In this document: in pieces, positions 1-64,000 of the stretch | Position numbering within the stretch: position 1 is the first letter of the stretch | How the letters are laid out: each line of letters begins with the position of its first letter | DNA from: Opitutaceae bacterium | Lineage (GTDB): Bacteria > Verrucomicrobiota > Verrucomicrobiia > Opitutales > Opitutaceae | Assembly (NCBI GenBank): GCA_027482185.1 | Contig: JAIXWF010000013.1 | Location: 496,001 to 560,000, forward strand | Length of the DNA stretch: 64,000 nucleotides | Direction of reading: 5' to 3' | Made by a program: the position numbers and the translations under genes | The notes under the pieces: generated by a model | Database searches by the model: none | What the model was told of the DNA's origin: nothing | The model's input: the letters and a program-made list of their open reading frames with translations, nothing else

Positions 1-661
1 CGTCGGCGTCGGAGGGATCGCCGGCGAGCAGGCTGCTCGGGGCAACGGTGGCGTTGAGGCCGTGGATGTCGTCGATGATGGTATTGCCGTCGTCGTCGAG
101 CGCGGGCCGGGCGCCGAACTCGAAGGAGTTGCGCCAGAGGTTCGCGGCGATGTCCTCGTGGATCAGCCGGATGCCGGTGTCCATCACCGCGACGACGACA
201 TCGGGCGCCTCGCGCTGGATATCCCACGCGGCGGCGGCGCGGATGTCGGCTCCGGCGGTGCCGCCGGCCTGGCCGGTGTTGGCGAGGGACCACTGGTCTT
301 CGGCGAAGCGGGGGTCGTTGGGCACGGCCCGGATGGTGCGGATGTAGTCGGGTTCGACGTAGTCGTAGAGGCCGGTGGCGCGCAGGCGTTCGATGACGGC
401 CTTCACGTCCTCGGTGCCGTCGGTCTCGAGCGCGCGGATTCCGCCGAGGCGGTCGAACGAGCGGACGAGGCGGAGGCCGGCGGCGGCCTCGGCGCGTTCG
501 ACGGCGGAGAGGTTGGCGCGGGGCCGGGCGAGAACGGAGCGTTCGCGGTGGCCGCGGGCGGATTCCTCCGGGGAAATCGGGCGGAATTCCTGGGCGGAGG
601 CCAGGGCCGCGGAGAAGGCGGCGAGGACGAGGGCGGCGTGCAGACGGGTGCGGCAGGGCAT
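1..661 (-). CDS. Secreted subtilisin-like (S8) serine protease, 3' end cut by window edge
   Basis: Only the first 220 codons lie in the window. The reading starts at an ATG at 661 with a hydrophobic Sec signal peptide (MPCRTRLHAALVLAAFSAALASA, cleavage after ASA). Residues 60-115 resemble an inhibitor I9-like prodomain. The peptidase domain opens with PNDPRFAEDQWSLANTGQ, then AVMDTGI, whose Asp161 is the first catalytic-triad residue. DDDGNTIIDDIHG further on is typical of calcium-binding subtilases. The His and Ser of the triad lie outside the window, so activity cannot be confirmed. It diverges from the aminotransferase at 933 across about 270 bp. The family call is firm; the substrate is unknown. 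Confidence 0.9.
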   Translation of the reverse strand, partial: MPCRTRLHAALVLAAFSAALASAQEFRPISPEESARGHRERSVLARPRANLSAVERAEAAAGLRLVRSFDRLGGIRALETDGTEDVKAVIERLRATGLYDYVEPDYIRTIRAVPNDPRFAEDQWSLANTGQAGGTAGADIRAAAAWDIQREAPDVVVAVMDTGIRLIHEDIAANLWRNSFEFGARPALDDDGNTIIDDIHGLNATVAPSSLLAGDPSDAD

Positions 662-898
662 GGCGAAGAGAGTGCCGGCGGCGAGGCCGGTGCGGATGCG
701 GAGGGAAACGGACGGGAACGCGGCGATCTTTCGGAAAAATCCGCGCGGCCCGAAATGGGGCTAAGAAACGGGCCCGGGCCCCGGGAAGGGCGGGCCGGCG
801 CGACGCGGACGGCGCGCGGCTGAACGACCCGAGGCAACGGCCGGGACGCGGGCCGGTCAAGAACGCGGACGGCGCTTTGTGTCATCGCGGGCGCGCTT

Positions 899-927
899 TT
901 GACACCGGCCGGGCCCGCGGGTAGGCC
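899..927 (+). promoter_or_regulatory. Possible sigma-70 promoter of the aminotransferase gene
   Basis: TTGACA at 899-904 is followed after 17 bases by TAGGCC at 922-927, a poor -10 box. The start codon at 933 lies only 5 bases after the -10. If this is the promoter, the transcript would begin at or next to the ATG and carry almost no leader. This is a weak prediction from two hexamers. Confidence 0.3.
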
Positions 928-932
928 GGAGC

Positions 933-2255
933 ATGAGCCAACCGGTTTTTCCCGGCCCGCGCAGCGCGGCCATGATCGAGGAACTGCGGAAGTACGTGAT
1001 CGCGGACCCGTATCCGTTCTGTGTGGACCTCGCGCGCTGCGAGGGCATGCGCCTGGCGACGGTCGACGGGGAGCGGATCTTCGACTGGGCGGGCTACTAC
1101 GCGTCGAAATGGATCGGGCACAACCATCCCGGCCTGCTCGAGCCCGACTACCTGCGGCGGCTGGGCTACGCGGCGAACAACAAGCTCGCGAATCCCGATT
1201 TCCTCACGCCGGAGTGCCTGGAGTACTACCGCACGCTCGCGGCGGTGGCCCCGCGCTGCATGCGGAACCCGAAACTGGAGATCTACGCCGTGAACTCGGG
1301 CGCGGAAGCGGTCGAGAACATGATGAAGTACTTCATCAATCTGCACGACCTTCGGCGGCCCAAGCAGGGTGGCGCGCGGCGTTTCCTCTATTTCGACCAG
1401 GCCTTCCACGGGCGCACGGTCTTTGCGCTGAACATCACGGAGCTCTCCCACGATCCGGTGATCACGAAAGATTTCCACGGCCTCGTCCGCGGCAACGTGC
1501 AGGTGCCGTTCCCGGCGGTCGATTCCGACGAACCCGCGGCGGAGAACCGCTTCCGGACCGAGGAGGCGCTGCGGCGCGTGGAACGCAGCCTGCAGGAACA
1601 CCGCGGCGAGATCGTCGCGATCATCACGGAGCCGATCCAAGGTGCCGGCGGGCACCGCGTGGCGGAAAAGGCATTTTTCCAGGGGCTGAGCCGGCTTGCG
1701 CACGACTACGGCGTGTTCCTCGGTTTCGACGAAGTGCAGACCGCGGGCGGGCAGACGGGGGATTTCTTCATGGCGGACCAGATGGACCTGCCGTATCCGC
1801 CGCAGGCGATCGCTTCGGCCAAGAAGCTTGGCAACGGCGTGCTGTACATGCTCGAGTCGATGGCGGACGAGGGCGTGCTCGATTCGACGTGGGGCGGCAG
1901 CCTCGCCGACATGGTGCGTTTTTGCCAGGAATGGCGCATCGTGCAGCGCGAGGGCCTGATCGCGCAGGTGCCGGAGAAGACCGGCCGCCTGGTCGGGCGG
2001 CTGCGCGAATTGCAGGCGCGGCACCCGGACAAGCTCCGCAACATCCGCGGCGAAGGGCTCTACCAGGGCTTCAGTCTGGCGACGCCGGCCCTGAAATCGG
2101 CGCTGATCGAGCGGGCGTTGCAGGAGGAACGGCTGCTGCTGCTGGGGGCCGGCCGCATCCACGTGCGGCTTCGGCCGAATCTCAGCGTGACAAACGCGGA
2201 CATCGACGAACTGGCGGCGATCTTGGACCGCTTGCTGGCCACGGCGAAGCTTTGA
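933..2255 (+). CDS. Class III PLP aminotransferase, L-lysine 6-transaminase type
   Basis: A 440-residue fold-type I aminotransferase expected in the cytoplasm. Visible landmarks are NSGAEAVENMMK (cofactor phosphate site, about 128-139), AFHGRT, ITEPIQGAGG, FDEVQT (the Asp that pairs with the PLP pyridine nitrogen) and ASAKKLGNG, where Lys297 or Lys298 should form the Schiff base. The stretch STWGGSLADMVR resembles the lysine epsilon-aminotransferase (Lat) subgroup more than ornithine or GABA transaminases; Lat converts L-lysine and 2-oxoglutarate to a semialdehyde and glutamate. No lysine catabolism genes lie nearby, so the substrate is inferred from resemblance only. It stands alone, followed by a terminator shared with the convergent tRNA-Arg. 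Confidence 0.75.
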   Translation: MSQPVFPGPRSAAMIEELRKYVIADPYPFCVDLARCEGMRLATVDGERIFDWAGYYASKWIGHNHPGLLEPDYLRRLGYAANNKLANPDFLTPECLEYYRTLAAVAPRCMRNPKLEIYAVNSGAEAVENMMKYFINLHDLRRPKQGGARRFLYFDQAFHGRTVFALNITELSHDPVITKDFHGLVRGNVQVPFPAVDSDEPAAENRFRTEEALRRVERSLQEHRGEIVAIITEPIQGAGGHRVAEKAFFQGLSRLAHDYGVFLGFDEVQTAGGQTGDFFMADQMDLPYPPQAIASAKKLGNGVLYMLESMADEGVLDSTWGGSLADMVRFCQEWRIVQREGLIAQVPEKTGRLVGRLRELQARHPDKLRNIRGEGLYQGFSLATPALKSALIERALQEERLLLLGAGRIHVRLRPNLSVTNADIDELAAILDRLLATAKL

Positions 2256-2291
2256 CCCCGGCGCCCCGGTCCCGGATTCTTTGGAAAATAG

Positions 2292-2325
2292 AAAACCCGC
2301 AAATCCTTGCGGATCTGCGGGTTTT
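2292..2325. terminator. Bidirectional rho-independent terminator
   Basis: AAAACCCGCA and TGCGGGTTTT pair around a short inner stem and a TTGC loop, with an A/T run on each side. It lies between the end of the aminotransferase (plus) and the 3' end of tRNA-Arg (minus), so it can serve both. Confidence 0.8.
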
Positions 2326-2329
2326 AAAC

Positions 2330-2406
2330 TGGCGCACCCGTAGGGAGTCGAACCCCAAACCTTCTGATCCGTAGTCAGATGCTCTATCCAATTGAGCTAC
2401 GGGTGC
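2330..2406 (-). tRNA. tRNA-Arg (anticodon ACG), CCA encoded
   Basis: Reading on the minus strand gives a complete 77-base cloverleaf. The acceptor stem is GCACCCG/CGGGTGC, followed by a discriminator G and an encoded CCA. The D arm contains AGCTCAATTGGATAGAGC. The anticodon loop CTACGGA carries ACG, and the T arm contains GGTTCGACTCC. In bacteria the A34 of ACG is usually deaminated to inosine and reads CGU/CGC/CGA codons. The terminator at 2292-2325 lies directly downstream. Confidence 0.97.
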
Positions 2407-2507
2407 GTTGAAGGGGGCGAGAAGAAGCAAGGAATCGCGGGCGAGCGCAAGCGAGAATTTGCACCGCGCGGCCGGATGCGGCCGGCCTTGGGTTGCCCGG
2501 CGGGGAA

Positions 2508-6674
<4,167 letters not shown>

Positions 6675-6739
6675 GTTACTGCGGGCGGCCGCACGGCCGC
6701 GAGCCGACGGTGGCCGACGCGGCGGAACTGTCCAGTCTT

Positions 6740-7990
6740 TCAGCGCCCGCGGCCCGGGTAACCCGGCAGCGTGGCGGCGAGGATGGCGCGGATCGTCCGC
6801 CGTTCTTCGGCCGGCAAGTGCGACGCGAGCGGGTCGCCGTCCGCGGCGAGCGCGCGGTCGAGCCGGGCCAACACGGCCGGACGGAAGCTTTCCGGCAGGC
6901 CGGCAAAGGGCGCGGAGTAGACGAGGTAGCTGCAGCGGTAGCGGAGCAGACGCGTCGCGCCGTCGAGGTCGCGGAGCGAGCGCCCGGCGGGATCGCGCAC
7001 CGCGCGCGCGGCGAAATCGGCGGCGTAGGGCGAGGGCCCGAACGTCTCCGGTCCCGGCAGCGGCACTTCGTCGGCGAACAGCAGGTAGCGGACGAGCGGT
7101 TCGGCCAGTTCGCCGGCCGCGGCGGGCGTCGCGCCGCCGGCGAAGCCGAGGGCGCGCCAGCGGTACACGGCCTCCATGGTGCGGTTGGCGAAGCCGGCCT
7201 GGTGTTCGTGGAGGAGTTGCGCCAGCAGGTCGCTGGTCGGCGCCGGGTAGCGGGCAAGATCGAAGCGGCGGCCGACGGGATTGGGAACCTCGAGGGCGCG
7301 GCCGTCCCGGCGCTCGATGATCAGGTCGCCCCAATGGCGGGGCAGGGCGGGACCGGCGCCGGTGACATGGTAGCCGCCGAAGCGGTCGCCGAGGGCGACA
7401 CCGTGGCCGCTCTCGCCGCGGCGGAACGCTTTTTCGCCGCCACCGGAGGGGCTGGGCACGACCGACTCGATCACGAGGACGGGAAGGTTTCCGAGCGAAT
7501 ACGGCGCGTGGCAGGTGAGGCAGTCGTCCGCGCGGTCGACGGCGGGACGCCGGCCGGACTGCAGGCGCTCGAAGATGTAGAAAATCCCGCCGAGGTCGGG
7601 ATCGAGCGAGAGCACCTCGATCTGGCCGCCGGGCACAAAGCCCACGTAGGTATCGTCGTTGAAATACAGCGCGCGCGGGTTGCGCGGCGTGATGCGGCCC
7701 TTTTGGAGGCTCGTCGCCGACGTGACGAGGATCTGGGACGAAACCGGAATCTCGAGCGCCGCCAGCAGGGAGCGCAGGAACGCGAGTTCGTTGTCCAGGC
7801 CGAGGACGATACGGTGTGCCTCCCAGTCCGCCTTGAAGGCGGCGAAGCGATCGCGGTGCGGGGCGGTCGCGTAGCGGTGGCGCGGATCCTCGACGCCGAG
7901 CGGTTCGTCCGCGGCGCTCGCGGGGGCGGCCGAGGTCCAGAGGAGCGCGGCGACGGCGGCGCGGCGGAGAATGACGCTTGCTGCGTGCAC
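6740..7990 (-). CDS. Secreted protein with one c-type heme motif, function unknown
   Basis: About 416 residues from a GTG at 7990 (VHAASVILRRAAVAALL, then [12 protein letters not shown]), which gives a good Sec signal peptide. The only recognisable motif is CLTCH in DDCLTCHAPYSLGN, a single CxxCH heme c site in a protein much larger than a simple cytochrome c. The rest has no domain I can name; LYFNDDTYVGFVPGGQIEVLSLDP and NRTMEAVYRWRALGF look like structured, conserved protein. It is probably a periplasmic redox protein. The upstream terminator of the rhodanese gene ends in a T run that touches the GTG, so there is no Shine-Dalgarno sequence and the true start is uncertain. The gap to the histidine kinase gene is 65 bp. 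Confidence 0.75.
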   Translation of the reverse strand: MHAASVILRRAAVAALLWTSAAPASAADEPLGVEDPRHRYATAPHRDRFAAFKADWEAHRIVLGLDNELAFLRSLLAALEIPVSSQILVTSATSLQKGRITPRNPRALYFNDDTYVGFVPGGQIEVLSLDPDLGGIFYIFERLQSGRRPAVDRADDCLTCHAPYSLGNLPVLVIESVVPSPSGGGEKAFRRGESGHGVALGDRFGGYHVTGAGPALPRHWGDLIIERRDGRALEVPNPVGRRFDLARYPAPTSDLLAQLLHEHQAGFANRTMEAVYRWRALGFAGGATPAAAGELAEPLVRYLLFADEVPLPGPETFGPSPYAADFAARAVRDPAGRSLRDLDGATRLLRYRCSYLVYSAPFAGLPESFRPAVLARLDRALAADGDPLASHLPAEERRTIRAILAATLPGYPGRGR

Positions 7991-8032
7991 AAAAAAGCCG
8001 GGCGCCGGCGACGGCTGTCGCCCGCGCCCGGC
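7991..8032 (-). terminator. Rho-independent terminator of the rhodanese gene
   Basis: On the minus strand GCCGGGCGC and GCGCCCGGC flank a second 7-bp stem (one mismatch) and an AGCC loop, followed by TTTTTT. The hairpin starts about 15 bases after the rhodanese stop codon. The T run abuts the GTG start assigned to the next gene. Confidence 0.85.
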
Positions 8033-8046
8033 GCGGAGAAGGGAGC

Positions 8047-8427
8047 TTACTCGGTCTTTTCGCCGGCGGACTTCCAACCCTGGATGCCCTTGGCGTAGTG
8101 CTTCACGTTTTTGTAGCCGAGCGCCTTGGCGGCCTTGGCGCCCTCGACGTAGGCCGTGCACATTTCGTTGCCGCAATAGGCGACGATGAGGGCGTTCTTG
8201 TCGGCCGGCAGCTTGGCGGCGAGATTCTTGCCGGCGGTGTCGAAATCGATCGCGCCCGGGATGTGGCCGCTCTTGTAGGAGTCGGTGCCGTTGACGTCGA
8301 TCAACGTGACCTTCTTTTCCTTGATGGCCTTGACGAGCTCATCGTGGCTGATGTCGGGGAATTTCTCCGCGGCGAAGGCGGCGGAGGCGAAGACGAAGGC
8401 GAACAGGAGGGCGGCGAGTTTTTTCAT
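8047..8427 (-). CDS. Exported single-domain rhodanese
   Basis: 126 residues: Sec signal peptide (MKKLAALLFAFVFASAAFA) followed by one rhodanese domain. Typical elements are VTLIDVNGTDSYKSGHIPGAIDF and the active loop YCGNEMC, whose first Cys is the expected sulfur carrier in a short CGNEMC loop. Rhodaneses move sulfane sulfur or act on oxidised sulfur species, here in the periplasm. It is followed by a strong terminator, so it is probably its own transcription unit. The physiological acceptor cannot be deduced. Confidence 0.92.
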   Translation of the reverse strand: MKKLAALLFAFVFASAAFAAEKFPDISHDELVKAIKEKKVTLIDVNGTDSYKSGHIPGAIDFDTAGKNLAAKLPADKNALIVAYCGNEMCTAYVEGAKAAKALGYKNVKHYAKGIQGWKSAGEKTE

Positions 8428-8561
8428 GGTCGAAGGGAGTTGTTGGCGAGATTCGCCGGGCGAGGAGCCGCGGCGCGATCCGTGCCGGGCGGCGGGCTCG
8501 GTCGGAATCGACCATGCACGCTGGTCGGAGGCGGCGATTTTTCAAACCGCAACTGCGGAGG

Positions 8562-10391
8562 TCACTTGTTGCCGGCGCGGACGTTGAAGAAAACCAAGCG
8601 GAGCCACTCGCCGCGCGTGGCAGCGGCGGCCGGCGCGGACACGCCTGCGGGCAGCAGTTTGGTCCACGCGGCAACGAGTTCCGGGGTCAGCGGCAGATCC
8701 AGCTGGGCCAGATGGCCGGGAAACGCGGCGGTGTACTGGCCGACCAGTGCGGCGGGCGCCGGTTGTCCGGCCGGGGCGAGGCCGTGGAAACCGCCGCGCC
8801 CGCCCCACCATTGCACGGCCGAGAAGTCCGGCGCGTCCGGCGGGACATCCGCCACGTAAAGCGTCGCGCTGCGGTGCGTGTGCAGCAGGGATTGCAGGGC
8901 GGGCACGTCGACCTCCTGCACCGGGCGCGTCGTCTGGAGCGCGAGGTGCGCGGCCCAGCCGGCGGCCTGGCCGAGCGAGGCCCAGATGGGCTCGAGCCGG
9001 AGGGCGCCGAAGCCGAAGTGGCTCGCCGAGCAGGCGACGGGGACGAGAAGATTCTCGGTGCGGGACGGCACAATCGTGCCGTAGGCAACCTGGTAGGGAC
9101 GCACATCGAGGTAGAACTCGCCGTCGTGCTCGCCGTCGAAACGCGTGCCGGTGCGGCCGGTGCCGTGGCAGTTGTGGACATAGTCGCCGATCGCGATGCT
9201 GTCCGTGCGGAGGCGGGTGCGGGCGTCGCCCGGCGCCTGGGTCGTATCGGCGGCGGTGAAAACATGCTGGCCGACGAGGCGTCGGGCCTCGCGGACGTAG
9301 AGCATGGGCGGCACGCCGCCGGTCTCGAAAAACTCGTCCTTGCACAGGCCCCAACGGCGGGCATCGGCGCGGATGGCCTCGGGGACGGCGGCGTCGTTCT
9401 GCAGGAAATACAGCAGGCCGATGTTGTGGTTGTAATGTTCGCGCACGATGCGCGTGCGGGTGGCGGCATCGCCTTCGGGATAGCCGTCGTTGAGGTCTGG
9501 CAGCGAGAGCCGGACGGGGCCGCGCGGCGTGTCGTTCACGTCGGCCTTGTCGTTGGGCAGCAGCGGGAGATGGGTGCGGTAAATGCCGTCGGTGCCGGAG
9601 GAGAATACCTTCTTCAGCCGGCCCTCGGTGAAGTAGGGGAGGACGCCGACGAATTCCTCGCGGCGGTAGCCGGCGGGGGCGACGGGCATGAGGCGGTTGT
9701 CCTCGCGGGTGGTCATGACGAGGCGGAAATTGTAGCCTTGGATCTGGCCGTCGGCGTCGCCGCGGGCGTTGCCGGCGAGCGGTTCGCCGTACTGCGCGCG
9801 GGACTCGCGGCCCACGTGGTAGAGCTCACCGGCCGCGGCCATGAGGTCGCCCTCGTAGGTGGCATCGATAAAGATGCGGCCGACCATGCGTTCCTCGGCG
9901 CCGGCGTCGGCCTTGAACACGGCGGCGTGGAGCCGGCGGCGGCCGCGGTTGAAGTCGGAGCGCTCGACGCGGACGAGGGAATGGCGGCGCCAGACGCGGA
10001 TCTTCGGCAACTCCGCTAGCATGGTCTCGAGGACCTCGAGGTTGACGGACGGTTCGCCGTGCGTGCCGCGGAAACAGGCGGCGACCTGGGGCGAGCCGGC
10101 GCCGTATTTGCCGACGTAGTACGCCTCTACCCGGCGGGAAAACTCGAGAAAGAAGCCGCTGAGGGCCTCGAAGGAACGGAAGTCGGCGTTCGACAGGCCG
10201 TGCGTCAGCATGCCGCCGATGCGGGCGGTCGGCTCGACAAGGTGGACGGAGCGGCCGGCCTTGGCGGCGGCGACGGCGGCGGCGATGCCGCCCGGCGTGG
10301 CGCCGTAGACGACGACCTCGGCCGGTTCCGCCGCGCCCAAGCGGAGCCCGAGGCACGCGAGGAGGACGGCAAGCGGACGGAGGAAAGGCAT
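8562..10391 (-). CDS. Exported FAD-dependent oxidoreductase (FAD_oxidored family)
   Basis: 609 residues from the ATG at 10391 (MPFLRPLAVLLACLGLRLGA), which has a signal peptide. The dinucleotide-binding segment follows at once: EVVVYGATPGGIAAAVAAAKAG, ending in the acidic HLVEP for the adenosine ribose. IGGMLTHGLSNAD and IFIDATYEGDLMAAAG are characteristic of the FAD_oxidored family (PF12831), which is very common in polysaccharide-degrading Verrucomicrobiota and Planctomycetota. The substrate is usually unknown; a carbohydrate-derived compound is likely (inference). The nearest neighbours offer no pathway. A 134-bp spacer without a clear signal separates it from the rhodanese. Confidence 0.88.
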   Translation of the reverse strand: MPFLRPLAVLLACLGLRLGAAEPAEVVVYGATPGGIAAAVAAAKAGRSVHLVEPTARIGGMLTHGLSNADFRSFEALSGFFLEFSRRVEAYYVGKYGAGSPQVAACFRGTHGEPSVNLEVLETMLAELPKIRVWRRHSLVRVERSDFNRGRRRLHAAVFKADAGAEERMVGRIFIDATYEGDLMAAAGELYHVGRESRAQYGEPLAGNARGDADGQIQGYNFRLVMTTREDNRLMPVAPAGYRREEFVGVLPYFTEGRLKKVFSSGTDGIYRTHLPLLPNDKADVNDTPRGPVRLSLPDLNDGYPEGDAATRTRIVREHYNHNIGLLYFLQNDAAVPEAIRADARRWGLCKDEFFETGGVPPMLYVREARRLVGQHVFTAADTTQAPGDARTRLRTDSIAIGDYVHNCHGTGRTGTRFDGEHDGEFYLDVRPYQVAYGTIVPSRTENLLVPVACSASHFGFGALRLEPIWASLGQAAGWAAHLALQTTRPVQEVDVPALQSLLHTHRSATLYVADVPPDAPDFSAVQWWGGRGGFHGLAPAGQPAPAALVGQYTAAFPGHLAQLDLPLTPELVAAWTKLLPAGVSAPAAAATRGEWLRLVFFNVRAGNK

Positions 10392-10566
10392 GGGCGGCAC
10401 AGTGGGAGCGGCGAAGGCGGGAGCAATTCCGGAACGCACGGACGCGCCGGAGTCTTTCCCGTGTGACGGCGAAATTGCCGCGGGGCAAGCGCGGGCCCGC
10501 GGCGCGGTGCGTCATGGCGGCGGTTCCGCGGTGGCGTTTTTGCCGGGAGCGGGATTGGCTGGCGGG

Positions 10567-10887
10567 ATGTTTGCCGCCGCCCGCGACGCCCTGACGAGCC
10601 GCACGGCCCGATCGTACCTGCAGCCGAAGATCGCGGCGTACGCCGCGATCGAGCGCTTCGGGCTGGATTCGGCCGCGCGCCGGCTCGAACTCGAGGTACG
10701 GTTGCTCGGGGAAACGGAACCGTTGGCCGTGACGGTCGAGGGCTACCGGCTCGGCGGAACGGCCGAGGCGCGGACGGTGGAGATCACCGCGGTGACGGCG
10801 AGCCGGCCTTGGGTGGCGGCGGCGCTGCGCACGCACGTGCAGGGCCGGACGTTTCCGGTGCCGGCGTGGCTGGCGGCGCTGCTTTAG
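10567..10887 (+). CDS. Small hypothetical protein
   Basis: 106 residues from an ATG at 10567 (MFAAARDALTSRTARSYLQPKIAAYAAIERF). I do not recognise the family. The protein is soluble, with an Arg-rich alpha/beta composition (LELEVRLLGETEPLAVTVEGYRL) and no signal peptide or metal motif. Coding support comes from a sensible start, a strong terminator right after the stop, and an alternating hydrophobic pattern that reads like beta strands. It is convergent with hpf. It could be a small regulatory or ribosome-associated protein, but nothing in the sequence shows that. Confidence 0.65.
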   Translation: MFAAARDALTSRTARSYLQPKIAAYAAIERFGLDSAARRLELEVRLLGETEPLAVTVEGYRLGGTAEARTVEITAVTASRPWVAAALRTHVQGRTFPVPAWLAALL

Positions 10888-10896
10888 GGCACGAAA

Positions 10897-10922
10897 AAAC
10901 CCGCCGGCGGACCGGCGGGTTT
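10897..10922. terminator. Bidirectional terminator between convergent genes
   Basis: AAACCCGCCGG and CCGGCGGGTTT form an 11-bp perfect stem with a CGGA tetraloop and A/T runs on both sides. It lies between the small hypothetical gene (plus) and hpf (minus). Confidence 0.85.
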
Positions 10923-10941
10923 GAAAAATCGGCGGGGCGGT

Positions 10942-11316
10942 TCAGGCCACGGCTTTCGGGATCTCGGCGTCGAGGTCGACGGCGTGGGGGTGGTTGCGTT
11001 TGACGCGGTGCAACTGGTGGCGGCGCTGCAGCATGCGGTCGAGTTTGTCGATGAGCATGGCGACGGCCTTGTGGCACTCGTCGGCTTGGACGGTCGCATT
11101 CATATCCGGGCCATGGATGACGATATGGCCCTTGGCCTTGAACTGGGCTCCGACCGCGGCGGCGCGGTCGCATTCCAGTTCCACGCGGATGCGCACGATG
11201 CGCTCCTCGTGACGGAACAATCGCTCGGCTTTCTCGCGGACGAACGTCTTGAGCGACGGAGTCAGGTCGAGGTGAATGCCGGATACGATCAGTTCGTGTT
11301 TGTTTTGGCTGTTCAT
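10942..11316 (-). CDS. hpf: Ribosome hibernation-promoting factor (sigma-54 modulation family)
   Basis: 124 residues from the ATG at 11316 (MNSQNKHELIVSGIHLDLTP). The fold S30AE/HPF is recognisable from IVSGIHLDLTPSLKTFVREK, the central strands RIRVELECDR and KGHIVIHGPDMNATVQA, and the final helix AVAMLIDKLDRMLQRRHQL with its basic tail. These proteins bind the 30S decoding region and inactivate or dimerise ribosomes in stationary phase. The length fits a short-form HPF, because the dimerising C-terminal domain of long HPF is absent. It diverges from the SDR gene over 75 bp. Confidence 0.9.
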   Translation of the reverse strand: MNSQNKHELIVSGIHLDLTPSLKTFVREKAERLFRHEERIVRIRVELECDRAAAVGAQFKAKGHIVIHGPDMNATVQADECHKAVAMLIDKLDRMLQRRHQLHRVKRNHPHAVDLDAEIPKAVA

Positions 11317-11391
11317 GTTTCTGCGTTTGGTTGCGGGTGACGCAGGGTCGGGACGCAGCCCGGCCTTGCGTGAAAGTGCGATGCTGTCTTT

Positions 11392-12234
11392 GTGCCCGTC
11401 GTGCCCTCGCCAAGCGAAGCGCTCCAACCGTTCTCGGCCGTCGTCCTGACGGGCGGATCTTCCGGTATTGGAAAATCGTTCATTGAGCTGATCCGGAAGC
11501 TGAAGCCGGACCTCGTCGTTTGCAACCTCTCGCGCCGCGATCCCGGCGAATTTTTTTCCGCGGATGACCGGCGATTTTTGAACCATTTCGCGTGCGATCT
11601 GTCCCGGCCGGCGGAATTGGCGGCGGCGGCGGCGGACGTCGCGGCGTTCGTGGAGCGGAAAGTGCCGCCGGGGCCGGTGTTGCTCATCAACAACAGTGGT
11701 TTCGGCGCGTTTACCCCGTTTCCTGAGCCGAATCTCGAACGGCAATTGGAAATGGTGGATCTGAACGTGCGCGCCGTGGTGCACCTGACCGGGCTCCTGC
11801 TGCCCCTGCTGCGGCGGCGCGGCGGCGCGATCATGAACATCGCCTCCGTCGTCGGGTTCATGCCGACGCCCCAGGCGGCCACCTACGGCGCCACGAAGTC
11901 GTTCGTGCTCGATTGGACCGTGGCGCTGAACGACGAGTTGCGCGCCGCCCAGACGGGCGTGCGGGCGATCGCGGTGTGCCCGGGGACGACGGCGACGTCG
12001 TTTTTCGACGTGGCCGGCGTTGGCAGGGCAGGACTGAAGGCGGGGATGACGATGACGACGGAGGACGTCGTCACGATCGCGCTCGAGGCGCTGGCGGCGG
12101 GCAAGGCGCAGGTGGTGACCGGGTGGAAGAACCGGTTGATGACCTTTGCCGCGACGCTGGTCTCGAAACCGCTGGCGGCGAAGATCGCGGGCGCGGTGCT
12201 GCGGCGGATGCGGCCCGCGGGAGGCGCGCAGTGA
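11392..12234 (+). CDS. Short-chain dehydrogenase/reductase
   Basis: About 280 residues. A GTG at 11392 is used here; another in-frame GTG at 11401 is equally plausible. It is a classical SDR with TGGSSGIG near residue 20 (cofactor binding), LLINNSGFG, Ser in NIASVVGF, and YGATK with catalytic Tyr165 and Lys169. CPGTTATSFF follows in the usual place. The C-terminal stretch after 215 (VTGWKNRLMTFAATLVSKPLAAKIAGAVLRRM) is amphipathic and recalls membrane-associated SDRs of lipid metabolism. The stop overlaps the start of the next gene by four bases (GTGA), so the two are translationally coupled. The substrate is unknown. Confidence 0.9.
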   Translation: MPVVPSPSEALQPFSAVVLTGGSSGIGKSFIELIRKLKPDLVVCNLSRRDPGEFFSADDRRFLNHFACDLSRPAELAAAAADVAAFVERKVPPGPVLLINNSGFGAFTPFPEPNLERQLEMVDLNVRAVVHLTGLLLPLLRRRGGAIMNIASVVGFMPTPQAATYGATKSFVLDWTVALNDELRAAQTGVRAIAVCPGTTATSFFDVAGVGRAGLKAGMTMTTEDVVTIALEALAAGKAQVVTGWKNRLMTFAATLVSKPLAAKIAGAVLRRMRPAGGAQ

Positions 12235-13070
12235 CGGCCGATCCCGTCCCGGCGGCGCAGCCCGACGACGATTTTTCCCTCCGGGCCTGCGCTTGGCCGC
12301 GACGGCCGAAAACGCAGGGGCCGGTGCGGATGATTGCCCCGGAGGAAGTCCCGGGCTGGATCGTGCACGAGGACGCGCGGGTGCTGGTGGTGAACAAGCC
12401 GGGCGACGTCGTTTGCCATCCTTCGAAGGCCGGACCGTGGTCGAGCTTGGTCGGGGCGCTGCGCGAGTACACGCAGTTGCCGACGGTGCATTTGGTTTTC
12501 CGGCTCGACCGGGAAACGAGCGGCGTGGTCGTGCTCGCAAAGGATGCGAAGATGGCGAGCCGCCTGCAGGTCGCGATGATGGAACGGAAAGTCGGGAAAA
12601 CGTACCGCGCGATCCTGACGGGCGAATTGCCGGGACCGGTGACCGTGAACCAACCGCTGGGCGACGACGTGCACAGTCCGGTGTTTGTGAAATCGGCGGT
12701 GGTTGGTCCCGAGGAAAAGGGGCAGCCGGCCGTGACGCACTTTGCGCCGGAAGCAACGGGCGGCGGCTTCACGCTGGCAAAGGTCGTGACCGAGACCGGA
12801 CGCAAGCACCAGATCCGCGCGCACGCGCAATGGCTCGGGTATCCGTTGGTCGGCGACAAGATCTACGGGCCCGACGCGCGGCTGTACCTCGATTTCATCG
12901 ACGGCGGTTGGACCGAGGCGCTGGCGGCGAAGCTGCTGCTGCCGCGGCAGGCGCTGCATTGCGCGGAGATCGATCTGCGGCCGGCGGGATTGGAGTTTGT
13001 TTTTGCGGCGCCGTTGCCGGCGGATCTGCGGGCGTTTTGCGCGGAACGGGGAATCCGCGGGGCGGAATAG
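12231..13070 (+). CDS. RluA-family pseudouridine synthase
   Basis: 279 residues from the GTG at 12231 that overlaps the SDR stop. The catalytic motif is FRLDRETSGVVVLAKD, with Asp93 as the nucleophile that attacks the target uridine. LVVNKPGDVVCHPS, KTYRAILTGEL and TGRKHQIRAHAQWLGYPLVGDKIYG are standard RluA-family segments. There is no N-terminal S4 RNA-binding domain, so it resembles RluA/TruC rather than RluC/RluD. The target position (23S rRNA or tRNA) cannot be assigned. The gene is followed by a T/G-rich repeat and gltX on the same strand. Confidence 0.92.
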   Translation: MTADPVPAAQPDDDFSLRACAWPRRPKTQGPVRMIAPEEVPGWIVHEDARVLVVNKPGDVVCHPSKAGPWSSLVGALREYTQLPTVHLVFRLDRETSGVVVLAKDAKMASRLQVAMMERKVGKTYRAILTGELPGPVTVNQPLGDDVHSPVFVKSAVVGPEEKGQPAVTHFAPEATGGGFTLAKVVTETGRKHQIRAHAQWLGYPLVGDKIYGPDARLYLDFIDGGWTEALAAKLLLPRQALHCAEIDLRPAGLEFVFAAPLPADLRAFCAERGIRGAE

Positions 13071-13141
13071 AGTTCTGAGTTTTGGGTTTTGGGCTCTGGG
13101 TTTTGCGTTTTGAGTTTGGAGTTTGGGGTTTGGAGTTGGGG
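13071..13141 (+). repeat. Short-word intergenic repeat, TTTTGGG/TTTGGAG type
   Basis: Immediately after the RluA-family stop there are about 70 bases made of variants of TTTTGGG, TTTTGAG and TTTGGAG in tandem with a period of 7-8. No reading frame is preserved and there is no hairpin within the block. The complementary word (CCCAAAA) appears in the 16893-17428 cluster. Confidence 0.85.
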
Positions 13142-13195
13142 CGGATGCAACGCGCCTTTGACAGCGGGGCGCGAATGCGCGGAACTTTCCCTTCC

Positions 13196-14581
13196 ATGTC
13201 CCAAGTCCGCGTCCGTTTTGCACCCAGCCCGACCGGGTTCTTCCACATCGGCAGCGCGCGCACCGCGCTGTTCAATTGGCTCTACGCCCGCCACACGGGC
13301 GGCACGTTCATTCTGCGCATCGAGGACACGGACAAGGAGCGCAACAGCGAGGCCTTCCTCAATCTGATCTACGACAGCATGGCGTGGCTCGGGCTCAACT
13401 GGGACGAAGGTCCGAAGGTGGGCGGCGCGTACGGCCCGTACCGCCAGAGCGAACGCGGCCATATCTACAAAGAGTACGTCGGCAAACTCATGGCCGCGGG
13501 CCGGGCCTACGAGAAAGACGGCGCGATCTGGTTCAAGCTGCTCGGCGAGCGGCACGAGGTGTTCGACGAGCACCGCAAGAAGACGGTCACGAAAGTGAAA
13601 CTGCCGCCCGTCGTGATCGAGGACCAGATCCGCGGCCGCGTGGAGCGGATCGAGGACGAGGATTTCGTGATCGTGCGTTCGGACGGGAATCCCGTTTTCC
13701 ACCTCGTCAACGTCGTCGACGACATCGCGATGAACGTCACGCACATCATCCGCGGCGAGGACCACCTCTCGAACACGAGCAAACACGTGCATCTGTACGA
13801 GGGCTTCGGCGTGAAGCCGCCGGCCTTCGCGCACATCCCGCTTATTCTGAAACAGAACGGCCCGGGCAAGATGTCGAAACGCGACCAAGGCGCGTTGATC
13901 GAGGAGTATCAGCGGCGCGGCTACCTGCCCGAGGCGCTGGTCAACTTCCTCTGCCTGCTCGGCTGGAATCCCGGCGACGATCGCGAGAAGATGCCGATCG
14001 CGGAGATCATCAAACTCTTCGACTTGCCGGGCGTGAACCAGAGCAACGCACGGTTCGACGACAAGAAGCTCGCGCACATGAACATGGCCTACCTGCTCGA
14101 GCAGCCGGCGGACCGGTTCGTGACGTTGGCGCGGGAGTATTTCGCGCGGCAGACGGAAAACGCCGCGGCGCAGGCCGCGCTCGCGGCCGATCCGGCGTAC
14201 TTCCGCGAGGTCATGCTGCTGAGCCAGCCGAAGATCAAGGGCGTCGAGGAATTGCCGGCGTACACGGCGTATTTCTTTTCCGAAACCTACGCGATCGACG
14301 CGAAGGTGAAAGAAAAGGTCATGGCCAAGGGCGACCCGAAGGCGCGGCTGCAGGAACTGGCGGCCGCATTGGCGGCACCGGAGGCGAATTGGACAACCGA
14401 CGCCGCGATCGAGGAAACGATGAAGGGCCTCGCGACGGCGAAGGGCCTCGGCTTCGGCGACTACCAGGCGGTGACGCGGCTCGCGTTGTCCGGCACCAAT
14501 GTCGGCCCGAGCATCACGACGATGATCCGCGTGCTGGGCCGCGAGCGGGTGCAGGCGCGCATCGCGCGGTTTTTGGCGTGA
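13196..14581 (+). CDS. gltX: Glutamyl-tRNA synthetase
   Basis: 461 residues. The ATG at 13196 ([20 protein letters not shown]) is chosen over upstream starts because the family begins at this strand. It charges tRNA-Glu in the cytoplasm. Class I signatures are HIGS at 17-20 and [10 protein letters not shown] at 225. [28 protein letters not shown] and [15 protein letters not shown] match bacterial GluRS. Length is normal. A TTGACA at 13158-13163 could be a -35 box, but no good -10 follows before the start. A convergent gene ends 180 bp downstream, beyond a GTTGAAA repeat. Confidence 0.96.
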
Positions 14582-14615
14582 GCGCAGGCCGCTCGGCGCG
14601 GCGCGCGCTCACGCG

Positions 14616-14731
14616 GTTGAAAAGGTAAAGTTGAAAGTTGAAAGGTGAAAGTTGAAAGACCGGGCGGCAGTTCTTGGTTCGGCCGCCGTGGGGCCGGCTT
14701 TCAACTTGGAACTTTCAACTTGGATCTGCAC
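14616..14731. repeat. Inverted array of GTTGAAA words between convergent genes
   Basis: The left arm (14616-14658) contains repeated GTTGAAA/GGTGAAA heptamers; the right arm (14698-14731) contains their reverse complement TTTCAAC twice. The two arms could form a long imperfect hairpin between gltX and the convergent dehydrogenase. No T run is present at the end. Confidence 0.8.
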
Positions 14732-14763
14732 GCGGTGCGTCCCCGCGCCGCGTGCCGAAGCGT

Positions 14764-15804
14764 TCAATAGCCGCTCGCTTTGTCGACGACGTGGCGCAGC
14801 GGTTCGCCGCGGCCGAAGCGGACGAGGTTGTCCTTGTAGATCTCGAAGTAGCGCGCGCCTTCGCCGTCGGAGCGGCCGGCGATGTGCGGCGTAATGATCA
14901 CGCGGCCCGTTTTCCAAAGCGGATGGCCCTTGGGCAACGGCTCGGTCTCGGTGACGTCGAGCCCGGCGGCGGCGACCTTGCCGCTTTCCAACGCGGCGAC
15001 GAGGGCGGCGTTGTCGTAGATCTTGCCGCGGGAGACGGCGATGAAGTGGACGCCCTGCTTCATTTTCGCGAATTGCGCGGCGCCGATCATCTTGTCGGTG
15101 GCGGGCGTGTGCGGGGCAGAAATGAAGACGACGTCGGCTTCCGGCAACACGGAGTCGAGGCGGTCGGGCCAGACGGTGCGGTCGAGGAAGGGCGTGTACG
15201 GCATGTCCTTGGGATCGACGCCGATGACGGTCATGCCGAAGGCCTTCGCGCGGATCGCGATCTGGGTGCCGATGCCGCCGACGCCGACGACGACGGCGGT
15301 TTTGCCGTGGAGCTCAAGCGGGGGGCCGTAGTTGGCAAGGGAGCGCCACGTCTCGGAGTCGCGGTCCTTGACGGCGACGTCGAGACGGCGCGTCAACGCG
15401 AGCAGCAGCGCGAGGGCGTGGTCGGCGATCTCGGGGCCCTGCACGATCTTCATGTTCGTGACGGTGACGGGGCTGCCCTTGAGTTCGGGAATCGAGGCGA
15501 GGACGGTCTCGACGCCGGCGGAATTGATCTGGAACCACTGCAGTTTTTTCGCGGCGAGAAATTGCTCGCGGGTCAGGCTGCCGACGACGCCCTCGGCGTC
15601 GGCGAGTTCGCGGGCGAGTTCCTCGCGTGCGGGGAAGACGAGGTTGACGTTGGGGGCGGCGGCGCGAAGTTCGCGGATTTCGTTTTCACCGAGGCGGCCC
15701 TTGGAGGTGAACACTACTTTCTTGGCGGGCAGCGTGGCCTGGGCGAAGACCAGGGCCGGCAGGACGAGACCGGCGAGCAGGAATGAACGGAGGAGAGACT
15801 TCAT
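14764..15804 (-). CDS. D-2-hydroxyacid dehydrogenase family protein with a signal peptide
   Basis: 346 residues from the ATG at 15804. The N terminus MKSLLRSFLLAGLVLPALVF-AQA is a clear Sec signal peptide. The rest is a D-isomer 2-hydroxyacid dehydrogenase: INSAGVETVL, TVTNMKIVQGPEIADHALALLLALTR, the NAD site VVGVGGIGTQIAIRAKAFG (near residue 173), ISAPHTPATDKMIG, AVSRGKIYD with the catalytic Arg, LDVTETEPLP with the Glu, and TPHIAG with the His. All three catalytic positions are present. Export of an NAD-dependent enzyme is unusual because the periplasm lacks free NAD. It may keep its cofactor bound or do something else. The neighbouring aldolase is exported too. Confidence 0.88.
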   Translation of the reverse strand: MKSLLRSFLLAGLVLPALVFAQATLPAKKVVFTSKGRLGENEIRELRAAAPNVNLVFPAREELARELADAEGVVGSLTREQFLAAKKLQWFQINSAGVETVLASIPELKGSPVTVTNMKIVQGPEIADHALALLLALTRRLDVAVKDRDSETWRSLANYGPPLELHGKTAVVVGVGGIGTQIAIRAKAFGMTVIGVDPKDMPYTPFLDRTVWPDRLDSVLPEADVVFISAPHTPATDKMIGAAQFAKMKQGVHFIAVSRGKIYDNAALVAALESGKVAAAGLDVTETEPLPKGHPLWKTGRVIITPHIAGRSDGEGARYFEIYKDNLVRFGRGEPLRHVVDKASGY

Positions 15805-15930
15805 GGTAGGAGAGTGAAGCGGTGGAGGACGAAGAGGCGGAGGAAGGTGAACCACTGATGGGCACTGATGGTCACTGAATGGAGGTGGAATTCAGGCCGG
15901 CGGTGTTGCGGTGACGGGCTCGGAGCGGGG

Positions 15931-16803
15931 TCAATACAGGGGGCGGTTCTTGGTGTCGGGGGCGGCTTTGCCGGCGGCTTCGAGGAAGGGGCGGGCGCCG
16001 GCGGCGAGGAAGCCGAGTTCGCTCGAGGCTTGGAAAAACGTGAAGCCGTCGGCGATGTGCTGCTTGATGTCGCCGGCGCCGGCGGTGCGGCCGACGGGGA
16101 GGCCGCGTTTCTTCGCGGCGGCGGCGACCTTGGCGATGGCGGCTTTGACTTCGTCGGTCTGGCGGCCGCGGGCGCCGTAGGAGTAGGAGAGGTCGTTGGG
16201 GCCGATGAAGACGACGTCGATGCCCTTCGTGTCGAGGATGGCGTCGATGTTTTCCACCGCGCGTTTCTCCTCGATGATGATGATGACGAGGGCGTTTTGG
16301 TCGGCGAAATCGGCGTAGCCCTGCGGGGCGGGCCAGCGGAGCGAGGCGAGGCCGGGGCCGGCGCCGCGGCGGCCGAGGGGCGGGTACTTGCAGGCGGCGA
16401 CGGCCTGCTGCGCGAGTTCGGGCGTGGACGTGAACGGAAAGACGACACCGAGGGCTCCGGTGTCGAGGGCGCGTTTGGCGGTCCAGATCTCGTTCACCGG
16501 CACGCGCACGATCGGCACGAGGCCGCTGCCTTGGGTGGCGAGGACCATGGTGCGTACCGTTTCGAGCGTGAGCGGCGAGTGCTCCATCTCGATCCAGACG
16601 AAATCGAAACCGGCGCGGCCGGCCTGGAGGACGACGTCGGCACTCGGGATCGTGACCGTCATGCCGACAAGGGGCTTGCCGGCTTGGAGCGCGGTCTTGA
16701 GCGGATTGACCCACGGGCCGGGGGCGGCGGGGGCGGGGGCTTGGGCAAACGCCATCGTCGTGGCGGCAAACGCGAACAAAGCAGCGGCGAGGTGACGCGA
16801 CAT
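15931..16803 (-). CDS. HpcH/HpaI aldolase family protein with a signal peptide
   Basis: 290 residues from the ATG at 16803 (MSRHLAAALFAFAATTMAFAQ), a Sec signal peptide followed by a Pro/Ala linker. The barrel shows the class II pyruvate aldolase elements: VGMTVTIPSADVVLQAGRAGFDFVWIEMEHSPLT, PIVRVP (active-site Arg), a metal-binding Glu in IIIEEKRAVENIDAI, and the Asp in IGPNDLSYS. These enzymes cleave 4-hydroxy-2-oxo acids to pyruvate and an aldehyde and are normally cytoplasmic. It lies 126 bp upstream of the exported 2-hydroxyacid dehydrogenase on the same strand, and the two could act on related oxo/hydroxy acids (inference). Confidence 0.88.
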   Translation of the reverse strand: MSRHLAAALFAFAATTMAFAQAPAPAAPGPWVNPLKTALQAGKPLVGMTVTIPSADVVLQAGRAGFDFVWIEMEHSPLTLETVRTMVLATQGSGLVPIVRVPVNEIWTAKRALDTGALGVVFPFTSTPELAQQAVAACKYPPLGRRGAGPGLASLRWPAPQGYADFADQNALVIIIIEEKRAVENIDAILDTKGIDVVFIGPNDLSYSYGARGRQTDEVKAAIAKVAAAAKKRGLPVGRTAGAGDIKQHIADGFTFFQASSELGFLAAGARPFLEAAGKAAPDTKNRPLY

Positions 16804-16892
16804 GGAGGGGCGGGGTGGCCGCACAGTGCGCCCGGCGGGCGGCGCGGCGCGAGGCGAAACTGGGCGTGCGGCGGCGACGGGCTTGGCCGAGC

Positions 16893-17428
16893 GTGAGGAC
16901 AGGACGGACAGGACGGCGGGGACCGGATTAACCGGAGGGTAGGCGGGGCGGCGGAGTGGGACCGGAGCACTCCTTCAATGCGCGCACCTCAACCCAGAAC
17001 CCAAAACGCAAAACCCAAAACCATTCCGCCCAACTCCGAACTCCGAACTTCAACCCTCTGCGCCCGCCGGCAGCTCGATCCTGAGGACAGGACGGACAGG
17101 ACGGCGGAGACCGGATTGACAGGAGGGAAGGCGGGGGCGCGGGAGCGCCGGGACGGACGGCGCGGCTGCCGCGTATCTCGACTCAAAACCCAAAGCCCAA
17201 AACTCAAAACCGAGTTTCCAAACTCCAAACTTCAACCTACTGCGCCCGACGGCAGCTCGATCTTGAGGACAGGACGGACAGGACGAAGGAGACCGGATTG
17301 ACAGGAGGGTAGGCGGGATGGGGGAGTGGGACCGGAGCACTCCTTCAATGCGCGCACCTCAACCCAAATCTCAAAACCCAGAACCATTTCGCCCAACTCC
17401 GAACTCCAAACCCCGAACTCCGAACTAC
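16893..17428. repeat. Three tandem ~185-bp composite units of short words
   Basis: The word GAGGACAGGACGGACAGGAC starts at 16895, 17083 and 17265, spaced 188 and 182 bases. After each comes an ACCGGATT..GGAGGG segment. Units 1 and 3 share a near-identical block (GAGTGGGACCGGAGCACTCC, then TTCAATGCGCGCACCTCAAC) that is replaced in unit 2. Between units lie runs of CCCAAAA, ACTCCGAACT and ACTTCAAC words. No gene is seen in the 630 bases between the aldolase and thrH. Confidence 0.85.
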
Positions 17429-17436
17429 AATATATA

Positions 17437-18039
17437 TCATATGCGCGCGGTGATCAGGCGCAGGAGGGTCGCGTAGTCGTTGACGGCGGGGAATTGCGGG
17501 AACTGCTGTACGACGTTGGCCGGGGCGTGGAAGAGGAAGCCGTGGTCGGCCTGGCCGAGCATCGAGGTGTCGTTGAACGAATCGCCGGCGGCGACGACGT
17601 TGAAGTTGAGGCTCTGCAGGGCGGCGACGGCGTGTTTCTTCTGGTCGGGGAGGCGGAGTTGGTAGCCGGCGATCCGGTCGTTTTCGACGACGAGGCGGTG
17701 GCAGAACAGCGTCGGCCAGCCCATTTGCCGCATGAACGGCTGGGCGAATTGCTCGAAGGTGTCGGAGAGGATGATGACCTGGGTCCGGCGGCGGAGCTCG
17801 GTCAGGAAATCGAGGGCGCCGGGGAGCAGCGGCAGCGCGGCGATCACTTCCTGGATTTTCGGCAGCGTGATGCCGTGGCGGTCCATGATGCCGATGCGGT
17901 ACTGCATCAGCTTGTCGTAGTCGGGCTCGTCGCGCGTGGTGCGGCGCAGTTCCGGGATCCCCGTGGTTTCGGCGACGGCGATCCAGATTTCCGGCGTGAG
18001 CACGCCTTCCATGTCCAACGTGACGATGCTTTGCTTCAC
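17437..18039 (-). CDS. thrH: ThrH-type phosphoserine phosphatase / homoserine phosphotransferase
   Basis: 200 residues from a GTG at 18039, chosen because the family starts right at the strand carrying the nucleophile (VKQSIVTLDMEGVLTPEIW); a TTG at 18078 would add 13 residues. It is a HAD-superfamily protein close to Pseudomonas ThrH: LDMEGVLTPEIWIAVAETTG (Asp9 nucleophile), TRDEPDYDKLM, VIILSDTFEQFAQPFMRQ, and AAGDSFNDTSML (metal-binding Asp). FLFHAPANVVQQFPQFPAV is diagnostic for ThrH. The enzyme dephosphorylates phosphoserine and can transfer phosphate to homoserine. No serine biosynthesis genes are adjacent. Confidence 0.92.
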   Translation of the reverse strand: MKQSIVTLDMEGVLTPEIWIAVAETTGIPELRRTTRDEPDYDKLMQYRIGIMDRHGITLPKIQEVIAALPLLPGALDFLTELRRRTQVIILSDTFEQFAQPFMRQMGWPTLFCHRLVVENDRIAGYQLRLPDQKKHAVAALQSLNFNVVAAGDSFNDTSMLGQADHGFLFHAPANVVQQFPQFPAVNDYATLLRLITARI

Positions 18040-18102
18040 AGGGCGCGGATTGAACCAGAGCTTTTCCGCCGGAAGCAAGCGGTGGATGCGGGCGGGAGCA
18101 TG

Positions 18103-18187
18103 GCCGCAAAGCAGCGCAAAAGGCGCAAAACCCTGGCAGGCGAAAGCAGGGACCGAACCTTTTGCGATTCTTGCGCTTCCTTGCGGC
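18103..18187. repeat. Inverted repeat of GCGCAAAAGGC words
   Basis: GGCCGCAAAGCAGCGCAAA on the left is mirrored by CTTGCGCTTCCTTGCGGCC on the right (ending at 18187), about 85 bases in all and able to fold back. It precedes the start of thrH on the minus strand. Confidence 0.75.
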
Positions 18188-18189
18188 CA

Positions 18190-18325
<136 letters not shown>

Positions 18326-18345
18326 TCCGGGCTCGGCCCGCCGGA

Positions 18346-19017
18346 TTAGTCGAACTGCGCGCGGAAGCGGGCGAACTCGGCCTTCAGTTCGGCCAACTCG
18401 GCGCGCAGGGCGGCGGTCTCGGTTTCGAGCTGGGCGAGGCGGTCGGCGGCGGCGGGGGCCGACGTGGCAGCGACGGCGGCGAGCGGGGCCGATGACGCGG
18501 CGGTCTCGACGGGGCCGCCGAACAGGTGCGTGTAGCGCGCTTCCTTGGTGCCGGGGGCGCGGGGCAGTTTCGCGACAAGGGGTTGCGGTTGCCGTTCGGC
18601 CAAGGCGGCGAGCGCGGCCTCGGTTTCCGGCAGGGTATCGAAACGGAAGATACGCTCGGTGCGGGTGCGGAGTTCGCCGAGGGTTTGCGGGCCGCGCAGG
18701 AACAGGACGCAGAGCAGGGCAACCTCGCCGGGCGTGAGCAGGAGGGCGTCGGTCAGCGTGTGTTTGTATTTCGCGACGCGGCTCTCGGCCCCGGCGAACA
18801 GCGTCGCGAGCCGGTGCTCGCGCAGGACGCCGATGGCGCGGAGGACGGCGGTCTCGTCGAGGTCCATGACCGGCTCGCGGGCGGTGAGCTGGTTGCAGGC
18901 GTTGACGAGGGCGTTGAGCGTGAGCGGATAGTAGTCCGGCGTCGTCAGCTGTTTCTCGACGAGCGCGCCGAGCACGCGCACGGCGACGGGATCGAGCGGC
19001 GGGATCGGATCGTCCAT
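18346..19017 (-). CDS. YceH family (UPF0502/DUF480) protein
   Basis: 223 residues from the ATG at 19017 (MDDPIPPLDPVAVRVLGALVEK). The first 160 residues form the paired winged-helix fold of the YceH family: EKQLTTPDYYPLTLNALVNACNQ, then TLTDALLLTPGEVALLCVLFLRGPQTLGELRTR, then KLPRAPGTKEARYTHLFGG. The last 45 residues (LAQLETETAALRAELAELKAEFARFRAQF) are a coiled coil, so it probably oligomerises. The molecular role of the family is not established. The gene begins 46 bp after glnS on the same strand, so the two are likely co-transcribed. Confidence 0.93.
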   Translation of the reverse strand: MDDPIPPLDPVAVRVLGALVEKQLTTPDYYPLTLNALVNACNQLTAREPVMDLDETAVLRAIGVLREHRLATLFAGAESRVAKYKHTLTDALLLTPGEVALLCVLFLRGPQTLGELRTRTERIFRFDTLPETEAALAALAERQPQPLVAKLPRAPGTKEARYTHLFGGPVETAASSAPLAAVAATSAPAAADRLAQLETETAALRAELAELKAEFARFRAQFD

Positions 19018-19063
19018 GGCGCCGGGAAGGAACGCGGGGCGGAGGGCAACGCGGGGAACGCGT

Positions 19064-20860
19064 TTACGCCTTCGCCCAGGTGTCCTTGAGGGTGATCGTG
19101 CGGTTGAAGACGGGCTTCGCGGCCGAGTGGTCCTTCGCGTCGGGCGTGAAGTAGCCGAGGCGCTCGAACTGGAAACTCTCGCCGACCTGCGCGGAGGCGA
19201 GGGAGGCCTCGAGTTTCGCGGTGACGGTTTCGAGCGACTTCGGGTTCACGACTTTGAGGAAATCCTCCTCGGCGGCCGGTTCGGGCACGGTGAAGAGGCG
19301 GTCGTAGAGGCGGACCTCGGCGTCGACGCACTGCGTGGCGCTGACCCAGTGGATGGTGCCCTTGACCTTGCGGTCGGCGTTGGGCTGGCCGGTGCGCGTC
19401 GTGAGGTCGGCGGTGCAGCGGATCTCGACGAGGGCGCCGGCGGCGTCCTTCACGAGTTCCTCGCACTTGATGATGCAGGCGTACTTCAGGCGCACCTCGC
19501 CGCCCGGCTTGAGGCGGAAATACTTCGGCGGCGGGACCTCGGCGAAATCGTCGGCCTCGATGTAGACCTCGCGGGTGAGGGCGAGCGGGCGCGTCGTCGG
19601 GTTTTCGTCCTGCGGATTGTTCGTGGCCGTGCAGGCGACGGTCTCGCCGGGGGCGAGGTTGGTCAGCACGAGCTTGATCGGCTTGAGGACGGCGAGGCGG
19701 CGCTGGGCGGCGCCGTTGAGGTGGTTGCGGACGCAGTTTTCGAAGACGGCGGCCTCGGTGAGGGAGTCGAACTTGGTGACGCCGACGCCGGTGACGAAAT
19801 CGCGGAGAGCGGGCGCGGGGATGCCGCGGCGGCGCAGACCGGAGATCGTGGGCATGCGGGGATCGTCCCAACCGGCGACGACCTTGCCGTTCACGAGGGC
19901 GAGGAGCTTGCGCTTGGAAACGAGGGTGTAGGCGAGATTGAGTTTCGCGAACTCGTACTGGTGCGGGAGCGGGCGCGGCAGATCGAGGCTGCCGAGGATC
20001 CAATCGTAGAGCGGGCGGTGCACCTCGAACTCGAGGGTGCAGACGCTGTGGGTGATGCCCTCGAGGTAATCGCTGAGGCAGTGGGCGAAGTCGTAGAGCG
20101 GATAGATGCACCACTTGTCGCCGGCGTGGTGGTGCGGGACGTGGCGGATGCGGTAGAGCAGGGGATCGCGCAGCCAGATGTTGGGCGAAGCCATGTCGAT
20201 CTTGGCGCGGAGGCTGCGGGCGCCGTTGGGAAATTCGCCCGCGCGCATGCGCGCGAAGAGATCGAGATTCTCGGCGACGGAACGGTCGCGGAACGGGGAA
20301 TTGCGGCCGGGTTTGTCCGGCGAACCGCGGTAGGCGTCGGTGTCCTCCGGGCTCAGGTCGCACACGTAGGCGAGGCCGCGTTTGATCAGTTCCACGGCAT
20401 AGCCGTAGAGGGCCTCGAAGTAGTCGCTGGCGAAGAACGGTTCGGCGGCGTCGGACGGCGCAACGGACGCGAGGTAGAAGTCGTTTTTGCCGGCGACGGT
20501 CTGGGCGGCGGGATGGGCGCCCTTGGGCTTGTAGCCGAGGCAATGGTCGGCCCAGCCGGCGACGAGCCAGCGGACATCGGCGGCGATGGCCTCGACGTAC
20601 TCGACGTCTTCCTTGACCGGATTGGTGTCGTCGAAACGCAGGTGACAGCGGCCCTGGTTCTCGCGGGCGAGGCCGAAGTTGAGGCAGATCGATTTCGCGT
20701 GGCCGATGTGCAGATAGCCGTTGGGCTCGGGCGGGAAGCGCGTGACGATCTGCGGGTAGCGCTGCGCGGCGACGTCCTGCGCGACGAGGTCGCGGATGAA
20801 GTCGGTGGGCGCGGGCGTGGGCGCGGGTGCGTCGGAGCGGGCGGGATTCTCTGCGGACAT
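19064..20860 (-). CDS. glnS: Glutaminyl-tRNA synthetase
   Basis: 598 residues from the ATG at 20860 (MSAENPARSDAP); the frame runs further upstream but the GlnRS body begins at TDFIRDLVAQD. Class I signatures are PPEPNGYLHIGHAKSICLNFG (HIGH about 51-54) and VSKRKLLALV in place of KMSKS. RFDDTNPVKEDVEYVEAI, ARMRAGEF and YDFAHCLSDYLEGITHS are typical of GlnRS. The C-terminal anticodon-binding beta barrels end in VFNRTITLKDTWAKA. Having both gltX and glnS implies direct glutaminylation of tRNA-Gln. Its 5' end faces tRNA-Arg(CCG). Confidence 0.97.
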   Translation of the reverse strand: MSAENPARSDAPAPTPAPTDFIRDLVAQDVAAQRYPQIVTRFPPEPNGYLHIGHAKSICLNFGLARENQGRCHLRFDDTNPVKEDVEYVEAIAADVRWLVAGWADHCLGYKPKGAHPAAQTVAGKNDFYLASVAPSDAAEPFFASDYFEALYGYAVELIKRGLAYVCDLSPEDTDAYRGSPDKPGRNSPFRDRSVAENLDLFARMRAGEFPNGARSLRAKIDMASPNIWLRDPLLYRIRHVPHHHAGDKWCIYPLYDFAHCLSDYLEGITHSVCTLEFEVHRPLYDWILGSLDLPRPLPHQYEFAKLNLAYTLVSKRKLLALVNGKVVAGWDDPRMPTISGLRRRGIPAPALRDFVTGVGVTKFDSLTEAAVFENCVRNHLNGAAQRRLAVLKPIKLVLTNLAPGETVACTATNNPQDENPTTRPLALTREVYIEADDFAEVPPPKYFRLKPGGEVRLKYACIIKCEELVKDAAGALVEIRCTADLTTRTGQPNADRKVKGTIHWVSATQCVDAEVRLYDRLFTVPEPAAEEDFLKVVNPKSLETVTAKLEASLASAQVGESFQFERLGYFTPDAKDHSAAKPVFNRTITLKDTWAKA

Positions 20861-20922
20861 AGGCGGCGACGTTGGAAAGCGGCGCGGCGCGACGCAACGA
20901 TTCACTTCGCCGGTGCGCGGGC

Positions 20923-20952
20923 TTGACGCCCCGGTCCGGGGCACCCTTCATC
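20923..20952 (+). promoter_or_regulatory. Possible sigma-70 promoter of tRNA-Arg(CCG)
   Basis: TTGACG at 20923-20928, an 18-base spacer and TTCATC at 20947-20952 lie 18 bases ahead of the tRNA. The -35 is good, the -10 is poor, and the distance fits a short 5' leader. Confidence 0.4.
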
Positions 20953-20970
20953 CCCGCTCTGCTGGATCAC

Positions 20971-21045
20971 GCGGGCGTAGCACAATGGATAGTGTAGCGG
21001 TCTCCGAAGCCGTCGATCCGGGTTCGACTCCCGGCGCTCGCACCA
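20971..21045 (+). tRNA. tRNA-Arg (anticodon CCG), CCA encoded
   Basis: Complete cloverleaf of 75 bases. The acceptor stem is GCGGGCG/CGCTCGC with one G-U pair, followed by discriminator A and encoded CCA. The anticodon stem-loop is GCGGT CTCCGAA GCCGT with anticodon CCG reading CGG codons, and the T arm contains GGTTCGACTCC. With the ACG tRNA at 2330-2406 it covers all four CGN codons. Confidence 0.97.
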
Positions 21046-21051
21046 GCCTCC

Positions 21052-21070
21052 GCCCCGCTTAGCGGGGCTT
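21052..21070 (+). terminator. Probable tRNA terminator hairpin
   Basis: GCCCCGC-TTA-GCGGGGC begins seven bases after the tRNA end, but only a short TT follows instead of a real T run. Confidence 0.45.
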
Positions 21071-21160
21071 CGACTCGGTGAACCGGCGGGTGATATTCGG
21101 GCAACCGCGGCTGGCCGGAGCGGCCGGCGTTGGGTCGGCGACCCGACCCGGGTCCTGGGT

Positions 21161-21829
21161 TTAGGCGGACTTTTTCTCGGCCTTGTTTTCGCGCCAGGCG
21201 CGCCACATTTCCCAGACGATGGGGAGGACGGAGAGGATGATGATCGCGAGGATCACGAGCTTGAAGTTCTTCTGCACGAACGGCTGGTTGCCGAACCAGA
21301 AACCGGCGTAGATGAAAAAGTAGATCCAGATGAAGCCGCCGATGATGTTGTAGGCGATGAAGCGGGAGTAGGTCATCGAGCCGACGCCGGCGACGAAGGG
21401 CACGAAGGTGCGCACGATGGGCACGAAGCGCGCGAGGATGATGGCGCGGCCGCCGTATTTCTCGAAGAACGCGTGGGCGCGCTCGAGGTGTTTCTTGCGC
21501 AGGAAAATCGAGTCGTCGCGCTTGAACACCGCGGGGCCTAGCTTGGCGCCGATCCAGTAATTGAGGGTGTCGCCGATGACCGCGGCGACAAAGAGGAGGC
21601 CGGCCATCAGGTGGACGTTGAGGCCGGTCTCGGGCTTGGCGCAGAAGGCGCCGGCGGCGAAGAGCAGGGAATCGCCGGGCAAGAACGGCGTCACGACGAG
21701 TCCCGTCTCCGCAAAGATGATCAAGAACAGCACCGCGTAGGTCCACAGGCCGTAGTCGGCGATGATCTCCGCGAGGTGGCGGTCAATGTGGAGGATGAAG
21801 TCGATGAGTTTCTTGATCAGATCGATCAT
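21161..21829 (-). CDS. DedA family inner-membrane protein
   Basis: 222 residues from the ATG at 21829. Hydrophobic segments lie near 27-45, 60-90, 135-175 and 190-212. The family signatures are FAETGLVVTPFLPGDSLLFAAG and GRAIILARFVPIVRTFVPFVAGVGSM, both with the conserved acidic and Arg residues thought to act in proton-coupled lipid carrier recycling. It is closest in layout to YqjA/YghB. It ends in a basic tail (WRAWRENKAEKKSA). Upstream on the same strand is the small basic protein gene, which has its own terminator. Confidence 0.93.
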   Translation of the reverse strand: MIDLIKKLIDFILHIDRHLAEIIADYGLWTYAVLFLIIFAETGLVVTPFLPGDSLLFAAGAFCAKPETGLNVHLMAGLLFVAAVIGDTLNYWIGAKLGPAVFKRDDSIFLRKKHLERAHAFFEKYGGRAIILARFVPIVRTFVPFVAGVGSMTYSRFIAYNIIGGFIWIYFFIYAGFWFGNQPFVQKNFKLVILAIIILSVLPIVWEMWRAWRENKAEKKSA

Positions 21830-21867
21830 GGGACGGGAACGGGAAGACGGAGGGTCGGGAACCGGGC

Positions 21868-21899
21868 AAAAAAAAGGCAGGCAGCGGATACTGCCTGCC
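21868..21899 (-). terminator. Rho-independent terminator of the small basic protein gene
   Basis: On the minus strand GGCAGGCAG and CTGCCTGCC form a perfect 9-bp stem with a six-base loop, followed by eight T. It starts about 18 bases after the stop codon of the 51-residue gene. Confidence 0.92.
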
Positions 21900-21917
21900 G
21901 GAAAAGGACGAAACGGC

Positions 21918-22073
21918 TCAAACGTCGGGCTTGGTCTTGCGCAGACCCTGGATGCGGTCGCCGACCTTCCACTGGCCGCGCTTCTTGAGCAGGTCGACGC
22001 GCTCGAAGCGCTTCAGGACGTTGCGTTTGACGACGAGACCGTTGGAGCCTTGGAGGCTTTTGTGCTGGGACAT
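21918..22073 (-). CDS. PVC-type small basic protein
   Basis: 51 residues: it starts MSQHKSLQGSNGLVVKRNVL, continues through KRFERVDLLKKRGQWKVGDR and ends IQGLRKTKPDV. About 30 percent of residues are Lys or Arg. The pattern fits the small basic protein family restricted to Chlamydiae, Verrucomicrobiota and relatives (TIGR04137 as I recall it), for which an rRNA- or ribosome-related role has been proposed but not shown. The ATG at 22073 gives a compact gene with a strong terminator directly after the stop. cutA lies upstream on the same strand, only 27 bp away, so the two may be co-transcribed. This is also a phylum-level marker. Confidence 0.85.
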   Translation of the reverse strand: MSQHKSLQGSNGLVVKRNVLKRFERVDLLKKRGQWKVGDRIQGLRKTKPDV

Positions 22074-22100
22074 GGCTTTATAAAAGAGGGCTGCGACTTG

Positions 22101-22421
22101 TTAAAGGGACAGAGGGCTAGAGTTCGCCTGGGCCCATGACAAGTATTTTTCCGAAACGAGTTCGGCGCGGACGACAATCCATTCCGGCACGGTGTAGGGA
22201 TGGGTGGCCAGGACCTGTTTTTCCAGGGCGGCGAGGTGGGCGGGAAGGGTCTTGAAGGTCAGGCGGAACTCCGCGGCCGTCTCGATCCGGCCTTCCCAAC
22301 GGTACACCGACGTGATCGGTCCCTCGATTTGCACGCAGGCGGCGAGGCCGGCGGCGATGGCCGCGCCGGCGAGGCGGTCGGCATCGGCGCTGTCGGTGAC
22401 GGTGGTCCAGGCGATCAACAT
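22101..22421 (-). CDS. cutA: Divalent cation tolerance protein CutA
   Basis: 106 residues from the ATG at 22421. The trimeric ferredoxin-like fold of CutA is evident from LIAWTTVTDSADADRLAGAAIAAGLAACVQI, then SVYRWEGRIETAAEFRLTFKT, and finally HPYTVPEWIVV with the conserved His-Pro-Tyr. The family was named for copper tolerance in E. coli, but its real function is still debated. It lies just upstream of the small basic protein gene and diverges from rpoZ. Confidence 0.95.
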   Translation of the reverse strand: MLIAWTTVTDSADADRLAGAAIAAGLAACVQIEGPITSVYRWEGRIETAAEFRLTFKTLPAHLAALEKQVLATHPYTVPEWIVVRAELVSEKYLSWAQANSSPLSL

Positions 22422-22471
22422 GGGAAGGGAGCGAGGGGGCGGCGGACGGATGGGCGGCCGGGAATTCGCCC

Positions 22472-22500
22472 TTGACGTTCGGGAACCCCGCCGTTGCTTT
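22472..22500 (+). promoter_or_regulatory. Possible sigma-70 promoter of rpoZ
   Basis: TTGACG at 22472-22477, a 17-base spacer and TGCTTT at 22495-22500, ending 30 bases before the rpoZ start. The -35 is good and the -10 is weak. Confidence 0.35.
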
Positions 22501-22530
22501 CAACGGTTTTCACCCAGCCGTTTGCCCGCC

Positions 22531-22725
22531 ATGAGAGACGACTACATCAAAGAAGCGCTGAAATCGATCAACGACCCGAACATCCTGATCAACGTGGTTT
22601 CCCGCCGCGTGAAGCAGCTCAAGCGGGGCAATCGCCCGCTGGTCGAGTCGCTGGAGAAACTCTCTCCCGAAGACACCGCGCTCCGCGAAGTCATCGAGGG
22701 CAAGATCAGCCACGAGCTCGCCTGA
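22531..22725 (+). CDS. rpoZ: RNA polymerase omega subunit
   Basis: 64 residues from the ATG at 22531 (MRDDYIKEALKSINDPNILINVVSRRVKQL). The core RVKQLKRGNRPLVE is the conserved omega segment that latches the beta-prime subunit; EDTALREVIEGKISHELA is the usual helical tail. At 64 residues it is short even for this small family but carries the whole core. A strong terminator follows, then smpB on the same strand. Divergent cutA shares the upstream region. Confidence 0.88.
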   Translation: MRDDYIKEALKSINDPNILINVVSRRVKQLKRGNRPLVESLEKLSPEDTALREVIEGKISHELA

Positions 22726-22755
22726 TCCGCGCGCGAACCGACGTTTGCCAATTTC

Positions 22756-22800
22756 GGCGGCTCCGTTCTGCTTGAGGCAGAGCCGGAGCCGCCTTTTTTT
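22756..22800 (+). terminator. Rho-independent terminator of rpoZ
   Basis: GGCGGCTCCG and CGGAGCCGCC pair across a 17-base interior that folds partly on itself, followed by seven T. It separates rpoZ from smpB. Confidence 0.9.
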
Positions 22801-22827
22801 GCCTCCGTTTTCCGCACCTTCCCGGCC

Positions 22828-23304
22828 ATGGCCGCCGCCAAAGATTCAAAACGCTTCACCGAGATCCGCAACGCGAAGGCGGGGCGCGACTACTTCGTGG
22901 ACGAGCGGTTCGAGGCCGGCATCCAGCTGCGCGGCACCGAGGTGAAGTCGATCCGGGCCGGCAAGGCGCAGATCACGGATGCCTTCGGGCGCATCGAGAA
23001 GGGCGAGGTCTGGCTCTACAACGCCCACATCGAGCAGTACGCGTTCGGCAACATCCACAACCACGACGCGAAACGGATCCGGAAACTGCTCCTGCACCGC
23101 CGCCACATCGAGAAGATCAAGGCCGCGCTCGACGCCGGCGGCAGCCGGGCACTCGTGCCGCTGCGCATGTATTTCAAGGAAGCGTTGGTGAAGGTCGAGG
23201 TGGCCCTTTGCACCGGCAAGAAACTGCACGACCGCCGCGAGGACCTGAAAACCAAGGTCGTCGAACGCGAGGTCGACCAGGCGCTCAAGGCCCGGCGCCG
23301 CTGA
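22828..23304 (+). CDS. smpB: SsrA-binding protein SmpB
   Basis: 158 residues from the ATG at 22828. SmpB binds tmRNA and brings it to stalled ribosomes for trans-translation. Recognisable segments are NAKAGRDYFVDERFEAGIQLRGTEVKSIR, GEVWLYNAHIEQYAFGNI, KRIRKLLLHRRHIEKI, then PLRMYFKEALVKVEVALCTGKKLHDRREDLK, and the basic C-terminal tail. Length is normal for the family. The tmRNA gene itself was looked for in the neighbourhood and not seen. Confidence 0.97.
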   Translation: MAAAKDSKRFTEIRNAKAGRDYFVDERFEAGIQLRGTEVKSIRAGKAQITDAFGRIEKGEVWLYNAHIEQYAFGNIHNHDAKRIRKLLLHRRHIEKIKAALDAGGSRALVPLRMYFKEALVKVEVALCTGKKLHDRREDLKTKVVEREVDQALKARRR

Positions 23305-23328
23305 GCGGCCGGCGGCGACGGAAGAACT

Positions 23329-23736
23329 TCAGGTAGTCGGGGAACCCGACCCCAGGGCGGGCGCCGACGCCCGATCGGGCCAGACCCGCACGATTTCCTC
23401 GGCGAGAATCCGCCAGCCGAAGGGTTTCGAAAGGAAGCCCTTCAACCGCCCGAGTCGGCAAAGCGTGTCTTCTTCGGCGGCGAGATTGTGGCCTGTGATC
23501 ATGACGAAGACGGCCTCCGGCGCGAGTTTCGCGGCCTCGCGGATGAACGCGATACCGTCGATTTGCGGCATGTGGTAGTCGGTGACGATGACCGCGGCGT
23601 CGAGCCCGCCCAGGGCCGCGAGGGCCTCCGAAGGCCGGGTGAAGGCGTGGACGGGGCGATCGAGATGATTCGCGAGCATCATCGACATGAGCTCGGTGTA
23701 GGGCACTTCGTCGTCGACAAAGACGATCGATTTCAC
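23329..23736 (-). CDS. Single-domain response regulator
   Basis: 135 residues from a GTG at 23736 (VKSIVFVDDEVPYTELMSMML); another GTG at 23748 would add four. It is a lone CheY-like receiver: VDDE acidic pocket, phosphoacceptor Asp in AAVIVTDYHMPQIDG, Thr in MITGHN and Lys in FLSKPFGW. There is no output domain, so it would act by protein contact or in a phosphorelay. No kinase is adjacent; the two hybrid kinases elsewhere in the window are candidates only by guess. It diverges from trmL and is convergent with smpB. Confidence 0.9.
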   Translation of the reverse strand: MKSIVFVDDEVPYTELMSMMLANHLDRPVHAFTRPSEALAALGGLDAAVIVTDYHMPQIDGIAFIREAAKLAPEAVFVMITGHNLAAEEDTLCRLGRLKGFLSKPFGWRILAEEIVRVWPDRASAPALGSGSPTT

Positions 23737-23845
23737 GGCGGCGGGCACGGGTGGGTGGGACGGTGGACCTTGGCCAACGGTTTGCGAAAATGCAATGCGC
23801 GAGGCCCGCCTTGCTTCACGGGCGAGACGCGAAAAAGTTGCGGCG

Positions 23846-24319
23846 ATGGTCCACGTTGTCCTTTTCCAGCCGGAGATCGCGCCGAACACCGGCAATGTCG
23901 GGCGGATGTGCGCGTTGACGCAGTCGCGGCTGCACCTGATCCATCCGCTCGGCTTCGTGATCAACGACCGCAACCTGCGCCGCGCGGGGATGGATTACTG
24001 GAAGTCGCTCGACGTGCACGAGCATGCGGACTGGGCGGCGTTCCGGCGCAGTGCCGCGGCGCCGACGGGCCGGCTCTGGCTGTTCACGACCAAGACGGAG
24101 CGCAGCTTCTGGGACGTGCGTTACGCGGACGGCGACGCGTTGGTTTTCGGCAACGAAGGCTCGGGAGCCCCCGATTGGCTGCACGACGAGCTGACCGAAA
24201 CGCGCGTGAAGATCCCGCATGCGAATCCGGGATTGCGTTCCCTCAACCTGAGCACGGCGGCGGGAATCGCGTGCTACGAAGCGGTGCGGCAACTGACGCA
24301 CGGGGGCGGTAGGCTGTAA
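23846..24319 (+). CDS. trmL: tRNA (cytidine/uridine-34-2'-O)-methyltransferase
   Basis: 157 residues from the ATG at 23846 (MVHVVLFQPEIAPNTGNVGR), the same length as E. coli TrmL. It is a minimal SPOUT methyltransferase with a trefoil knot: PEIAPNTGNVGRMCALT, LHLIHPLGFVINDRNLRRAGMDYW, LVFGNEGSGAPDWLH and the knot strand IPHANPGLRSLNLSTAAGIACYEAVRQ. It methylates the wobble 2'-hydroxyl of certain Leu tRNAs. It is followed by a 150-bp repeat-rich spacer. Confidence 0.94.
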   Translation: MVHVVLFQPEIAPNTGNVGRMCALTQSRLHLIHPLGFVINDRNLRRAGMDYWKSLDVHEHADWAAFRRSAAAPTGRLWLFTTKTERSFWDVRYADGDALVFGNEGSGAPDWLHDELTETRVKIPHANPGLRSLNLSTAAGIACYEAVRQLTHGGGRL

Positions 24320-24450
24320 GCGATCAGCTCTCAGCGATCGGCGATCGGCTATGAACAAGGTGGCATGCGGTGCACTCGCCTCGGCACAACTCGGTCGCCG
24401 GAGGCGAGGCACTTGAAGCTGACAGCTGACCGCTGATAGCTGACTGCCGC
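24320..24450. repeat. Inverted array of AGCTGACAGC/AGCGATCGG words
   Basis: The left part (24320-24352) reads CGATCAGCTCTCAGCGATCG and similar; the right part (24413-24450) reads AGCTGACAGCTGACCGCTGA and similar, roughly its reverse complement. It separates trmL from the convergent oppF-type gene. Confidence 0.75.
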
Positions 24451-24470
24451 CTGCCGGGCGGCACGGGCCG

Positions 24471-25454
24471 TCAGATCTCGCCGAAGCGGACGCAGGCCAC
24501 GGAACGGCCCTCGGCGCCGGCGACCAGGGGCGGGACGGCCGACTTGCATTTGTCGAGGGCGTGCGGGCAACGCGGGTGGAAGGCGCAGCCGGCGGGCGGA
24601 TTGATCGGCGAAGGCGGGTCGCCCGGGAGCACGATGCGCTGGCGCGTGCGCTCGGTGTCGGGATTCGGCGTCGGGATCGCGCTGACCAAAGCGCGGGTGT
24701 ACGGGTGCTGCGGCCGCTCGATCACTTCCGTGGCCGGCCCGAGCTCGACGATCTTGCCGAGGTACATCACGGCGACGCGGTCGGAGATGTGCTTCACGAC
24801 GGAGAGGTCGTGCGCGATGAAGATCAGCGCGAGGTTCATCTCGCGGCAGAGCTTCGAGAGCAAATTGAGGATCTGCGCCTGGATCGAGACGTCGAGGGCG
24901 GAGACGGGTTCGTCGGCGACGATGATCTTGGGCTCGAGGGCGAGGGCGCGCGCGATCGCGATGCGCTGGCGCTGGCCGCCGGAAAACTCATGCGGGTACT
25001 TCTGCATGAAGCGCGCGGCGAGGCCGACGCGTTCCATCAGTTTGCCGACGCGGGCGGGGATCTCGGCGTCGGGGCAGACGCCGTGGACGCGCAGCGGTTC
25101 GGCCAGCGTATCGAAAACCGTGAGACGCGGGTTGAGCGACGCGTAGGGGTCCTGGAACACCATCTGCATGTCGCGGCGCACATCGCGCACCTCCTGGAGC
25201 GAGCCGGTGGTGAGGTTGCGGCCCTCGAGCACGACCGTGCCGGCCGTGGTCGGGACGAGCTGCATGATGGTGCGGGCGAGGGTGGACTTGCCGCAGCCGG
25301 ATTCGCCGACGAGGCCGAGGACTTCGCCGCGGGCGACGGAGAGCGAGACGCCGTCGACGGCTTTCACGGTGCCGACGTGGCGCCGGAAGATCAGCCCTTG
25401 GTTGATGGGAAAGTGCGTCTTGACGTCGGTGAGCTGGAGAATCGGGGAGGACAT
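24471..25454 (-). CDS. Oligopeptide/dipeptide ABC transporter ATP-binding protein, OppF type
   Basis: 327 residues from the ATG at 25454 (MSSPILQLTDVKTHFPINQG). Walker A is GESGCGKST (Lys about 56), the Q loop lies in MVFQDPYASLNPRLTV, the signature is EFSGGQRQRIAIARAL, Walker B is IIVADEPVSALD and the switch is FIAHDLSVV. The oligopeptide-type C-terminal extension has HPYTRALVSAIP and GCAFHPRCPHALDKC, which in this family holds an Fe-S or Cys-rich element. It works as a heterodimer with the OppD-like protein upstream, 14 bp away. No permease or binding protein is encoded nearby. Confidence 0.94.
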   Translation of the reverse strand: MSSPILQLTDVKTHFPINQGLIFRRHVGTVKAVDGVSLSVARGEVLGLVGESGCGKSTLARTIMQLVPTTAGTVVLEGRNLTTGSLQEVRDVRRDMQMVFQDPYASLNPRLTVFDTLAEPLRVHGVCPDAEIPARVGKLMERVGLAARFMQKYPHEFSGGQRQRIAIARALALEPKIIVADEPVSALDVSIQAQILNLLSKLCREMNLALIFIAHDLSVVKHISDRVAVMYLGKIVELGPATEVIERPQHPYTRALVSAIPTPNPDTERTRQRIVLPGDPPSPINPPAGCAFHPRCPHALDKCKSAVPPLVAGAEGRSVACVRFGEI

Positions 25455-25468
25455 GGACGGGACGCGGT

Positions 25469-26443
25469 TCAGATTTCGCCGGCCTGGACGCGGAGGCAGG
25501 CGTGGGCGTGGCCGGGGGCGGCGGGGGCAAGGCCGACGTTGCCGGTGCGGCAACGGTCCACGGCAAATTCGCACCGCGCGGCGAAGGCGCAGCCCGGAAG
25601 CGGTTTCGAGAGATCGGGCGGCAGGCCGCGGATCGTGTACAGTTCCGAGCCCTTGGCCTGGAGCGCCGGGATCGAGCGTTGCAGCGCGCGGGTGTAGGGA
25701 TGCTTCGGCTGATGGAAGAGCGTGCGCGTGTCGGCGGTCTCGACGATCCGGCCGGCGTACATGACTTGGACGCGGTCGCAGAGCCCGGAAACGACGCCGA
25801 GATCGTGGGTGATGAAGATCACGGCCATGCCGATCTCCTGCTGCATCTTTTTGATGAGCTCGAGAATCTGGGCCTGGACGGTGACATCGAGGGCCGTGGT
25901 CGGCTCGTCGGCGATGAGCAATTCGGGCTTCGTGATCAACGCCATCGCGATCATGACGCGCTGGCGCATGCCGCCGGAGAATTCGTGCGGGTACAGATTG
26001 ATGCGGCGGGCGGCGTCGTTGATGCCGACGGCCTCGAGCATGGCGAGGCCGCGGCGGAGGGCGTCGGCCTTGGAGATCTTTTCGTGGATCAGCAGGGGCT
26101 CGATGAGCTGGTCGGAAATCCGCAGGTAGGGATTCAGCGACGTCATCGGATCCTGGAAGATCATTGCCACGCGTTTGCCGCGGATCGAACGCGCCTGGGC
26201 GGGTGTGCAATGCAGGAGGTCGACGCCGTCGAAGACCGCGGTGCCGCTTTCGATGCGGCCCGGGGGCTGCGGGATCAGCCCCATGATCGAGTAGCAGGTG
26301 ACCGACTTGCCGGAACCGGATTCGCCGACGATGCCGAGCGTCTCGCCGCGCTCCAGGTCGAAACTCACCCCGTCGACCGCGCGGTAGACGCCGTTGCGGG
26401 TATAAAAGTAGGTGCGGAGGTCGGAGACGGAAAGAAGGGGCAC
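25469..26443 (-). CDS. Oligopeptide/dipeptide ABC transporter ATP-binding protein, OppD type
   Basis: 324 residues from a GTG at 26443 (VPLLSVSDLRTYFYTRNGVYRAVDGVSF). Walker A is GESGSGKSV, the Q loop lies in MIFQDPMTSLNPYLRI, the signature is EFSGGMRQRVMIAMAL, Walker B is LLIADEPTTALD and the switch is FITHDLGVV. The C-terminal extension includes HPYTRALQRSIPAL and GCAFAARCEFAVDRC. It is immediately upstream of the OppF-like gene and 34 bp downstream of the acyltransferase/heptosyltransferase fusion, so all three may form one operon. Transport of peptides is a family-based inference; the permeases must be elsewhere. Confidence 0.94.
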   Translation of the reverse strand: MPLLSVSDLRTYFYTRNGVYRAVDGVSFDLERGETLGIVGESGSGKSVTCYSIMGLIPQPPGRIESGTAVFDGVDLLHCTPAQARSIRGKRVAMIFQDPMTSLNPYLRISDQLIEPLLIHEKISKADALRRGLAMLEAVGINDAARRINLYPHEFSGGMRQRVMIAMALITKPELLIADEPTTALDVTVQAQILELIKKMQQEIGMAVIFITHDLGVVSGLCDRVQVMYAGRIVETADTRTLFHQPKHPYTRALQRSIPALQAKGSELYTIRGLPPDLSKPLPGCAFAARCEFAVDRCRTGNVGLAPAAPGHAHACLRVQAGEI

Positions 26444-26477
26444 GTGGGGAGGTGGCGGTTGGCGGACGCGACGGCGG

Positions 26478-28397
26478 TTACGAAGTGGCGGACGTCCCGG
26501 CGCTTGGCAAGTACGGCAGCAAGTTCGCTGCCACCGCGGCCGGAGCCAGATCGGCGAGGTTGCCGCCGCCGGTGGGCGCGGACCTGGGCGCCTGCAAAAT
26601 CGTGCAGGGGGCGGCGAAGACGGGCCCGGTCCGCACGGGATTCGTCGGACCGAAGAGGGCGATGAGCGGCACGCCGAGGGCGTTGGCCAAGTGCATGCCG
26701 CCGGTGTCGTTGGTCACGAGCACGCGGCAGGCGCGGAGGCGGGCGCAATAGGTCGGGAGGTCGGTCTTGCCGGCGAGATTCTCGACCCGGTCCGCGGGGA
26801 AACCGGCGGCGACAGCGTCGGCGATCGGCCGATCGTTGGCGGTGCCGAAGATCTGGAAACGCAGTCCCGGGGTCGACTCGATCAGCGCGCGCCAATGCGC
26901 GACGGGCCAGCGTTTCTCCGGCGTGTTTTCCGAACCGGGAATCAGGCCGACGGGAGCGCCGGGGGCGGCCGCCGCCGGATCGGGCGCGGCGAGGGGCGTG
27001 CGATCGGGCGGAACGGCGAGGCCGAAGTGGCGGAGGAAATTTTCCCACAGTTCCAATTGGTGGTGGGTGCGCTCGTCGAAATCCGTCGGCACGGTGAACC
27101 GATGCGACAGGAGCGGCCGGGATTTGCCCGGGCGCACGAGGCCGAAGCGCTGGCGGCAGCCGGTGAGCCGCGCCTCGAGATCGCCGCGGAACGAATTCGT
27201 GAACAGCAACCACACGTCCGGGTATTCGTGGCGCAGCCTGCGGAAAAACGCGAAGTAGCCGGCGCCCTGCGGCGGCAGCGCGACGAGGCGGTCGGCGACG
27301 CCCCAGGATTCGAGGAGCGGAAGGAAGGCGGCTTTGCCGACGAGGACGATTTCGGCGTCGGGCCGGCCGGAGCGCAGGGCGCGCAGGAGCGGGAGGGCCA
27401 TGACGACGTCGCCGAGCCAATTCGGCAGGCGAACCCAAATGCGCGTGCGGCGGGGCGGCGCGGCGAGGCCGCGCGCGGCGAGTTCGGCTGCGAGCAGATC
27501 GCGTTTCGCCTCGAGGCGGAAGCGCTTGGCCGGCATGTCCTGATTGCGCCAGCGGTCGTGCGCCCAGAGCCAGGAGGCGCAGAGGTTGTCGTCGCCGGCG
27601 AGCAGCGACTCGAGCCAGCGGTTGAGGCCGAGGGTGACGGCGGCGCTGGTGTTGTCGTGGGGGATTTCCGCGACATCGACCTCGACGCGCCAGAACGCGC
27701 GGCGGCGGGGGAAGATACCGTACACGCGGGCGGAGAATTTCTCGGCCATCAAGCCGGGCAACTCGGTCGTCGCGCAGACGCGCCCGAACAACGTGGTGAG
27801 CGCGCCCTGCAGGCCTGCGTTCTGGTCGAAGAGCACGCCGACGAAGCCGCGGCGGCGGAGGATTTTAAGCGCCTCGGCGAAGCCCTCCTTGCGCGAGAGC
27901 AGTTTCATGCCGAAGCGTTCGCGGGCCTCGGTCACGAAGGCGTTGGCGGCCGGATTGTCGAGCGGCCGGAAGATGATGCCGAATTCGGGAAACGGTCCCG
28001 GCACGACGAGCGGCTGCGCCGTCTGCGCCTCCCAATAGGCAAGGTGCGGCGAACAAATCAGCGTCGCGGCCGGGTCGCGGTGGTGGCGCGTGTGCGCGGC
28101 GACGAGGGCGGGGGAGGCGGCGATGATCGTGCGCCAGCGCGCGGCGTCGAGATATGGGGTGGCGAGCGAAAGGAGTCCGGTCTCGATCAGCCGGCGGCAG
28201 CTCTCGCGGCCGGTGGCGCGGTGCCAGGCCGCGGGTCTTTCGGGAAAGGCATGGTGGAGGTTCGACAGCACGAGCCGCCGGCGTCGCGGGAGCGAGTAAA
28301 AGATAAAATCGCCGAGCCCGGCGGCGAGGACGCGCAGGAAAATCTCCGGGGTGTGCGCGGCAATCCAGCCGATGGTTTTGAGAACGAAAGTGAGCAC
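26478..28397 (-). CDS. Fusion: LpxL-type lipid A acyltransferase + GT9 heptosyltransferase
   Basis: 639 residues from a GTG at 28397 (VLTFVLKTIGWIAAHTPEIFLRVLA). Residues 1-300 are a lysophospholipid/lipid A acyltransferase: an N-terminal hydrophobic anchor, SNLHHAFPERP, and the catalytic HX4E motif in CSPHLAYWE (His118, Glu123), then FGIIFRPLDNPAANAF, GVLFDQNAG and ARVYGIFPRRRAFWRVEV. Residues 320-639 are a family 9 glycosyltransferase of the heptosyltransferase II type: IWVRLPNWLGDVVMALPLLRALR, LIPGSENTPEKRWP and VTNDTGGMHLANALGVPLIALFGPTNP. There is no stop between the halves. One protein would thus acylate lipid A and add a core heptose at the inner membrane. It diverges from another GT9 gene. 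Confidence 0.88.
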   Translation of the reverse strand: MLTFVLKTIGWIAAHTPEIFLRVLAAGLGDFIFYSLPRRRRLVLSNLHHAFPERPAAWHRATGRESCRRLIETGLLSLATPYLDAARWRTIIAASPALVAAHTRHHRDPAATLICSPHLAYWEAQTAQPLVVPGPFPEFGIIFRPLDNPAANAFVTEARERFGMKLLSRKEGFAEALKILRRRGFVGVLFDQNAGLQGALTTLFGRVCATTELPGLMAEKFSARVYGIFPRRRAFWRVEVDVAEIPHDNTSAAVTLGLNRWLESLLAGDDNLCASWLWAHDRWRNQDMPAKRFRLEAKRDLLAAELAARGLAAPPRRTRIWVRLPNWLGDVVMALPLLRALRSGRPDAEIVLVGKAAFLPLLESWGVADRLVALPPQGAGYFAFFRRLRHEYPDVWLLFTNSFRGDLEARLTGCRQRFGLVRPGKSRPLLSHRFTVPTDFDERTHHQLELWENFLRHFGLAVPPDRTPLAAPDPAAAAPGAPVGLIPGSENTPEKRWPVAHWRALIESTPGLRFQIFGTANDRPIADAVAAGFPADRVENLAGKTDLPTYCARLRACRVLVTNDTGGMHLANALGVPLIALFGPTNPVRTGPVFAAPCTILQAPRSAPTGGGNLADLAPAAVAANLLPYLPSAGTSATS

Positions 28398-28498
28398 GCG
28401 CGCGGGATTTGGCTTTGATTTCCGGAGGGAAAGACCTTGGAACGTAACGGACCGCGGGGGAAAGCAGATTCTCGGGAGCGCTTGGCCCCGCCGTCGCC

Positions 28499-29464
28499 AT
28501 GACCGAACTGCTCATCATCAAACCCTCGTCGCTCGGCGACATCGTGCACGCCCTGCAGGTCGCGACCTCGCTCAAGGCGCAGGTCCGGCACCTGCGCATC
28601 TCGTGGGTCGTGCGGGAGATTTTCGCGCCGATCGTGCGGGCCTGCGAGGCCGTGGACCAGGTGTACGTGTTCGAGCGCAACGCCGGCGCGAAGGGTTTCC
28701 TCAAGCTCACGAAGGAACTGCGCAAGCAGACCTTCGACTACGTCTTCGATATGCAGGGCCTGCTGCGCACGGGCCTGATGACGTCCCGCGTGCACGCGGC
28801 CAAGAAAGTCGGCCGCGCCGACGCCCGCGAGTTTTCCGGCATGTTCTACAACGAACGCGTCGAGCTGCCGGCCAACGGCAAAAACAGCCACGCGATCGAG
28901 ATTCTGCTCCAGTTCTGCCGCGTCCTCGGCGCGAAGCCGGAGCTCCAGGGCACGCTGCGTTTCCGCGAGGCCGACAGCCTCAACCTGCGTTTCGCCGACG
29001 CCCGCGGCGGCGGGAAGCCGATCGTGATGTTCGTCGACAGCCGCCGCGCCGAAAAGACCTGGGGCGGTTTCAAGCAGCTCACCGAATTGATTCTCCGCGA
29101 GGGCAAGCAGCGCAAGGTCGTCTGGGCCGGGAGCAACTACGTGCACGACCGCGGCATGTATCCGCCGGACCAATTCTTCAACGTCACGGGCAACACGAGC
29201 CTCGTCTCGCTGCCCGCCCTCGTGAAACGCGCCGATTGGGTCATCGCCAACGACAGCGGCCCCATGCACCTCGCGGCGGCGCTCGGCGTGCGCGTCGTCG
29301 GCATCTTCGGTCCGACGGATCCCCAGCTCTTCGGCCCGTATCCGCTCAACGCCCCCGAGCACTGCGTGATCCAGGCTCCCGTGGGCGACCTGAAACTGCT
29401 CTCGGCTAAGGACGTGTATTCGAAGTTCCAGCGCGCCCGCGCGCGTTTCGAGAAAGCCCGCTGA
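28499..29464 (+). CDS. GT9 glycosyltransferase (LPS heptosyltransferase I-like)
   Basis: 321 residues from the ATG at 28499 (MTELLIIKPSSLGDIVHALQVATSL), a classical heptosyltransferase N terminus with the PSSLGDI motif. YVFDMQGLLRTGLM, MFVDSRRAEKTWGG and ANDSGPMHLAAALGVRVVGIFGPTDP complete the GT-B pattern of family 9. Such enzymes transfer L-glycero-D-manno-heptose from the ADP-sugar to the LPS inner core on the cytoplasmic face of the inner membrane. It faces the acyltransferase/heptosyltransferase fusion across 101 bp, and serS follows 78 bp downstream. The sugar specificity is inferred. Confidence 0.9.
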   Translation: MTELLIIKPSSLGDIVHALQVATSLKAQVRHLRISWVVREIFAPIVRACEAVDQVYVFERNAGAKGFLKLTKELRKQTFDYVFDMQGLLRTGLMTSRVHAAKKVGRADAREFSGMFYNERVELPANGKNSHAIEILLQFCRVLGAKPELQGTLRFREADSLNLRFADARGGGKPIVMFVDSRRAEKTWGGFKQLTELILREGKQRKVVWAGSNYVHDRGMYPPDQFFNVTGNTSLVSLPALVKRADWVIANDSGPMHLAAALGVRVVGIFGPTDPQLFGPYPLNAPEHCVIQAPVGDLKLLSAKDVYSKFQRARARFEKAR

Positions 29465-29542
29465 GCGCGGGGGAGGCGGCCCGTTCCGGCGGGCCAACTT
29501 TGCTATTTATTCCCCCGGGCCGGACCGCCATGGTGGCGGTTT

Positions 29543-30814
29543 ATGCTCGATCCGAAACTCATCCGCGAGAACCCCGGGGCTGTCCGCGCCGCCATCGCCA
29601 AGAAGCATCTCGACGTCGATCTCGACGCCGTGCTGGCGATCGACGCCGCCTGGCGGGCGCAACTCCAGGAGGCCGAAGCGCTGCGTGCGACGCAGAAGGC
29701 CGCCAACACTGCGATGGCCGCGCTGCCGAAGGGTTCGCCGGAGTTCATCGCCAAGGTCGCGGAGATGAAGGCCGTGTCGGGCCAAGTGAAGGAACGCGAG
29801 GCCCAGCTCAAAGAGACCGAGGACAAATTCCGTCAGGCGATGCTCTCGATCCCCAATCTGCCGCACGCCAGCGTGCCGGAGGGCCGCACCCCCGAGCAGA
29901 ACGTCGTCTACGCAGTGAACGGCGACGTCGACGCCCCGCGCCCCGACGCCAAGCCGCACTGGGAAATCCCCGGCTTCGAGAAACTCTTCGACTTCGCCCG
30001 CGGTTCCAAGGTGACGGGCGCGGGTTTCCCGTTCTATGTCGGCGACGGCGCCCGCATCGTGCGCGCGTTGCTTCAGTTCTTTTTGGACGAGGACGTTAAG
30101 GCCGGCTACACCGAGGTGAACCCGCCGATCTTCGTCAACGCCGCCAGCGCCACCGCGACGGGCCAGCTGCCCGACAAGGAGGGGCAGATGTACGAGACGA
30201 CGCCGGACCATCTCTACGCCGTGCCGACGGCCGAGGTGCCGCTGACGAATTTCTTCCGCGACGAGATCGTCGACGAAGCCGCGCTGCCGATCTACCGCTG
30301 TGCGTACACGCCGTGCTTCCGCCGCGAGGCGGGCAGCTACGGCAAGGATGTCCGCGGCCTCAACCGCCTGCACCAATTCGACAAGGTCGAGTTGTTGAAG
30401 TGGGTGCACCCGGCCTCGAGCTACGACGAACTCGACAAGCTCCGCCTCGATGCCGAGCGCCTGCTGCAGAAGCTCGGTTTGCCTTACCGCGTGCTGCTGA
30501 TGTGCGGCGGCGATCTCGGTTTTTCGCAGTCGAAAAAGTACGATCTCGAAGTCTGGTCCGCCGGCCAGAAGCGCTGGCTCGAAGTCTCGAGCTGCTCGAA
30601 CTTCGAAGCGTTCCAGGCGCGCCGCGCGCAGATCCGTTTCCGTTCCAAGGAAACCGGCAAACCGGAACTCGTCCACACGCTGAACGGCTCCGGTCTCGCC
30701 GTGCCGCGCGTGCTGGCCGCGCTCCTCGAGAACAACCTCCAGGCCGACGGCCGCGTGAAGATTCCCGCGCCGCTCGTGCCGTACTTCGGCAAGGAATACC
30801 TCACGTTCGCCTGA
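29543..30814 (+). CDS. serS: Seryl-tRNA synthetase
   Basis: 423 residues from the ATG at 29543 (MLDPKLIRENPGAVRAAIAKK). The N-terminal 110 residues form the antiparallel coiled-coil arm that contacts the tRNA-Ser long variable arm. The class II core has the motif 2 region CFRREAGSYGKDVRGLNRLHQFDKVE and motif 3 NGSGLAVPRVLAALLENN. PTAEVPLTNFFRDEI and SSCSNFEAFQARR match SerRS. Length is normal. It is followed at 46 bp by tilS and then ftsH on the same strand. Confidence 0.98.
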   Translation: MLDPKLIRENPGAVRAAIAKKHLDVDLDAVLAIDAAWRAQLQEAEALRATQKAANTAMAALPKGSPEFIAKVAEMKAVSGQVKEREAQLKETEDKFRQAMLSIPNLPHASVPEGRTPEQNVVYAVNGDVDAPRPDAKPHWEIPGFEKLFDFARGSKVTGAGFPFYVGDGARIVRALLQFFLDEDVKAGYTEVNPPIFVNAASATATGQLPDKEGQMYETTPDHLYAVPTAEVPLTNFFRDEIVDEAALPIYRCAYTPCFRREAGSYGKDVRGLNRLHQFDKVELLKWVHPASSYDELDKLRLDAERLLQKLGLPYRVLLMCGGDLGFSQSKKYDLEVWSAGQKRWLEVSSCSNFEAFQARRAQIRFRSKETGKPELVHTLNGSGLAVPRVLAALLENNLQADGRVKIPAPLVPYFGKEYLTFA

Positions 30815-30860
30815 ACGTGAACGTTCCCGCGCCCCGCGGTCGGACGCCGCCCCGCTGACC

Positions 30861-31898
30861 ATGCCGTCGCGCCGTCCGCCGCCGTGGCCCGCCGTCGCGG
30901 CGCAGCTCGCGGCGGCGTTCCCGCTTGGGTGTCTCGATCCGGCGGTCACGGCCTGGGCCGCGCGGGCGTCGCGGCGCCGGAAATGGACCGTCGGCTTTTC
31001 CGGCGGCGCCGATTCGCTCGCGCTGCTGCTGTTGCTGTGGGCGCATTGGCCCGCGCGGCGGCCGGATCTGCGCGTGTTGCATTTCGACCATCGCCTGCGC
31101 GGGGCCGCAGCGCGCGCCGATGCCGCGTTTGCGCGGCGGGTGGGGGAGTCGCTCGGGCTCGAGGTCGTCGTTGGCCGCTGGGCCAAGGCGCATGCGGCGG
31201 CTTCGGAGGCGGAAGCGCGCGCGGCGCGGCTCGCATTTTTCGCCGTGCACGGCCGCGTGCTGTGGCTCGGGCACCAGCAGGACGACGTCGCCGAGACGCT
31301 GCTCATGCGTTTGGCCCGCGGCAGCGGCAGCGCCGGCTTGGCGGCGCCGCGGCCGGTGCAGTGTTGGGCGGACGGCCGCGTGACGCTGCGGCCGCTGCTC
31401 GGCCTAAGGAAAAACGAAATCGTCGCGGCGCTTCGGGCCGCCGGCGCGGTCTGGCGCGAGGACGCGACGAACACCGGCGACCGGTTTTTCCGCAACCGTA
31501 TCCGCCGCGCCGTCGTGCCCGCGTGGCAACGCGCGGCGGGCCGCGACGCCGTCGCCGGCGCCGCGCGCACCCGCCGTTTGCTCGAAGAGGACGACGCGGC
31601 GCTGGAGGCTTGGCTCGATGCGCTGGATCCGCTCCGCGGTACGGTGCTGGCGCTGGCGCCGTTGGCCGGCAAGCCGCGCGCGCTGGTGCGCCGTGCGTTG
31701 CACCGCTGGCTGCTGCGGCTGCGGCCGGCGACCGCGTTGTCCAGCCAGGCGTTCGAGGACCTGCTCGACTGCGTCTTCGCCGGAAAACCCACGCGCCGCA
31801 GTCTCGATGCGAACCGGCTCGCGGTGGTGCGCGGCGGCGAATTGCGCGCGGTGGAAAACCGCAAGATCCGCGGCGGATTCCCTCGGCGCGCCAATTGA
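30861..31898 (+). CDS. tilS: tRNA(Ile)-lysidine synthase
   Basis: 345 residues. The PP-loop VGFSGGADSLALLLLL (about 43-58) and VLHFDHRLRGAAARADAAF identify TilS, as does LWLGHQQDDVAETLLMRLARGSG. It converts C34 of the tRNA-Ile CAU precursor to lysidine, so AUA is read as Ile. REDATNTGDRFFRNRIRRAVVPAW is the usual conserved segment after the core. The C-terminal region is shorter than in E. coli. It lies 48 bp upstream of ftsH, an arrangement common in bacteria. Confidence 0.93.
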   Translation: MPSRRPPPWPAVAAQLAAAFPLGCLDPAVTAWAARASRRRKWTVGFSGGADSLALLLLLWAHWPARRPDLRVLHFDHRLRGAAARADAAFARRVGESLGLEVVVGRWAKAHAAASEAEARAARLAFFAVHGRVLWLGHQQDDVAETLLMRLARGSGSAGLAAPRPVQCWADGRVTLRPLLGLRKNEIVAALRAAGAVWREDATNTGDRFFRNRIRRAVVPAWQRAAGRDAVAGAARTRRLLEEDDAALEAWLDALDPLRGTVLALAPLAGKPRALVRRALHRWLLRLRPATALSSQAFEDLLDCVFAGKPTRRSLDANRLAVVRGGELRAVENRKIRGGFPRRAN

Positions 31899-31945
31899 CT
31901 TATCCCCCGGGAACATCCACGTTCCGCCCTCAGTCCCAAACGTAA

Positions 31946-33952
31946 ATGTCCGAACCCGAAAACAAAAAATCCCGTCGTCCCCTCAAGACCCTGCCGCCGG
32001 ATCGGTTTCAACCGAAGATGCTGATCTTCTGGCTGGCGCTGGTGGCGGCGGTGCTCGCGTTGCTCTATTACACGCCGAGCATGAGCAGCCAACCCGAGGT
32101 GCTCCAGATTCAGGAAGTGGTCGAGCGGGCGGAGAACAACAACATCAAGCCCAAGACCGGGATCATCCGGCCCGACGTCGGCGTGGGCCGCGACTGGCAC
32201 ACGATCACGGGCGAGAGCCGCAAGGATGCGACGACGCCGTTCACGCCGTTCCGCGCCGCGGGCCGCGTCACCGACGCGAACATGATGCGCCTGCAGCAAT
32301 CGAAGCTGTTCTCCGAGCAACCCTCGCAGACTTTGCTCACCACGATCGCCGCGCAGGTCATCCCCTTCGTCATCATCATCGGCCTGCTGTACTTCCTGTT
32401 TGTCCGCCAGCTCCGGCAGGCCGGCCGCGGCGCCCTCAGCTTCGGCAAGAGCCGCGCGAAGCTGCTCACCCGCGACCGCGACAAGATCACGTTTTCCGAT
32501 GTCGCCGGCTGCGACGAGGCCAAGGAAGAAGTCTCCGAGGTCGTCGAGTTCCTCAAGGACCCGAAGAAGTTCACCAAGATGGGCGGCCGCATCCCGAAGG
32601 GCATTCTGATGGTCGGCCCCCCGGGCACGGGCAAAACCCTCCTCGCGAAGGCCGTGGCCGGCGAGGCCGACGTGCCGTTCTTCAGCATCTCCGGTTCGGA
32701 CTTCGTGGAAATGTTTGTCGGCGTCGGCGCGAGCCGCGTCCGCGACATGTTCGAGCAGGGCCGCAAGAGCGCGCCGTGCCTGATCTTCATCGATGAAATC
32801 GACGCCGTGGGCCGCCAGCGCGGCGCCGGCCTCGGCGGCGGCAACGACGAGCGCGAACAGACGCTCAACTCGCTGCTCGTCGAGATGGACGGCTTCGACA
32901 CCACCGAAGGCGTCATCATCATCGCCGCGACGAACCGTCCCGACGTTCTCGACAGCGCGCTGCTGCGCCCGGGCCGGTTCGACCGCCAGATCTACGTCGA
33001 CCTGCCCGACCTCGTCGGCCGCGAGCAGATCCTCCGCGTGCACGCGAAGAAGGTCAGCCTCGCCGAAAACGTCGACCTTTCCGTCATCGCCCGCGGCACA
33101 CCCGGATTGTCCGGCGCCGAACTCGCCAATTTGCTCAACGAGGCCGCGCTCCTCGCCGCCCGCCGCAGCAAGAAGAAGGTCGAGATGATCGACGTCGACG
33201 ACGCCCGCGAGAAGGTCCAGTTCGGCCGCGAACGCCGCCGCCTGATGGACGACGAGGAGAAGAAGCTCACGGCGTATCACGAAGCCGGACACGCCCTGAT
33301 CCAGGCCGTCCTCGACGACGGCCACATGCCGGTCCACAAGGTCACGATCATCCCGCGCGGCCGCAGCCTGGGCAGCACGATGTTCATCCCGAAGAAGGAC
33401 ATCCTGACCCATGCGAAGAAGCGCATGCTCAGCCAGATCGCCATGGGCCTCGGCGGCCGCATCGCGGAGGAACTCGTCCTCGGCGACATCTCCAGCGGCG
33501 CCGCCGGCGACATCAAGCAGATCACCAAGATTGCCCGCCACATGGTGTGCGACTGGGGCATGAGCCCGCTCGGCCCCGTGGCCTTCGGCGACAACCACGA
33601 CACCGTGTTCCTCGGCCGCGAGATCACGCGGAACGAAAACATCTCCGAGGAAACCGCGCGCAAGATCGACGAGGAGATCCACCGGATCATCGATACCGAG
33701 TACCAGCGCGCCACGAAGATCATCTCCGACCACCGCGTCGCCCTCGACAAAATCGCCGAGGCGCTGCTGGAGCACGAGACGATCGACGGCAAACACGTGC
33801 TCGAGATCCTGGAGTTCGGCGAAATCCGTTCCCCGATCGTCGTCACGCCGCCGAAGCCCGACAACAAGCCGTCCGGCGGCGCCAAGGCACCCGACAAGGT
33901 CGTCGCCCCCGAGCCGCCGCCGCTCGGCCAATCCGCGCCGACGCCGGCCTGA
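31946..33952 (+). CDS. ftsH: ATP-dependent zinc metalloprotease FtsH
   Basis: 668 residues from the ATG at 31946. Two membrane segments (about 25-43 and 130-152) bracket a periplasmic loop. The AAA module has Walker A GPPGTGKT (about 225), Walker [17 protein letters not shown] and the second region of homology [20 protein letters not shown]. The peptidase has HEAGH (445-449) for zinc, with the third ligand Asp expected later near [15 protein letters not shown]. The protein degrades membrane and regulatory proteins, including LpxC in some bacteria. The C-terminal tail ([19 protein letters not shown] and on) is Pro-rich. The N-terminal cytoplasmic tail is a little longer than in E. coli. Confidence 0.97.
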
Positions 33953-33975
33953 GCCCGGCGATCCCGTTTTTCCAA

Positions 33976-34002
33976 GGCGGCCCATGGCGGGCCGCCTTTT
34001 TT
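33976..34002 (+). terminator. Rho-independent terminator of ftsH
   Basis: GGCGGCCC and GGGCCGCC form an 8-bp stem with an ATGGC loop, followed by six T. Confidence 0.9.
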
Positions 34003-34318
34003 GTGCTTTCGGCAATCAGGGCGTCGCCCGCGGAGCGGTGTTGCGCCGAGTCGGACTCAGGCCGTTGGGCGGGCTTGGCCGGGAGCCGAGGGCGGTATCG
34101 AACGGTTCCGCGTTCCCCGTCCGCAACCGGGTCGCCGGTGGGGCGGGGATTGATGTTCCAATCCTCAGCCGGGATCATCCCGTTGAAAGTATCGGATTGA
34201 GGGGTGAGAGCTCGATCCGCCGGAGAACGGAAAACGCAGCGGCGTCACGCAGCCTTCGGAACCAAACGTTTCTGCGCTCGGCTCTCAACCCAGCGCGCCC
34301 AACTGCATCGGGCCGATC
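34003..34318. other. Gene-free spacer
   Basis: About 315 bases between the ftsH terminator and the convergent VPDSG-CTERM gene. No plausible coding frame, RNA gene or strong hairpin is seen; base composition is similar to the neighbours. Confidence 0.5.
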
Positions 34319-35059
34319 TCAGGCGTGAGCCCGGAAGCGCCGGACGCCAATCGCCAGTCCTACCATCATGAGCCCGGCCAAGGCGGCGGTGCTCCCGGAG
34401 TCGGGCACGGACGTGGCGCCGGCGCCGGTCAAGATGCTGGTGCCGGCGGTCGACTCGAAAGCCCAGCCGTAGAGTTTGAGCGTTTCGGTGGCGGACGACG
34501 TATCCACTTCGAGATCGAGCCAGCCGTAGTAGGTGTTGAGGAGCAATAATCCGCTCCCGAGACTGAATGTGCCGGTTTGGATCACCGCGCCGGCGTAACC
34601 GCGCCGATTGGCAAACTTGCCGTATTCCGTGCCGCCGAAAGACGCCCGGAAAAATCCCGTGGGCGCGCTCGGCAAAGCGCCGCCGATGGAGACGTTCGCC
34701 CCGTAGTTCACGGGCGGGTTGTAGATGCCCGAATAAACAAACTGGACCGCTTGCGCATAGTCCGTCGGACCCGGTTCGCCCCGCGCATTGAAGGAAACAT
34801 TCCCGCCGGCATCCACGTCGAGCAGGAGGTCCGAGATTCCGTTTTGATCGAAATCGATCAGGGCCGATTGCCCGATTCCCACCCGGAGATTCGAAGCGGT
34901 GTAGATGATGGCGGCGCGGGCGGAGCCGCAGAGCACCGTCGAAACCAGCAGCAGGGAAAAGCAGCGCGAAAGAGTCTTCCTGTTTGAGAGTTTCGGGGTG
35001 CGGTCTTCGCCACGGCCCAGCTTGGGTTTAAAGCAAAACGATGCCGCGCTTTGGGCCAA
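34319..35059 (-). CDS. Secreted protein with VPDSG-CTERM sorting signal
   Basis: Up to 246 residues. The first available start is a TTG at 35059; the true start may lie closer to the signal peptide (SRCFSLLLVSTVLCGSARA). After the signal comes a region with DFDQNGISDLLLDVDAGG, which recalls an EF-hand or FG-GAP-type calcium loop, and several beta-rich stretches. The C terminus has SVPDSGSTAALAGLMMVGLA followed by IGVRRFRAHA: the VPDSG motif, a hydrophobic segment and a basic end. This is the VPDSG-CTERM tail (TIGR03778) known from Verrucomicrobiota, thought to be processed by an exosortase. No exosortase gene is in the window. The protein is probably exposed at the surface or released. Confidence 0.88.
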   Translation of the reverse strand: MAQSAASFCFKPKLGRGEDRTPKLSNRKTLSRCFSLLLVSTVLCGSARAAIIYTASNLRVGIGQSALIDFDQNGISDLLLDVDAGGNVSFNARGEPGPTDYAQAVQFVYSGIYNPPVNYGANVSIGGALPSAPTGFFRASFGGTEYGKFANRRGYAGAVIQTGTFSLGSGLLLLNTYYGWLDLEVDTSSATETLKLYGWAFESTAGTSILTGAGATSVPDSGSTAALAGLMMVGLAIGVRRFRAHA

Positions 35060-35207
35060 TTGGGCGAAGACCGCCGGCCGCGCGTCCGGAAACCATCGGG
35101 CCGGCCGGGCGCAGGCCGGCCGTCGTTTGCCCGGCCGTTTCGGCCGTGAATTGCGTCACCGCCGGCTTGCCTGTGCGTCAGGCGTGGCGCAGCTTCCGAA
35201 TTCCCCT

Positions 35208-36047
35208 ATGCGTTACCTGTCGTACCTCCGTGCCGCCGTGGCGGCGTTTGTCATTTCCCTCGCGGCCTCCGGCGCCCAGGCCGCCCCGGCCGCCGGCCCT
35301 TCGCTCGGGCTCCAGACGTGGACCTGCCGCAACATGGACTTCGACCAAGTCGTGGCCTTCGCGCGCAAGCACGAGATCAAGTACCTCCAGTTTATCTCGA
35401 AGCACTTCGACCCGAATGCGCCCAAGGAAGAAACCCTGCGCAAGAAGGCCATCCTCGATCAGCACGGCCTCGTAGCGTACACGTTCGGCGTCGCCGGCAC
35501 GAGCACCGACAAGGAAAAGAACCGCAAACTCTTCGAGTTCGCGAAGCTCATCGGCGCCAAGGTCATCATCGTCGAGCCGAAGAACATGGCCGAGTGGGAC
35601 AACCTCGAGGCTCTGGTGAAAGAATACGATATCCGCCTCGCCATCCACAACCACGGCAAGGGCACCGTCTACGGCGATCCCGCCACCGTGAAGAAGATCC
35701 TAGCCGAACGCGATCCGCGCATCGGCGTGTGCCTCGACGTCGGCTGGATCACGGCCGCCGGTTTCGACGCCGCCGAGACTTTCCGCAGCTACGGCGCGAA
35801 CCGCGTCTTCGACATGCACTTCAAGGACAAGGTCACCGAGACCGCGGCCGACGGCAAAATCGTCGCGACCGACACCGAGATCGGCAAGGGCAAGGCCAAC
35901 TACGCCGGCCTCTTTGCCGAGATCAAGAAGTCGGGCTGGTCCGGCGTGCTCGCCATCGAGACCGACAGCAAGGCCTTCGCCGAGGACCCGAACCGCCTCG
36001 TCGCCGAAGCCAAGACCTTCTTCGCCGCACAGACGGCGAAGAAGTAA
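35208..36047 (+). CDS. Exported sugar-phosphate isomerase/epimerase-like TIM barrel protein
   Basis: 279 residues from the ATG at 35208 (MRYLSYLRAAVAAFVISLAASGAQAAP), a Sec signal peptide. The mature part is a xylose isomerase-like barrel (AP_endonuc_2 family): GLQTWTCRNMDFDQVVAFARKH, AYTFGVAG, AKVIIVEP, RLAIHNHGKGTVYGDP and RIGVCLDVGWITAAGFDAAETF, with metal-ligand candidates Glu, His and Asp in these strands, then MHFKDKV and SGVLAIETDS. Such exported members are frequent in this phylum and in Planctomycetota, and act on sugars outside the cytoplasm. It is followed by a terminator and a sulfatase. The actual substrate is unknown. Confidence 0.88.
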   Translation: MRYLSYLRAAVAAFVISLAASGAQAAPAAGPSLGLQTWTCRNMDFDQVVAFARKHEIKYLQFISKHFDPNAPKEETLRKKAILDQHGLVAYTFGVAGTSTDKEKNRKLFEFAKLIGAKVIIVEPKNMAEWDNLEALVKEYDIRLAIHNHGKGTVYGDPATVKKILAERDPRIGVCLDVGWITAAGFDAAETFRSYGANRVFDMHFKDKVTETAADGKIVATDTEIGKGKANYAGLFAEIKKSGWSGVLAIETDSKAFAEDPNRLVAEAKTFFAAQTAKK

Positions 36048-36059
36048 CTCCGTCCCTTG

Positions 36060-36090
36060 CACCGGCGCCGCGGCGCCGGTGTTTTTCTTT
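36060..36090 (+). terminator. Rho-independent terminator after the isomerase-like gene
   Basis: CACCGGCGCCG/CGGCGCCGGTG is a perfect 22-base palindrome that would fold with a small loop, followed by TTTTTCTTTT. Confidence 0.85.
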
Positions 36091-36131
36091 TCCCTGCCGC
36101 CGCCGGCGGCAGTCACGAACTTCAACGCCCC

Positions 36132-37733
36132 ATGAAACTCCGTCTTCTCGCCCTCTGCCTCGCGGCTGCTTCCGCCGCGTCCGCCGCCGCCCCGAAAGGG
36201 CCGCCCAATATCGTCTTCATCTTCTCGGACGACCACGCCTACCAGGCCATCAGCGCCTACGGCGACGAGCGCCGGCTCCTCGCCACGCCCAACATCGACC
36301 GCATCGCCAAGGGCGGTGTGCGCTTCGACCGTTGCCTCGTCACCAATTCGATCTGCGGTCCCTCCCGCGCGACGATCCTGACCGGAAAGTACAACCACCT
36401 GAACGGCTTCGTGAACAACGCGAACGTCGTGTTCGACGGTTCGCAGACGACGTTTCCGAAACTCCTGCAAAAGTCGGGCTACCAGACGGCCATCGTCGGC
36501 AAGTGGCACCTCGGCTCCGATCCGACCGGCTTCGATTTCTGGCAGGTCCTCCCGGGCCAGGGCGTCTACTACAACCCGCCGATGATCCGGCAGGGCGAAC
36601 GTATCCAAGTTAAGGGATACGTCACGGACATCATCACCGACACGTCGCTCGATTGGCTGAAGAACCGCGACAAATCGAAGCCGTTTCTCCTCATGTGCCA
36701 GCACAAGGCCCCGCACCGCGAATGGGCCCCGGCCCTGCGGCACCTCGGCGGCGACGGCGACCGCGTCTATGCCGAACCGCCGACGCTGTTCGACGACTAT
36801 GCCAACCGCGGCATCGCGACGCGCGATCAGGACATGACGATCGAGAAAACGATGACGCCGAAGGACGTGAAGTTCGAGGCGCCGCCCCAGCTCGATCCCG
36901 AGCAGCGCAAGGTCTGGGATGCCTACTATGAACCCCGCAACGCGAAGTTCCGCGCCGCCAATCCGCAGGGCAAAGACTTGGTCCGCTGGCGCTACCAGCG
37001 CTACATGCACGATTACCTGATGACCGTCCGCGCCGTCGACGAGAGCGTCGGCCGCGTGCTCGACTACCTCGAGCAGGAGGGCCTCGCGGACAACACCATC
37101 GTCGTCTATTCGAGCGACCAGGGCTTCTTTCTCGGCGAGCACGGTTGGTTCGACAAACGCTGGATCTACGAGGAATCGCTCCGCATGCCCTTGCTCGTGC
37201 GTTGGCCCGGCGTGACCAAGCCCGGCACGACGACCGCGGATCTCGTTTCCAACGTCGACTTCGCGCAGACCTTTCTCGACGCCGCCGGCGCCCAGGCGCC
37301 CGCCGACATGCAGGGCCGCAGTCTCGTGCCGATCCTCCGCGGCCAACGGCCGGCGGATTGGCGCTCCGCCTTCTACTACCAGTATTTCGAATACCCGGCG
37401 CCGCACCGCGTGCGGCCGCACTACGGTGTCGTCACCGACCGCTACAAACTCGTGCGTTTCTACGGCACGGGTGAGGACTATTGGGAATTGTACGACCGCC
37501 AGCAGGACCCCCAGGAAATGCGCAGCGTCTACGGCCAGCCTGCCTACGCCGAGGCCACCCGCCAGCTCGAGGCCGAGCTGACGCGGCTGCGGAAAGAATT
37601 GAAGGTCCCGGAGGAAATCCCCCCGCATTGGTTCGGCGGCCGCAACCCCAACGCAAAGGGACCCGACAACGCCAAGAATCCGGGCAAGGCGAAGGCCAAG
37701 GCCAACCCGAACGCCGCCCCCAAGGCGCCCTGA
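36132..37733 (+). CDS. Secreted type I sulfatase
   Basis: 533 residues from the ATG at 36132, with signal peptide [41 protein letters not shown] supplies metal-binding Asp residues, and [11 protein letters not shown] carries the sulfatase motif CxPSR, where Cys75 is converted to formylglycine by an anaerobic or FGE-type maturase. [46 protein letters not shown] and a C-terminal domain close the family pattern. It hydrolyses sulfate esters, probably of a polysaccharide, in the periplasm. No maturase is in the window. The Lys/Asn/Ala-rich tail ([20 protein letters not shown]) is unusual. Confidence 0.93.
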
Positions 37734-37798
37734 TCCGCGCGCCTTCCCGGCGGGGCCGATCACCCTAAGATTCCGTTTCCTTCGACCGTCTCCTTCCC

Positions 37799-39859
37799 AT
37801 GCGTTTCTCCCTTCGCCGCGTCGCCGTCGTCCTGTTTTCGTTCGGCCTCGCCGGCGCCGTGCCCGCGGCGGCGGCGCCGGCCGCTCCGGCCCCGGGGCCC
37901 GCGGTGGCCGATCCGATGCTGGCGAAACTGTTTCCCTCCATCGTCCGCATCGAGGTGATCCGCCTGCGGCCGAGCGACGGGCGCCTGACGAAGCAATGGA
38001 CCGCGGGCAGCGGCGTGATCATTTCCGCCGCCGGGCACGTGCTGACCAATTGCCACGTGACCGAGGACGGCGACTACTTCCGGTGCTATCTCTTCGACGG
38101 CACGCACCTCGACGCGAAGCGCATCGGCGAGGACGCGCTCACCGATCTCGCCGTGCTGCAACTCGACCTCGGCCAACGGGCCAAGGGCGCGCCGCCGCTC
38201 GTCGTCACGGCGTTCGGCGATTCGGACAAACTGACGGCGGGCGAGGTGGTGTTCGCGCTCGGCAGTCCGGGCTTCGTGGCGCAGTCGGTGACCCGCGGCG
38301 TGGTCGCAAATCCCTCGATGGTGTTGCCGGAACAAAGCGCCGGCCGCTTCCTGCTGCGCGGCGAGAACGTCGGCGCTCTCGTGCGTTGGATTCTGCACGA
38401 CGCCCAGATCTTCGGCGGCAACAGCGGCGGCCCGCTGGTGAATTCCAAGGGCGAGATCATCGGCATCAACGAAATCGGCGTCTTCAATCTGGGCGGGGCC
38501 ATCCCGGGCAACCTCGCCCGCAGCGTGGCCGAAAGCATCATCCGCGACGGCCGCGTCATCCGCGGTTGGTCCGGCGTCACCGTGCAACCGCGCCTCGAGG
38601 CCGACGGCGGCGGCGCGGGCGTGATCGCCGGCGATGTCGCCAAGGGTTCGCCGGCGGAGACCGCGGGCCTGCGGCCGGGCGACCTGATTTTCGCCGTCGG
38701 CGGCACGGCCGTCGAGAGCGCCGAGGAAAAAGCGGTCGCGCACTTCAACCGCCTCGAGGCCGGCCATGCGCCCGGGACCGAGGTCGCGTTCGAGGTGATC
38801 CGGGCCGGTGCCCGCCAAACGTTGAAGGTGAAGCTGACGCCGCGCGAACCGGCGCAGGCCGACGACGTCGAAATCGGCGGCTGGGGCGCCGTCGTGCGCA
38901 ACCTGACGCCGCGCGTGGCCCGCGACGAACGCCTGCCCGATTTGCAAGGTGTCTGGATCGAGAACATCCGGCCCTCCGGCCCGAGCGGCCAGGCCGAGCC
39001 GGTGCTGCGGCGCGAGGACGTGCTGCTGTCCGTCGACGGCCAGAAAGTGGCGAATGTCGCCGAGCTCCGCGCGTTGACCGAGCGCCTGCTCAAGGACGCC
39101 CCGAAGGGCGTGCGGCCGGTGCTCGCCAGCGTGCGGCGCGACGGCGCCGTCATCAGTTCCGCGGTCGAACTCCGCGCCGTCGACAGCCGCAACACCACGC
39201 CGCAGGTCCGCAAGGCCTGGCTTGGCGCGTCGTCGCAGCCGTTGACGCCGAAGCTGGCGGCGCGGCTCGGGCTGAAGGCCGAGGGCGGAGCGCGGCTCAC
39301 GCGGATTTATCCCGGTACGAAGGCCGAGGCGGCCGGGTTGCAGGTCGGCGACGTCATCTTGGCCCTCGACGGCACGGAAGTCGCGGCGCGCCGCGCCGAG
39401 GACACGGACGTGCTCGCGCGGCAGATCCGGCAGTACAAGAATGGCGCGACGGTCGCGTTCTCCCTCTGGCGCGAGGGCAACAAACTCGAGGTCCCCGTGG
39501 TGCTCGAAGAGCAACCCGTGCCGGCGGCGGAATTGCCCTGGCACAACGATTACCAATTGGAATTTTCGGTCCGCGAAATCGCGTTCGACGACCGGGTGCG
39601 GCTGCAGTTGCCCACCACGGCAGCGGGCGTGCTGGTGGAAAGTTCCGCGCCGGCCGGCTGGGCTTCGCTCGCGGGCCTGCGGGCGGACGACCTCATCGAA
39701 ACCGCCGACGGCGTCGCGGTGCAGGCGCTCGCGGATCTGAAGCGTTCCCGCGACGCGGCGGCGACGGCGGGCAAGGATTGGTGGGTGCTGCTCGTGCGGC
39801 GCCGCGGCCAGACCCTTTTCGTGGAGATCAATCTCAAGCCGACCCGACCCAAATCATGA
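37799..39859 (+). CDS. HtrA/DegP-type secreted serine protease with several PDZ domains
   Basis: 686 residues from the ATG at 37799, with signal peptide MRFSLRRVAVVLFSFGLAGAVPAAA. The trypsin-like protease has His86 in TNCHVTED, Asp116 in ALTDLAVLQ and Ser209 in FGGNSGGPLV, a complete triad. After it come four PDZ-like regions: about 270-345 (IAGDVAKGSPAETAGLRPGD), 365-455 (IENIRPSGPSGQAEPVLRREDV), 480-560 (TRIYPGTKAEAAGLQVGDVIL) and 590-680 (SSAPAGWASLAGLRADDL). DegP normally has two. It is a periplasmic quality-control protease. Its stop overlaps the next start (ATGA), so the downstream protease-like protein is translationally coupled. Confidence 0.93.
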   Translation: MRFSLRRVAVVLFSFGLAGAVPAAAAPAAPAPGPAVADPMLAKLFPSIVRIEVIRLRPSDGRLTKQWTAGSGVIISAAGHVLTNCHVTEDGDYFRCYLFDGTHLDAKRIGEDALTDLAVLQLDLGQRAKGAPPLVVTAFGDSDKLTAGEVVFALGSPGFVAQSVTRGVVANPSMVLPEQSAGRFLLRGENVGALVRWILHDAQIFGGNSGGPLVNSKGEIIGINEIGVFNLGGAIPGNLARSVAESIIRDGRVIRGWSGVTVQPRLEADGGGAGVIAGDVAKGSPAETAGLRPGDLIFAVGGTAVESAEEKAVAHFNRLEAGHAPGTEVAFEVIRAGARQTLKVKLTPREPAQADDVEIGGWGAVVRNLTPRVARDERLPDLQGVWIENIRPSGPSGQAEPVLRREDVLLSVDGQKVANVAELRALTERLLKDAPKGVRPVLASVRRDGAVISSAVELRAVDSRNTTPQVRKAWLGASSQPLTPKLAARLGLKAEGGARLTRIYPGTKAEAAGLQVGDVILALDGTEVAARRAEDTDVLARQIRQYKNGATVAFSLWREGNKLEVPVVLEEQPVPAAELPWHNDYQLEFSVREIAFDDRVRLQLPTTAAGVLVESSAPAGWASLAGLRADDLIETADGVAVQALADLKRSRDAAATAGKDWWVLLVRRRGQTLFVEINLKPTRPKS

Positions 39860-40659
39860 GCCTCAGACTTTCGCCCGCCTTCCTTGCCGCCGCTTGCTTC
39901 GCCGCCGGCCTGCCCGTCCATGCCGCCGCGGCGACGCCGGCGGAGGCCGGCCGGGGCTTGGTCAAGCGCCATGCCGACGCCGTCGTCGGGATCGAATTGG
40001 TCGTCACCCTTCGCATCAAGATGGGCGACCGCGAAATGCCGCCGCGCGAACAGCGCATCGAAGTGAACGGCACGGTGATTTCGGCGGGCGGGTTGACCGT
40101 GACGTCGCTGGCCGACGTCGACCCGCAGGCGACGCTCGAAGCCATGCGCGCGGGAGCCGGCGGCGGCCGCGGGGCCGAGATTGTCGGTTCCGATTTCAAG
40201 GAAGTGAAACTGCGCCTGGCCGACGGCAAGGAAGTGGCGGCGCGGTTCGTCCTGAAGGACGCGGATCTCGATTTGGCCTTCATGGCCCCGGCGACCGAGG
40301 AAGCGGGGAAGGTGTACCCGTTCGTCAATTTGGCCGAGACGGCCGAGGCCGGCGTGCTGGATGAATTCTACTATGTCGCGCGGGCGCCGAAGACGCTGCA
40401 ACGCGTGCCGCTCGTGCGCCGCACGGAAGTGGTCGGGGTGGTGGAGAAACCGCGGCGGTTTTACCTGATGACGGACCAATCGCCGGGCACGCCGTTGTTC
40501 CGGGCGGACGGCAAGGTACTCGGCGTTACGGTGCAGCATTTCGCCGCCGGCCGGCGCACGGGGCTCGTTGTGTTGCCTGCGGCGGACATCGCGGAGATGG
40601 CGAAGCAGGCCGCGACCGCGCAGGCCGCGGCGGTGGCCGAAGGTGCCGCGAAGCCTTGA
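39856..40659 (+). CDS. Secreted trypsin-fold protein lacking the protease triad
   Basis: 267 residues from the ATG at 39856, overlapping the HtrA stop. Signal peptide MSLRLSPAFLAAACFAAGLPVHA. The middle resembles the HtrA protease domain: NGTVISAGGLTVTSLADVD stands where the His-bearing loop should be but has no His; DADLDLAFMAP keeps an Asp; SPGTPLFRADGKVLGV stands where GNSGGPL should be and has lost the catalytic Ser. It is therefore probably a pseudoprotease that could regulate, scaffold or bind substrates for the coupled protease. There is no PDZ domain. The tail is Ala-rich. Confidence 0.82.
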   Translation: MSLRLSPAFLAAACFAAGLPVHAAAATPAEAGRGLVKRHADAVVGIELVVTLRIKMGDREMPPREQRIEVNGTVISAGGLTVTSLADVDPQATLEAMRAGAGGGRGAEIVGSDFKEVKLRLADGKEVAARFVLKDADLDLAFMAPATEEAGKVYPFVNLAETAEAGVLDEFYYVARAPKTLQRVPLVRRTEVVGVVEKPRRFYLMTDQSPGTPLFRADGKVLGVTVQHFAAGRRTGLVVLPAADIAEMAKQAATAQAAAVAEGAAKP

Positions 40660-40677
40660 GCCGGTCAGCCTACGGCA

Positions 40678-40705
40678 GTTGAAAGCTGAAAGGTGAAGGT
40701 TAAGG
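40678..40705 (+). repeat. Four GTTGAAA-type heptamers
   Basis: GTTGAAA, GCTGAAA, GGTGAAG and GTTAAGG follow each other with a period of seven, 18 bases after the pseudoprotease stop. They belong to the same word family as 14616-14731 and 62450-62478. Confidence 0.75.
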
Positions 40706-40828
40706 GAGCGATCCGGCGGATCGGGAAAACCGATCGATTTTTGCGCTCAACCTTCGGCAAACGTACCCGGCGGTGTGGGAGTCGCCGGGGAGATTCCGAA
40801 ACGCACTGTGGCGGCGAGCGCGGGCCGG

Positions 40829-40893
40829 TAGCTGCGAGCGCCAGCGAGCGGTTGGGCCTCGAGCAAATAGCCGCTCGCGGGCGCTCGCAGCTA
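40829..40893. repeat. 23-bp near-perfect inverted repeat
   Basis: Left arm 40829-40851 and right arm 40871-40893 are complementary at 22 of 23 positions around a 19-base loop; both are built of GCGAGCG words. It lies between the pseudoprotease (plus) and a hybrid kinase (minus), where no gene occupies about 240 bases. It resembles a REP-like palindromic unit. No T run follows, so a terminator role is uncertain. Confidence 0.85.
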
Positions 40894-40900
40894 AGGCCGC

Positions 40901-42454
40901 TCAGCGGGTTTGCCGAGCGGGCGCCGGTTCGGCGCCGGCGAGTTTGGCTTCGAGGATGGTCTTGAAGCGGCGCAGATCGAGGGGCTTGGAAAGGTGGTCG
41001 TCCATCCCGGCCGCGAGGCAGCGTTCGCGCGTGCCGGAGGCCACCATCGCGGTGAGCGCGATGATCGGGACGCGGCGGCCGCCGGTTTCGTTCTGGCGGA
41101 TCAGCGTCGCGGCGGTGAAACCGTCGATTCCCGGCATTTGCAGGTCCATCAGGATCGCATCGAACGGACGGGACGCGGCGAGGTGGATGGCGGTGGCGCC
41201 GCCTTCGGCGATCTCGGTCTCGAAGCCGTTGCGCCGCAGGAAAACGTCGAGGAGGAAGCGGTTGGTTTCCTGGTCGTCGACGATGAGGATCCGCGGGCGC
41301 TGGGCGGCGGGCGCGGCCGGCGCTTCGGCGGCCGTCTCGGCGGGCAGGGCCACGGTCGGCAAGGGCAGGGAAAAAGCGAACTCCGAGCCTTGGCCCGGCG
41401 TGCTGTTCACGGAAATTTCTCCACCCATAAGTCGAACGAGGCGTTGGCAGATCGCGAGGCCGAGACCGGTCCCGCCGTAGCGGCGGGTGGTCGACGAATC
41501 GGCCTGCATGAACATCTGGAAAAGGTTGGGCAGCTTCTCGGGCGCGATGCCGATGCCCGTGTCCCGCACGGCGACGGCCAGCCGGCCGCGCGAGGCGCCG
41601 CCGTCGGCAAAATCCCAGCCCAGGCTCACGGTGACGGCGCCGGCGGGCGTGAACTTGAGGGCGTTGTCGACGAGATTGACGAGGATCTGGCGGAAACGGA
41701 GGGCGTCGCCGGCGACGAGCAGCGGCCCGGCGATCTGCGCGGAGAGGCGGAGCTCGAGGTTCTGTTCCTGGGCGCGGGCGCCGAGCAGGCGAAGGACCTC
41801 GGTGGCGGTCTCGACCGGCGAGAACGGCAGCTTTTCCAGCTGCAGGCGGCCTTCCTCGATTTTGCCGAGATCGAGCAGGTCGTTGATCAGCGAGGTGAGG
41901 CGGCGGCCTTCCGTCGCGATGGTGCCGACGTAGCTGCGCTGGTTTTCGTCGAGGCGCGTGCCGGCGAGGAGATTGGCGAAACCCATGACGGCGTTGAGCG
42001 GCGTGCGGATTTCGTGGCTGGCGACGGCGAGGAAGTCGCTCTTGGCCCGGCTGGCGCGGTCGGCCTCGGCCTTGGCCGCCTGCAGCGCGCGTTCGGCCTC
42101 GGCGTGGGCGCGGATCTCGGCGCGGAGCAGGGCGAGGCGGACGGTGGAGACGAGCAGGGCGCCCGCGAGCAGCGCGAAGGCGCCGAGCACGAGCCCGCGG
42201 GCGAACACCAGGCGGTCGGCGCCGGCCTGGGCCGGATAACCGAGCGGGACGGCCGTCCACTCCGCGAGCAGGGCGCCGGCGAGCACGACCGCGAGGAGAG
42301 TCAGGCAAGCCGAGCGCGAGGGGCAGGTGAGCACGCCCCGTTGCCGCAGGTAGCGCCGGCCGAGGAAGCAGGCGCCCGCGGCCGCCACGCCGAGCGCCAG
42401 GGCATCGAGGCGCCACTGGGCGATCAGCGGGTACAGGTGGAGGGAAAGCGGCAT
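40901..42454 (-). CDS. Membrane hybrid sensor histidine kinase with receiver domain
   Basis: 517 residues from the ATG at 42454 ([27 protein letters not shown]). Hydrophobic segments lie near 15-35, 50-70 and 85-115, with a short periplasmic stretch, so input is probably at the membrane. A helix leads to HisKA with [15 protein letters not shown] (His147), the HATPase boxes [20 protein letters not shown] and [19 protein letters not shown], and a receiver with IVDDQ, Asp437 in [12 protein letters not shown] and Lys in HLSKPLD. It could signal to an unlinked HPt or response regulator. rimO lies upstream on the same strand, 151 bp away. The signal is unknown. Confidence 0.95.
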
Positions 42455-42605
42455 CGGCGGCGTTACCCCGGGAGGCTGGGCGCACCGGGGCCGCGGCCGC
42501 AAAATGAGGATTTACTTATCCCTTACGTACGGGCCGCGGCGGGGCCGGTAAGTGATCCTACGGAGCGCGGTATCCGCCGGGCGGTGACGCCGCCGGCGGC
42601 CGCGT

Positions 42606-44021
42606 TCACTGCGCCTGCTTGGCGACTTTGCGCACCGCCGGCGCCTGGCCGACGGGCAGGGCGAGCAGATCGTAGTCCTCGCAGCCGGTGATTTTCACGT
42701 CGGCGAAATCGCCGACGGGGACGGTGATGGGCACGTACACGCGGCCGTCGATGTCGGGCGCGTCGCCCTCGGCGCGGGCGACGCCGGGTTCCTCGACGAG
42801 CACGCGGAGTTTTTGGCCGACGGCGCGGCCGCTGACCTCGGCGGCGATCTCGCGCTGGAGCTTCATCACGCGGTGCCAGCGGGCTTCCTTGAGCTTGGGC
42901 GGCAGCTGCTCGGCCATCTTGGCGGCGCGGGTGCCTTCCTCCTGCGAATAGCGGAACACGCCGAGGCGCTCGAACTTCGTTTCCTTGATGAACTCGCAGA
43001 GCTCGTCGACATCGGCCTCGGTCTCTCCGGGGAAGCCGACGATGAACGTCGTGCGCACGGTGATGCCGGGGATGCCGGCGCGGATGCGGCGGATGAGATC
43101 GCGGATGTAGGCGGAGGAGGTTTCGCGCTGCATCAGGCCAAGCATGTGGTCGCTGATGTGCTGGAGCGGAATGTCGATGTAGCGGGCGACCTTCGGGCAC
43201 TCCGCGATCGTGCGGATGAGTTCGTCGCTCCAGTGGGCCGGATGCGTGTAGAGCAGGCGGATCCAGAAATCGCCCTCGATGGCGTTGAGCTCGCGGAGCA
43301 GGGTGGTGAGGGCGGTGCCGCGGGACGAATCGACGGGCGTGCGCGGGCTCGGGCGCTCGTCCCAGGTGTCCATGCCGAAGAACGTCGTGTCCTGGGAGAT
43401 CAGGTTGATCTCCTTGACGCCTTCCTTGACCAGCTGGCGCGCCTCGGCGACGACGCTCGCGACGGTGCGGCTGCGGTGCCGGCCGCGGATCTGCGGGATG
43501 ATGCAGAACGTGCAGGGGTGGTTGCAGCCCTCGGCGATCTTGATGTACGCGAAATGTTTCGGCGTAAGCCGGAAACGCGGCGTGTCGTAGTCCGGGATGT
43601 AGGTCGAGCGGCCCTCGATGAACACGGGCGGCGCGTCGTCCTTGCCGCGGTCCTTGGCGAAGATCTCGTTGATGATCGGGGCGACCTTCGTGACCTGGTC
43701 GAGGCCGATGAAGGCGTCGACTTCGTCGTGCAGCTCCGTCTTCAGGTCCTTGGAAAACCGCTGCGACATGCAGCCGGCGACGATCAGCTTCTGGTTCTTC
43801 CGGCGCTTGGTCATCCCGCGCTCGCGGTGCACCTCGAGGATGTGGCCGATGGATTCCTCCTTGGAAGAATCGATGAAGGAGCAGGTGTTGACGATGACGA
43901 CGTCGGCTTTTTCCGCCTCCGGGATCACCGCCATGCCGGCCTGGTGCAGGTGGCCGACCATGATTTCGGAATCGACGAGGTTCTTGGCGCAGCCGAGGGA
44001 GATGAGACTGACTTTGATCAT
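42606..44021 (-). CDS. rimO: Ribosomal protein S12 methylthiotransferase RimO
   Basis: 471 residues from the ATG at 44021 (MIKVSLISLGCAKNLVDSEIMV). The N-terminal MTTase domain holds Cys ligands in LGCAKN, VNTCSF and VAGCMSQR. The radical SAM cluster is CNHPCTFC, followed by IIPQIRGRHRSR. The radical SAM barrel contains YIDIPLQHISDHMLGLMQR and FIVGFPGETEADV, and a TRAM domain ends the protein (VPVGDFADVKITGCEDYDL). The enzyme adds a methylthio group to Asp89 of ribosomal protein S12. LGVFRYSQEEGTRAAKM separates RimO from MiaB. Directly upstream, past a terminator, is the tiny basic gene at 44114. Confidence 0.95.
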   Translation of the reverse strand: MIKVSLISLGCAKNLVDSEIMVGHLHQAGMAVIPEAEKADVVIVNTCSFIDSSKEESIGHILEVHRERGMTKRRKNQKLIVAGCMSQRFSKDLKTELHDEVDAFIGLDQVTKVAPIINEIFAKDRGKDDAPPVFIEGRSTYIPDYDTPRFRLTPKHFAYIKIAEGCNHPCTFCIIPQIRGRHRSRTVASVVAEARQLVKEGVKEINLISQDTTFFGMDTWDERPSPRTPVDSSRGTALTTLLRELNAIEGDFWIRLLYTHPAHWSDELIRTIAECPKVARYIDIPLQHISDHMLGLMQRETSSAYIRDLIRRIRAGIPGITVRTTFIVGFPGETEADVDELCEFIKETKFERLGVFRYSQEEGTRAAKMAEQLPPKLKEARWHRVMKLQREIAAEVSGRAVGQKLRVLVEEPGVARAEGDAPDIDGRVYVPITVPVGDFADVKITGCEDYDLLALPVGQAPAVRKVAKQAQ

Positions 44022-44054
44022 GCGGAAAGGGCCGGCGGGAGCGGGGCGGACAAA

Positions 44055-44082
44055 TGAAAACGGCCCCGAATGGACGGGGCCG
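44055..44082 (-). terminator. Rho-independent terminator of the 32-residue basic gene
   Basis: On the minus strand CGGCCCCG and CGGGGCCG form an 8-bp stem with a TCCATT loop, followed by TTTTC. It lies about 30 bases after the stop at 44114. Confidence 0.75.
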
Positions 44083-44113
44083 CGGACTCGGTCGAAGGTT
44101 CGGGCGCGGACGC

Positions 44114-44212
44114 TTACTTCTTCTTCGCGGTCGCCTTGGCCTTCTCCTTCTTGCGCTTGAGATAGGCGGCCCGGCGTTTGCGTTTGATGTGCTTGTTGAG
44201 TTGTTGACCCAT
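44114..44212 (-). CDS. 32-residue Lys/Arg-rich protein
   Basis: MGQQLNKHIKRKRRAAYLKR, then KKEKAKATAKKK. Half of the residues are Lys or Arg. Start (ATG at 44212), stop and a terminator hairpin at 44055-44082 form a complete small transcription unit. The composition suggests a nucleic-acid or ribosome-binding peptide. I have the impression that similar peptides occur in other Verrucomicrobiota genomes but cannot verify this here. It diverges from an ECF sigma gene 140 bp away. It is unlike the other small basic protein at 21918-22073 in sequence, sharing only the charge. Confidence 0.7.
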   Translation of the reverse strand: MGQQLNKHIKRKRRAAYLKRKKEKAKATAKKK

Positions 44213-44352
44213 ATGGTTTGGAAGTGAGAACGGCCGATGTTTCAGAGGGCCGGTGACGAGTCAAGACGCCCGATGGGGCGCGGCCGCCGGGATTTCGGGT
44301 GGACAACGGCCGGGGGCGCGGCACTTGTCCGGTCCCGAGCGTTGCTTGCCGC

Positions 44353-44907
44353 GTGAGTTCCCCGACCCCAGAGCCGTTGGTTTTCGGCGACCAGTCCCGC
44401 TGGTTCGCCGAGGAAGTGCTGCCCCACGAGCAGCCGCTGCGCTCGTACCTGCGGCAATCGCTGCCGTCGCTGGCGGACGTCGACGACCTCGTGCAGGACT
44501 GTTTCGCGCGGATGATGCGGGCCCGGCATGCCGGGACGATCCGTTCGCCGAAACCCCTCCTTTTCGCGATCGCGCGCAACGCCGTGCGCGATTTCATCCA
44601 CCGGAAAGGCCGCGCCGAACTGGTGCCGATCACGGAAAACGAGGTTTTCGCCGTCTTGGAGGAGGGGAGCGACGTGGTGGAGTCGATTTGCCGCCGGCAG
44701 GAGCTGGCGTTGCTGACCGAAGCCATCCACGCGCTGCCCGAACGCTGCCGTGAAGTCCTGCTCCTCCGCAAAATCAAGGGTCTGCCCCAAAAGGAGATCG
44801 CGGCGCTGCTCGGCATCGCCGAGCACACGGTCGAATCGCTGGCGGCCAAGGGCACGCGGCGTTGCGCCGACTACCTCCGCGCCAAGGGCCTCGGCCCGGT
44901 GGACTGA
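44353..44907 (+). CDS. ECF-type RNA polymerase sigma factor
   Basis: 184 residues from a GTG at 44353 (VSSPTPEPLVFGDQSRWFAEE). Region 2 is seen in LRSYLRQSLPSLADVDDLVQDCFARMM, with the usual -10-binding helix in FAIARNAVRDFIHRKGR; region 4 is LTEAIHALPERCREVLLLRKIKGLPQKEIAALLGIAEHTVESLAAKGTRR. There is no region 1 or 3, as in ECF factors. It is followed at six bases by a FecR-type gene and then a TonB-dependent receptor, the FecI/FecR/FecA arrangement, so it probably transcribes the receptor and downstream genes when the glycan ligand is sensed. Confidence 0.94.
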   Translation: MSSPTPEPLVFGDQSRWFAEEVLPHEQPLRSYLRQSLPSLADVDDLVQDCFARMMRARHAGTIRSPKPLLFAIARNAVRDFIHRKGRAELVPITENEVFAVLEEGSDVVESICRRQELALLTEAIHALPERCREVLLLRKIKGLPQKEIAALLGIAEHTVESLAAKGTRRCADYLRAKGLGPVD

Positions 44908-44912
44908 AACGC

Positions 44913-46013
44913 ATGGCCGCTGATCCCGAATTTTCGCCGGGCGACTCCGTCCCGGATGCCGCCGCCGCCGATCCGGTGGCGCAGGCCGCGGCCCGCTGGG
45001 TTTCGCGGCAGGACCGCGGGCTTTCCGCCGCCGAGCGGGCCGAGTTGGCCGCGTGGCAGGCGGCGGATCCGCGCCACGCCGCCGAATGGCAGCGCCAGTT
45101 GCGGACCTGGCGCGGGCTCGACCGCGTGGGCGCCGACGCCGGACTCGCGGCGATGGCCGACGAATTTCTCCTTCGCGCCCGCGCCCGGCGCGCCCGGGCC
45201 CGCTGGCAACGCGCCGCGGCGTGGAGCGGCAGCCTGGCGGCCGCGTTGGTGCTCGGCTGGGCGGCGTGGACGCAGTTCGGGTCGGCGGCCGCGCCGGATC
45301 GGTCGCGCTCCGATTACGCGGTGCTGGCGAGCACGCTCCGCCGCGAGACGTTGCCCGACGGCTCCGTCGCCGAGCTCAACGGTGCCAGCCGAATCGAGGT
45401 CGTGTTCACCGCCGCGGAACGCCGCGTCGTCCTGCTCGAGGGCGAGGCCCACTTCGTCGTCGCGAAGAACCCCGCCCGGCCCTTTTACGTCACCGCCGGC
45501 CCCGTCACCGTCCGCGCCGTCGGCACCGCCTTCAATGTCCGCCTGGCGGCCGAGAGCATCGAGGTCCTCGTGACCGAGGGCAAAGTCCGGTTGGAACAGG
45601 AAACGCCGCCGCCGGCGACCGCCGCCGTGGCTTCTCCGTCCCCGTTGCCGACCGTGCCGCCCGAAGCGCCCGCCCTCGTCGAAGGCCAGCGCGCCGTCAT
45701 TGCCCGCACGGGCGCAACGACCGCCCCGGCCGAAATCGGCGCGGTCGGCAAAGCCGAGATCGAGGCCGCGCTCGGTTGGCAGACGACGCGGCTCGTGTTC
45801 AACAACACCCCGCTCGACGAGGTGATCGCCGGTTTCAACCGCTACCACCCGCACCGCCTCGCGCTCGGCGACCCGCGCCTGCGGGAACGCACCCTCACCG
45901 GAGTTTTCCGCGCCGACAATCTCGACGGCTTCGTCCGCCTGCTGCGCGTCTCGGTCGATGTCCGCGCCGAGCCGCGCGGGCCGGGCGAGACCGTGCTGTG
46001 GCCCCTGCGCTGA
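44913..46013 (+). CDS. FecR-type sigma regulator
   Basis: 366 residues from the ATG at 44913. Residues 20-70 form the DUF4880 anti-sigma segment (AAARWVSRQDRGLSAAERAELAAWQAADPRHAAEWQRQL). A single membrane segment lies near 107-123 (AAAWSGSLAAALVLGWAAW). The periplasmic FecR domain follows: RRETLPDGSVAELNGASRIEVVF, VLLEGEAHFVVAKNPARPFYVTAGPVTVRAVGTAFNVR. The C-terminal 90 residues (LVFNNTPLDEVIAGFNRYHPHRLALGDP and on) are an STN/DUF4974-like domain. FecR proteins transmit ligand binding from the receptor to the sigma factor. A Pro-rich insert lies around 230-255. Confidence 0.93.
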   Translation: MAADPEFSPGDSVPDAAAADPVAQAAARWVSRQDRGLSAAERAELAAWQAADPRHAAEWQRQLRTWRGLDRVGADAGLAAMADEFLLRARARRARARWQRAAAWSGSLAAALVLGWAAWTQFGSAAAPDRSRSDYAVLASTLRRETLPDGSVAELNGASRIEVVFTAAERRVVLLEGEAHFVVAKNPARPFYVTAGPVTVRAVGTAFNVRLAAESIEVLVTEGKVRLEQETPPPATAAVASPSPLPTVPPEAPALVEGQRAVIARTGATTAPAEIGAVGKAEIEAALGWQTTRLVFNNTPLDEVIAGFNRYHPHRLALGDPRLRERTLTGVFRADNLDGFVRLLRVSVDVRAEPRGPGETVLWPLR

Positions 46014-46023
46014 GCCGAACTCA

Positions 46024-46154
46024 TGCAGTTGAGAGGGCTTGGCTGAGAGTTGAGAGCAAAACCGTTCGCTTCTTCAGGTTGCCGGCGTCGGTGCGGTTTC
46101 CGAAGGCTCGGCGGATCGATCTCTCAACCCTCAACGTCCAACCCTCAACCGCAT
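46024..46154. repeat. Inverted array of TTGAGAG/CTCTCAAC words upstream of the receptor gene
   Basis: The left arm (46024-46055) reads GTTGAGAGGGCTTGGCTGAG and AGTTGAGAGC; the right arm (46118-46154) reads CTCTCAACCCTCAACGTCCA and ACCCTCAACC, its approximate reverse complement. The 257-bp spacer to the receptor holds no gene. The same TCTCAAC word forms the tandem array at 18284. Confidence 0.8.
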
Positions 46155-46270
46155 AGGCCCGGCTGACCGCGGCGGCCGGCGGGGATATTTTTTCGGATTT
46201 CGTAACGGAAACCGCCGCCGGCCCTGTCTTGGCGAAGTAGACGCGGCCGACTTCGCGTCCACCAACCCCG

Positions 46271-49200
46271 ATGAACGTCCCCACCAGTCCGAGTCCCGTG
46301 CCGCTGCCTTGGCGGCGTTTCGCCCTGTTTCTGCTCGCCGTTTGCGGCGGGCTGCTGTCGCTCGCCGCCGGCGAACCCGGCAAACGCAGCTTCGAGATCC
46401 CGGCCGGCCCGGCCGAAACCACGCTGCGCACGTTTTCCGACCAGGCCGGCGGGCAGTTCCTGTTTTCCGCCGAAAAGGTCGCCGGCGTCCGCACCAACGC
46501 CGTCAAGGGCGACTTCACTGCGCGCGAGGCCCTGCAGCGGCTCGTCGCCGGCACCGCCCTCCGCGCCGTCCAGGACGAACGCACCGGCGCCCTCACGGTC
46601 GACCGCTCGCCGCTGGCCGCGGAGGCCTCCGGCTTCGGCTCCGTCGAGGGCCGCGTGCTCAACCGCGAGACCGGCCAGTACGTGAACAACGCCCGCGTCG
46701 TCGCCGACGGCCTGCGCCAGGAGGTGTTCACCGACGACGCCGGCTACTTCACCCTGCCCCGCGTCGCCGCCGGCGATGTCACGCTGCGCGTGTTCTTCAC
46801 CGGCTTCCCCGTGCAGACCCGCACGCTCGCCGTCACCGCCGGCCAGCGCGCCGTGGCCGATTTCGCGTTCGGCGCCGACGGCAAGGGCGACGACAAGACG
46901 ATCGTGCTCGACGCGTTCAAAGTCGCGACGTCGCGCGACATGGCCGCCTCGGACATCGCGGTGAACGAGCAGCGCTTCGCCCCCGGGATCAAGAACGTCG
47001 TCTCCACCGATTCGTTCGCCGACATCGCCGACGGCAACGTCGGCGAGTTCGCGAAGTACCTGCCGGGCGTCACGCTCAACCGCAGCGGCAGCGACGGCAT
47101 CAACATGTCCCTCGGCGGCGTGCCGCCCTCGGGCACCCCTATTCTGCTCGACGGCAACGGCATCGCCAGCGCCGCCTCCTCGAACACCGACCGCACCGTC
47201 GAATTCGAAAACATCGCCGTCGGCGGCATGTCGCGCGTCGAGGTTTCGCGTTCGCCGACGCCCGATTCCCCCGCCAGCGCCATCGGCGGCTCCGTCAATC
47301 TCGTGAGCCGCAGCGCCTTCGAGCGCTCGAAACCGCAGTACACGCTCAAGGCCTACTACTCGTGGCGCGGCGGCGATTTCAGCTGGGGCAAGACGCCCGG
47401 TCCGTTCCAGCACAAGGAATATCCCTTCGAACCCAACCTCGAGGTCGGCGCCGTCGTGCCCGTGACGCGCAATTTCGGCTTCACGTTCAACGGCCTGATG
47501 GCCCGCACGAAAAACAACGGCCCCGGCATCACCCAGGACTGGGTGCCGCATGTCGCCGCGCAATCGGCGAACTTCCCCGCGACGACCCCCGACAATCCCT
47601 ACCTCGTGCGCTTCCGCCTGCAGGAGCGGCCGAAGATCACGATCCGCAACACCGCGAGCATGTCGGCCGACTGGCGCGTGAGCCCGGCGGATGTTCTCAC
47701 CGTGGGTTTCCAATATTCGTATTTCACCTCCGAGTTCTGGGTCCGGCAGCTCAACTTCGACGTCGGCCGCGCCGTCTCCTTCGGCCGCGATTTCACGCAG
47801 GGCGCCGCCGGCACCGGCTTCATGCAGATCCTCACCGACGCGCGCGAGAAGAACGGCACGAGCTGGGCCCCGAGCTTCCGCTGGCGGCACAACGGCCGCA
47901 TCTGGCAGTGGAACCTCGGCGGTTCCTACTCCGGCGCTTCCAACCACTACGCGAGCGACGGCTATTTCCAGACGAACAACGCGTTCTACCGCAACCTGAC
48001 GCTGCGCTTCGACCAACTCACCGAGGACCACCCGGGCCGCATCACCGCCACCGACGCCGCCGGCCAGCCCGTCAACGTGTATGATCTCAACAACTACCGC
48101 CTCGAGAACGTCGGCGGCCTCAACTTCAACAGCTGGGCCATCGTGCGTTCCGCCTACGTGAACGCGAAGCGCGACTTCGATTTCCGCGTGCCGCTCACGG
48201 TCAAGGGCGGCGTCGACCTGCGCATCGAGCACCGCGACATCACGCGCCCGACCTTCGCGACCAACTTCGTCGGTCGCGACGGCATCCTCCGCACCGCCGA
48301 CGACAGCGCCGGCCAGTGGTTCGACCCGAGCTATTCGCAACGCGACCTGCTCTTCGGCCCGCGCATGCAGTGGCCCGACCTCGACCAGATCGGCGGGCTC
48401 TACAACACGAACCCCAACTACTTCGCCAACACGGAAGCCGACCAAGTCACCGCCTATCGCAGCGAGGTGACGACCTCGCAGGCCATTACCGAGACGATCA
48501 CCGCGCCGTACCTGCGCCTCGATTCCAGATTCCTCGACGGCCGGCTGCAGGTCACGGGCGGCGTGCGCTACGAGAAGACGCAGGATGTCGGCGACGGCCC
48601 GCTCATCGACCCGTCCCGCATTTACCAACGCGACGCCCAGGGCCGCATCGTGCGCGACGCGCAGAACCGCCCCGTCGTGATCTCCGCGCTCAACACCCTC
48701 GCCGGCACCAAACTCGCCTACGTCGAGCGCGGCGCGAGCGTCGACAAATCGTACGACGGCTTTTTCCCCAGCCTCAACGCGTCGTACCTGATCCGGCAGA
48801 ACCTCATCGCCCGCGTTTCCTACGGCCGCGCGATCAACCGCCCGAACTTCGGCAACATTCTCCCGTCGATGAACCTGCCGGACCCGGAGAGCACGAACCG
48901 CACGATCACCCTCACCAATCCCGAGCTAAAGCCGTGGGTCGCCGACAGCTACGGCGTGGCCCTCGAATACTATTTCAACGAGCCCTCCAGCGGCGTTCTG
49001 TCCGCCCGCGCCTACCTGCGCGACATCAAGGATTTCTTCGGCACGACCCTCGTCCCGGCCACGCCCGACGTGCTCGAGCCCTACGGCATCGATCCCGCGC
49101 AATACGGCGACCAACTGGGCTACCTCGTCAGCACGACGCGCAATGTCGGCGACGCCAAAGTCTCCGGTGCCGAATTCGATTACCGCCAGAACCTCACCTT

Positions 49201-49627
49201 CCTGCCGCCGTGGGCGCGCGGATTCACCGTCTTCGCCAACCTCACGCTCCAGCATCTCGAGGGCAACCAACTCGCGACCTTCAGCGGTTTCGTCGGCAAG
49301 ACGAGCAACTGGGGCATCACCTACAGCCGCGCGCGCTTCACCGTCCGCCTCGCCGTCAATCTCCGCGGCCTCGTCAAACAGGGCCAAATCACCAACGCCG
49401 GCGTCGAGCCCGGCACCTTCGCGTACTTGCTCCCGCGCAACAGCGCCGACCTCTCGGCCGAATTCCGCATCACGCGCAAACTCGCGGTCTACATGTCCGG
49501 CCGCAACGTCAACGAGGCCGTCGACGACAGCGTCCGCTACGGCCCGAACACGCCCCGCGACCGCATCATCCAGAACCGCGTGCACTACGGCCCGACCTGG
49601 TACGTGGGCCTGAAGAGCACGTTCTGA
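46271..49627 (+). CDS. TonB-dependent outer-membrane receptor with STN domain
   Basis: 1118 residues from the ATG at 46271, with signal peptide ending near LLSLAAG. The STN domain (about 40-120) contains EIPAGPAETTLRTFSDQAGG and FSAEKVAGVRTNAVKGDF; it probably contacts the FecR C-terminal domain. A carboxypeptidase-regulatory-like domain follows (GSVEGRVLNRETGQYVNNARV), then the plug (EFAKYLPGVTLNRSGSDGIN, SSNTDRTVEFENIAVGGMSRVEVSRSPTPDSPASAIGG). The rest is a 22-strand-type beta barrel with the FxxPR-like NRPNFGNILPSMN segment, ending in YVGLKSTF with the C-terminal Phe expected for barrel assembly. It lies between sigma/FecR and glycan genes, so it probably imports an oligosaccharide (inference). 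Confidence 0.95.
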   Translation: MNVPTSPSPVPLPWRRFALFLLAVCGGLLSLAAGEPGKRSFEIPAGPAETTLRTFSDQAGGQFLFSAEKVAGVRTNAVKGDFTAREALQRLVAGTALRAVQDERTGALTVDRSPLAAEASGFGSVEGRVLNRETGQYVNNARVVADGLRQEVFTDDAGYFTLPRVAAGDVTLRVFFTGFPVQTRTLAVTAGQRAVADFAFGADGKGDDKTIVLDAFKVATSRDMAASDIAVNEQRFAPGIKNVVSTDSFADIADGNVGEFAKYLPGVTLNRSGSDGINMSLGGVPPSGTPILLDGNGIASAASSNTDRTVEFENIAVGGMSRVEVSRSPTPDSPASAIGGSVNLVSRSAFERSKPQYTLKAYYSWRGGDFSWGKTPGPFQHKEYPFEPNLEVGAVVPVTRNFGFTFNGLMARTKNNGPGITQDWVPHVAAQSANFPATTPDNPYLVRFRLQERPKITIRNTASMSADWRVSPADVLTVGFQYSYFTSEFWVRQLNFDVGRAVSFGRDFTQGAAGTGFMQILTDAREKNGTSWAPSFRWRHNGRIWQWNLGGSYSGASNHYASDGYFQTNNAFYRNLTLRFDQLTEDHPGRITATDAAGQPVNVYDLNNYRLENVGGLNFNSWAIVRSAYVNAKRDFDFRVPLTVKGGVDLRIEHRDITRPTFATNFVGRDGILRTADDSAGQWFDPSYSQRDLLFGPRMQWPDLDQIGGLYNTNPNYFANTEADQVTAYRSEVTTSQAITETITAPYLRLDSRFLDGRLQVTGGVRYEKTQDVGDGPLIDPSRIYQRDAQGRIVRDAQNRPVVISALNTLAGTKLAYVERGASVDKSYDGFFPSLNASYLIRQNLIARVSYGRAINRPNFGNILPSMNLPDPESTNRTITLTNPELKPWVADSYGVALEYYFNEPSSGVLSARAYLRDIKDFFGTTLVPATPDVLEPYGIDPAQYGDQLGYLVSTTRNVGDAKVSGAEFDYRQNLTFLPPWARGFTVFANLTLQHLEGNQLATFSGFVGKTSNWGITYSRARFTVRLAVNLRGLVKQGQITNAGVEPGTFAYLLPRNSADLSAEFRITRKLAVYMSGRNVNEAVDDSVRYGPNTPRDRIIQNRVHYGPTWYVGLKSTF

Positions 49628-49657
49628 GGCGCTCCGCCCGGATCCCGAAGAACCAAG

Positions 49658-51031
49658 ATGCAACGCCGCACCTTCCTGCGCCACGGCGCGGTCGCCGCCG
49701 CCACCGTCGCCGCCGGAGTTTCCGCTCGTCCCGCGGCGGCCGCGCCCACGGCCGCCGCCGCGGTGCCCGCGTTCTGGTCGCGCTTTCCGGCGGGGACGGA
49801 ATTCGAGAGCAAGGTGCCGCTCCTCCGCCTCGCCACCGGTCGCATCATCCACCGCTTCTTCGACACGTCGCCGATCAGCCCGTCGGGCCGCTACGTCGGG
49901 CTCTTCCGTCTGCCCAACGAAGTGCGCACGCCGCAGCCCGGCGAGGCCGGCGAAGTCGTCGTCGTCGATCTCGCGACCGGCACCGAAAAGGTCGTCGCCA
50001 CCTCGCGCGGCTGGGAAACGCAGATGGGCGCCAACGTGCAGTGGGGCAAGACGGACGCGGACCTGTTCTTCAACGACGTCGATGTCGCCACGTGGACGCC
50101 GTTCGCCGTCCGCCTCGACCCCGCCACGGGCCAATCCCGCCGGATCAACGGCACCGTTTTCACGGTTTCGCCCGACGGCACGCAGCTCACGTCCTACAAT
50201 CTCATCGCTTCGCGCAAAATCCAGGTCGGCTACGGCGTCGTGCTGCCCGAGGAACGCACGCGCCGCAATATCGGGCCCGTGGCCGACGACGGACTCTTCG
50301 TCACCGATCTGGCGTCCGGAAAAACCAAGATGATCGCGTCGATCCGCGACATTTACGAACGCGCGGTGCCGAAACTGGAAATCCCGCACGCCGAACGCTG
50401 CGAGTTCTACTGTTTCCAGATCCGTTGGAACCGGCAGGGCACGCGCGTGATGGCGTTTCTCCGCTGGCACGATCCGACGGAACCGAAGGGCGGCCCGCGG
50501 CGGCTCACGCTCGTGACCATGAAGGGCGACGGTTCCGACATCCGGCTCGCGGTCACGCCGGCGCAGTACGCCCGCGGCGGCCACCATCCGATGTGGGCGC
50601 CCGACGGCGAAAACATCACGATCAATCTCAATGTCCGTGACGGCACGAAGGACCTCGATCTCGTGCGCGTGCGCTACGACGGCACCGATTTGCGCTCGAT
50701 CCATCCGGTGGGCTCGGGGCATCCGTCGATGCACCCGACGTTGCCGTTCGTGATCACCGACGCCTACACGCACGAGCCGCTCGCCCGCGGCGACGGCACC
50801 GTGCCGCTGCGGTTGATCGACCTGCGTACCAAATCGGAGACGGCGCTCGCGCACGTGCTCGCGCGCCGCAGCGACAGCGCGAAGCTCACGACCGAATTCC
50901 GCATCGACCAACATCCGGTCTGGGATGCGACGGGGCGGTTCATCGTCTTCAACGGCGTGTACAACGACACCCGCTCCGTTTACCTCGCGGACGTCGGCGC
51001 GTGGCTCGCCCAAGCCATGGCCCGCAGCTGA
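49658..51031 (+). CDS. Tat-exported beta-propeller (TolB/PD40-like) protein
   Basis: 457 residues starting MQRRTFLRHGAVAAATVAAG, a twin-arginine signal. The mature part has repeated WD40-like PD40 blades: NVQWGKTDADLFFNDVD, TVSPDGTQLTSY, IRWNRQGTRVMAFLRWHD, HPMWAPDGENITINLN, HPVWDATGRFIVFNG. The layout recalls oligogalacturonate lyase, a seven-bladed propeller with histidine-coordinated metal; HAERCEFYCFQIRWN and GGHHPMWAPDG provide possible ligands, but the identity is not certain. It lies 30 bp after the receptor and starts a run of exported enzymes. Folded export by Tat suggests a bound cofactor or metal. Confidence 0.78.
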   Translation: MQRRTFLRHGAVAAATVAAGVSARPAAAAPTAAAAVPAFWSRFPAGTEFESKVPLLRLATGRIIHRFFDTSPISPSGRYVGLFRLPNEVRTPQPGEAGEVVVVDLATGTEKVVATSRGWETQMGANVQWGKTDADLFFNDVDVATWTPFAVRLDPATGQSRRINGTVFTVSPDGTQLTSYNLIASRKIQVGYGVVLPEERTRRNIGPVADDGLFVTDLASGKTKMIASIRDIYERAVPKLEIPHAERCEFYCFQIRWNRQGTRVMAFLRWHDPTEPKGGPRRLTLVTMKGDGSDIRLAVTPAQYARGGHHPMWAPDGENITINLNVRDGTKDLDLVRVRYDGTDLRSIHPVGSGHPSMHPTLPFVITDAYTHEPLARGDGTVPLRLIDLRTKSETALAHVLARRSDSAKLTTEFRIDQHPVWDATGRFIVFNGVYNDTRSVYLADVGAWLAQAMARS

Positions 51032-51032
51032 G

Positions 51033-51111
51033 GTTTTCCTGTTTCCTCGATTCCCGTTTTTCCAAGATCCCCGTTTTCCAATTTCCCGATTTCCCATTTT
51101 TCCATTCTCCC
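51033..51111 (+). repeat. TTTTTCC/TTTCCC words between two genes
   Basis: Almost 80 bases of variants of TTTTCC, GATTTCCC and CCGTTTTTCC in tandem fill the whole gap from the propeller stop to the next start. No ribosome-binding site stands out directly ahead of the ATG at 51112. Confidence 0.8.
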
Positions 51112-52479
51112 ATGAATCGCCGCCAATTCCTCGCCCGTACTGCCGTCGCCGGCACCGCCGCCGGCCTGCTCCGTTTGCCCGCGTTCGCCGCCGCCGCCAA
51201 AGCCGGCCCGCCGCGCATCTTGCTGCGCAGTTCCTGGCAGAGCGTGAACATCGGTGACATCGGCCACACGCCGGGCGCGCTGAGCTTGATCGAGAAGCAT
51301 TTCCCCGAGGCCGAAGTCACGCTCTGGCCGGGCAACCTCGGCCACGGCTCCCGCGATTTGCTCACGAAGGGTTACCCGCGCCTCAAGATCGCGGAAGGCA
51401 GCCTCGACAAAGACAACAAACCGACGACGCCCGCGCTGGCGAAGGCCTGGGAGGAAACGGATCTTTATTTGAGCGGCTCAGGTTCCGGTTTCCCCGCCAG
51501 CGCCCACGCCGTCGCCTTCCAGAAACAGACGGGCAAACCCGTCGGCGTTTTCGGGGTGAGCAACGACCCGATCTCCGGGTTCGGCGCCGGGCGCGATCCC
51601 GAGGGCGGCACGCTGATGTCGCTGCGCGAACGCGCGCTGAAATTGCCGCCGACGCATCTCAACGCCGACCTGCGCTTCATCATGGACCGCGCGGCGTTTT
51701 TCTTCTGCCGCGACACCATCACGCGCGACTACCTCAAGGCCCAGGGCGTGAAGACGCCGATCCTCGAATTCGGGCCCGATGCCCAGCTCGGCATGCACCT
51801 GCGCGACGACGCCAAGGGCCACGCCTGGCTTGCCGCCAAGGGATTGGCGGAAGGGAAATTCATCTGCGTGATCCCGCGCCTGCGTTACACGCCGTATTAC
51901 AAGATCCGGAATTCGAAGCCCACCGCCGAGGACCTGGCCAAGGACAAGATCAACGACCGCACGACCGAGCAGGACCACGCCAAGCTGCGCGACCTGATGG
52001 TCCGCTACATCAAGGCCACAGGCAACAAGGTCATGGTCTGCGCCGAGATGACCTACCAGGTCGAGATGGGCAAAGCCGTGCTCGTCGACCCGCTCCCGGA
52101 CGACATCAAGAAGAACGTCGTCTGGCGCGACACGTATTGGCTGCCCGACGAGGCCGCTTCGATCTACGCGAAGGCCCAGGCGGTGATCAGCGTGGAGTGC
52201 CACTCGCCGTTGATCGCGTTGCACGTGGGCACGCCGACGTTCTACGTGCGGCAGCCGACCGATACCTGCAAGGGCCAGATGTACCGCGACTTTGGCGCGG
52301 GCGAATGGTTCTTCGAAGTCGACGAGACGGACGGCCCGCAGCTCTGGTCGCGCCTCGAGGCGATCGTGAAGGATCCGGCCGGCGCGAAGGCGCGCGTGAA
52401 GTCGATCCAAGCGATCGTCGGCGAACGCCAGAAGCGCATGGTCGACGCCGTCCGCGCGACGGTGAGCGGCCGCGTGTAA
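51112..52479 (+). CDS. Tat-exported polysaccharide pyruvyl transferase family protein
   Basis: 455 residues from the ATG at 51112. The start MNRRQFLARTAVAGTAAGLL is a twin-arginine signal. RILLRSSWQSVNIGDIGHTPGAL, DLYLSGSGSGFPASAHAVAF, PVGVFGVSNDPISGFG and VISVECHSPLIALHVGTPTFYV match the polysaccharide pyruvyl transferase family (PF04230). Family members usually add pyruvyl ketals to cell-wall glycans in the cytoplasm with phosphoenolpyruvate, so export is unexpected. The exported branch is recurrent in Planctomycetota and Verrucomicrobiota and may have another activity. It sits between the propeller protein and the fucosidase. Confidence 0.85.
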   Translation: MNRRQFLARTAVAGTAAGLLRLPAFAAAAKAGPPRILLRSSWQSVNIGDIGHTPGALSLIEKHFPEAEVTLWPGNLGHGSRDLLTKGYPRLKIAEGSLDKDNKPTTPALAKAWEETDLYLSGSGSGFPASAHAVAFQKQTGKPVGVFGVSNDPISGFGAGRDPEGGTLMSLRERALKLPPTHLNADLRFIMDRAAFFFCRDTITRDYLKAQGVKTPILEFGPDAQLGMHLRDDAKGHAWLAAKGLAEGKFICVIPRLRYTPYYKIRNSKPTAEDLAKDKINDRTTEQDHAKLRDLMVRYIKATGNKVMVCAEMTYQVEMGKAVLVDPLPDDIKKNVVWRDTYWLPDEAASIYAKAQAVISVECHSPLIALHVGTPTFYVRQPTDTCKGQMYRDFGAGEWFFEVDETDGPQLWSRLEAIVKDPAGAKARVKSIQAIVGERQKRMVDAVRATVSGRV

Positions 52480-52801
52480 GCGCCGCGGAAGGATAGCCGC
52501 AGAAAGGCGCAGAAAACGCAGACGGTGCCCCGGGCCTCCCTTCTGCGTTCGCTTTTCCTGTTCTTCGCACCTGCGTTTCGAGTCCCCGTCGCTTGCGCCT
52601 CCTGCGCCCCTTTGCGGCGCTTCCGCCAGCCTGTCCTGTCAATCCTTCGCCCGGATCCTGTCCTTCCTGTCCTCGTTGCAAAACGTCCGCGATCGCCGGC
52701 GATCAGCGGGTTCGCTTCTTTGCGGCCCTGCCTCGGTTTGGCCAAGGGATGCGGAGCGGGGCGGGGCGGTCGGCGGCATGATGCGGGGCCACGAGGCCCC
52801 C
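52480..52801 (+). repeat. Gene-free spacer with GCGCAGAAA and CCTGTCCT words
   Basis: About 320 bases. At 52497-52525 the words GCAGAAAGGCGCAGAAAACG and GCAGACGG repeat, and inverted TCTGCG/TGCGTTT words follow to about 52580. At 52635-52675 CTGTCCTGTCAATC and CTGTCCTTCCTGTCC repeat; they are the reverse complement of the GGACAGGAC word at 16895. No gene is supported here. Confidence 0.7.
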
Positions 52802-54283
52802 ATGAAACTGCTGCTGCTCTGCGCCCTGTTGCTTGCCTTGCCGTCGCCGCTGCGCGCGGCCGAACCCGCCGCGAAATACGCGGCCGACTGGAACGAACTC
52901 GACCGCCGGCCGATGCCGGAGTGGTTCCGCGACGCCAAGTTCGGCGTCTTCATCCACTGGGGTGTGTACTCCGTGCCCGCCTGGGGCGTCGTCGGCCAGT
53001 ACTCCGAGTGGTACTGGCGGCGCATCGCGAGCACCGGGCCGAAGGAGGCCGCGTGGCGCGAGTATCACAAAAAGACCTACGGCGATACGTTCCACTACAT
53101 GGACTTCGCCCCGCAGTTCAAAGCCGAGCTCTTCGACGCGAAGCAATGGACCGACCTCTTCGTCCGCGCCGGCATAAAGTACGTCGTGCCGACCTCCAAG
53201 CACCACGACGGCTACGCCCTCTGGCCCAGCGCCGAGGCCGACCGCTCGTGGGGCCGCCCGTGGAACGCCGTGTCGGTCGGGCCGCGCCGCGATCTGATGC
53301 AGGAGATGGCCGACGCCACGCGCGCGGCCGGACTGAAGTTCGGTTTCTATTATTCGCTCTACGAATGGTTCAACCCGCTCTGGCTCTACGACCGGCCGCG
53401 GTACGTGAAAGAACACATGATCCCGCAGTTCAAAGACGTCGTCACCCGTTACGCCCCCGCGATCATCTTCAGCGACGGCGAGTGGGACCTGCCGTCGAAG
53501 GATTGGAAATCCGAGGAACTGCTCGCGTGGCTCTTCAACGAATCGCCCAGCCGCGACCACGTCGTCGTCAACGACCGCTGGGGCAAAGACAGCCGGCACA
53601 AGCACGGCGGGTATTGGACGACGGAATACGCCGCCGGCCTGCAGGACGGCGCGCATGCCTGGGAAGAAAGCCGGGGCATGGCCTATTCCTACGGTTTCAA
53701 CCGCGCCGAGCGCGTCGGCGATTACAAGACGGGCCGCGAGTTCATCCTGGTTCTGGCGGATTTGGTCAGCCGCGGCGGCAACCTGCTGCTCGACATCGGG
53801 CCGGCGGCCGACGGCACGATCCCCGCGTTGATGGAGCAACGCTTGCTCGAGATCGGCGATTGGCTGAAGATCAACGGAGAGGCGATCTACGGCACGCGCC
53901 CGGCGGGGCGGTCCGCGCAATGGACGGCCGGCGAGCGCCCGAAGCAGGCCTTCGGCGAATACAAGGTGAAGTACGAGTTGCTCGACCAGGTCGGCCAGGC
54001 CCCGCGCGACGGCCGCGCCGTGAAGCAGGTGTTCTTCACCCGCAAGGGCGGCGACCTTTACGCGATCACGGCCGGCTGGCCCGGGAAACAACTTGTCCTG
54101 CGGGACCTGCAGCTGCCGGCGCAGCCTGCGGTCGAGTTGCTCGGCTATGCGCCGCCGCTCGCCGCCCAGGCGAACGGCACGACGCTCACGATCACGTTGC
54201 CGGACCTTGGTCCCGAGGCCGCGCCGGGCCGCCATGCGTACGCCTTCCGGATCCGGCAGGCCGACGCGTTGCCCGAAAAGTAA
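52802..54283 (+). CDS. GH29 alpha-L-fucosidase, secreted
   Basis: 493 residues from the ATG at 52802, with signal peptide MKLLLLCALLLALPSPLRAAEP. The catalytic barrel is typical: WFRDAKFGVFIHWGVYSVPAW, AGIKYVVPTSKHHDGYALWPS, GLKFGFYYSLYEWFNPLW and PAIIFSDGEWDLPSKDW, where Asp225 aligns with the family nucleophile. LVSRGGNLLLDIGPAADGTIP and WLKINGEAIYGTRP are also diagnostic. A C-terminal beta domain ends the protein. It removes alpha-linked L-fucose from glycans in the periplasm or outside. It precedes the PSD1/DUF1501 pair and supports a fucose-containing substrate for this locus. Confidence 0.96.
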   Translation: MKLLLLCALLLALPSPLRAAEPAAKYAADWNELDRRPMPEWFRDAKFGVFIHWGVYSVPAWGVVGQYSEWYWRRIASTGPKEAAWREYHKKTYGDTFHYMDFAPQFKAELFDAKQWTDLFVRAGIKYVVPTSKHHDGYALWPSAEADRSWGRPWNAVSVGPRRDLMQEMADATRAAGLKFGFYYSLYEWFNPLWLYDRPRYVKEHMIPQFKDVVTRYAPAIIFSDGEWDLPSKDWKSEELLAWLFNESPSRDHVVVNDRWGKDSRHKHGGYWTTEYAAGLQDGAHAWEESRGMAYSYGFNRAERVGDYKTGREFILVLADLVSRGGNLLLDIGPAADGTIPALMEQRLLEIGDWLKINGEAIYGTRPAGRSAQWTAGERPKQAFGEYKVKYELLDQVGQAPRDGRAVKQVFFTRKGGDLYAITAGWPGKQLVLRDLQLPAQPAVELLGYAPPLAAQANGTTLTITLPDLGPEAAPGRHAYAFRIRQADALPEK

Positions 54284-54364
54284 ACTTAGGCTGGCGGAAG
54301 CGGCGCGAAGCGTTTGCTTCGGAGGGGAAACGCCCTGCGTTTCCGTCCCCCGAACCCCGCCCCG

Positions 54365-57300
54365 ATGCGCCGCCTGCTTCCGCTTTTGCTCACCGTCTCC
54401 GCCGTGGCGGACGCGGCGACGGCGTCCATCGACTTCAACCGCGAGGTCCGGCCGATCCTCTCGGACAAATGCTTCCATTGCCACGGGCCCGACGAGGCCG
54501 GCCGCAAGGGCAAGCTCCGGCTCGATACGCCCGAGGGCGCGACGCGTTTCCGCAACGGCTTCGCCGCCGTCGTCCCCGGCAAACCGGCCGAGAGCGAGCT
54601 GATCGCGCGCGTCACGAGCACGGACACCGAGGAAGTGATGCCGCCGCCGGAGGCGAAGCTCGGACGCCTGAGTGCAGCGGAAATCGAAACCCTGAAGCGC
54701 TGGATCGCGGAGGGCGCGCCGTACCAATCGCACTGGTCCTTCGCGCCCGTCGCGCCCGGACCCGTGCCCGCCGCGCCCACCGGCACAACGGCGACGAACG
54801 CGATCGACCGTTACGTCTTTTCCGCGTTGGCGAAGCGCAAACTTGCCCCGCAGCCCGAGGCCGACCGCACGACCTTGATCCGGCGGGCGACCTTCGACCT
54901 CACGGGCCTGCCGCCGACGCCGGCCGAGGTCGCGGCCTTCGTCGCCGATTCCGATCCGCGGGCCTACGAGCGGCTCGTCGATCGCCTGCTGCAATCGCCG
55001 CGCTACGGCGAACGCATGACGGCCGACTGGCTCGATCTCGCGCGCTATGCCGACAGTTTCGGTTTCCAGGTCGACCGCGACCGGCCGATGTGGCCGTGGC
55101 GGGATTGGGTGATCAACGCGTTCAACGCGAATTTGCCGTGGGACCAATTCGTGACGTGGCAGCTTGCCGGCGACCTCTTGCCGAACGCGACGCCCGAACA
55201 GATTCTCGCCACCGCCTTCAACCGGTTGCACCCGCAGGAATCGGAAGGCGGCTCGGTCGAGGAGGAATACCGCGTCAACTACGTCAACGACCGCGTCACG
55301 ACCTTCGGCACCGCCTTCCTCGGCCTGACGCTCGAGTGCGCGCGTTGCCACGACCACAAATTCGATCCGGTCACGCAGAAGGATTACTACCGCTTCTTCG
55401 CCTTCTTCGACGACATCGACGAGGCGGGGCTGTATTCGTTTTTCACCAACGCGGTGCCGACGCCGGCGCTGCGGGCGCCGGATGCGGAGTTGGAGAAACG
55501 CATCGCCGCGGCGCACGTGGCAGCGAAAGCGGCGCGGGCGACCTTGGCGGAGACGAAGGCCGCGCGGCGGGCCGCCTTCGAGGCGTGGTTGGCGCAGCCG
55601 GACGGATTTCCCGTCGAGCCCGGCGGCGAGATCGCGCGGTTCGATTTCGAGGACCGCCGGCCGACGCCGAAGCCGTTGCCCGCGGCGACCAAGCCCGCGG
55701 CGAACGGCGAACCGGCCGCGCCCGCGCCGGCGCCCGCGAACGACGGTCCGGTTTTGCCCGAGCGTTTCGAGAGCCGCACCTGCCCGGAAACCTACGCGAG
55801 CACGCCGCCGGAAAACGCTTCCGTGCCCGGGCGCGACGGCCTCGCGTTGCAGCTCACGGGCGACCACCCGGTGGCGACGAAGGTCGGCAACTTCCACCGC
55901 TGGGAACCGTTCACCGTTTCCCTGTGGCTGCAGACTCCGGACAAAAAGGAGCGCGCGGTCGTGATGCACCGCTCGCGTGCCTGGACCGACGCCGGCAGCC
56001 GCGGCTACGAGTTGCTGATCGAGGACGGGAAACTCAAGTGGTCGCTGATCCATTTCTGGCCCGGCGACGCGATTTCCGTCCGCGCCCGCGCGCCGCTCGC
56101 CGTGGGCAAATGGGTGCATGTGACGGTGACCAACGACGGCTCGAGCCGCGCCGCGGGCCTGCGGATCTTCGTCGACGGCGAGCCCGTCGCGACGGAGACG
56201 ATCCGCGACCAACTGACGAAGGACATCACGGGCGGCGGCGGCGATTCGATCACGCTGGGCGAACGTTTCCGCGACAAAGGCTTCCGCGGCGGGCTGGTGG
56301 ACGATCTGCGCGTTTTCCAACGCGAGCTGACCCAACTCGAAGTACGCGACCTCGTGCAGCCCGGGACGCTCGCGGCGGCGCGCGCCAAGCCGGTCGCGGC
56401 GTTGCCGGCGGCGGAACGCGAGCAGTGGTTCACTTACTATCTTGAGAACCACGACGACGCCTACCGTGCACAGCGGAAGGCCGTGCAGGCGGCGGACGCC
56501 GCGGCGTCGAAGCTGGGCGACGAGGCGCTCGAGATCATGGTGATGCGGGAATTGCCGCAGCCGAAGCCGGCCTACGTCCTGAAACGCGGCGAATACGACC
56601 AGCGCGGCGAGGCGGTCGAGGCGGGCACGCCGGACTTCCTGCCGCCGTTCCCGGCCGGGGCGCCGAAGAATCGGTTGGGCCTGGCGAAGTGGCTGACGGC
56701 GCCGGAGCATCCGCTGCTCGCGCGCGTGACGGTGAACCGTTTCTGGCAGGCGATGTTCGGCCGCGGGCTGGTGAAGACGGCGGACGATTTCGGCAGCCAG
56801 GCGGACCGGCCCGAGTATCCGGAGCTGCTCGATTGGCTCGCGGCGGAGTTCGTCCGGTCCGGTTGGGACACGAAGGCGATGCTGCGCACGATCGCGACCT
56901 CGCAGGTGTACCGGCAGCGCAGTTTCGCCCCCGGCGAACTCATGACCGAGGATCCGGAAAACATTCTGTTGGCCCGCGGCGCGCGCTACCGCCTGCCGGC
57001 CGAGATGATCCGCGACCACGCCTTGGCGGCGAGCGGGTTGCTCGTCGAGAAGATCGGCGGGCCGCCCGTCTTCAACTACGACCACCCGGAGTCGTTCAAG
57101 CCGTCGCCGGCGGGCAAGGGCGAGCAGTTGTATCGCCGCAGCCTCTACACCTTCTGGCGGCGCAACGGCCCGGCGCCCGTGCTCGAGGCCTTCGACGTGC
57201 CGAAGCGTGTCGTGTGCACGGCGCGACGCGACACGACGAATACGCCGCTCCACGCCTTCGTGCTGCTGAACGGGCCGCAGTTCGTCGAGGCGGCGCGCGT

Positions 57301-57589
57301 CCTCGGGGAAGCGGTTTACCGCGAGACCGGCGGGCGGCGCGACGAACTCGCGGCGGCGGCCTTCGTCCGCCTGCTGGGCCGCGCGCCGACCGCCGCCGAA
57401 CTCGGCACGCTGGCGCGTTTGCACGACGAGCAGCTCGATTGGTACCGGCGGAATCCCGACAAGGCCGAGGCGTATCTGAAAATCGGCGACACGCCGCGCG
57501 ACGCGGCCCTGCCGGCGCCGGAGCTCGCGGCCGCGGCCGCGCTCGCCAACACCCTCATGAACCACGACGGCTTCGTCGTGAAGCGCTGA
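54365..57589 (+). CDS. PSCyt1 / PSCyt2 (DUF1549) / LamG / PSD1 (DUF1553) planctomycete-type protein
   Basis: 1074 residues from the ATG at 54365 ([19 protein letters not shown]). The N-terminal PSCyt1 domain has [14 protein letters not shown] (CxxCH at 36-40) and [17 protein letters not shown], and is expected to bind heme c. DUF1549/PSCyt2 follows with [61 protein letters not shown] and [18 protein letters not shown], a second CxxCH. A concanavalin/LamG-like insert (about 500-650) has [26 protein letters not shown]. PSD1/DUF1553 closes with [36 protein letters not shown] and [17 protein letters not shown]-like text. Function unproven; linked to polysaccharide use in this superphylum. Confidence 0.95.
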   Translation: [1074 protein letters not shown]

Positions 57590-57592
57590 CCC

Positions 57593-59068
57593 ATGGACCA
57601 CCCCGATCCCGCCCGGAATCCCCTCTGCACCGGCCCCGAACCGTGGTTCCGGATGAGCCGCCGCGAATGCCTGAACCGCCTCGCGCTCGGTCTCGGCGGC
57701 ATGGCGCTGGCGGAATTGCTCGGCGGCAAGGCAACGGCCGCGCCCGCCCCGGCGCCGCGGGGCCTGCCCGGGCTGCCGCACTTCGCGCCGAAGGCGAAGC
57801 GCATCATCTATCTGTTCCAGTCCGGCGGGCCTTCGCAGCTCGACCTCTTCGACTACAAGCCGCTGCTCAACCGCATGCACGGCGAGCAATTGCCGGATGC
57901 GGTGCGCGGCGGCCAACGGTTGACCGGCATGTCGGGCAACCAGAGTTCGATCCCGATCGCGGGCTCGCCGTTCAAGTTCGCGCAGCACGGGCAGAGCGGC
58001 GCGTGGATCTCCGACCTGCTGCCGTACACGGCCAAGATCGCGGACGACCTCTGCATCATCCGCTCGATGCACACGGAATCGATCAACCACGGGCCGGGCG
58101 TGACGTTCATGCAGACGGGTTCGCAGATCCCGGGCCGGCCGAGTTTCGGTTCGTGGCTCGACTACGGGCTCGGCAGCGCGAACGCGGATCTGCCGTCGTT
58201 CGTCGTGCTGCTGACGAAGGACAAGAAGGGGCAGCCGCTGATGTCGCATCTTTGGGGCGCGGGATTCCTCCCGGCGAAGCACCAGGGCGTGCGTTTCCGC
58301 TCCGGCGGCGACCCCGTGCTGTACCTCGGCAATCCCGCCGGCGTGACGCCGGAAAACCGGCGGCTCGCGCTCGACCGCCTGCGCGAGTTGCACGAGCAGC
58401 AGTTTGCCGGGACGCCCGACGCCGAGATCACGGCGCGCATCGCGAACTACGAGATGGCGTTCAACATGCAGACGAGCGTGCCCGAGGTCACCGACTTCAA
58501 GGACGAACCCGAGCATGTGGTCGCCGAGTACGGTCCCGACGCGCGCACGCCCGGCACCTTTGCCGCGAACTGCCTGCTCGCGCGCCGCTTGGCCGAGCGC
58601 GGCGTGCGTTTCATCCAGTTGTACCATCAGGACTGGGACCACCACGGCGGTTTGCCCGGCGGCATCCGCCGCGAGTGTCTGCAGACCGACCGCGCGGCGG
58701 CGGCCTTGGTGACGGACCTGAAGCGGCGCGGCATGCTCGACGACACGCTCGTCGTGTGGGGCGGCGAATTCGGCCGGACCAACTATTGCCAAGGCCTGAT
58801 GACGGCGGGCAACTTCGGCCGCGACCATCACCCGCGTTGCTTCTCCGTCTGGATGGCCGGCGGCGGCGTGAAGCCCGGCGTGACCTACGGCGAGACCGAC
58901 GAGTACGGCTACAACGTCGTGAAGAACCCCGTCCACATCCACGACCTGCACGCGACGATCATGCACCTGTTCGGCATCGATCACGAGCAGCTGACCTACA
59001 AGTTCCAGGGCCGACGCTACCGTCTGACCGACGTGCACGGGCACGTCGTGAAGGACGTGATTGCCTGA
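57593..59068 (+). CDS. DUF1501 family Tat-exported protein
   Basis: 491 residues from the ATG at 57593, three bases after the PSD1 stop. MSRRECLNRLALGLGGMALAELL near residue 21 is a twin-arginine-like signal preceded by a short extension. DUF1501 features follow: KAKRIIYLFQSGGPSQLDLFDYKP, GKIADDL-type text, SIRSMHTESINHGPGVTFMQTG-like text, then WDHHGGLPGGI, VVWGGEFGRTNY, and HHPRCFSVWMAGGGVKPGVTYGETDEYGYNV. The fold is sulfatase/phosphatase-like (alkaline phosphatase superfamily). It nearly always pairs with PSCyt/PSD proteins and is probably co-transcribed and functionally coupled. Activity is unknown. Confidence 0.93.
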   Translation: MDHPDPARNPLCTGPEPWFRMSRRECLNRLALGLGGMALAELLGGKATAAPAPAPRGLPGLPHFAPKAKRIIYLFQSGGPSQLDLFDYKPLLNRMHGEQLPDAVRGGQRLTGMSGNQSSIPIAGSPFKFAQHGQSGAWISDLLPYTAKIADDLCIIRSMHTESINHGPGVTFMQTGSQIPGRPSFGSWLDYGLGSANADLPSFVVLLTKDKKGQPLMSHLWGAGFLPAKHQGVRFRSGGDPVLYLGNPAGVTPENRRLALDRLRELHEQQFAGTPDAEITARIANYEMAFNMQTSVPEVTDFKDEPEHVVAEYGPDARTPGTFAANCLLARRLAERGVRFIQLYHQDWDHHGGLPGGIRRECLQTDRAAAALVTDLKRRGMLDDTLVVWGGEFGRTNYCQGLMTAGNFGRDHHPRCFSVWMAGGGVKPGVTYGETDEYGYNVVKNPVHIHDLHATIMHLFGIDHEQLTYKFQGRRYRLTDVHGHVVKDVIA

Positions 59069-59096
59069 GTCCGCGGGCGGCCTACAAGGGAGGCGC

Positions 59097-59798
59097 ATGA
59101 ATCTGCGCACCCCGTTGTTCACCCTCGCTCTTTCGTTGCTCGCGGCGCCGCTCTTCGGCGCGGAGCCCAATACCCTCACGGCCGCGGAAAAATCCGCGGG
59201 CTGGAAACTGCTCTTCGACGGCACCTCGCTGAACGGCTGGCGCGGTTACAAGACCGAGGCGGTCGGCGCGGGTTGGAAGGCGGAGGGCGGCACGTTGACG
59301 CTGACGGCGGCGAAGGCCGGCGACGTGATGACGAAGGACGAATTCGCCGACTTCGAATTGAGCTTCGAGTGGAAGATCAGCGCCGGCGGCAACAGCGGCG
59401 TGATTTACCGCGTCGGTCTCGGCGAGAGCGCCAGCTACCGCACGGGCCCCGAATACCAGGTCCTCGACAACGTCGCGGCCAAGGACAACAAGCTCGGCAA
59501 CCATCTCGCCGGTTCGCTCTACGACATCGGCAAGGAAGCGCCCCGCGACCTCGTGAAGGCGGTCGGCGAGTGGAACCACAGCCGCCTGATCGTGCGCGGC
59601 TGGAAGGTCGAACATTGGCTCAACGGCAAGCAGGTCATCGCGCTCGACCTCGGCAGTCCCGAAGGCAAGGCGGCGATTGCCGCGAGCAAGTTCAAGGATT
59701 GGCCGAAGTTCGCCTCGCTGGCCAAGGGCCACATCGCCTTCCAGGACCACGGCGACGTCGTGAGCTACCGTTCCATCAAGATCCGCGATTTGAAGTAA
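59097..59798 (+). CDS. DUF1080 (3-keto-disaccharide hydrolase-like) secreted protein
   Basis: 233 residues from the ATG at 59097, preceded by a good GGGAGG ribosome-binding site seven bases away. Signal peptide MNLRTPLFTLALSLLAAPLFGAEP. The concanavalin-like lectin/glucanase fold of DUF1080 is visible in GWKLLFDGTSLNGWRGYK, FADFELSFEWKISAGGNSGVIYRV, GPEYQVLDN and WNHSRLIVRGWKVEHWLNGKQV. Some members hydrolyse 3-keto-glucosides or bind oligosaccharides. It ends the plus-strand glycan run and is followed by repeats. Confidence 0.92.
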   Translation: MNLRTPLFTLALSLLAAPLFGAEPNTLTAAEKSAGWKLLFDGTSLNGWRGYKTEAVGAGWKAEGGTLTLTAAKAGDVMTKDEFADFELSFEWKISAGGNSGVIYRVGLGESASYRTGPEYQVLDNVAAKDNKLGNHLAGSLYDIGKEAPRDLVKAVGEWNHSRLIVRGWKVEHWLNGKQVIALDLGSPEGKAAIAASKFKDWPKFASLAKGHIAFQDHGDVVSYRSIKIRDLK

Positions 59799-59820
59799 CG
59801 TTCATTCGTCGGGTCGATCC

Positions 59821-60158
59821 CAAGGCAGGGACCACAGAGGACACGGAGGGAGTCACCGAGGGCACAGCGGAGAAATTGGAAAAACGGAATTGGTCGCGAA
59901 GCGCGGCCTTGGTCCTTTGGCCCAAGGTTTTCTCCGTGTGCTCTGTGCCTCCTCGGTGAACTCCGTGACAAAAATTCGTTCGGTCCAAGGCAGGGACCAC
60001 AGAGGACACGGAGGGAGTCACAGAGGCCACGGAGCGGAGATTGAAAAAACGGAATTGGTCGCGAAGCGCGGCCATGGTCCTTTGGCCCTTGGTTTTCTCC
60101 GTGTCCTCCGTGTCTCCCTCTGTGCCCTCTGTGACCCTCTCCGTAGTCTCTGTGGTCA
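59821..60158. repeat. Two ~165-bp copies of an ACAGAGGACACGGAG inverted-word element
   Basis: Copy 1 starts at 59821 and copy 2 at 59986; both open with CAAGGCAGGGACCACAGAGG and share a central block including GGAATTGGTCGCGAAGCGCG. Each copy has GGACACGGAGGGAGTCA words at its left and complementary TCCGTGTxCTCTGTG words at its right, so each can fold back. The array runs into the stop codon of the minus-strand gene at 60156. Confidence 0.9.
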
Positions 60159-61178
60159 AACCTCAGGGCTAGGCGGCGGGAGCAGGGCTTCGCCGGTGCT
60201 CACTTTGTCGCCGTCGCGAGTCCAGCGGTAGATGAGCGGCAGCTTCGAGCGTTCGAGCTGTTTGAAGAGGGCGTTGTCCGCGCGCTTCGGCAGTTCCAAG
60301 TCCTGCAGGCCGGCGGCGTCGCAGTTGAGCCAGCGAGCATAGGGCTTGAAGTGCTCGGGGCGGCCGATGATGCGCGACCAGCCTTCGGGTTGCCCGGCGG
60401 CCGGGCGCCGGTCGAGGGCGACGAAGCAATAGGGCAGGCTGCGCAGGTCGATGCCGGCGCGCTGGCCGAATTTCACCCAGTTGGAATCGGCGAAGATCTC
60501 GCCCGGCGGCGGGGCGAAGAAATGGCACCAGTCGCGCGCGCGGTCCTCGGCGAACACGGGACAGCTGCCGGCGTGCGTGCAGGGGGCGACGACATTGAAA
60601 GCGGCGCGGAAGGATTCGCGGAGTTGGCCGAGTTGGCGGCTCACGGCGTGCGTGCCGGGCTCGACCCAGAGGACGGCGTCGGCGCGGGCGATGAGGCCTT
60701 GGAGCGAGGCGAGGGCCTCGGGCGGCAATTCGTTCAGCACATGGCTGATCACGAGCAGGCCGATCGGTTCCGCGGCGGCGATAAAACCGGGCGTGGCCTG
60801 GTCGACCTTGAGGCCGGGGAATTCCTTGGTCGCGGCCGCGGCGGCATAGTCGCAGGCGAGCGGAGAATGGTCCCAGACCGTAAGGGAGGAAAACGCCGCC
60901 GGACCGTACGCGGCGATGATCCGGCGTGCGGCCACGCCGCTGCCGCAGCCCCAATCGAAAACGGCGGCGCCGGGCGGCGGGGACCAGTTCCGCAGTTTCA
61001 ATTCGCGGAGGACGTGGTCCCACTTCCAACCGATGCGTTCGCCGTAGGTGAAATCGTAGGACGCGAGGTCGGACGGCGTTTCCCAATACGGACCCGCGGC
61101 GGCGGTGGCGGCGGGGCCGTTGAGAAACTTCTGCCGGAGGCGGTCGAGGGCGGGCCAGTCGAGTTCGGACCAGGTCAT
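60156..61178 (-). CDS. Rsm22-like small-subunit rRNA methyltransferase family protein
   Basis: 340 residues from the ATG at 61178 (MTWSELDWPALDRLRQKFLN). A SAM-binding motif lies in AAVFDWGCGSGVAARRIIAAYG and an acidic ribose position in LTVWDHSPLACDYA. LLVISHVLNELPPEALASL and VLWVEPGTHAVSRQLGQLRESF follow. CTHAGSCPVFAEDRARDWCHFF contains the Cys cluster of Rsm22 (PF09243), which may bind Fe-S or zinc. Rsm22 acts on the small ribosomal subunit in mitochondria and some bacteria. The stop codon lies inside the downstream repeat. The next methyltransferase gene is upstream on the same strand, 58 bp away. Confidence 0.85.
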   Translation of the reverse strand: MTWSELDWPALDRLRQKFLNGPAATAAAGPYWETPSDLASYDFTYGERIGWKWDHVLRELKLRNWSPPPGAAVFDWGCGSGVAARRIIAAYGPAAFSSLTVWDHSPLACDYAAAAATKEFPGLKVDQATPGFIAAAEPIGLLVISHVLNELPPEALASLQGLIARADAVLWVEPGTHAVSRQLGQLRESFRAAFNVVAPCTHAGSCPVFAEDRARDWCHFFAPPPGEIFADSNWVKFGQRAGIDLRSLPYCFVALDRRPAAGQPEGWSRIIGRPEHFKPYARWLNCDAAGLQDLELPKRADNALFKQLERSKLPLIYRWTRDGDKVSTGEALLPPPSPEV

Positions 61179-61184
61179 GGGGGA

Positions 61185-61215
61185 GCCGCAAGGAGGCGCA
61201 AAGGGCGCGGGGAAC
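61185..61215. repeat. GGCGCAAAGG words between two methyltransferase genes
   Basis: CCGCAAGGAGGCGCAAAGGG within a 58-bp spacer; the word matches the clusters at 18103 and 52497. Confidence 0.55.
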
Positions 61216-61236
61216 GACGTTGAAGAAACGAGACGA

Positions 61237-62442
61237 TTAGGCGTGGGCCTGACCGGAAAGCGGGAAGTTCAGGTGGCGCGCGAGGGCCTGCGTGCGGATG
61301 CCGTAGAAGGCGGCGAAGGCGCGGACGCGGTCGGCGACGGCGTCGTTGCCCGGGGCGGATTCGCGGCTGCGGATCGCGGAGATCATGAGGTTTTTCGCGG
61401 TGTGCTCGGTGGAGATGAACTCGAAGACCTTCGTCTTGCAGCCGGACCACTCGAGCAGGTGAGCGCGGAGGGCGTCGGTGACGAACTCGGATTGCCGTTC
61501 CTGGAAAATGCCGTGACGCAGCGCGTCGGCGAGGACGGGTGGGGCCGTGAGCTGGCGGCGGAGTTCCTTTTGGCAACAGGGGGCGACGACGAGAAGCGTG
61601 GCGCCGGCGGCTAGGCCGCGGGCGAGGGCGTCGTCGGTCGCGGTGTCGCAAGCGTGCAACGCGATCAGCACATCGCAGGCGCCCGGGGCGAGCGGCGCGT
61701 CGGCGATGGTGCCGGCCTCGAAGGCGAGGCGGTCGCCGAAACCGTGGGCGGCGGCGGCGCGGTTGCAGAGCGCGACGAGTTCGGGGCGGGCCTCGATGCC
61801 GCGCACGCGCGCGCGGTCGCCGAGCAGGGCGGCGACGGCGAAGGTGAGGTAGCCCTTGCCCGCGCCCATATCGACGATGCGCCAGGGCCGGTCGGTGGGC
61901 AGCGGGGCCTCGGCGAGCAGATGCGTGAGCAGTTCGGCGAACTTCTGGATCTGGCGGAATTTGTCCGCCATGCCGTCGCGGGGCTGGCCGCGGTTGTTGG
62001 TGACGCCGAGGGCGTGCAGCCACGGGGAATCGGCGGGGATGGCGTGGGCCTTGGGGCGGTCGTGCGCGGCGAGGGCGGCGGGCGGGGCGGCGACGGGCGC
62101 GGCGGCGTGCAGGCTGAGGCGCGCGGTGCCGTCGGCTTTCGTTTCCAACTGCGCCGACTGCGTCGCCGTGAAGAGGTGCGCGTCGAGAAAATCGGCGCCG
62201 AGCAGCGCCTCGCATTGGCCGAGGGCGTCGGCGGGCGCGAAATTCTTGGTGACGTCGCGCGTGGCATGCCGCCAGACGAAGGCGTAGTGCAGGCCGGTCT
62301 TCAGGGTGACGGGGCGGACGAAGACATTCTTCAGCGTGGGATCGGCGCCGCGCGCTTTGCCGAGCGTGAGCTTCAGCAACGTGCCGTCCTCGAGGGCGGA
62401 GCGAAGCAGGGCGAAGAAGCGGTCGCGGGCGGGAGGAAGCAT
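61237..62442 (-). CDS. SAM-dependent methyltransferase (Methyltransf_32, METTL25/RRNAD1-like)
   Basis: 401 residues from the ATG at 62442. The N-terminal 130 residues form a domain without a name I can give, with LKLTLGKARGADPTLKNVFVRPV, KTGLHYAFVWRHATRDVTKNF, and so on. After GVTNNRGQPRDGMADKFRQIQKFAELL comes the methyltransferase: RIVDMGAGKGYLTFAVAALL (motif I), GIEARPELVALCNRAA, DVLIALHACDTATDDALARGL and VVAPCCQKELRR, typical of the METTL25/RRNAD1-like group. The target is unknown; adjacency to the Rsm22-like gene suggests an RNA (inference). The start lies after a block of GTTGAAA repeats. Confidence 0.85.
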   Translation of the reverse strand: MLPPARDRFFALLRSALEDGTLLKLTLGKARGADPTLKNVFVRPVTLKTGLHYAFVWRHATRDVTKNFAPADALGQCEALLGADFLDAHLFTATQSAQLETKADGTARLSLHAAAPVAAPPAALAAHDRPKAHAIPADSPWLHALGVTNNRGQPRDGMADKFRQIQKFAELLTHLLAEAPLPTDRPWRIVDMGAGKGYLTFAVAALLGDRARVRGIEARPELVALCNRAAAAHGFGDRLAFEAGTIADAPLAPGACDVLIALHACDTATDDALARGLAAGATLLVVAPCCQKELRRQLTAPPVLADALRHGIFQERQSEFVTDALRAHLLEWSGCKTKVFEFISTEHTAKNLMISAIRSRESAPGNDAVADRVRAFAAFYGIRTQALARHLNFPLSGQAHA

Positions 62443-62449
62443 TTGAAAA

Positions 62450-62630
62450 AGTTGAAAGGTGAAAGCTGAAAGTTGAAAGAACGGAGGTTCGGTCGGCGGG
62501 CGAAAGGCGAAAGGCGGAGAACGGAAAAGTGGGAAAGCGGGAAAGCTGAAATGGGGAAACGGCGGGAGGCCGAGCGGGTTCGGGCTTTCTGCTTACCGCT
62601 TTCGGCTTAGAGCCTTCAGCTTTCCTTGCT
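62450..62630. repeat. Mixed GTTGAAA, GGCGAAAG and GGAAAGC word array with inverted copy
   Basis: 62453-62478 has GTTGAAAGGTGAAAGCTGAA and AGTTGAAAG. 62500-62560 has GGGCGAAAGGCGAAAGGCGG and GTGGGAAAGCGGGAAAGC. From 62583 CTTTCTGCTTACCGC and TTCGGCTTAGAGCCTTCAGC read as approximate complements. The array fills the entire gap to the lipase maturation factor gene. Confidence 0.8.
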
Positions 62631-64000
62631 TCAGCGTGATCCTGGCCGCAGCGAGACGGGCGCGATGTAGAATTCGAGCGGGGTGCGGCGCCACCACTGA
62701 CCGGTGGCGCGGCGGGTAGCGGAATCGGTAAAATGATATTCGTAGCGCACGACGCGGACGGAGCGCGGCGGCGCGGCGGGGAAGGGGTTGTGGGCGAGCA
62801 AATCGAGGACGACGGGATTGCCGCGGAGCAAATGTTCGCAAAGGCCGAGGACCCAGGGGTTCTGTTGCGGCGAGCCGAGGGCGGCGAACCAGAGTTGCCA
62901 ATCGAGCCGCGGTTGGTGCGGCGCAACCCAGGTGGGCGCGCGGCCGAGGGCGCCGGGCTTGTGCGGGAATTCGTAGGCCTGCCAGGTGCGGCCGTCGTTG
63001 CTGCCTTCGAAGACGAGCTCGGGCCGCGGATTCGTCATCACCGCGAAGAGTCCGTAGGTGTTGAAGGAACGGAAGGGCGCGACGGCCGCGGCGACGGGCT
63101 CGACAAAGGCCCACGGCCGCGAGCGGAACAAGGCCGGAACGAATTGCGCGAACGTCAACGCGGCGACGGCCGCCGCGAACGGCCACAGGAGCCAACGCGG
63201 CGCGGGCGCAGCGGAAACGTGGGAAACGTGGGCAACCTCGGAGTCGGGAGCAACGGTCGCCGCGGGCAGGCGGAGGCGGCGGGCGAGGGCGGCGAGGTGG
63301 GCGTCGTCGAGGCAGAGGACGCAGAGCGCGGCGGTGAGGATATTGAAATAGGTGTAGTTACCGGTGAGGGCGATCAGCAGCATGAGCGCAACGAAGAGCC
63401 AGGCGGCGCGGTGGCGGGCGCCGCGCGGGCCGAAGAGGCAGAACGGCGCGGCCAATTCGATCGCGAACATCGCGGCGCAGGCGGCGCGGTGCCAGGCGGC
63501 GGGCAATTGGTGCGCCCACCAGCCGAGGACGGTCGGCAGGGGCTGCGTTTCGTAGTGGAAGGTGAGCGCCGAGAGATCGCGCCAGGTCGGGTCGCCGCTC
63601 GTGAGTTTCACGAGGCCGGACAGGAACATCAGCCGGAAGAGCAACCAGACGAGGAGCAGGCGCGCGAGCGGCGCGGGCTCGGCGCGTTGCCACCGCGGCA
63701 ACGTGCGCCACGGCGCGAGCAGGATCGCGAGGAGCGTCGTCTCGAGGAGAAGGGCATCCCATTGGAAGTTGAAGAAAGTCTGGCCCGCGACGCAGAGGGA
63801 CAGGTAGGCGACCCAGAGCAGGGTGAGGCCGAGGGCCGGGGCGATGCCGGCGAAGACGAGCAGCGAGAGCGCGACACCGGCGGCGACGAGTCCTTTGAGA
63901 AACGCAGCGCCGCCGAAGATCCAGACGAGGGACGGGAATTGGTGGTAGGCGGACGTGCCGAGCTGTTCGCGCGCGGCGGCGAAGAGGCGTTCGGCGGGCA
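62631..64000 (-). CDS. Lipase maturation factor family membrane protein, 5' part beyond window
   Basis: At least 456 codons on the minus strand, open to the window edge. The visible part includes TSAYHQFPSLVWIF and FLKGLVAAGVALSLLVFAG, then TFFNFQWDALLLETTLLAILLAPW. LARLLLVWLLFRLMFLSGLVKLTSGDPTWRDLSALTFHYETQPLPT follows, all hallmarks of the lipase maturation factor (LMF1) family. Five or more membrane segments are visible. The C-terminal region has FEGSNDGRTWQAYEF and PRLDWQLWFAALGS. Eukaryotic LMF1 helps lipases fold; bacterial relatives are uncharacterised. The start codon lies outside the window. Confidence 0.9.
   Translation of the reverse strand, partial: PAERLFAAAREQLGTSAYHQFPSLVWIFGGAAFLKGLVAAGVALSLLVFAGIAPALGLTLLWVAYLSLCVAGQTFFNFQWDALLLETTLLAILLAPWRTLPRWQRAEPAPLARLLLVWLLFRLMFLSGLVKLTSGDPTWRDLSALTFHYETQPLPTVLGWWAHQLPAAWHRAACAAMFAIELAAPFCLFGPRGARHRAAWLFVALMLLIALTGNYTYFNILTAALCVLCLDDAHLAALARRLRLPAATVAPDSEVAHVSHVSAAPAPRWLLWPFAAAVAALTFAQFVPALFRSRPWAFVEPVAAAVAPFRSFNTYGLFAVMTNPRPELVFEGSNDGRTWQAYEFPHKPGALGRAPTWVAPHQPRLDWQLWFAALGSPQQNPWVLGLCEHLLRGNPVVLDLLAHNPFPAAPPRSVRVVRYEYHFTDSATRRATGQWWRRTPLEFYIAPVSLRPGSR

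Follow-up and report, generated by a model that had tools for sequence, protein, structure and literature searches.

A verrucomicrobial protein joining an LpxL-like acyltransferase to a WaaF-like GT9 half

Lipid A acylation and the addition of inner-core sugars are regarded as separate steps carried out by separate enzymes. In E. coli, WaaA adds Kdo, LpxL requires this Kdo, and WaaC and then WaaF add the heptoses, every step taking place on the cytoplasmic side of the inner membrane. One locus in the window (the whole stretch of 64,000 nucleotides of Opitutaceae DNA that was analysed) raises the question of whether two of these steps can reside in a single protein. Our main reading, to which we give a probability of about 0.6, is that the locus encodes a bifunctional LPS enzyme that carries out the secondary acylation of Kdo-lipid A and adds the second inner-core heptose. 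The two enzyme families are known, and they occur here in an arrangement for which our literature search returned no description: nothing on the fusion was found in titles and abstract openings of the open-access papers listed. The domain pair may already stand, uncommented, in public annotation databases. The consulted part of PMC8151780, on E. coli LPS, also yielded nothing on a physical coupling of acylation and heptose addition. The features of the locus are listed below.

26478..28397, minus strand: fusion gene, LpxL-like acyltransferase plus WaaF-like GT9, 639 aa (from the ORF, Pfam, AlphaFold2 and fold match)
27546..28388, minus strand: acyltransferase half, residues 4-284, with HX4E = His118/Glu123 and Arg159 (Pfam PF03279, LpxM fold match, motif alignment)
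27450..27545, minus strand: short joint between the halves, residues 285-316 (block mean of pLDDT down to 67 at residues 281-290)
26481..27449, minus strand: GT9 half, residues 317-639 (Pfam PF01075, WaaF 1psw fold match, residue alignment)
28398..28498, no strand: intergenic region common to both divergent genes, 101 nt (by position)
28499..29464, plus strand: divergent WaaC-like heptosyltransferase I gene (P0002), 321 aa (Pfam 110.3 bits, TIGR02193, identity to E. coli WaaC)

The gene at 26478-28397(-) ran uninterrupted from a GTG start to the stop over 639 codons, and its product consisted of an LpxL-family acyltransferase (residues 4-284) followed by a complete GT9 domain closest to WaaF. 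A sequence-only reading of this DNA had described an acyltransferase and a GT9 enzyme in one frame without a stop, and this was borne out, with both Pfam scores above their cut-offs. The G+C at the three codon positions was 0.70/0.53/0.87 and was alike in both halves. AlphaFold2, run as five models on a 28-row alignment, returned a mean pLDDT of 91.7 and a pTM of 0.89. We found no point in favour of a sequencing or assembly error, or a frameshift, that had fused two genes. The same joint was present in 27 other genomes of one alignment at 43-77% identity and also in many loci beyond that alignment, and because of this conservation an artefact was rejected, its likelihood being practically negligible.

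The same domain order, sought in other genomes, recurred in many of them. The family scan of 61 genomes, including the source, gave some match in 56 and a single near-full-length match in 30; in G045 the match was split into three pieces inside one 728-aa frame. Among 359 relatives in a scan of named species, the best 80 were records of Opitutaceae, Opitutia, Opitutales or Verrucomicrobia with no frame below 600 aa, and in 79 of these 80 a single alignment spanned 590 residues or more, the remaining one being cut by a contig end; these loci overlap those of the family scan, and some contigs are identical. When an alignment was used as the query on 387 genomes of the phylum, single-frame fusions were found in additional families, at the level of the order as well as the class. 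In the other classes of the phylum, the matches listed did not extend beyond the GT9 half and mostly lay in frames some 330-460 aa long. Relatives carrying two separate genes in place of a fusion were not the pattern seen. Tail-less forms (such as G058 and G152) do occur, as a minority of the 85 genomes with an assembled acyl half. Many Verrucomicrobia carry the acyltransferase and GT9 as one protein.

The acyltransferase half scored 77.6 bits against PF03279 (Lip_A_acyltrans), above the gathering cut-off of 22.3, and was about 26% identical to E. coli LpxL over 243 positions. Its His118/Glu123 pair, which had been named as the HX4E catalytic motif, did align with H132/E137 of LpxL and did not vary across the 28-row alignment; HX4E occurs once more at residue 48, but there it lies outside the catalytic site. 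The best fold match of the modelled half was LpxM of A. baumannii (5kn7; Z 25.4, 248 residues, rmsd 2.5). The half therefore has the fold, the HX4E motif and Arg159 (R169 in LpxL) in common with LpxL, LpxP and LpxM of PF03279, but the E. coli proteins (306 aa for LpxL/LpxP, 323 aa for LpxM) stand alone, whereas here the acyltransferase is joined to GT9. Its score against NCBIfam TIGR02207 (LpxL/LpxP, lipid_A_htrB) was 44.4 bits, short of the cut-off of 297.8. A similar acyltransferase fold was found in the phosphatidylinositol mannoside acyltransferase PatA (5f2t; Z 23.0), whose solved protein presumably has no GT9 partner and acts on another lipid.

The GT9 half scored 101.3 bits against PF01075 (Glyco_transf_9) over residues 382-593, above the cut-off of 22. 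Both Rossmann halves were present, with the fold aligned over residues 318-634, and D330, K495, D564, G566 and H569 aligned with D13, K192, D261, G263 and H266 of WaaC. We take D13 to be the catalytic Asp and the other four to be residues of the ADP-heptose site. With the Pfam score, both Rossmann halves and the catalytic residues in place, the earlier description of the C-terminal half as a complete GT9 enzyme held. The best E. coli match was WaaF (28.9% identity, E 8e-28), and the modelled half matched the WaaF structure 1psw with a Z of 22.1 over 303 residues at 28% identity, compared with a Z of 20.7 for WaaC; the full GT-B fold, Asp13 and the donor-site residues are common to it and WaaF. 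By contrast, WaaF of E. coli is a stand-alone protein of 348 aa, and the half lying here behind an acyltransferase reached 104.1 bits against the NCBIfam equivalog TIGR02195 (heptsyl_trn_II), below the cut-off of 134.6. Since the NCBIfam equivalog cut-offs were not reached, the substrate names rest on the nearest match.

In the GT9-domain tree, in which WaaF and WaaC themselves are long branches and from which the Akkermansia fused halves were left out, 22 intact fused halves fell inside a starred clade of 36 rows (96/94) together with E. coli WaaF, and WaaC and WaaQ fell outside. A narrower, unstarred WaaF branch excluded the fused halves from the window's order, which a long branch (1.09) separated from the other WaaF-like proteins. 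The fused halves were drawn as two groups, those of the window's order and those from elsewhere in the class, although the test did not reject a single origin (p-AU 0.165). Eleven separate GT9 genes from fusion or acyltransferase loci, the window's included, grouped with WaaC (starred, 99/89). The WaaF identity proposed at the outset was thus favoured by best match, fold and tree, and disfavoured by the score under the equivalog cut-off.

The second GT9 gene from which the fusion was said to diverge was found as described, at 28499-29464(+), 101 nt from the fusion. Its product (P0002) was 28.6% identical to E. coli WaaC and scored 143.3 bits against TIGR02193 (heptosyltransferase I), below the cut-off of 185.3. 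In 68 of the 80 loci (the best 80 of the 359 named-genome relatives), a divergent relative of P0002 lay on the upstream side of the fusion, at a distance of at most 341 nt in 66; as for the other 12, three have fewer than 150 bases of upstream sequence, one has 2281, and eight lack a relative within 4 kb. On the other side, an oligopeptide ABC-transporter gene starts 34 nt downstream of the fusion. The genome, which is 98% complete, contains a WaaA match (166 bits), an HldE-II-like gene (166 bits, below the cut-off of 181.5) and six GT9 matches, namely the fusion, its neighbour and four more. The only other PF03279 match, G000:C3:1107258 (L002), scored 22.7 bits, just over the cut-off of 22.3. 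It was rejected as a second LpxL, being a PlsC-type acyltransferase joined in one frame to an AMP-binding ligase domain, and the fusion is therefore the only LpxL-type gene found in the genome.

The GT9 half was not intact in every relative. In 86 acyl-half sequences assembled from 85 genomes, all five GT9 residues were kept in 56 rows; of the other 30, one (G028) was cut by a contig end. The acyl His/Glu pair was kept in 81 of the 86, the exceptions being D for E in G012a, G013 and G057, Q for H in G033, and A for E in G012b. In nine genomes (G002, G051, G013, G046, G011, G385, G404, G407 and G325), the fused GT9 ended at model position 141-156, which is after the first Rossmann half. These loci (L170-L175, L163, L164 and L219) have one GT9 boundary across five family codes. 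The missing second part was not found in other nearby frames at the eight of nine shortened loci where it was sought, and two had separate divergent GT9 genes. Furthermore, six Akkermansia-type genomes had a long but degenerate GT9 half, G032 and G033 had lost its catalytic Asp, and five rows kept 97-126 residues without a GT9 match. Seven sequences from six genomes (G058, G152, G012 twice, G020, G048 and G057) were tail-less acyltransferases. Because the GT9 half was lost in some genomes, these data suggest that the acyl half can do without it. The tail-less forms of G058 (L165) and G152 (L162) occur within fusion-bearing lineages, and two separate GT9 genes adjoin the one in G058. In G033 (L180) both halves appeared damaged, with the acyl His replaced by Gln and the GT9 Asp, Lys and Gly changed.

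In GT-B enzymes the first Rossmann half is the acceptor side, and loss beyond this half would be expected if acceptor docking outlasts donor use. The shortened GT9 of the nine loci may be such an acceptor-docking remnant, and what is left of the transferase half, there and in Akkermansia, probably persists in a docking or structural role for the acyltransferase. The dN/dS of the shortened tail of G002/G051 was 0.25, compared with 0.09 in the acyl half; in pairs with G046 both parts gave 0.45-0.56. A C-terminal extension in NCBIfam NF004569, presumably a chlamydial LpxL model of 454 positions, might be another fusion remnant. Homology to this extension was not seen in any of the 10 proteins scanned, in all of which the best stretch ended by model position 324. 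Chlamydial LPS is not known to contain heptose.

Among the 56 genomes whose GT9 half is intact, 55 had HldE-II, compared with 15 of the 25 others (Fisher p 1.5e-5, ignoring kinship); the one intact-half genome lacking it was G377. Presence was taken as at least 100 bits, a threshold set after the scores were seen, and G020 (95.1) was counted as absent. The table covers 81 of the 111 genomes searched, which were not a random draw. Left out were G028, which meets a contig end and gave no HldE-II match, and 29 genomes for which an acyl half was absent or not fetched (by our count, 7 with and 22 without HldE-II); one of the two G012 acyltransferases was dropped, and three Akkermansia genomes were outside the search. 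The side without an intact half includes the distant stand-alone acyltransferases of G012, G020, G048 and G057. A kinship-aware test of GT9 state against HldE-II had only two independent pairs on supported branches, and the acyl-half tree came from a quick search and has several long branches. Since related species are not independent and only two pairs were usable, the association of HldE-II with an intact GT9 half is suggestive only.

Akkermansia has a hypoacylated LOS whose action on the host is under study. The genus code g67 was identified as Akkermansia by a published 16S primer site, exact in 7 of 10 g67 genomes tested and in 0 of 6 others; G276 has no exact site. The three fused Akkermansia proteins that were scanned gave 113-119 bits with the acyltransferase model, while their GT9 scores were 22.9 and 23.4 bits in two (cut-off 22) and nothing in the third. 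The predicted model still had a heptosyltransferase fold in the GT9-like half (WaaF Z 19.2; pLDDT 85.8, pTM 0.84). The catalytic Asp was replaced by Glu and the donor-site Lys, Gly and His were gone, and judged from these residues the half looks catalytically dead. Six loci (L150, L169, L184, L220, L221 and L222) carry such a fused pseudo-GT9. The dN/dS values, which are simple pairwise Nei-Gojobori counts on stop-to-stop frames and not likelihood tests, were 0.116-0.207 for the dead half in all 10 pairs of five Akkermansia species and 0.077-0.156 for the acyl half, the dead half being less constrained than the adjoining acyl half in 9 of the 10. Intact GT9 halves gave 0.197-0.283 in five Opitutaceae and 0.076-0.120 in two other class-level groups, and comparisons of the dead half with the more distant G276 gave 0.26-0.40 or were saturated. 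The low values within the five species indicated that purifying selection acts on the dead half even though its catalytic residues are gone.

Each of the six Akkermansia genomes also carries a separate GT9 gene: five of them had exactly two GT9 matches, the fused and the separate one, and G276 had only the latter. All five residues were kept in the four separate genes checked; the separate gene adjoins hldD in one genome and hldE plus gmhB in another. The match of these proteins to heptosyltransferase I was weak (65-68 bits, cut-off 185), and they stood on a long branch in the tree. Retention of the heptose pathway despite a dead fused half would be expected if the separate enzyme uses it. The inner core of A. 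muciniphila LOS is given as three Kdo and one heptose in the text consulted of PMC13135019, and one oligosaccharide in the part seen of PMC12527988 has the same composition. One working heptosyltransferase agrees with one inner-core heptose as so described, which is a matter of consistency and no proof.

According to a passage of PMC12527988, the predominant lipid A of a European strain is hexa-acylated; this would need a second secondary acylation, for which our reading does not account. The paper also names JFJHEM_01585 of A. muciniphila as a potentially new LpxL-like acyltransferase, and gives its identity as 23.7% with LpxL and 21.9% with LpxP. In five Akkermansia genomes, the acyl halves were 23.4-24.5% identical to LpxL and 20.8-22.3% to LpxP, and from these matching identities JFJHEM_01585 is probably the Akkermansia fusion gene. 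The account of JFJHEM_01585 in the portion consulted makes no mention of a GT9-like half, which in our Akkermansia sequences lacks the catalytic residues. The candidate secondary acyltransferase of Akkermansia thus appears to bear a conserved, catalytically dead heptosyltransferase half, which should be reflected in any model of Akkermansia lipid A and core.

For the window's protein, the bifunctional reading would run as follows. The fusion would act on the inner membrane's cytoplasmic side. Its N-terminal half would be the cell's LpxL and would place a secondary acyl chain on Kdo-lipid IVA made by WaaA, the acceptor and chain position both being putative. The divergent WaaC-like enzyme would add the first heptose, and the C-terminal half, as WaaF, would follow with the second, presumably from ADP-heptose onto the product of the WaaC-like step. 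The joined halves would keep both enzymes on one acceptor pool, and acylation and heptose addition may in this manner be coupled by the fusion. Spread as it is through a class, the fusion makes such coupling accessible to study in a single protein and in split forms of it.

The halves may, however, both be active and yet independent, so that joining them would do no more than secure co-expression and membrane placement. The several lineages in which the GT9 half was lost, shortened or noncatalytic while the acyl half stayed are in line with this, because an acyl half that outlasts GT9 loss need not depend on GT9 catalysis for its own reaction. The short joint, the pTM of 0.89 for the two-domain model and a domain order kept across many families of the class argue the other way, although none of them proves coupling, and on balance we consider independence possible but doubtful. 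The GT9 half might also transfer another sugar or work at a core position other than heptose II. Its score under the TIGR02195 cut-off, the long branch (1.09) of its order, the lack of the Cys motif of the class-level fusions and the four further GT9 matches in the genome leave room for this; we nevertheless find it unlikely, with WaaF as the best E. coli match (28.9%, E 8e-28), all WaaC/WaaF donor-site residues kept and HldE-II nearly always present where the half is intact. Least plausible of these is an acyl half acting on another glycolipid, as the related PatA does on phosphatidylinositol mannosides. The PatA folds matched with Z values of 22.6-23.0, near the 25.4 of LpxM, but in this WaaA-bearing genome no LpxL-type protein other than the fusion was found, and the partner fused to the acyl half is an LPS-type enzyme. 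Moreover, in the available part of PMC12527988 no secondary acyltransferase candidate is named from the A. muciniphila genome apart from the probable counterpart of the fusion gene. We regard such a substrate as quite improbable.

Beyond the bifunctional enzyme itself, the GT9 half may have been taken over by lipid A acylation as a module that reads the core. An intact domain would then couple the two reactions on one acceptor, and a dead or halved domain would dock on or sense the Kdo/heptose core and gate acylation. We offer this tentatively and think it has rather less than an even chance. If it were true, Akkermansia would have a retained pseudo-glycosyltransferase tuning lipid A in a gut symbiont, and the lost catalysis would also explain the single inner-core heptose of its LOS. 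The series from intact through degenerate and truncated to lost GT9 halves provides natural material on how a fused enzyme turns into a noncatalytic partner. A Cys motif (CSPCF..EC) was seen in five of the six Akkermansia pseudo-GT9s; it is common to the class-level intact GT9 halves and absent from the window's protein.

On the opposite strand, an ORF of 668 aa at 26412-28418(+) covers the whole fusion gene. It was rejected as a real gene because its codon-position G+C is the mirror image of that of the fusion and because relatives carry many stops there. Across 29 fusion loci, the antisense frame of the relatives held up to 54 stops; the sense frame was without stops in 28 of the 29, and the one stop in the other (L025) was the terminal one. 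Many other long open antisense frames mirroring real genes were observed, which is attributable to the high G+C.
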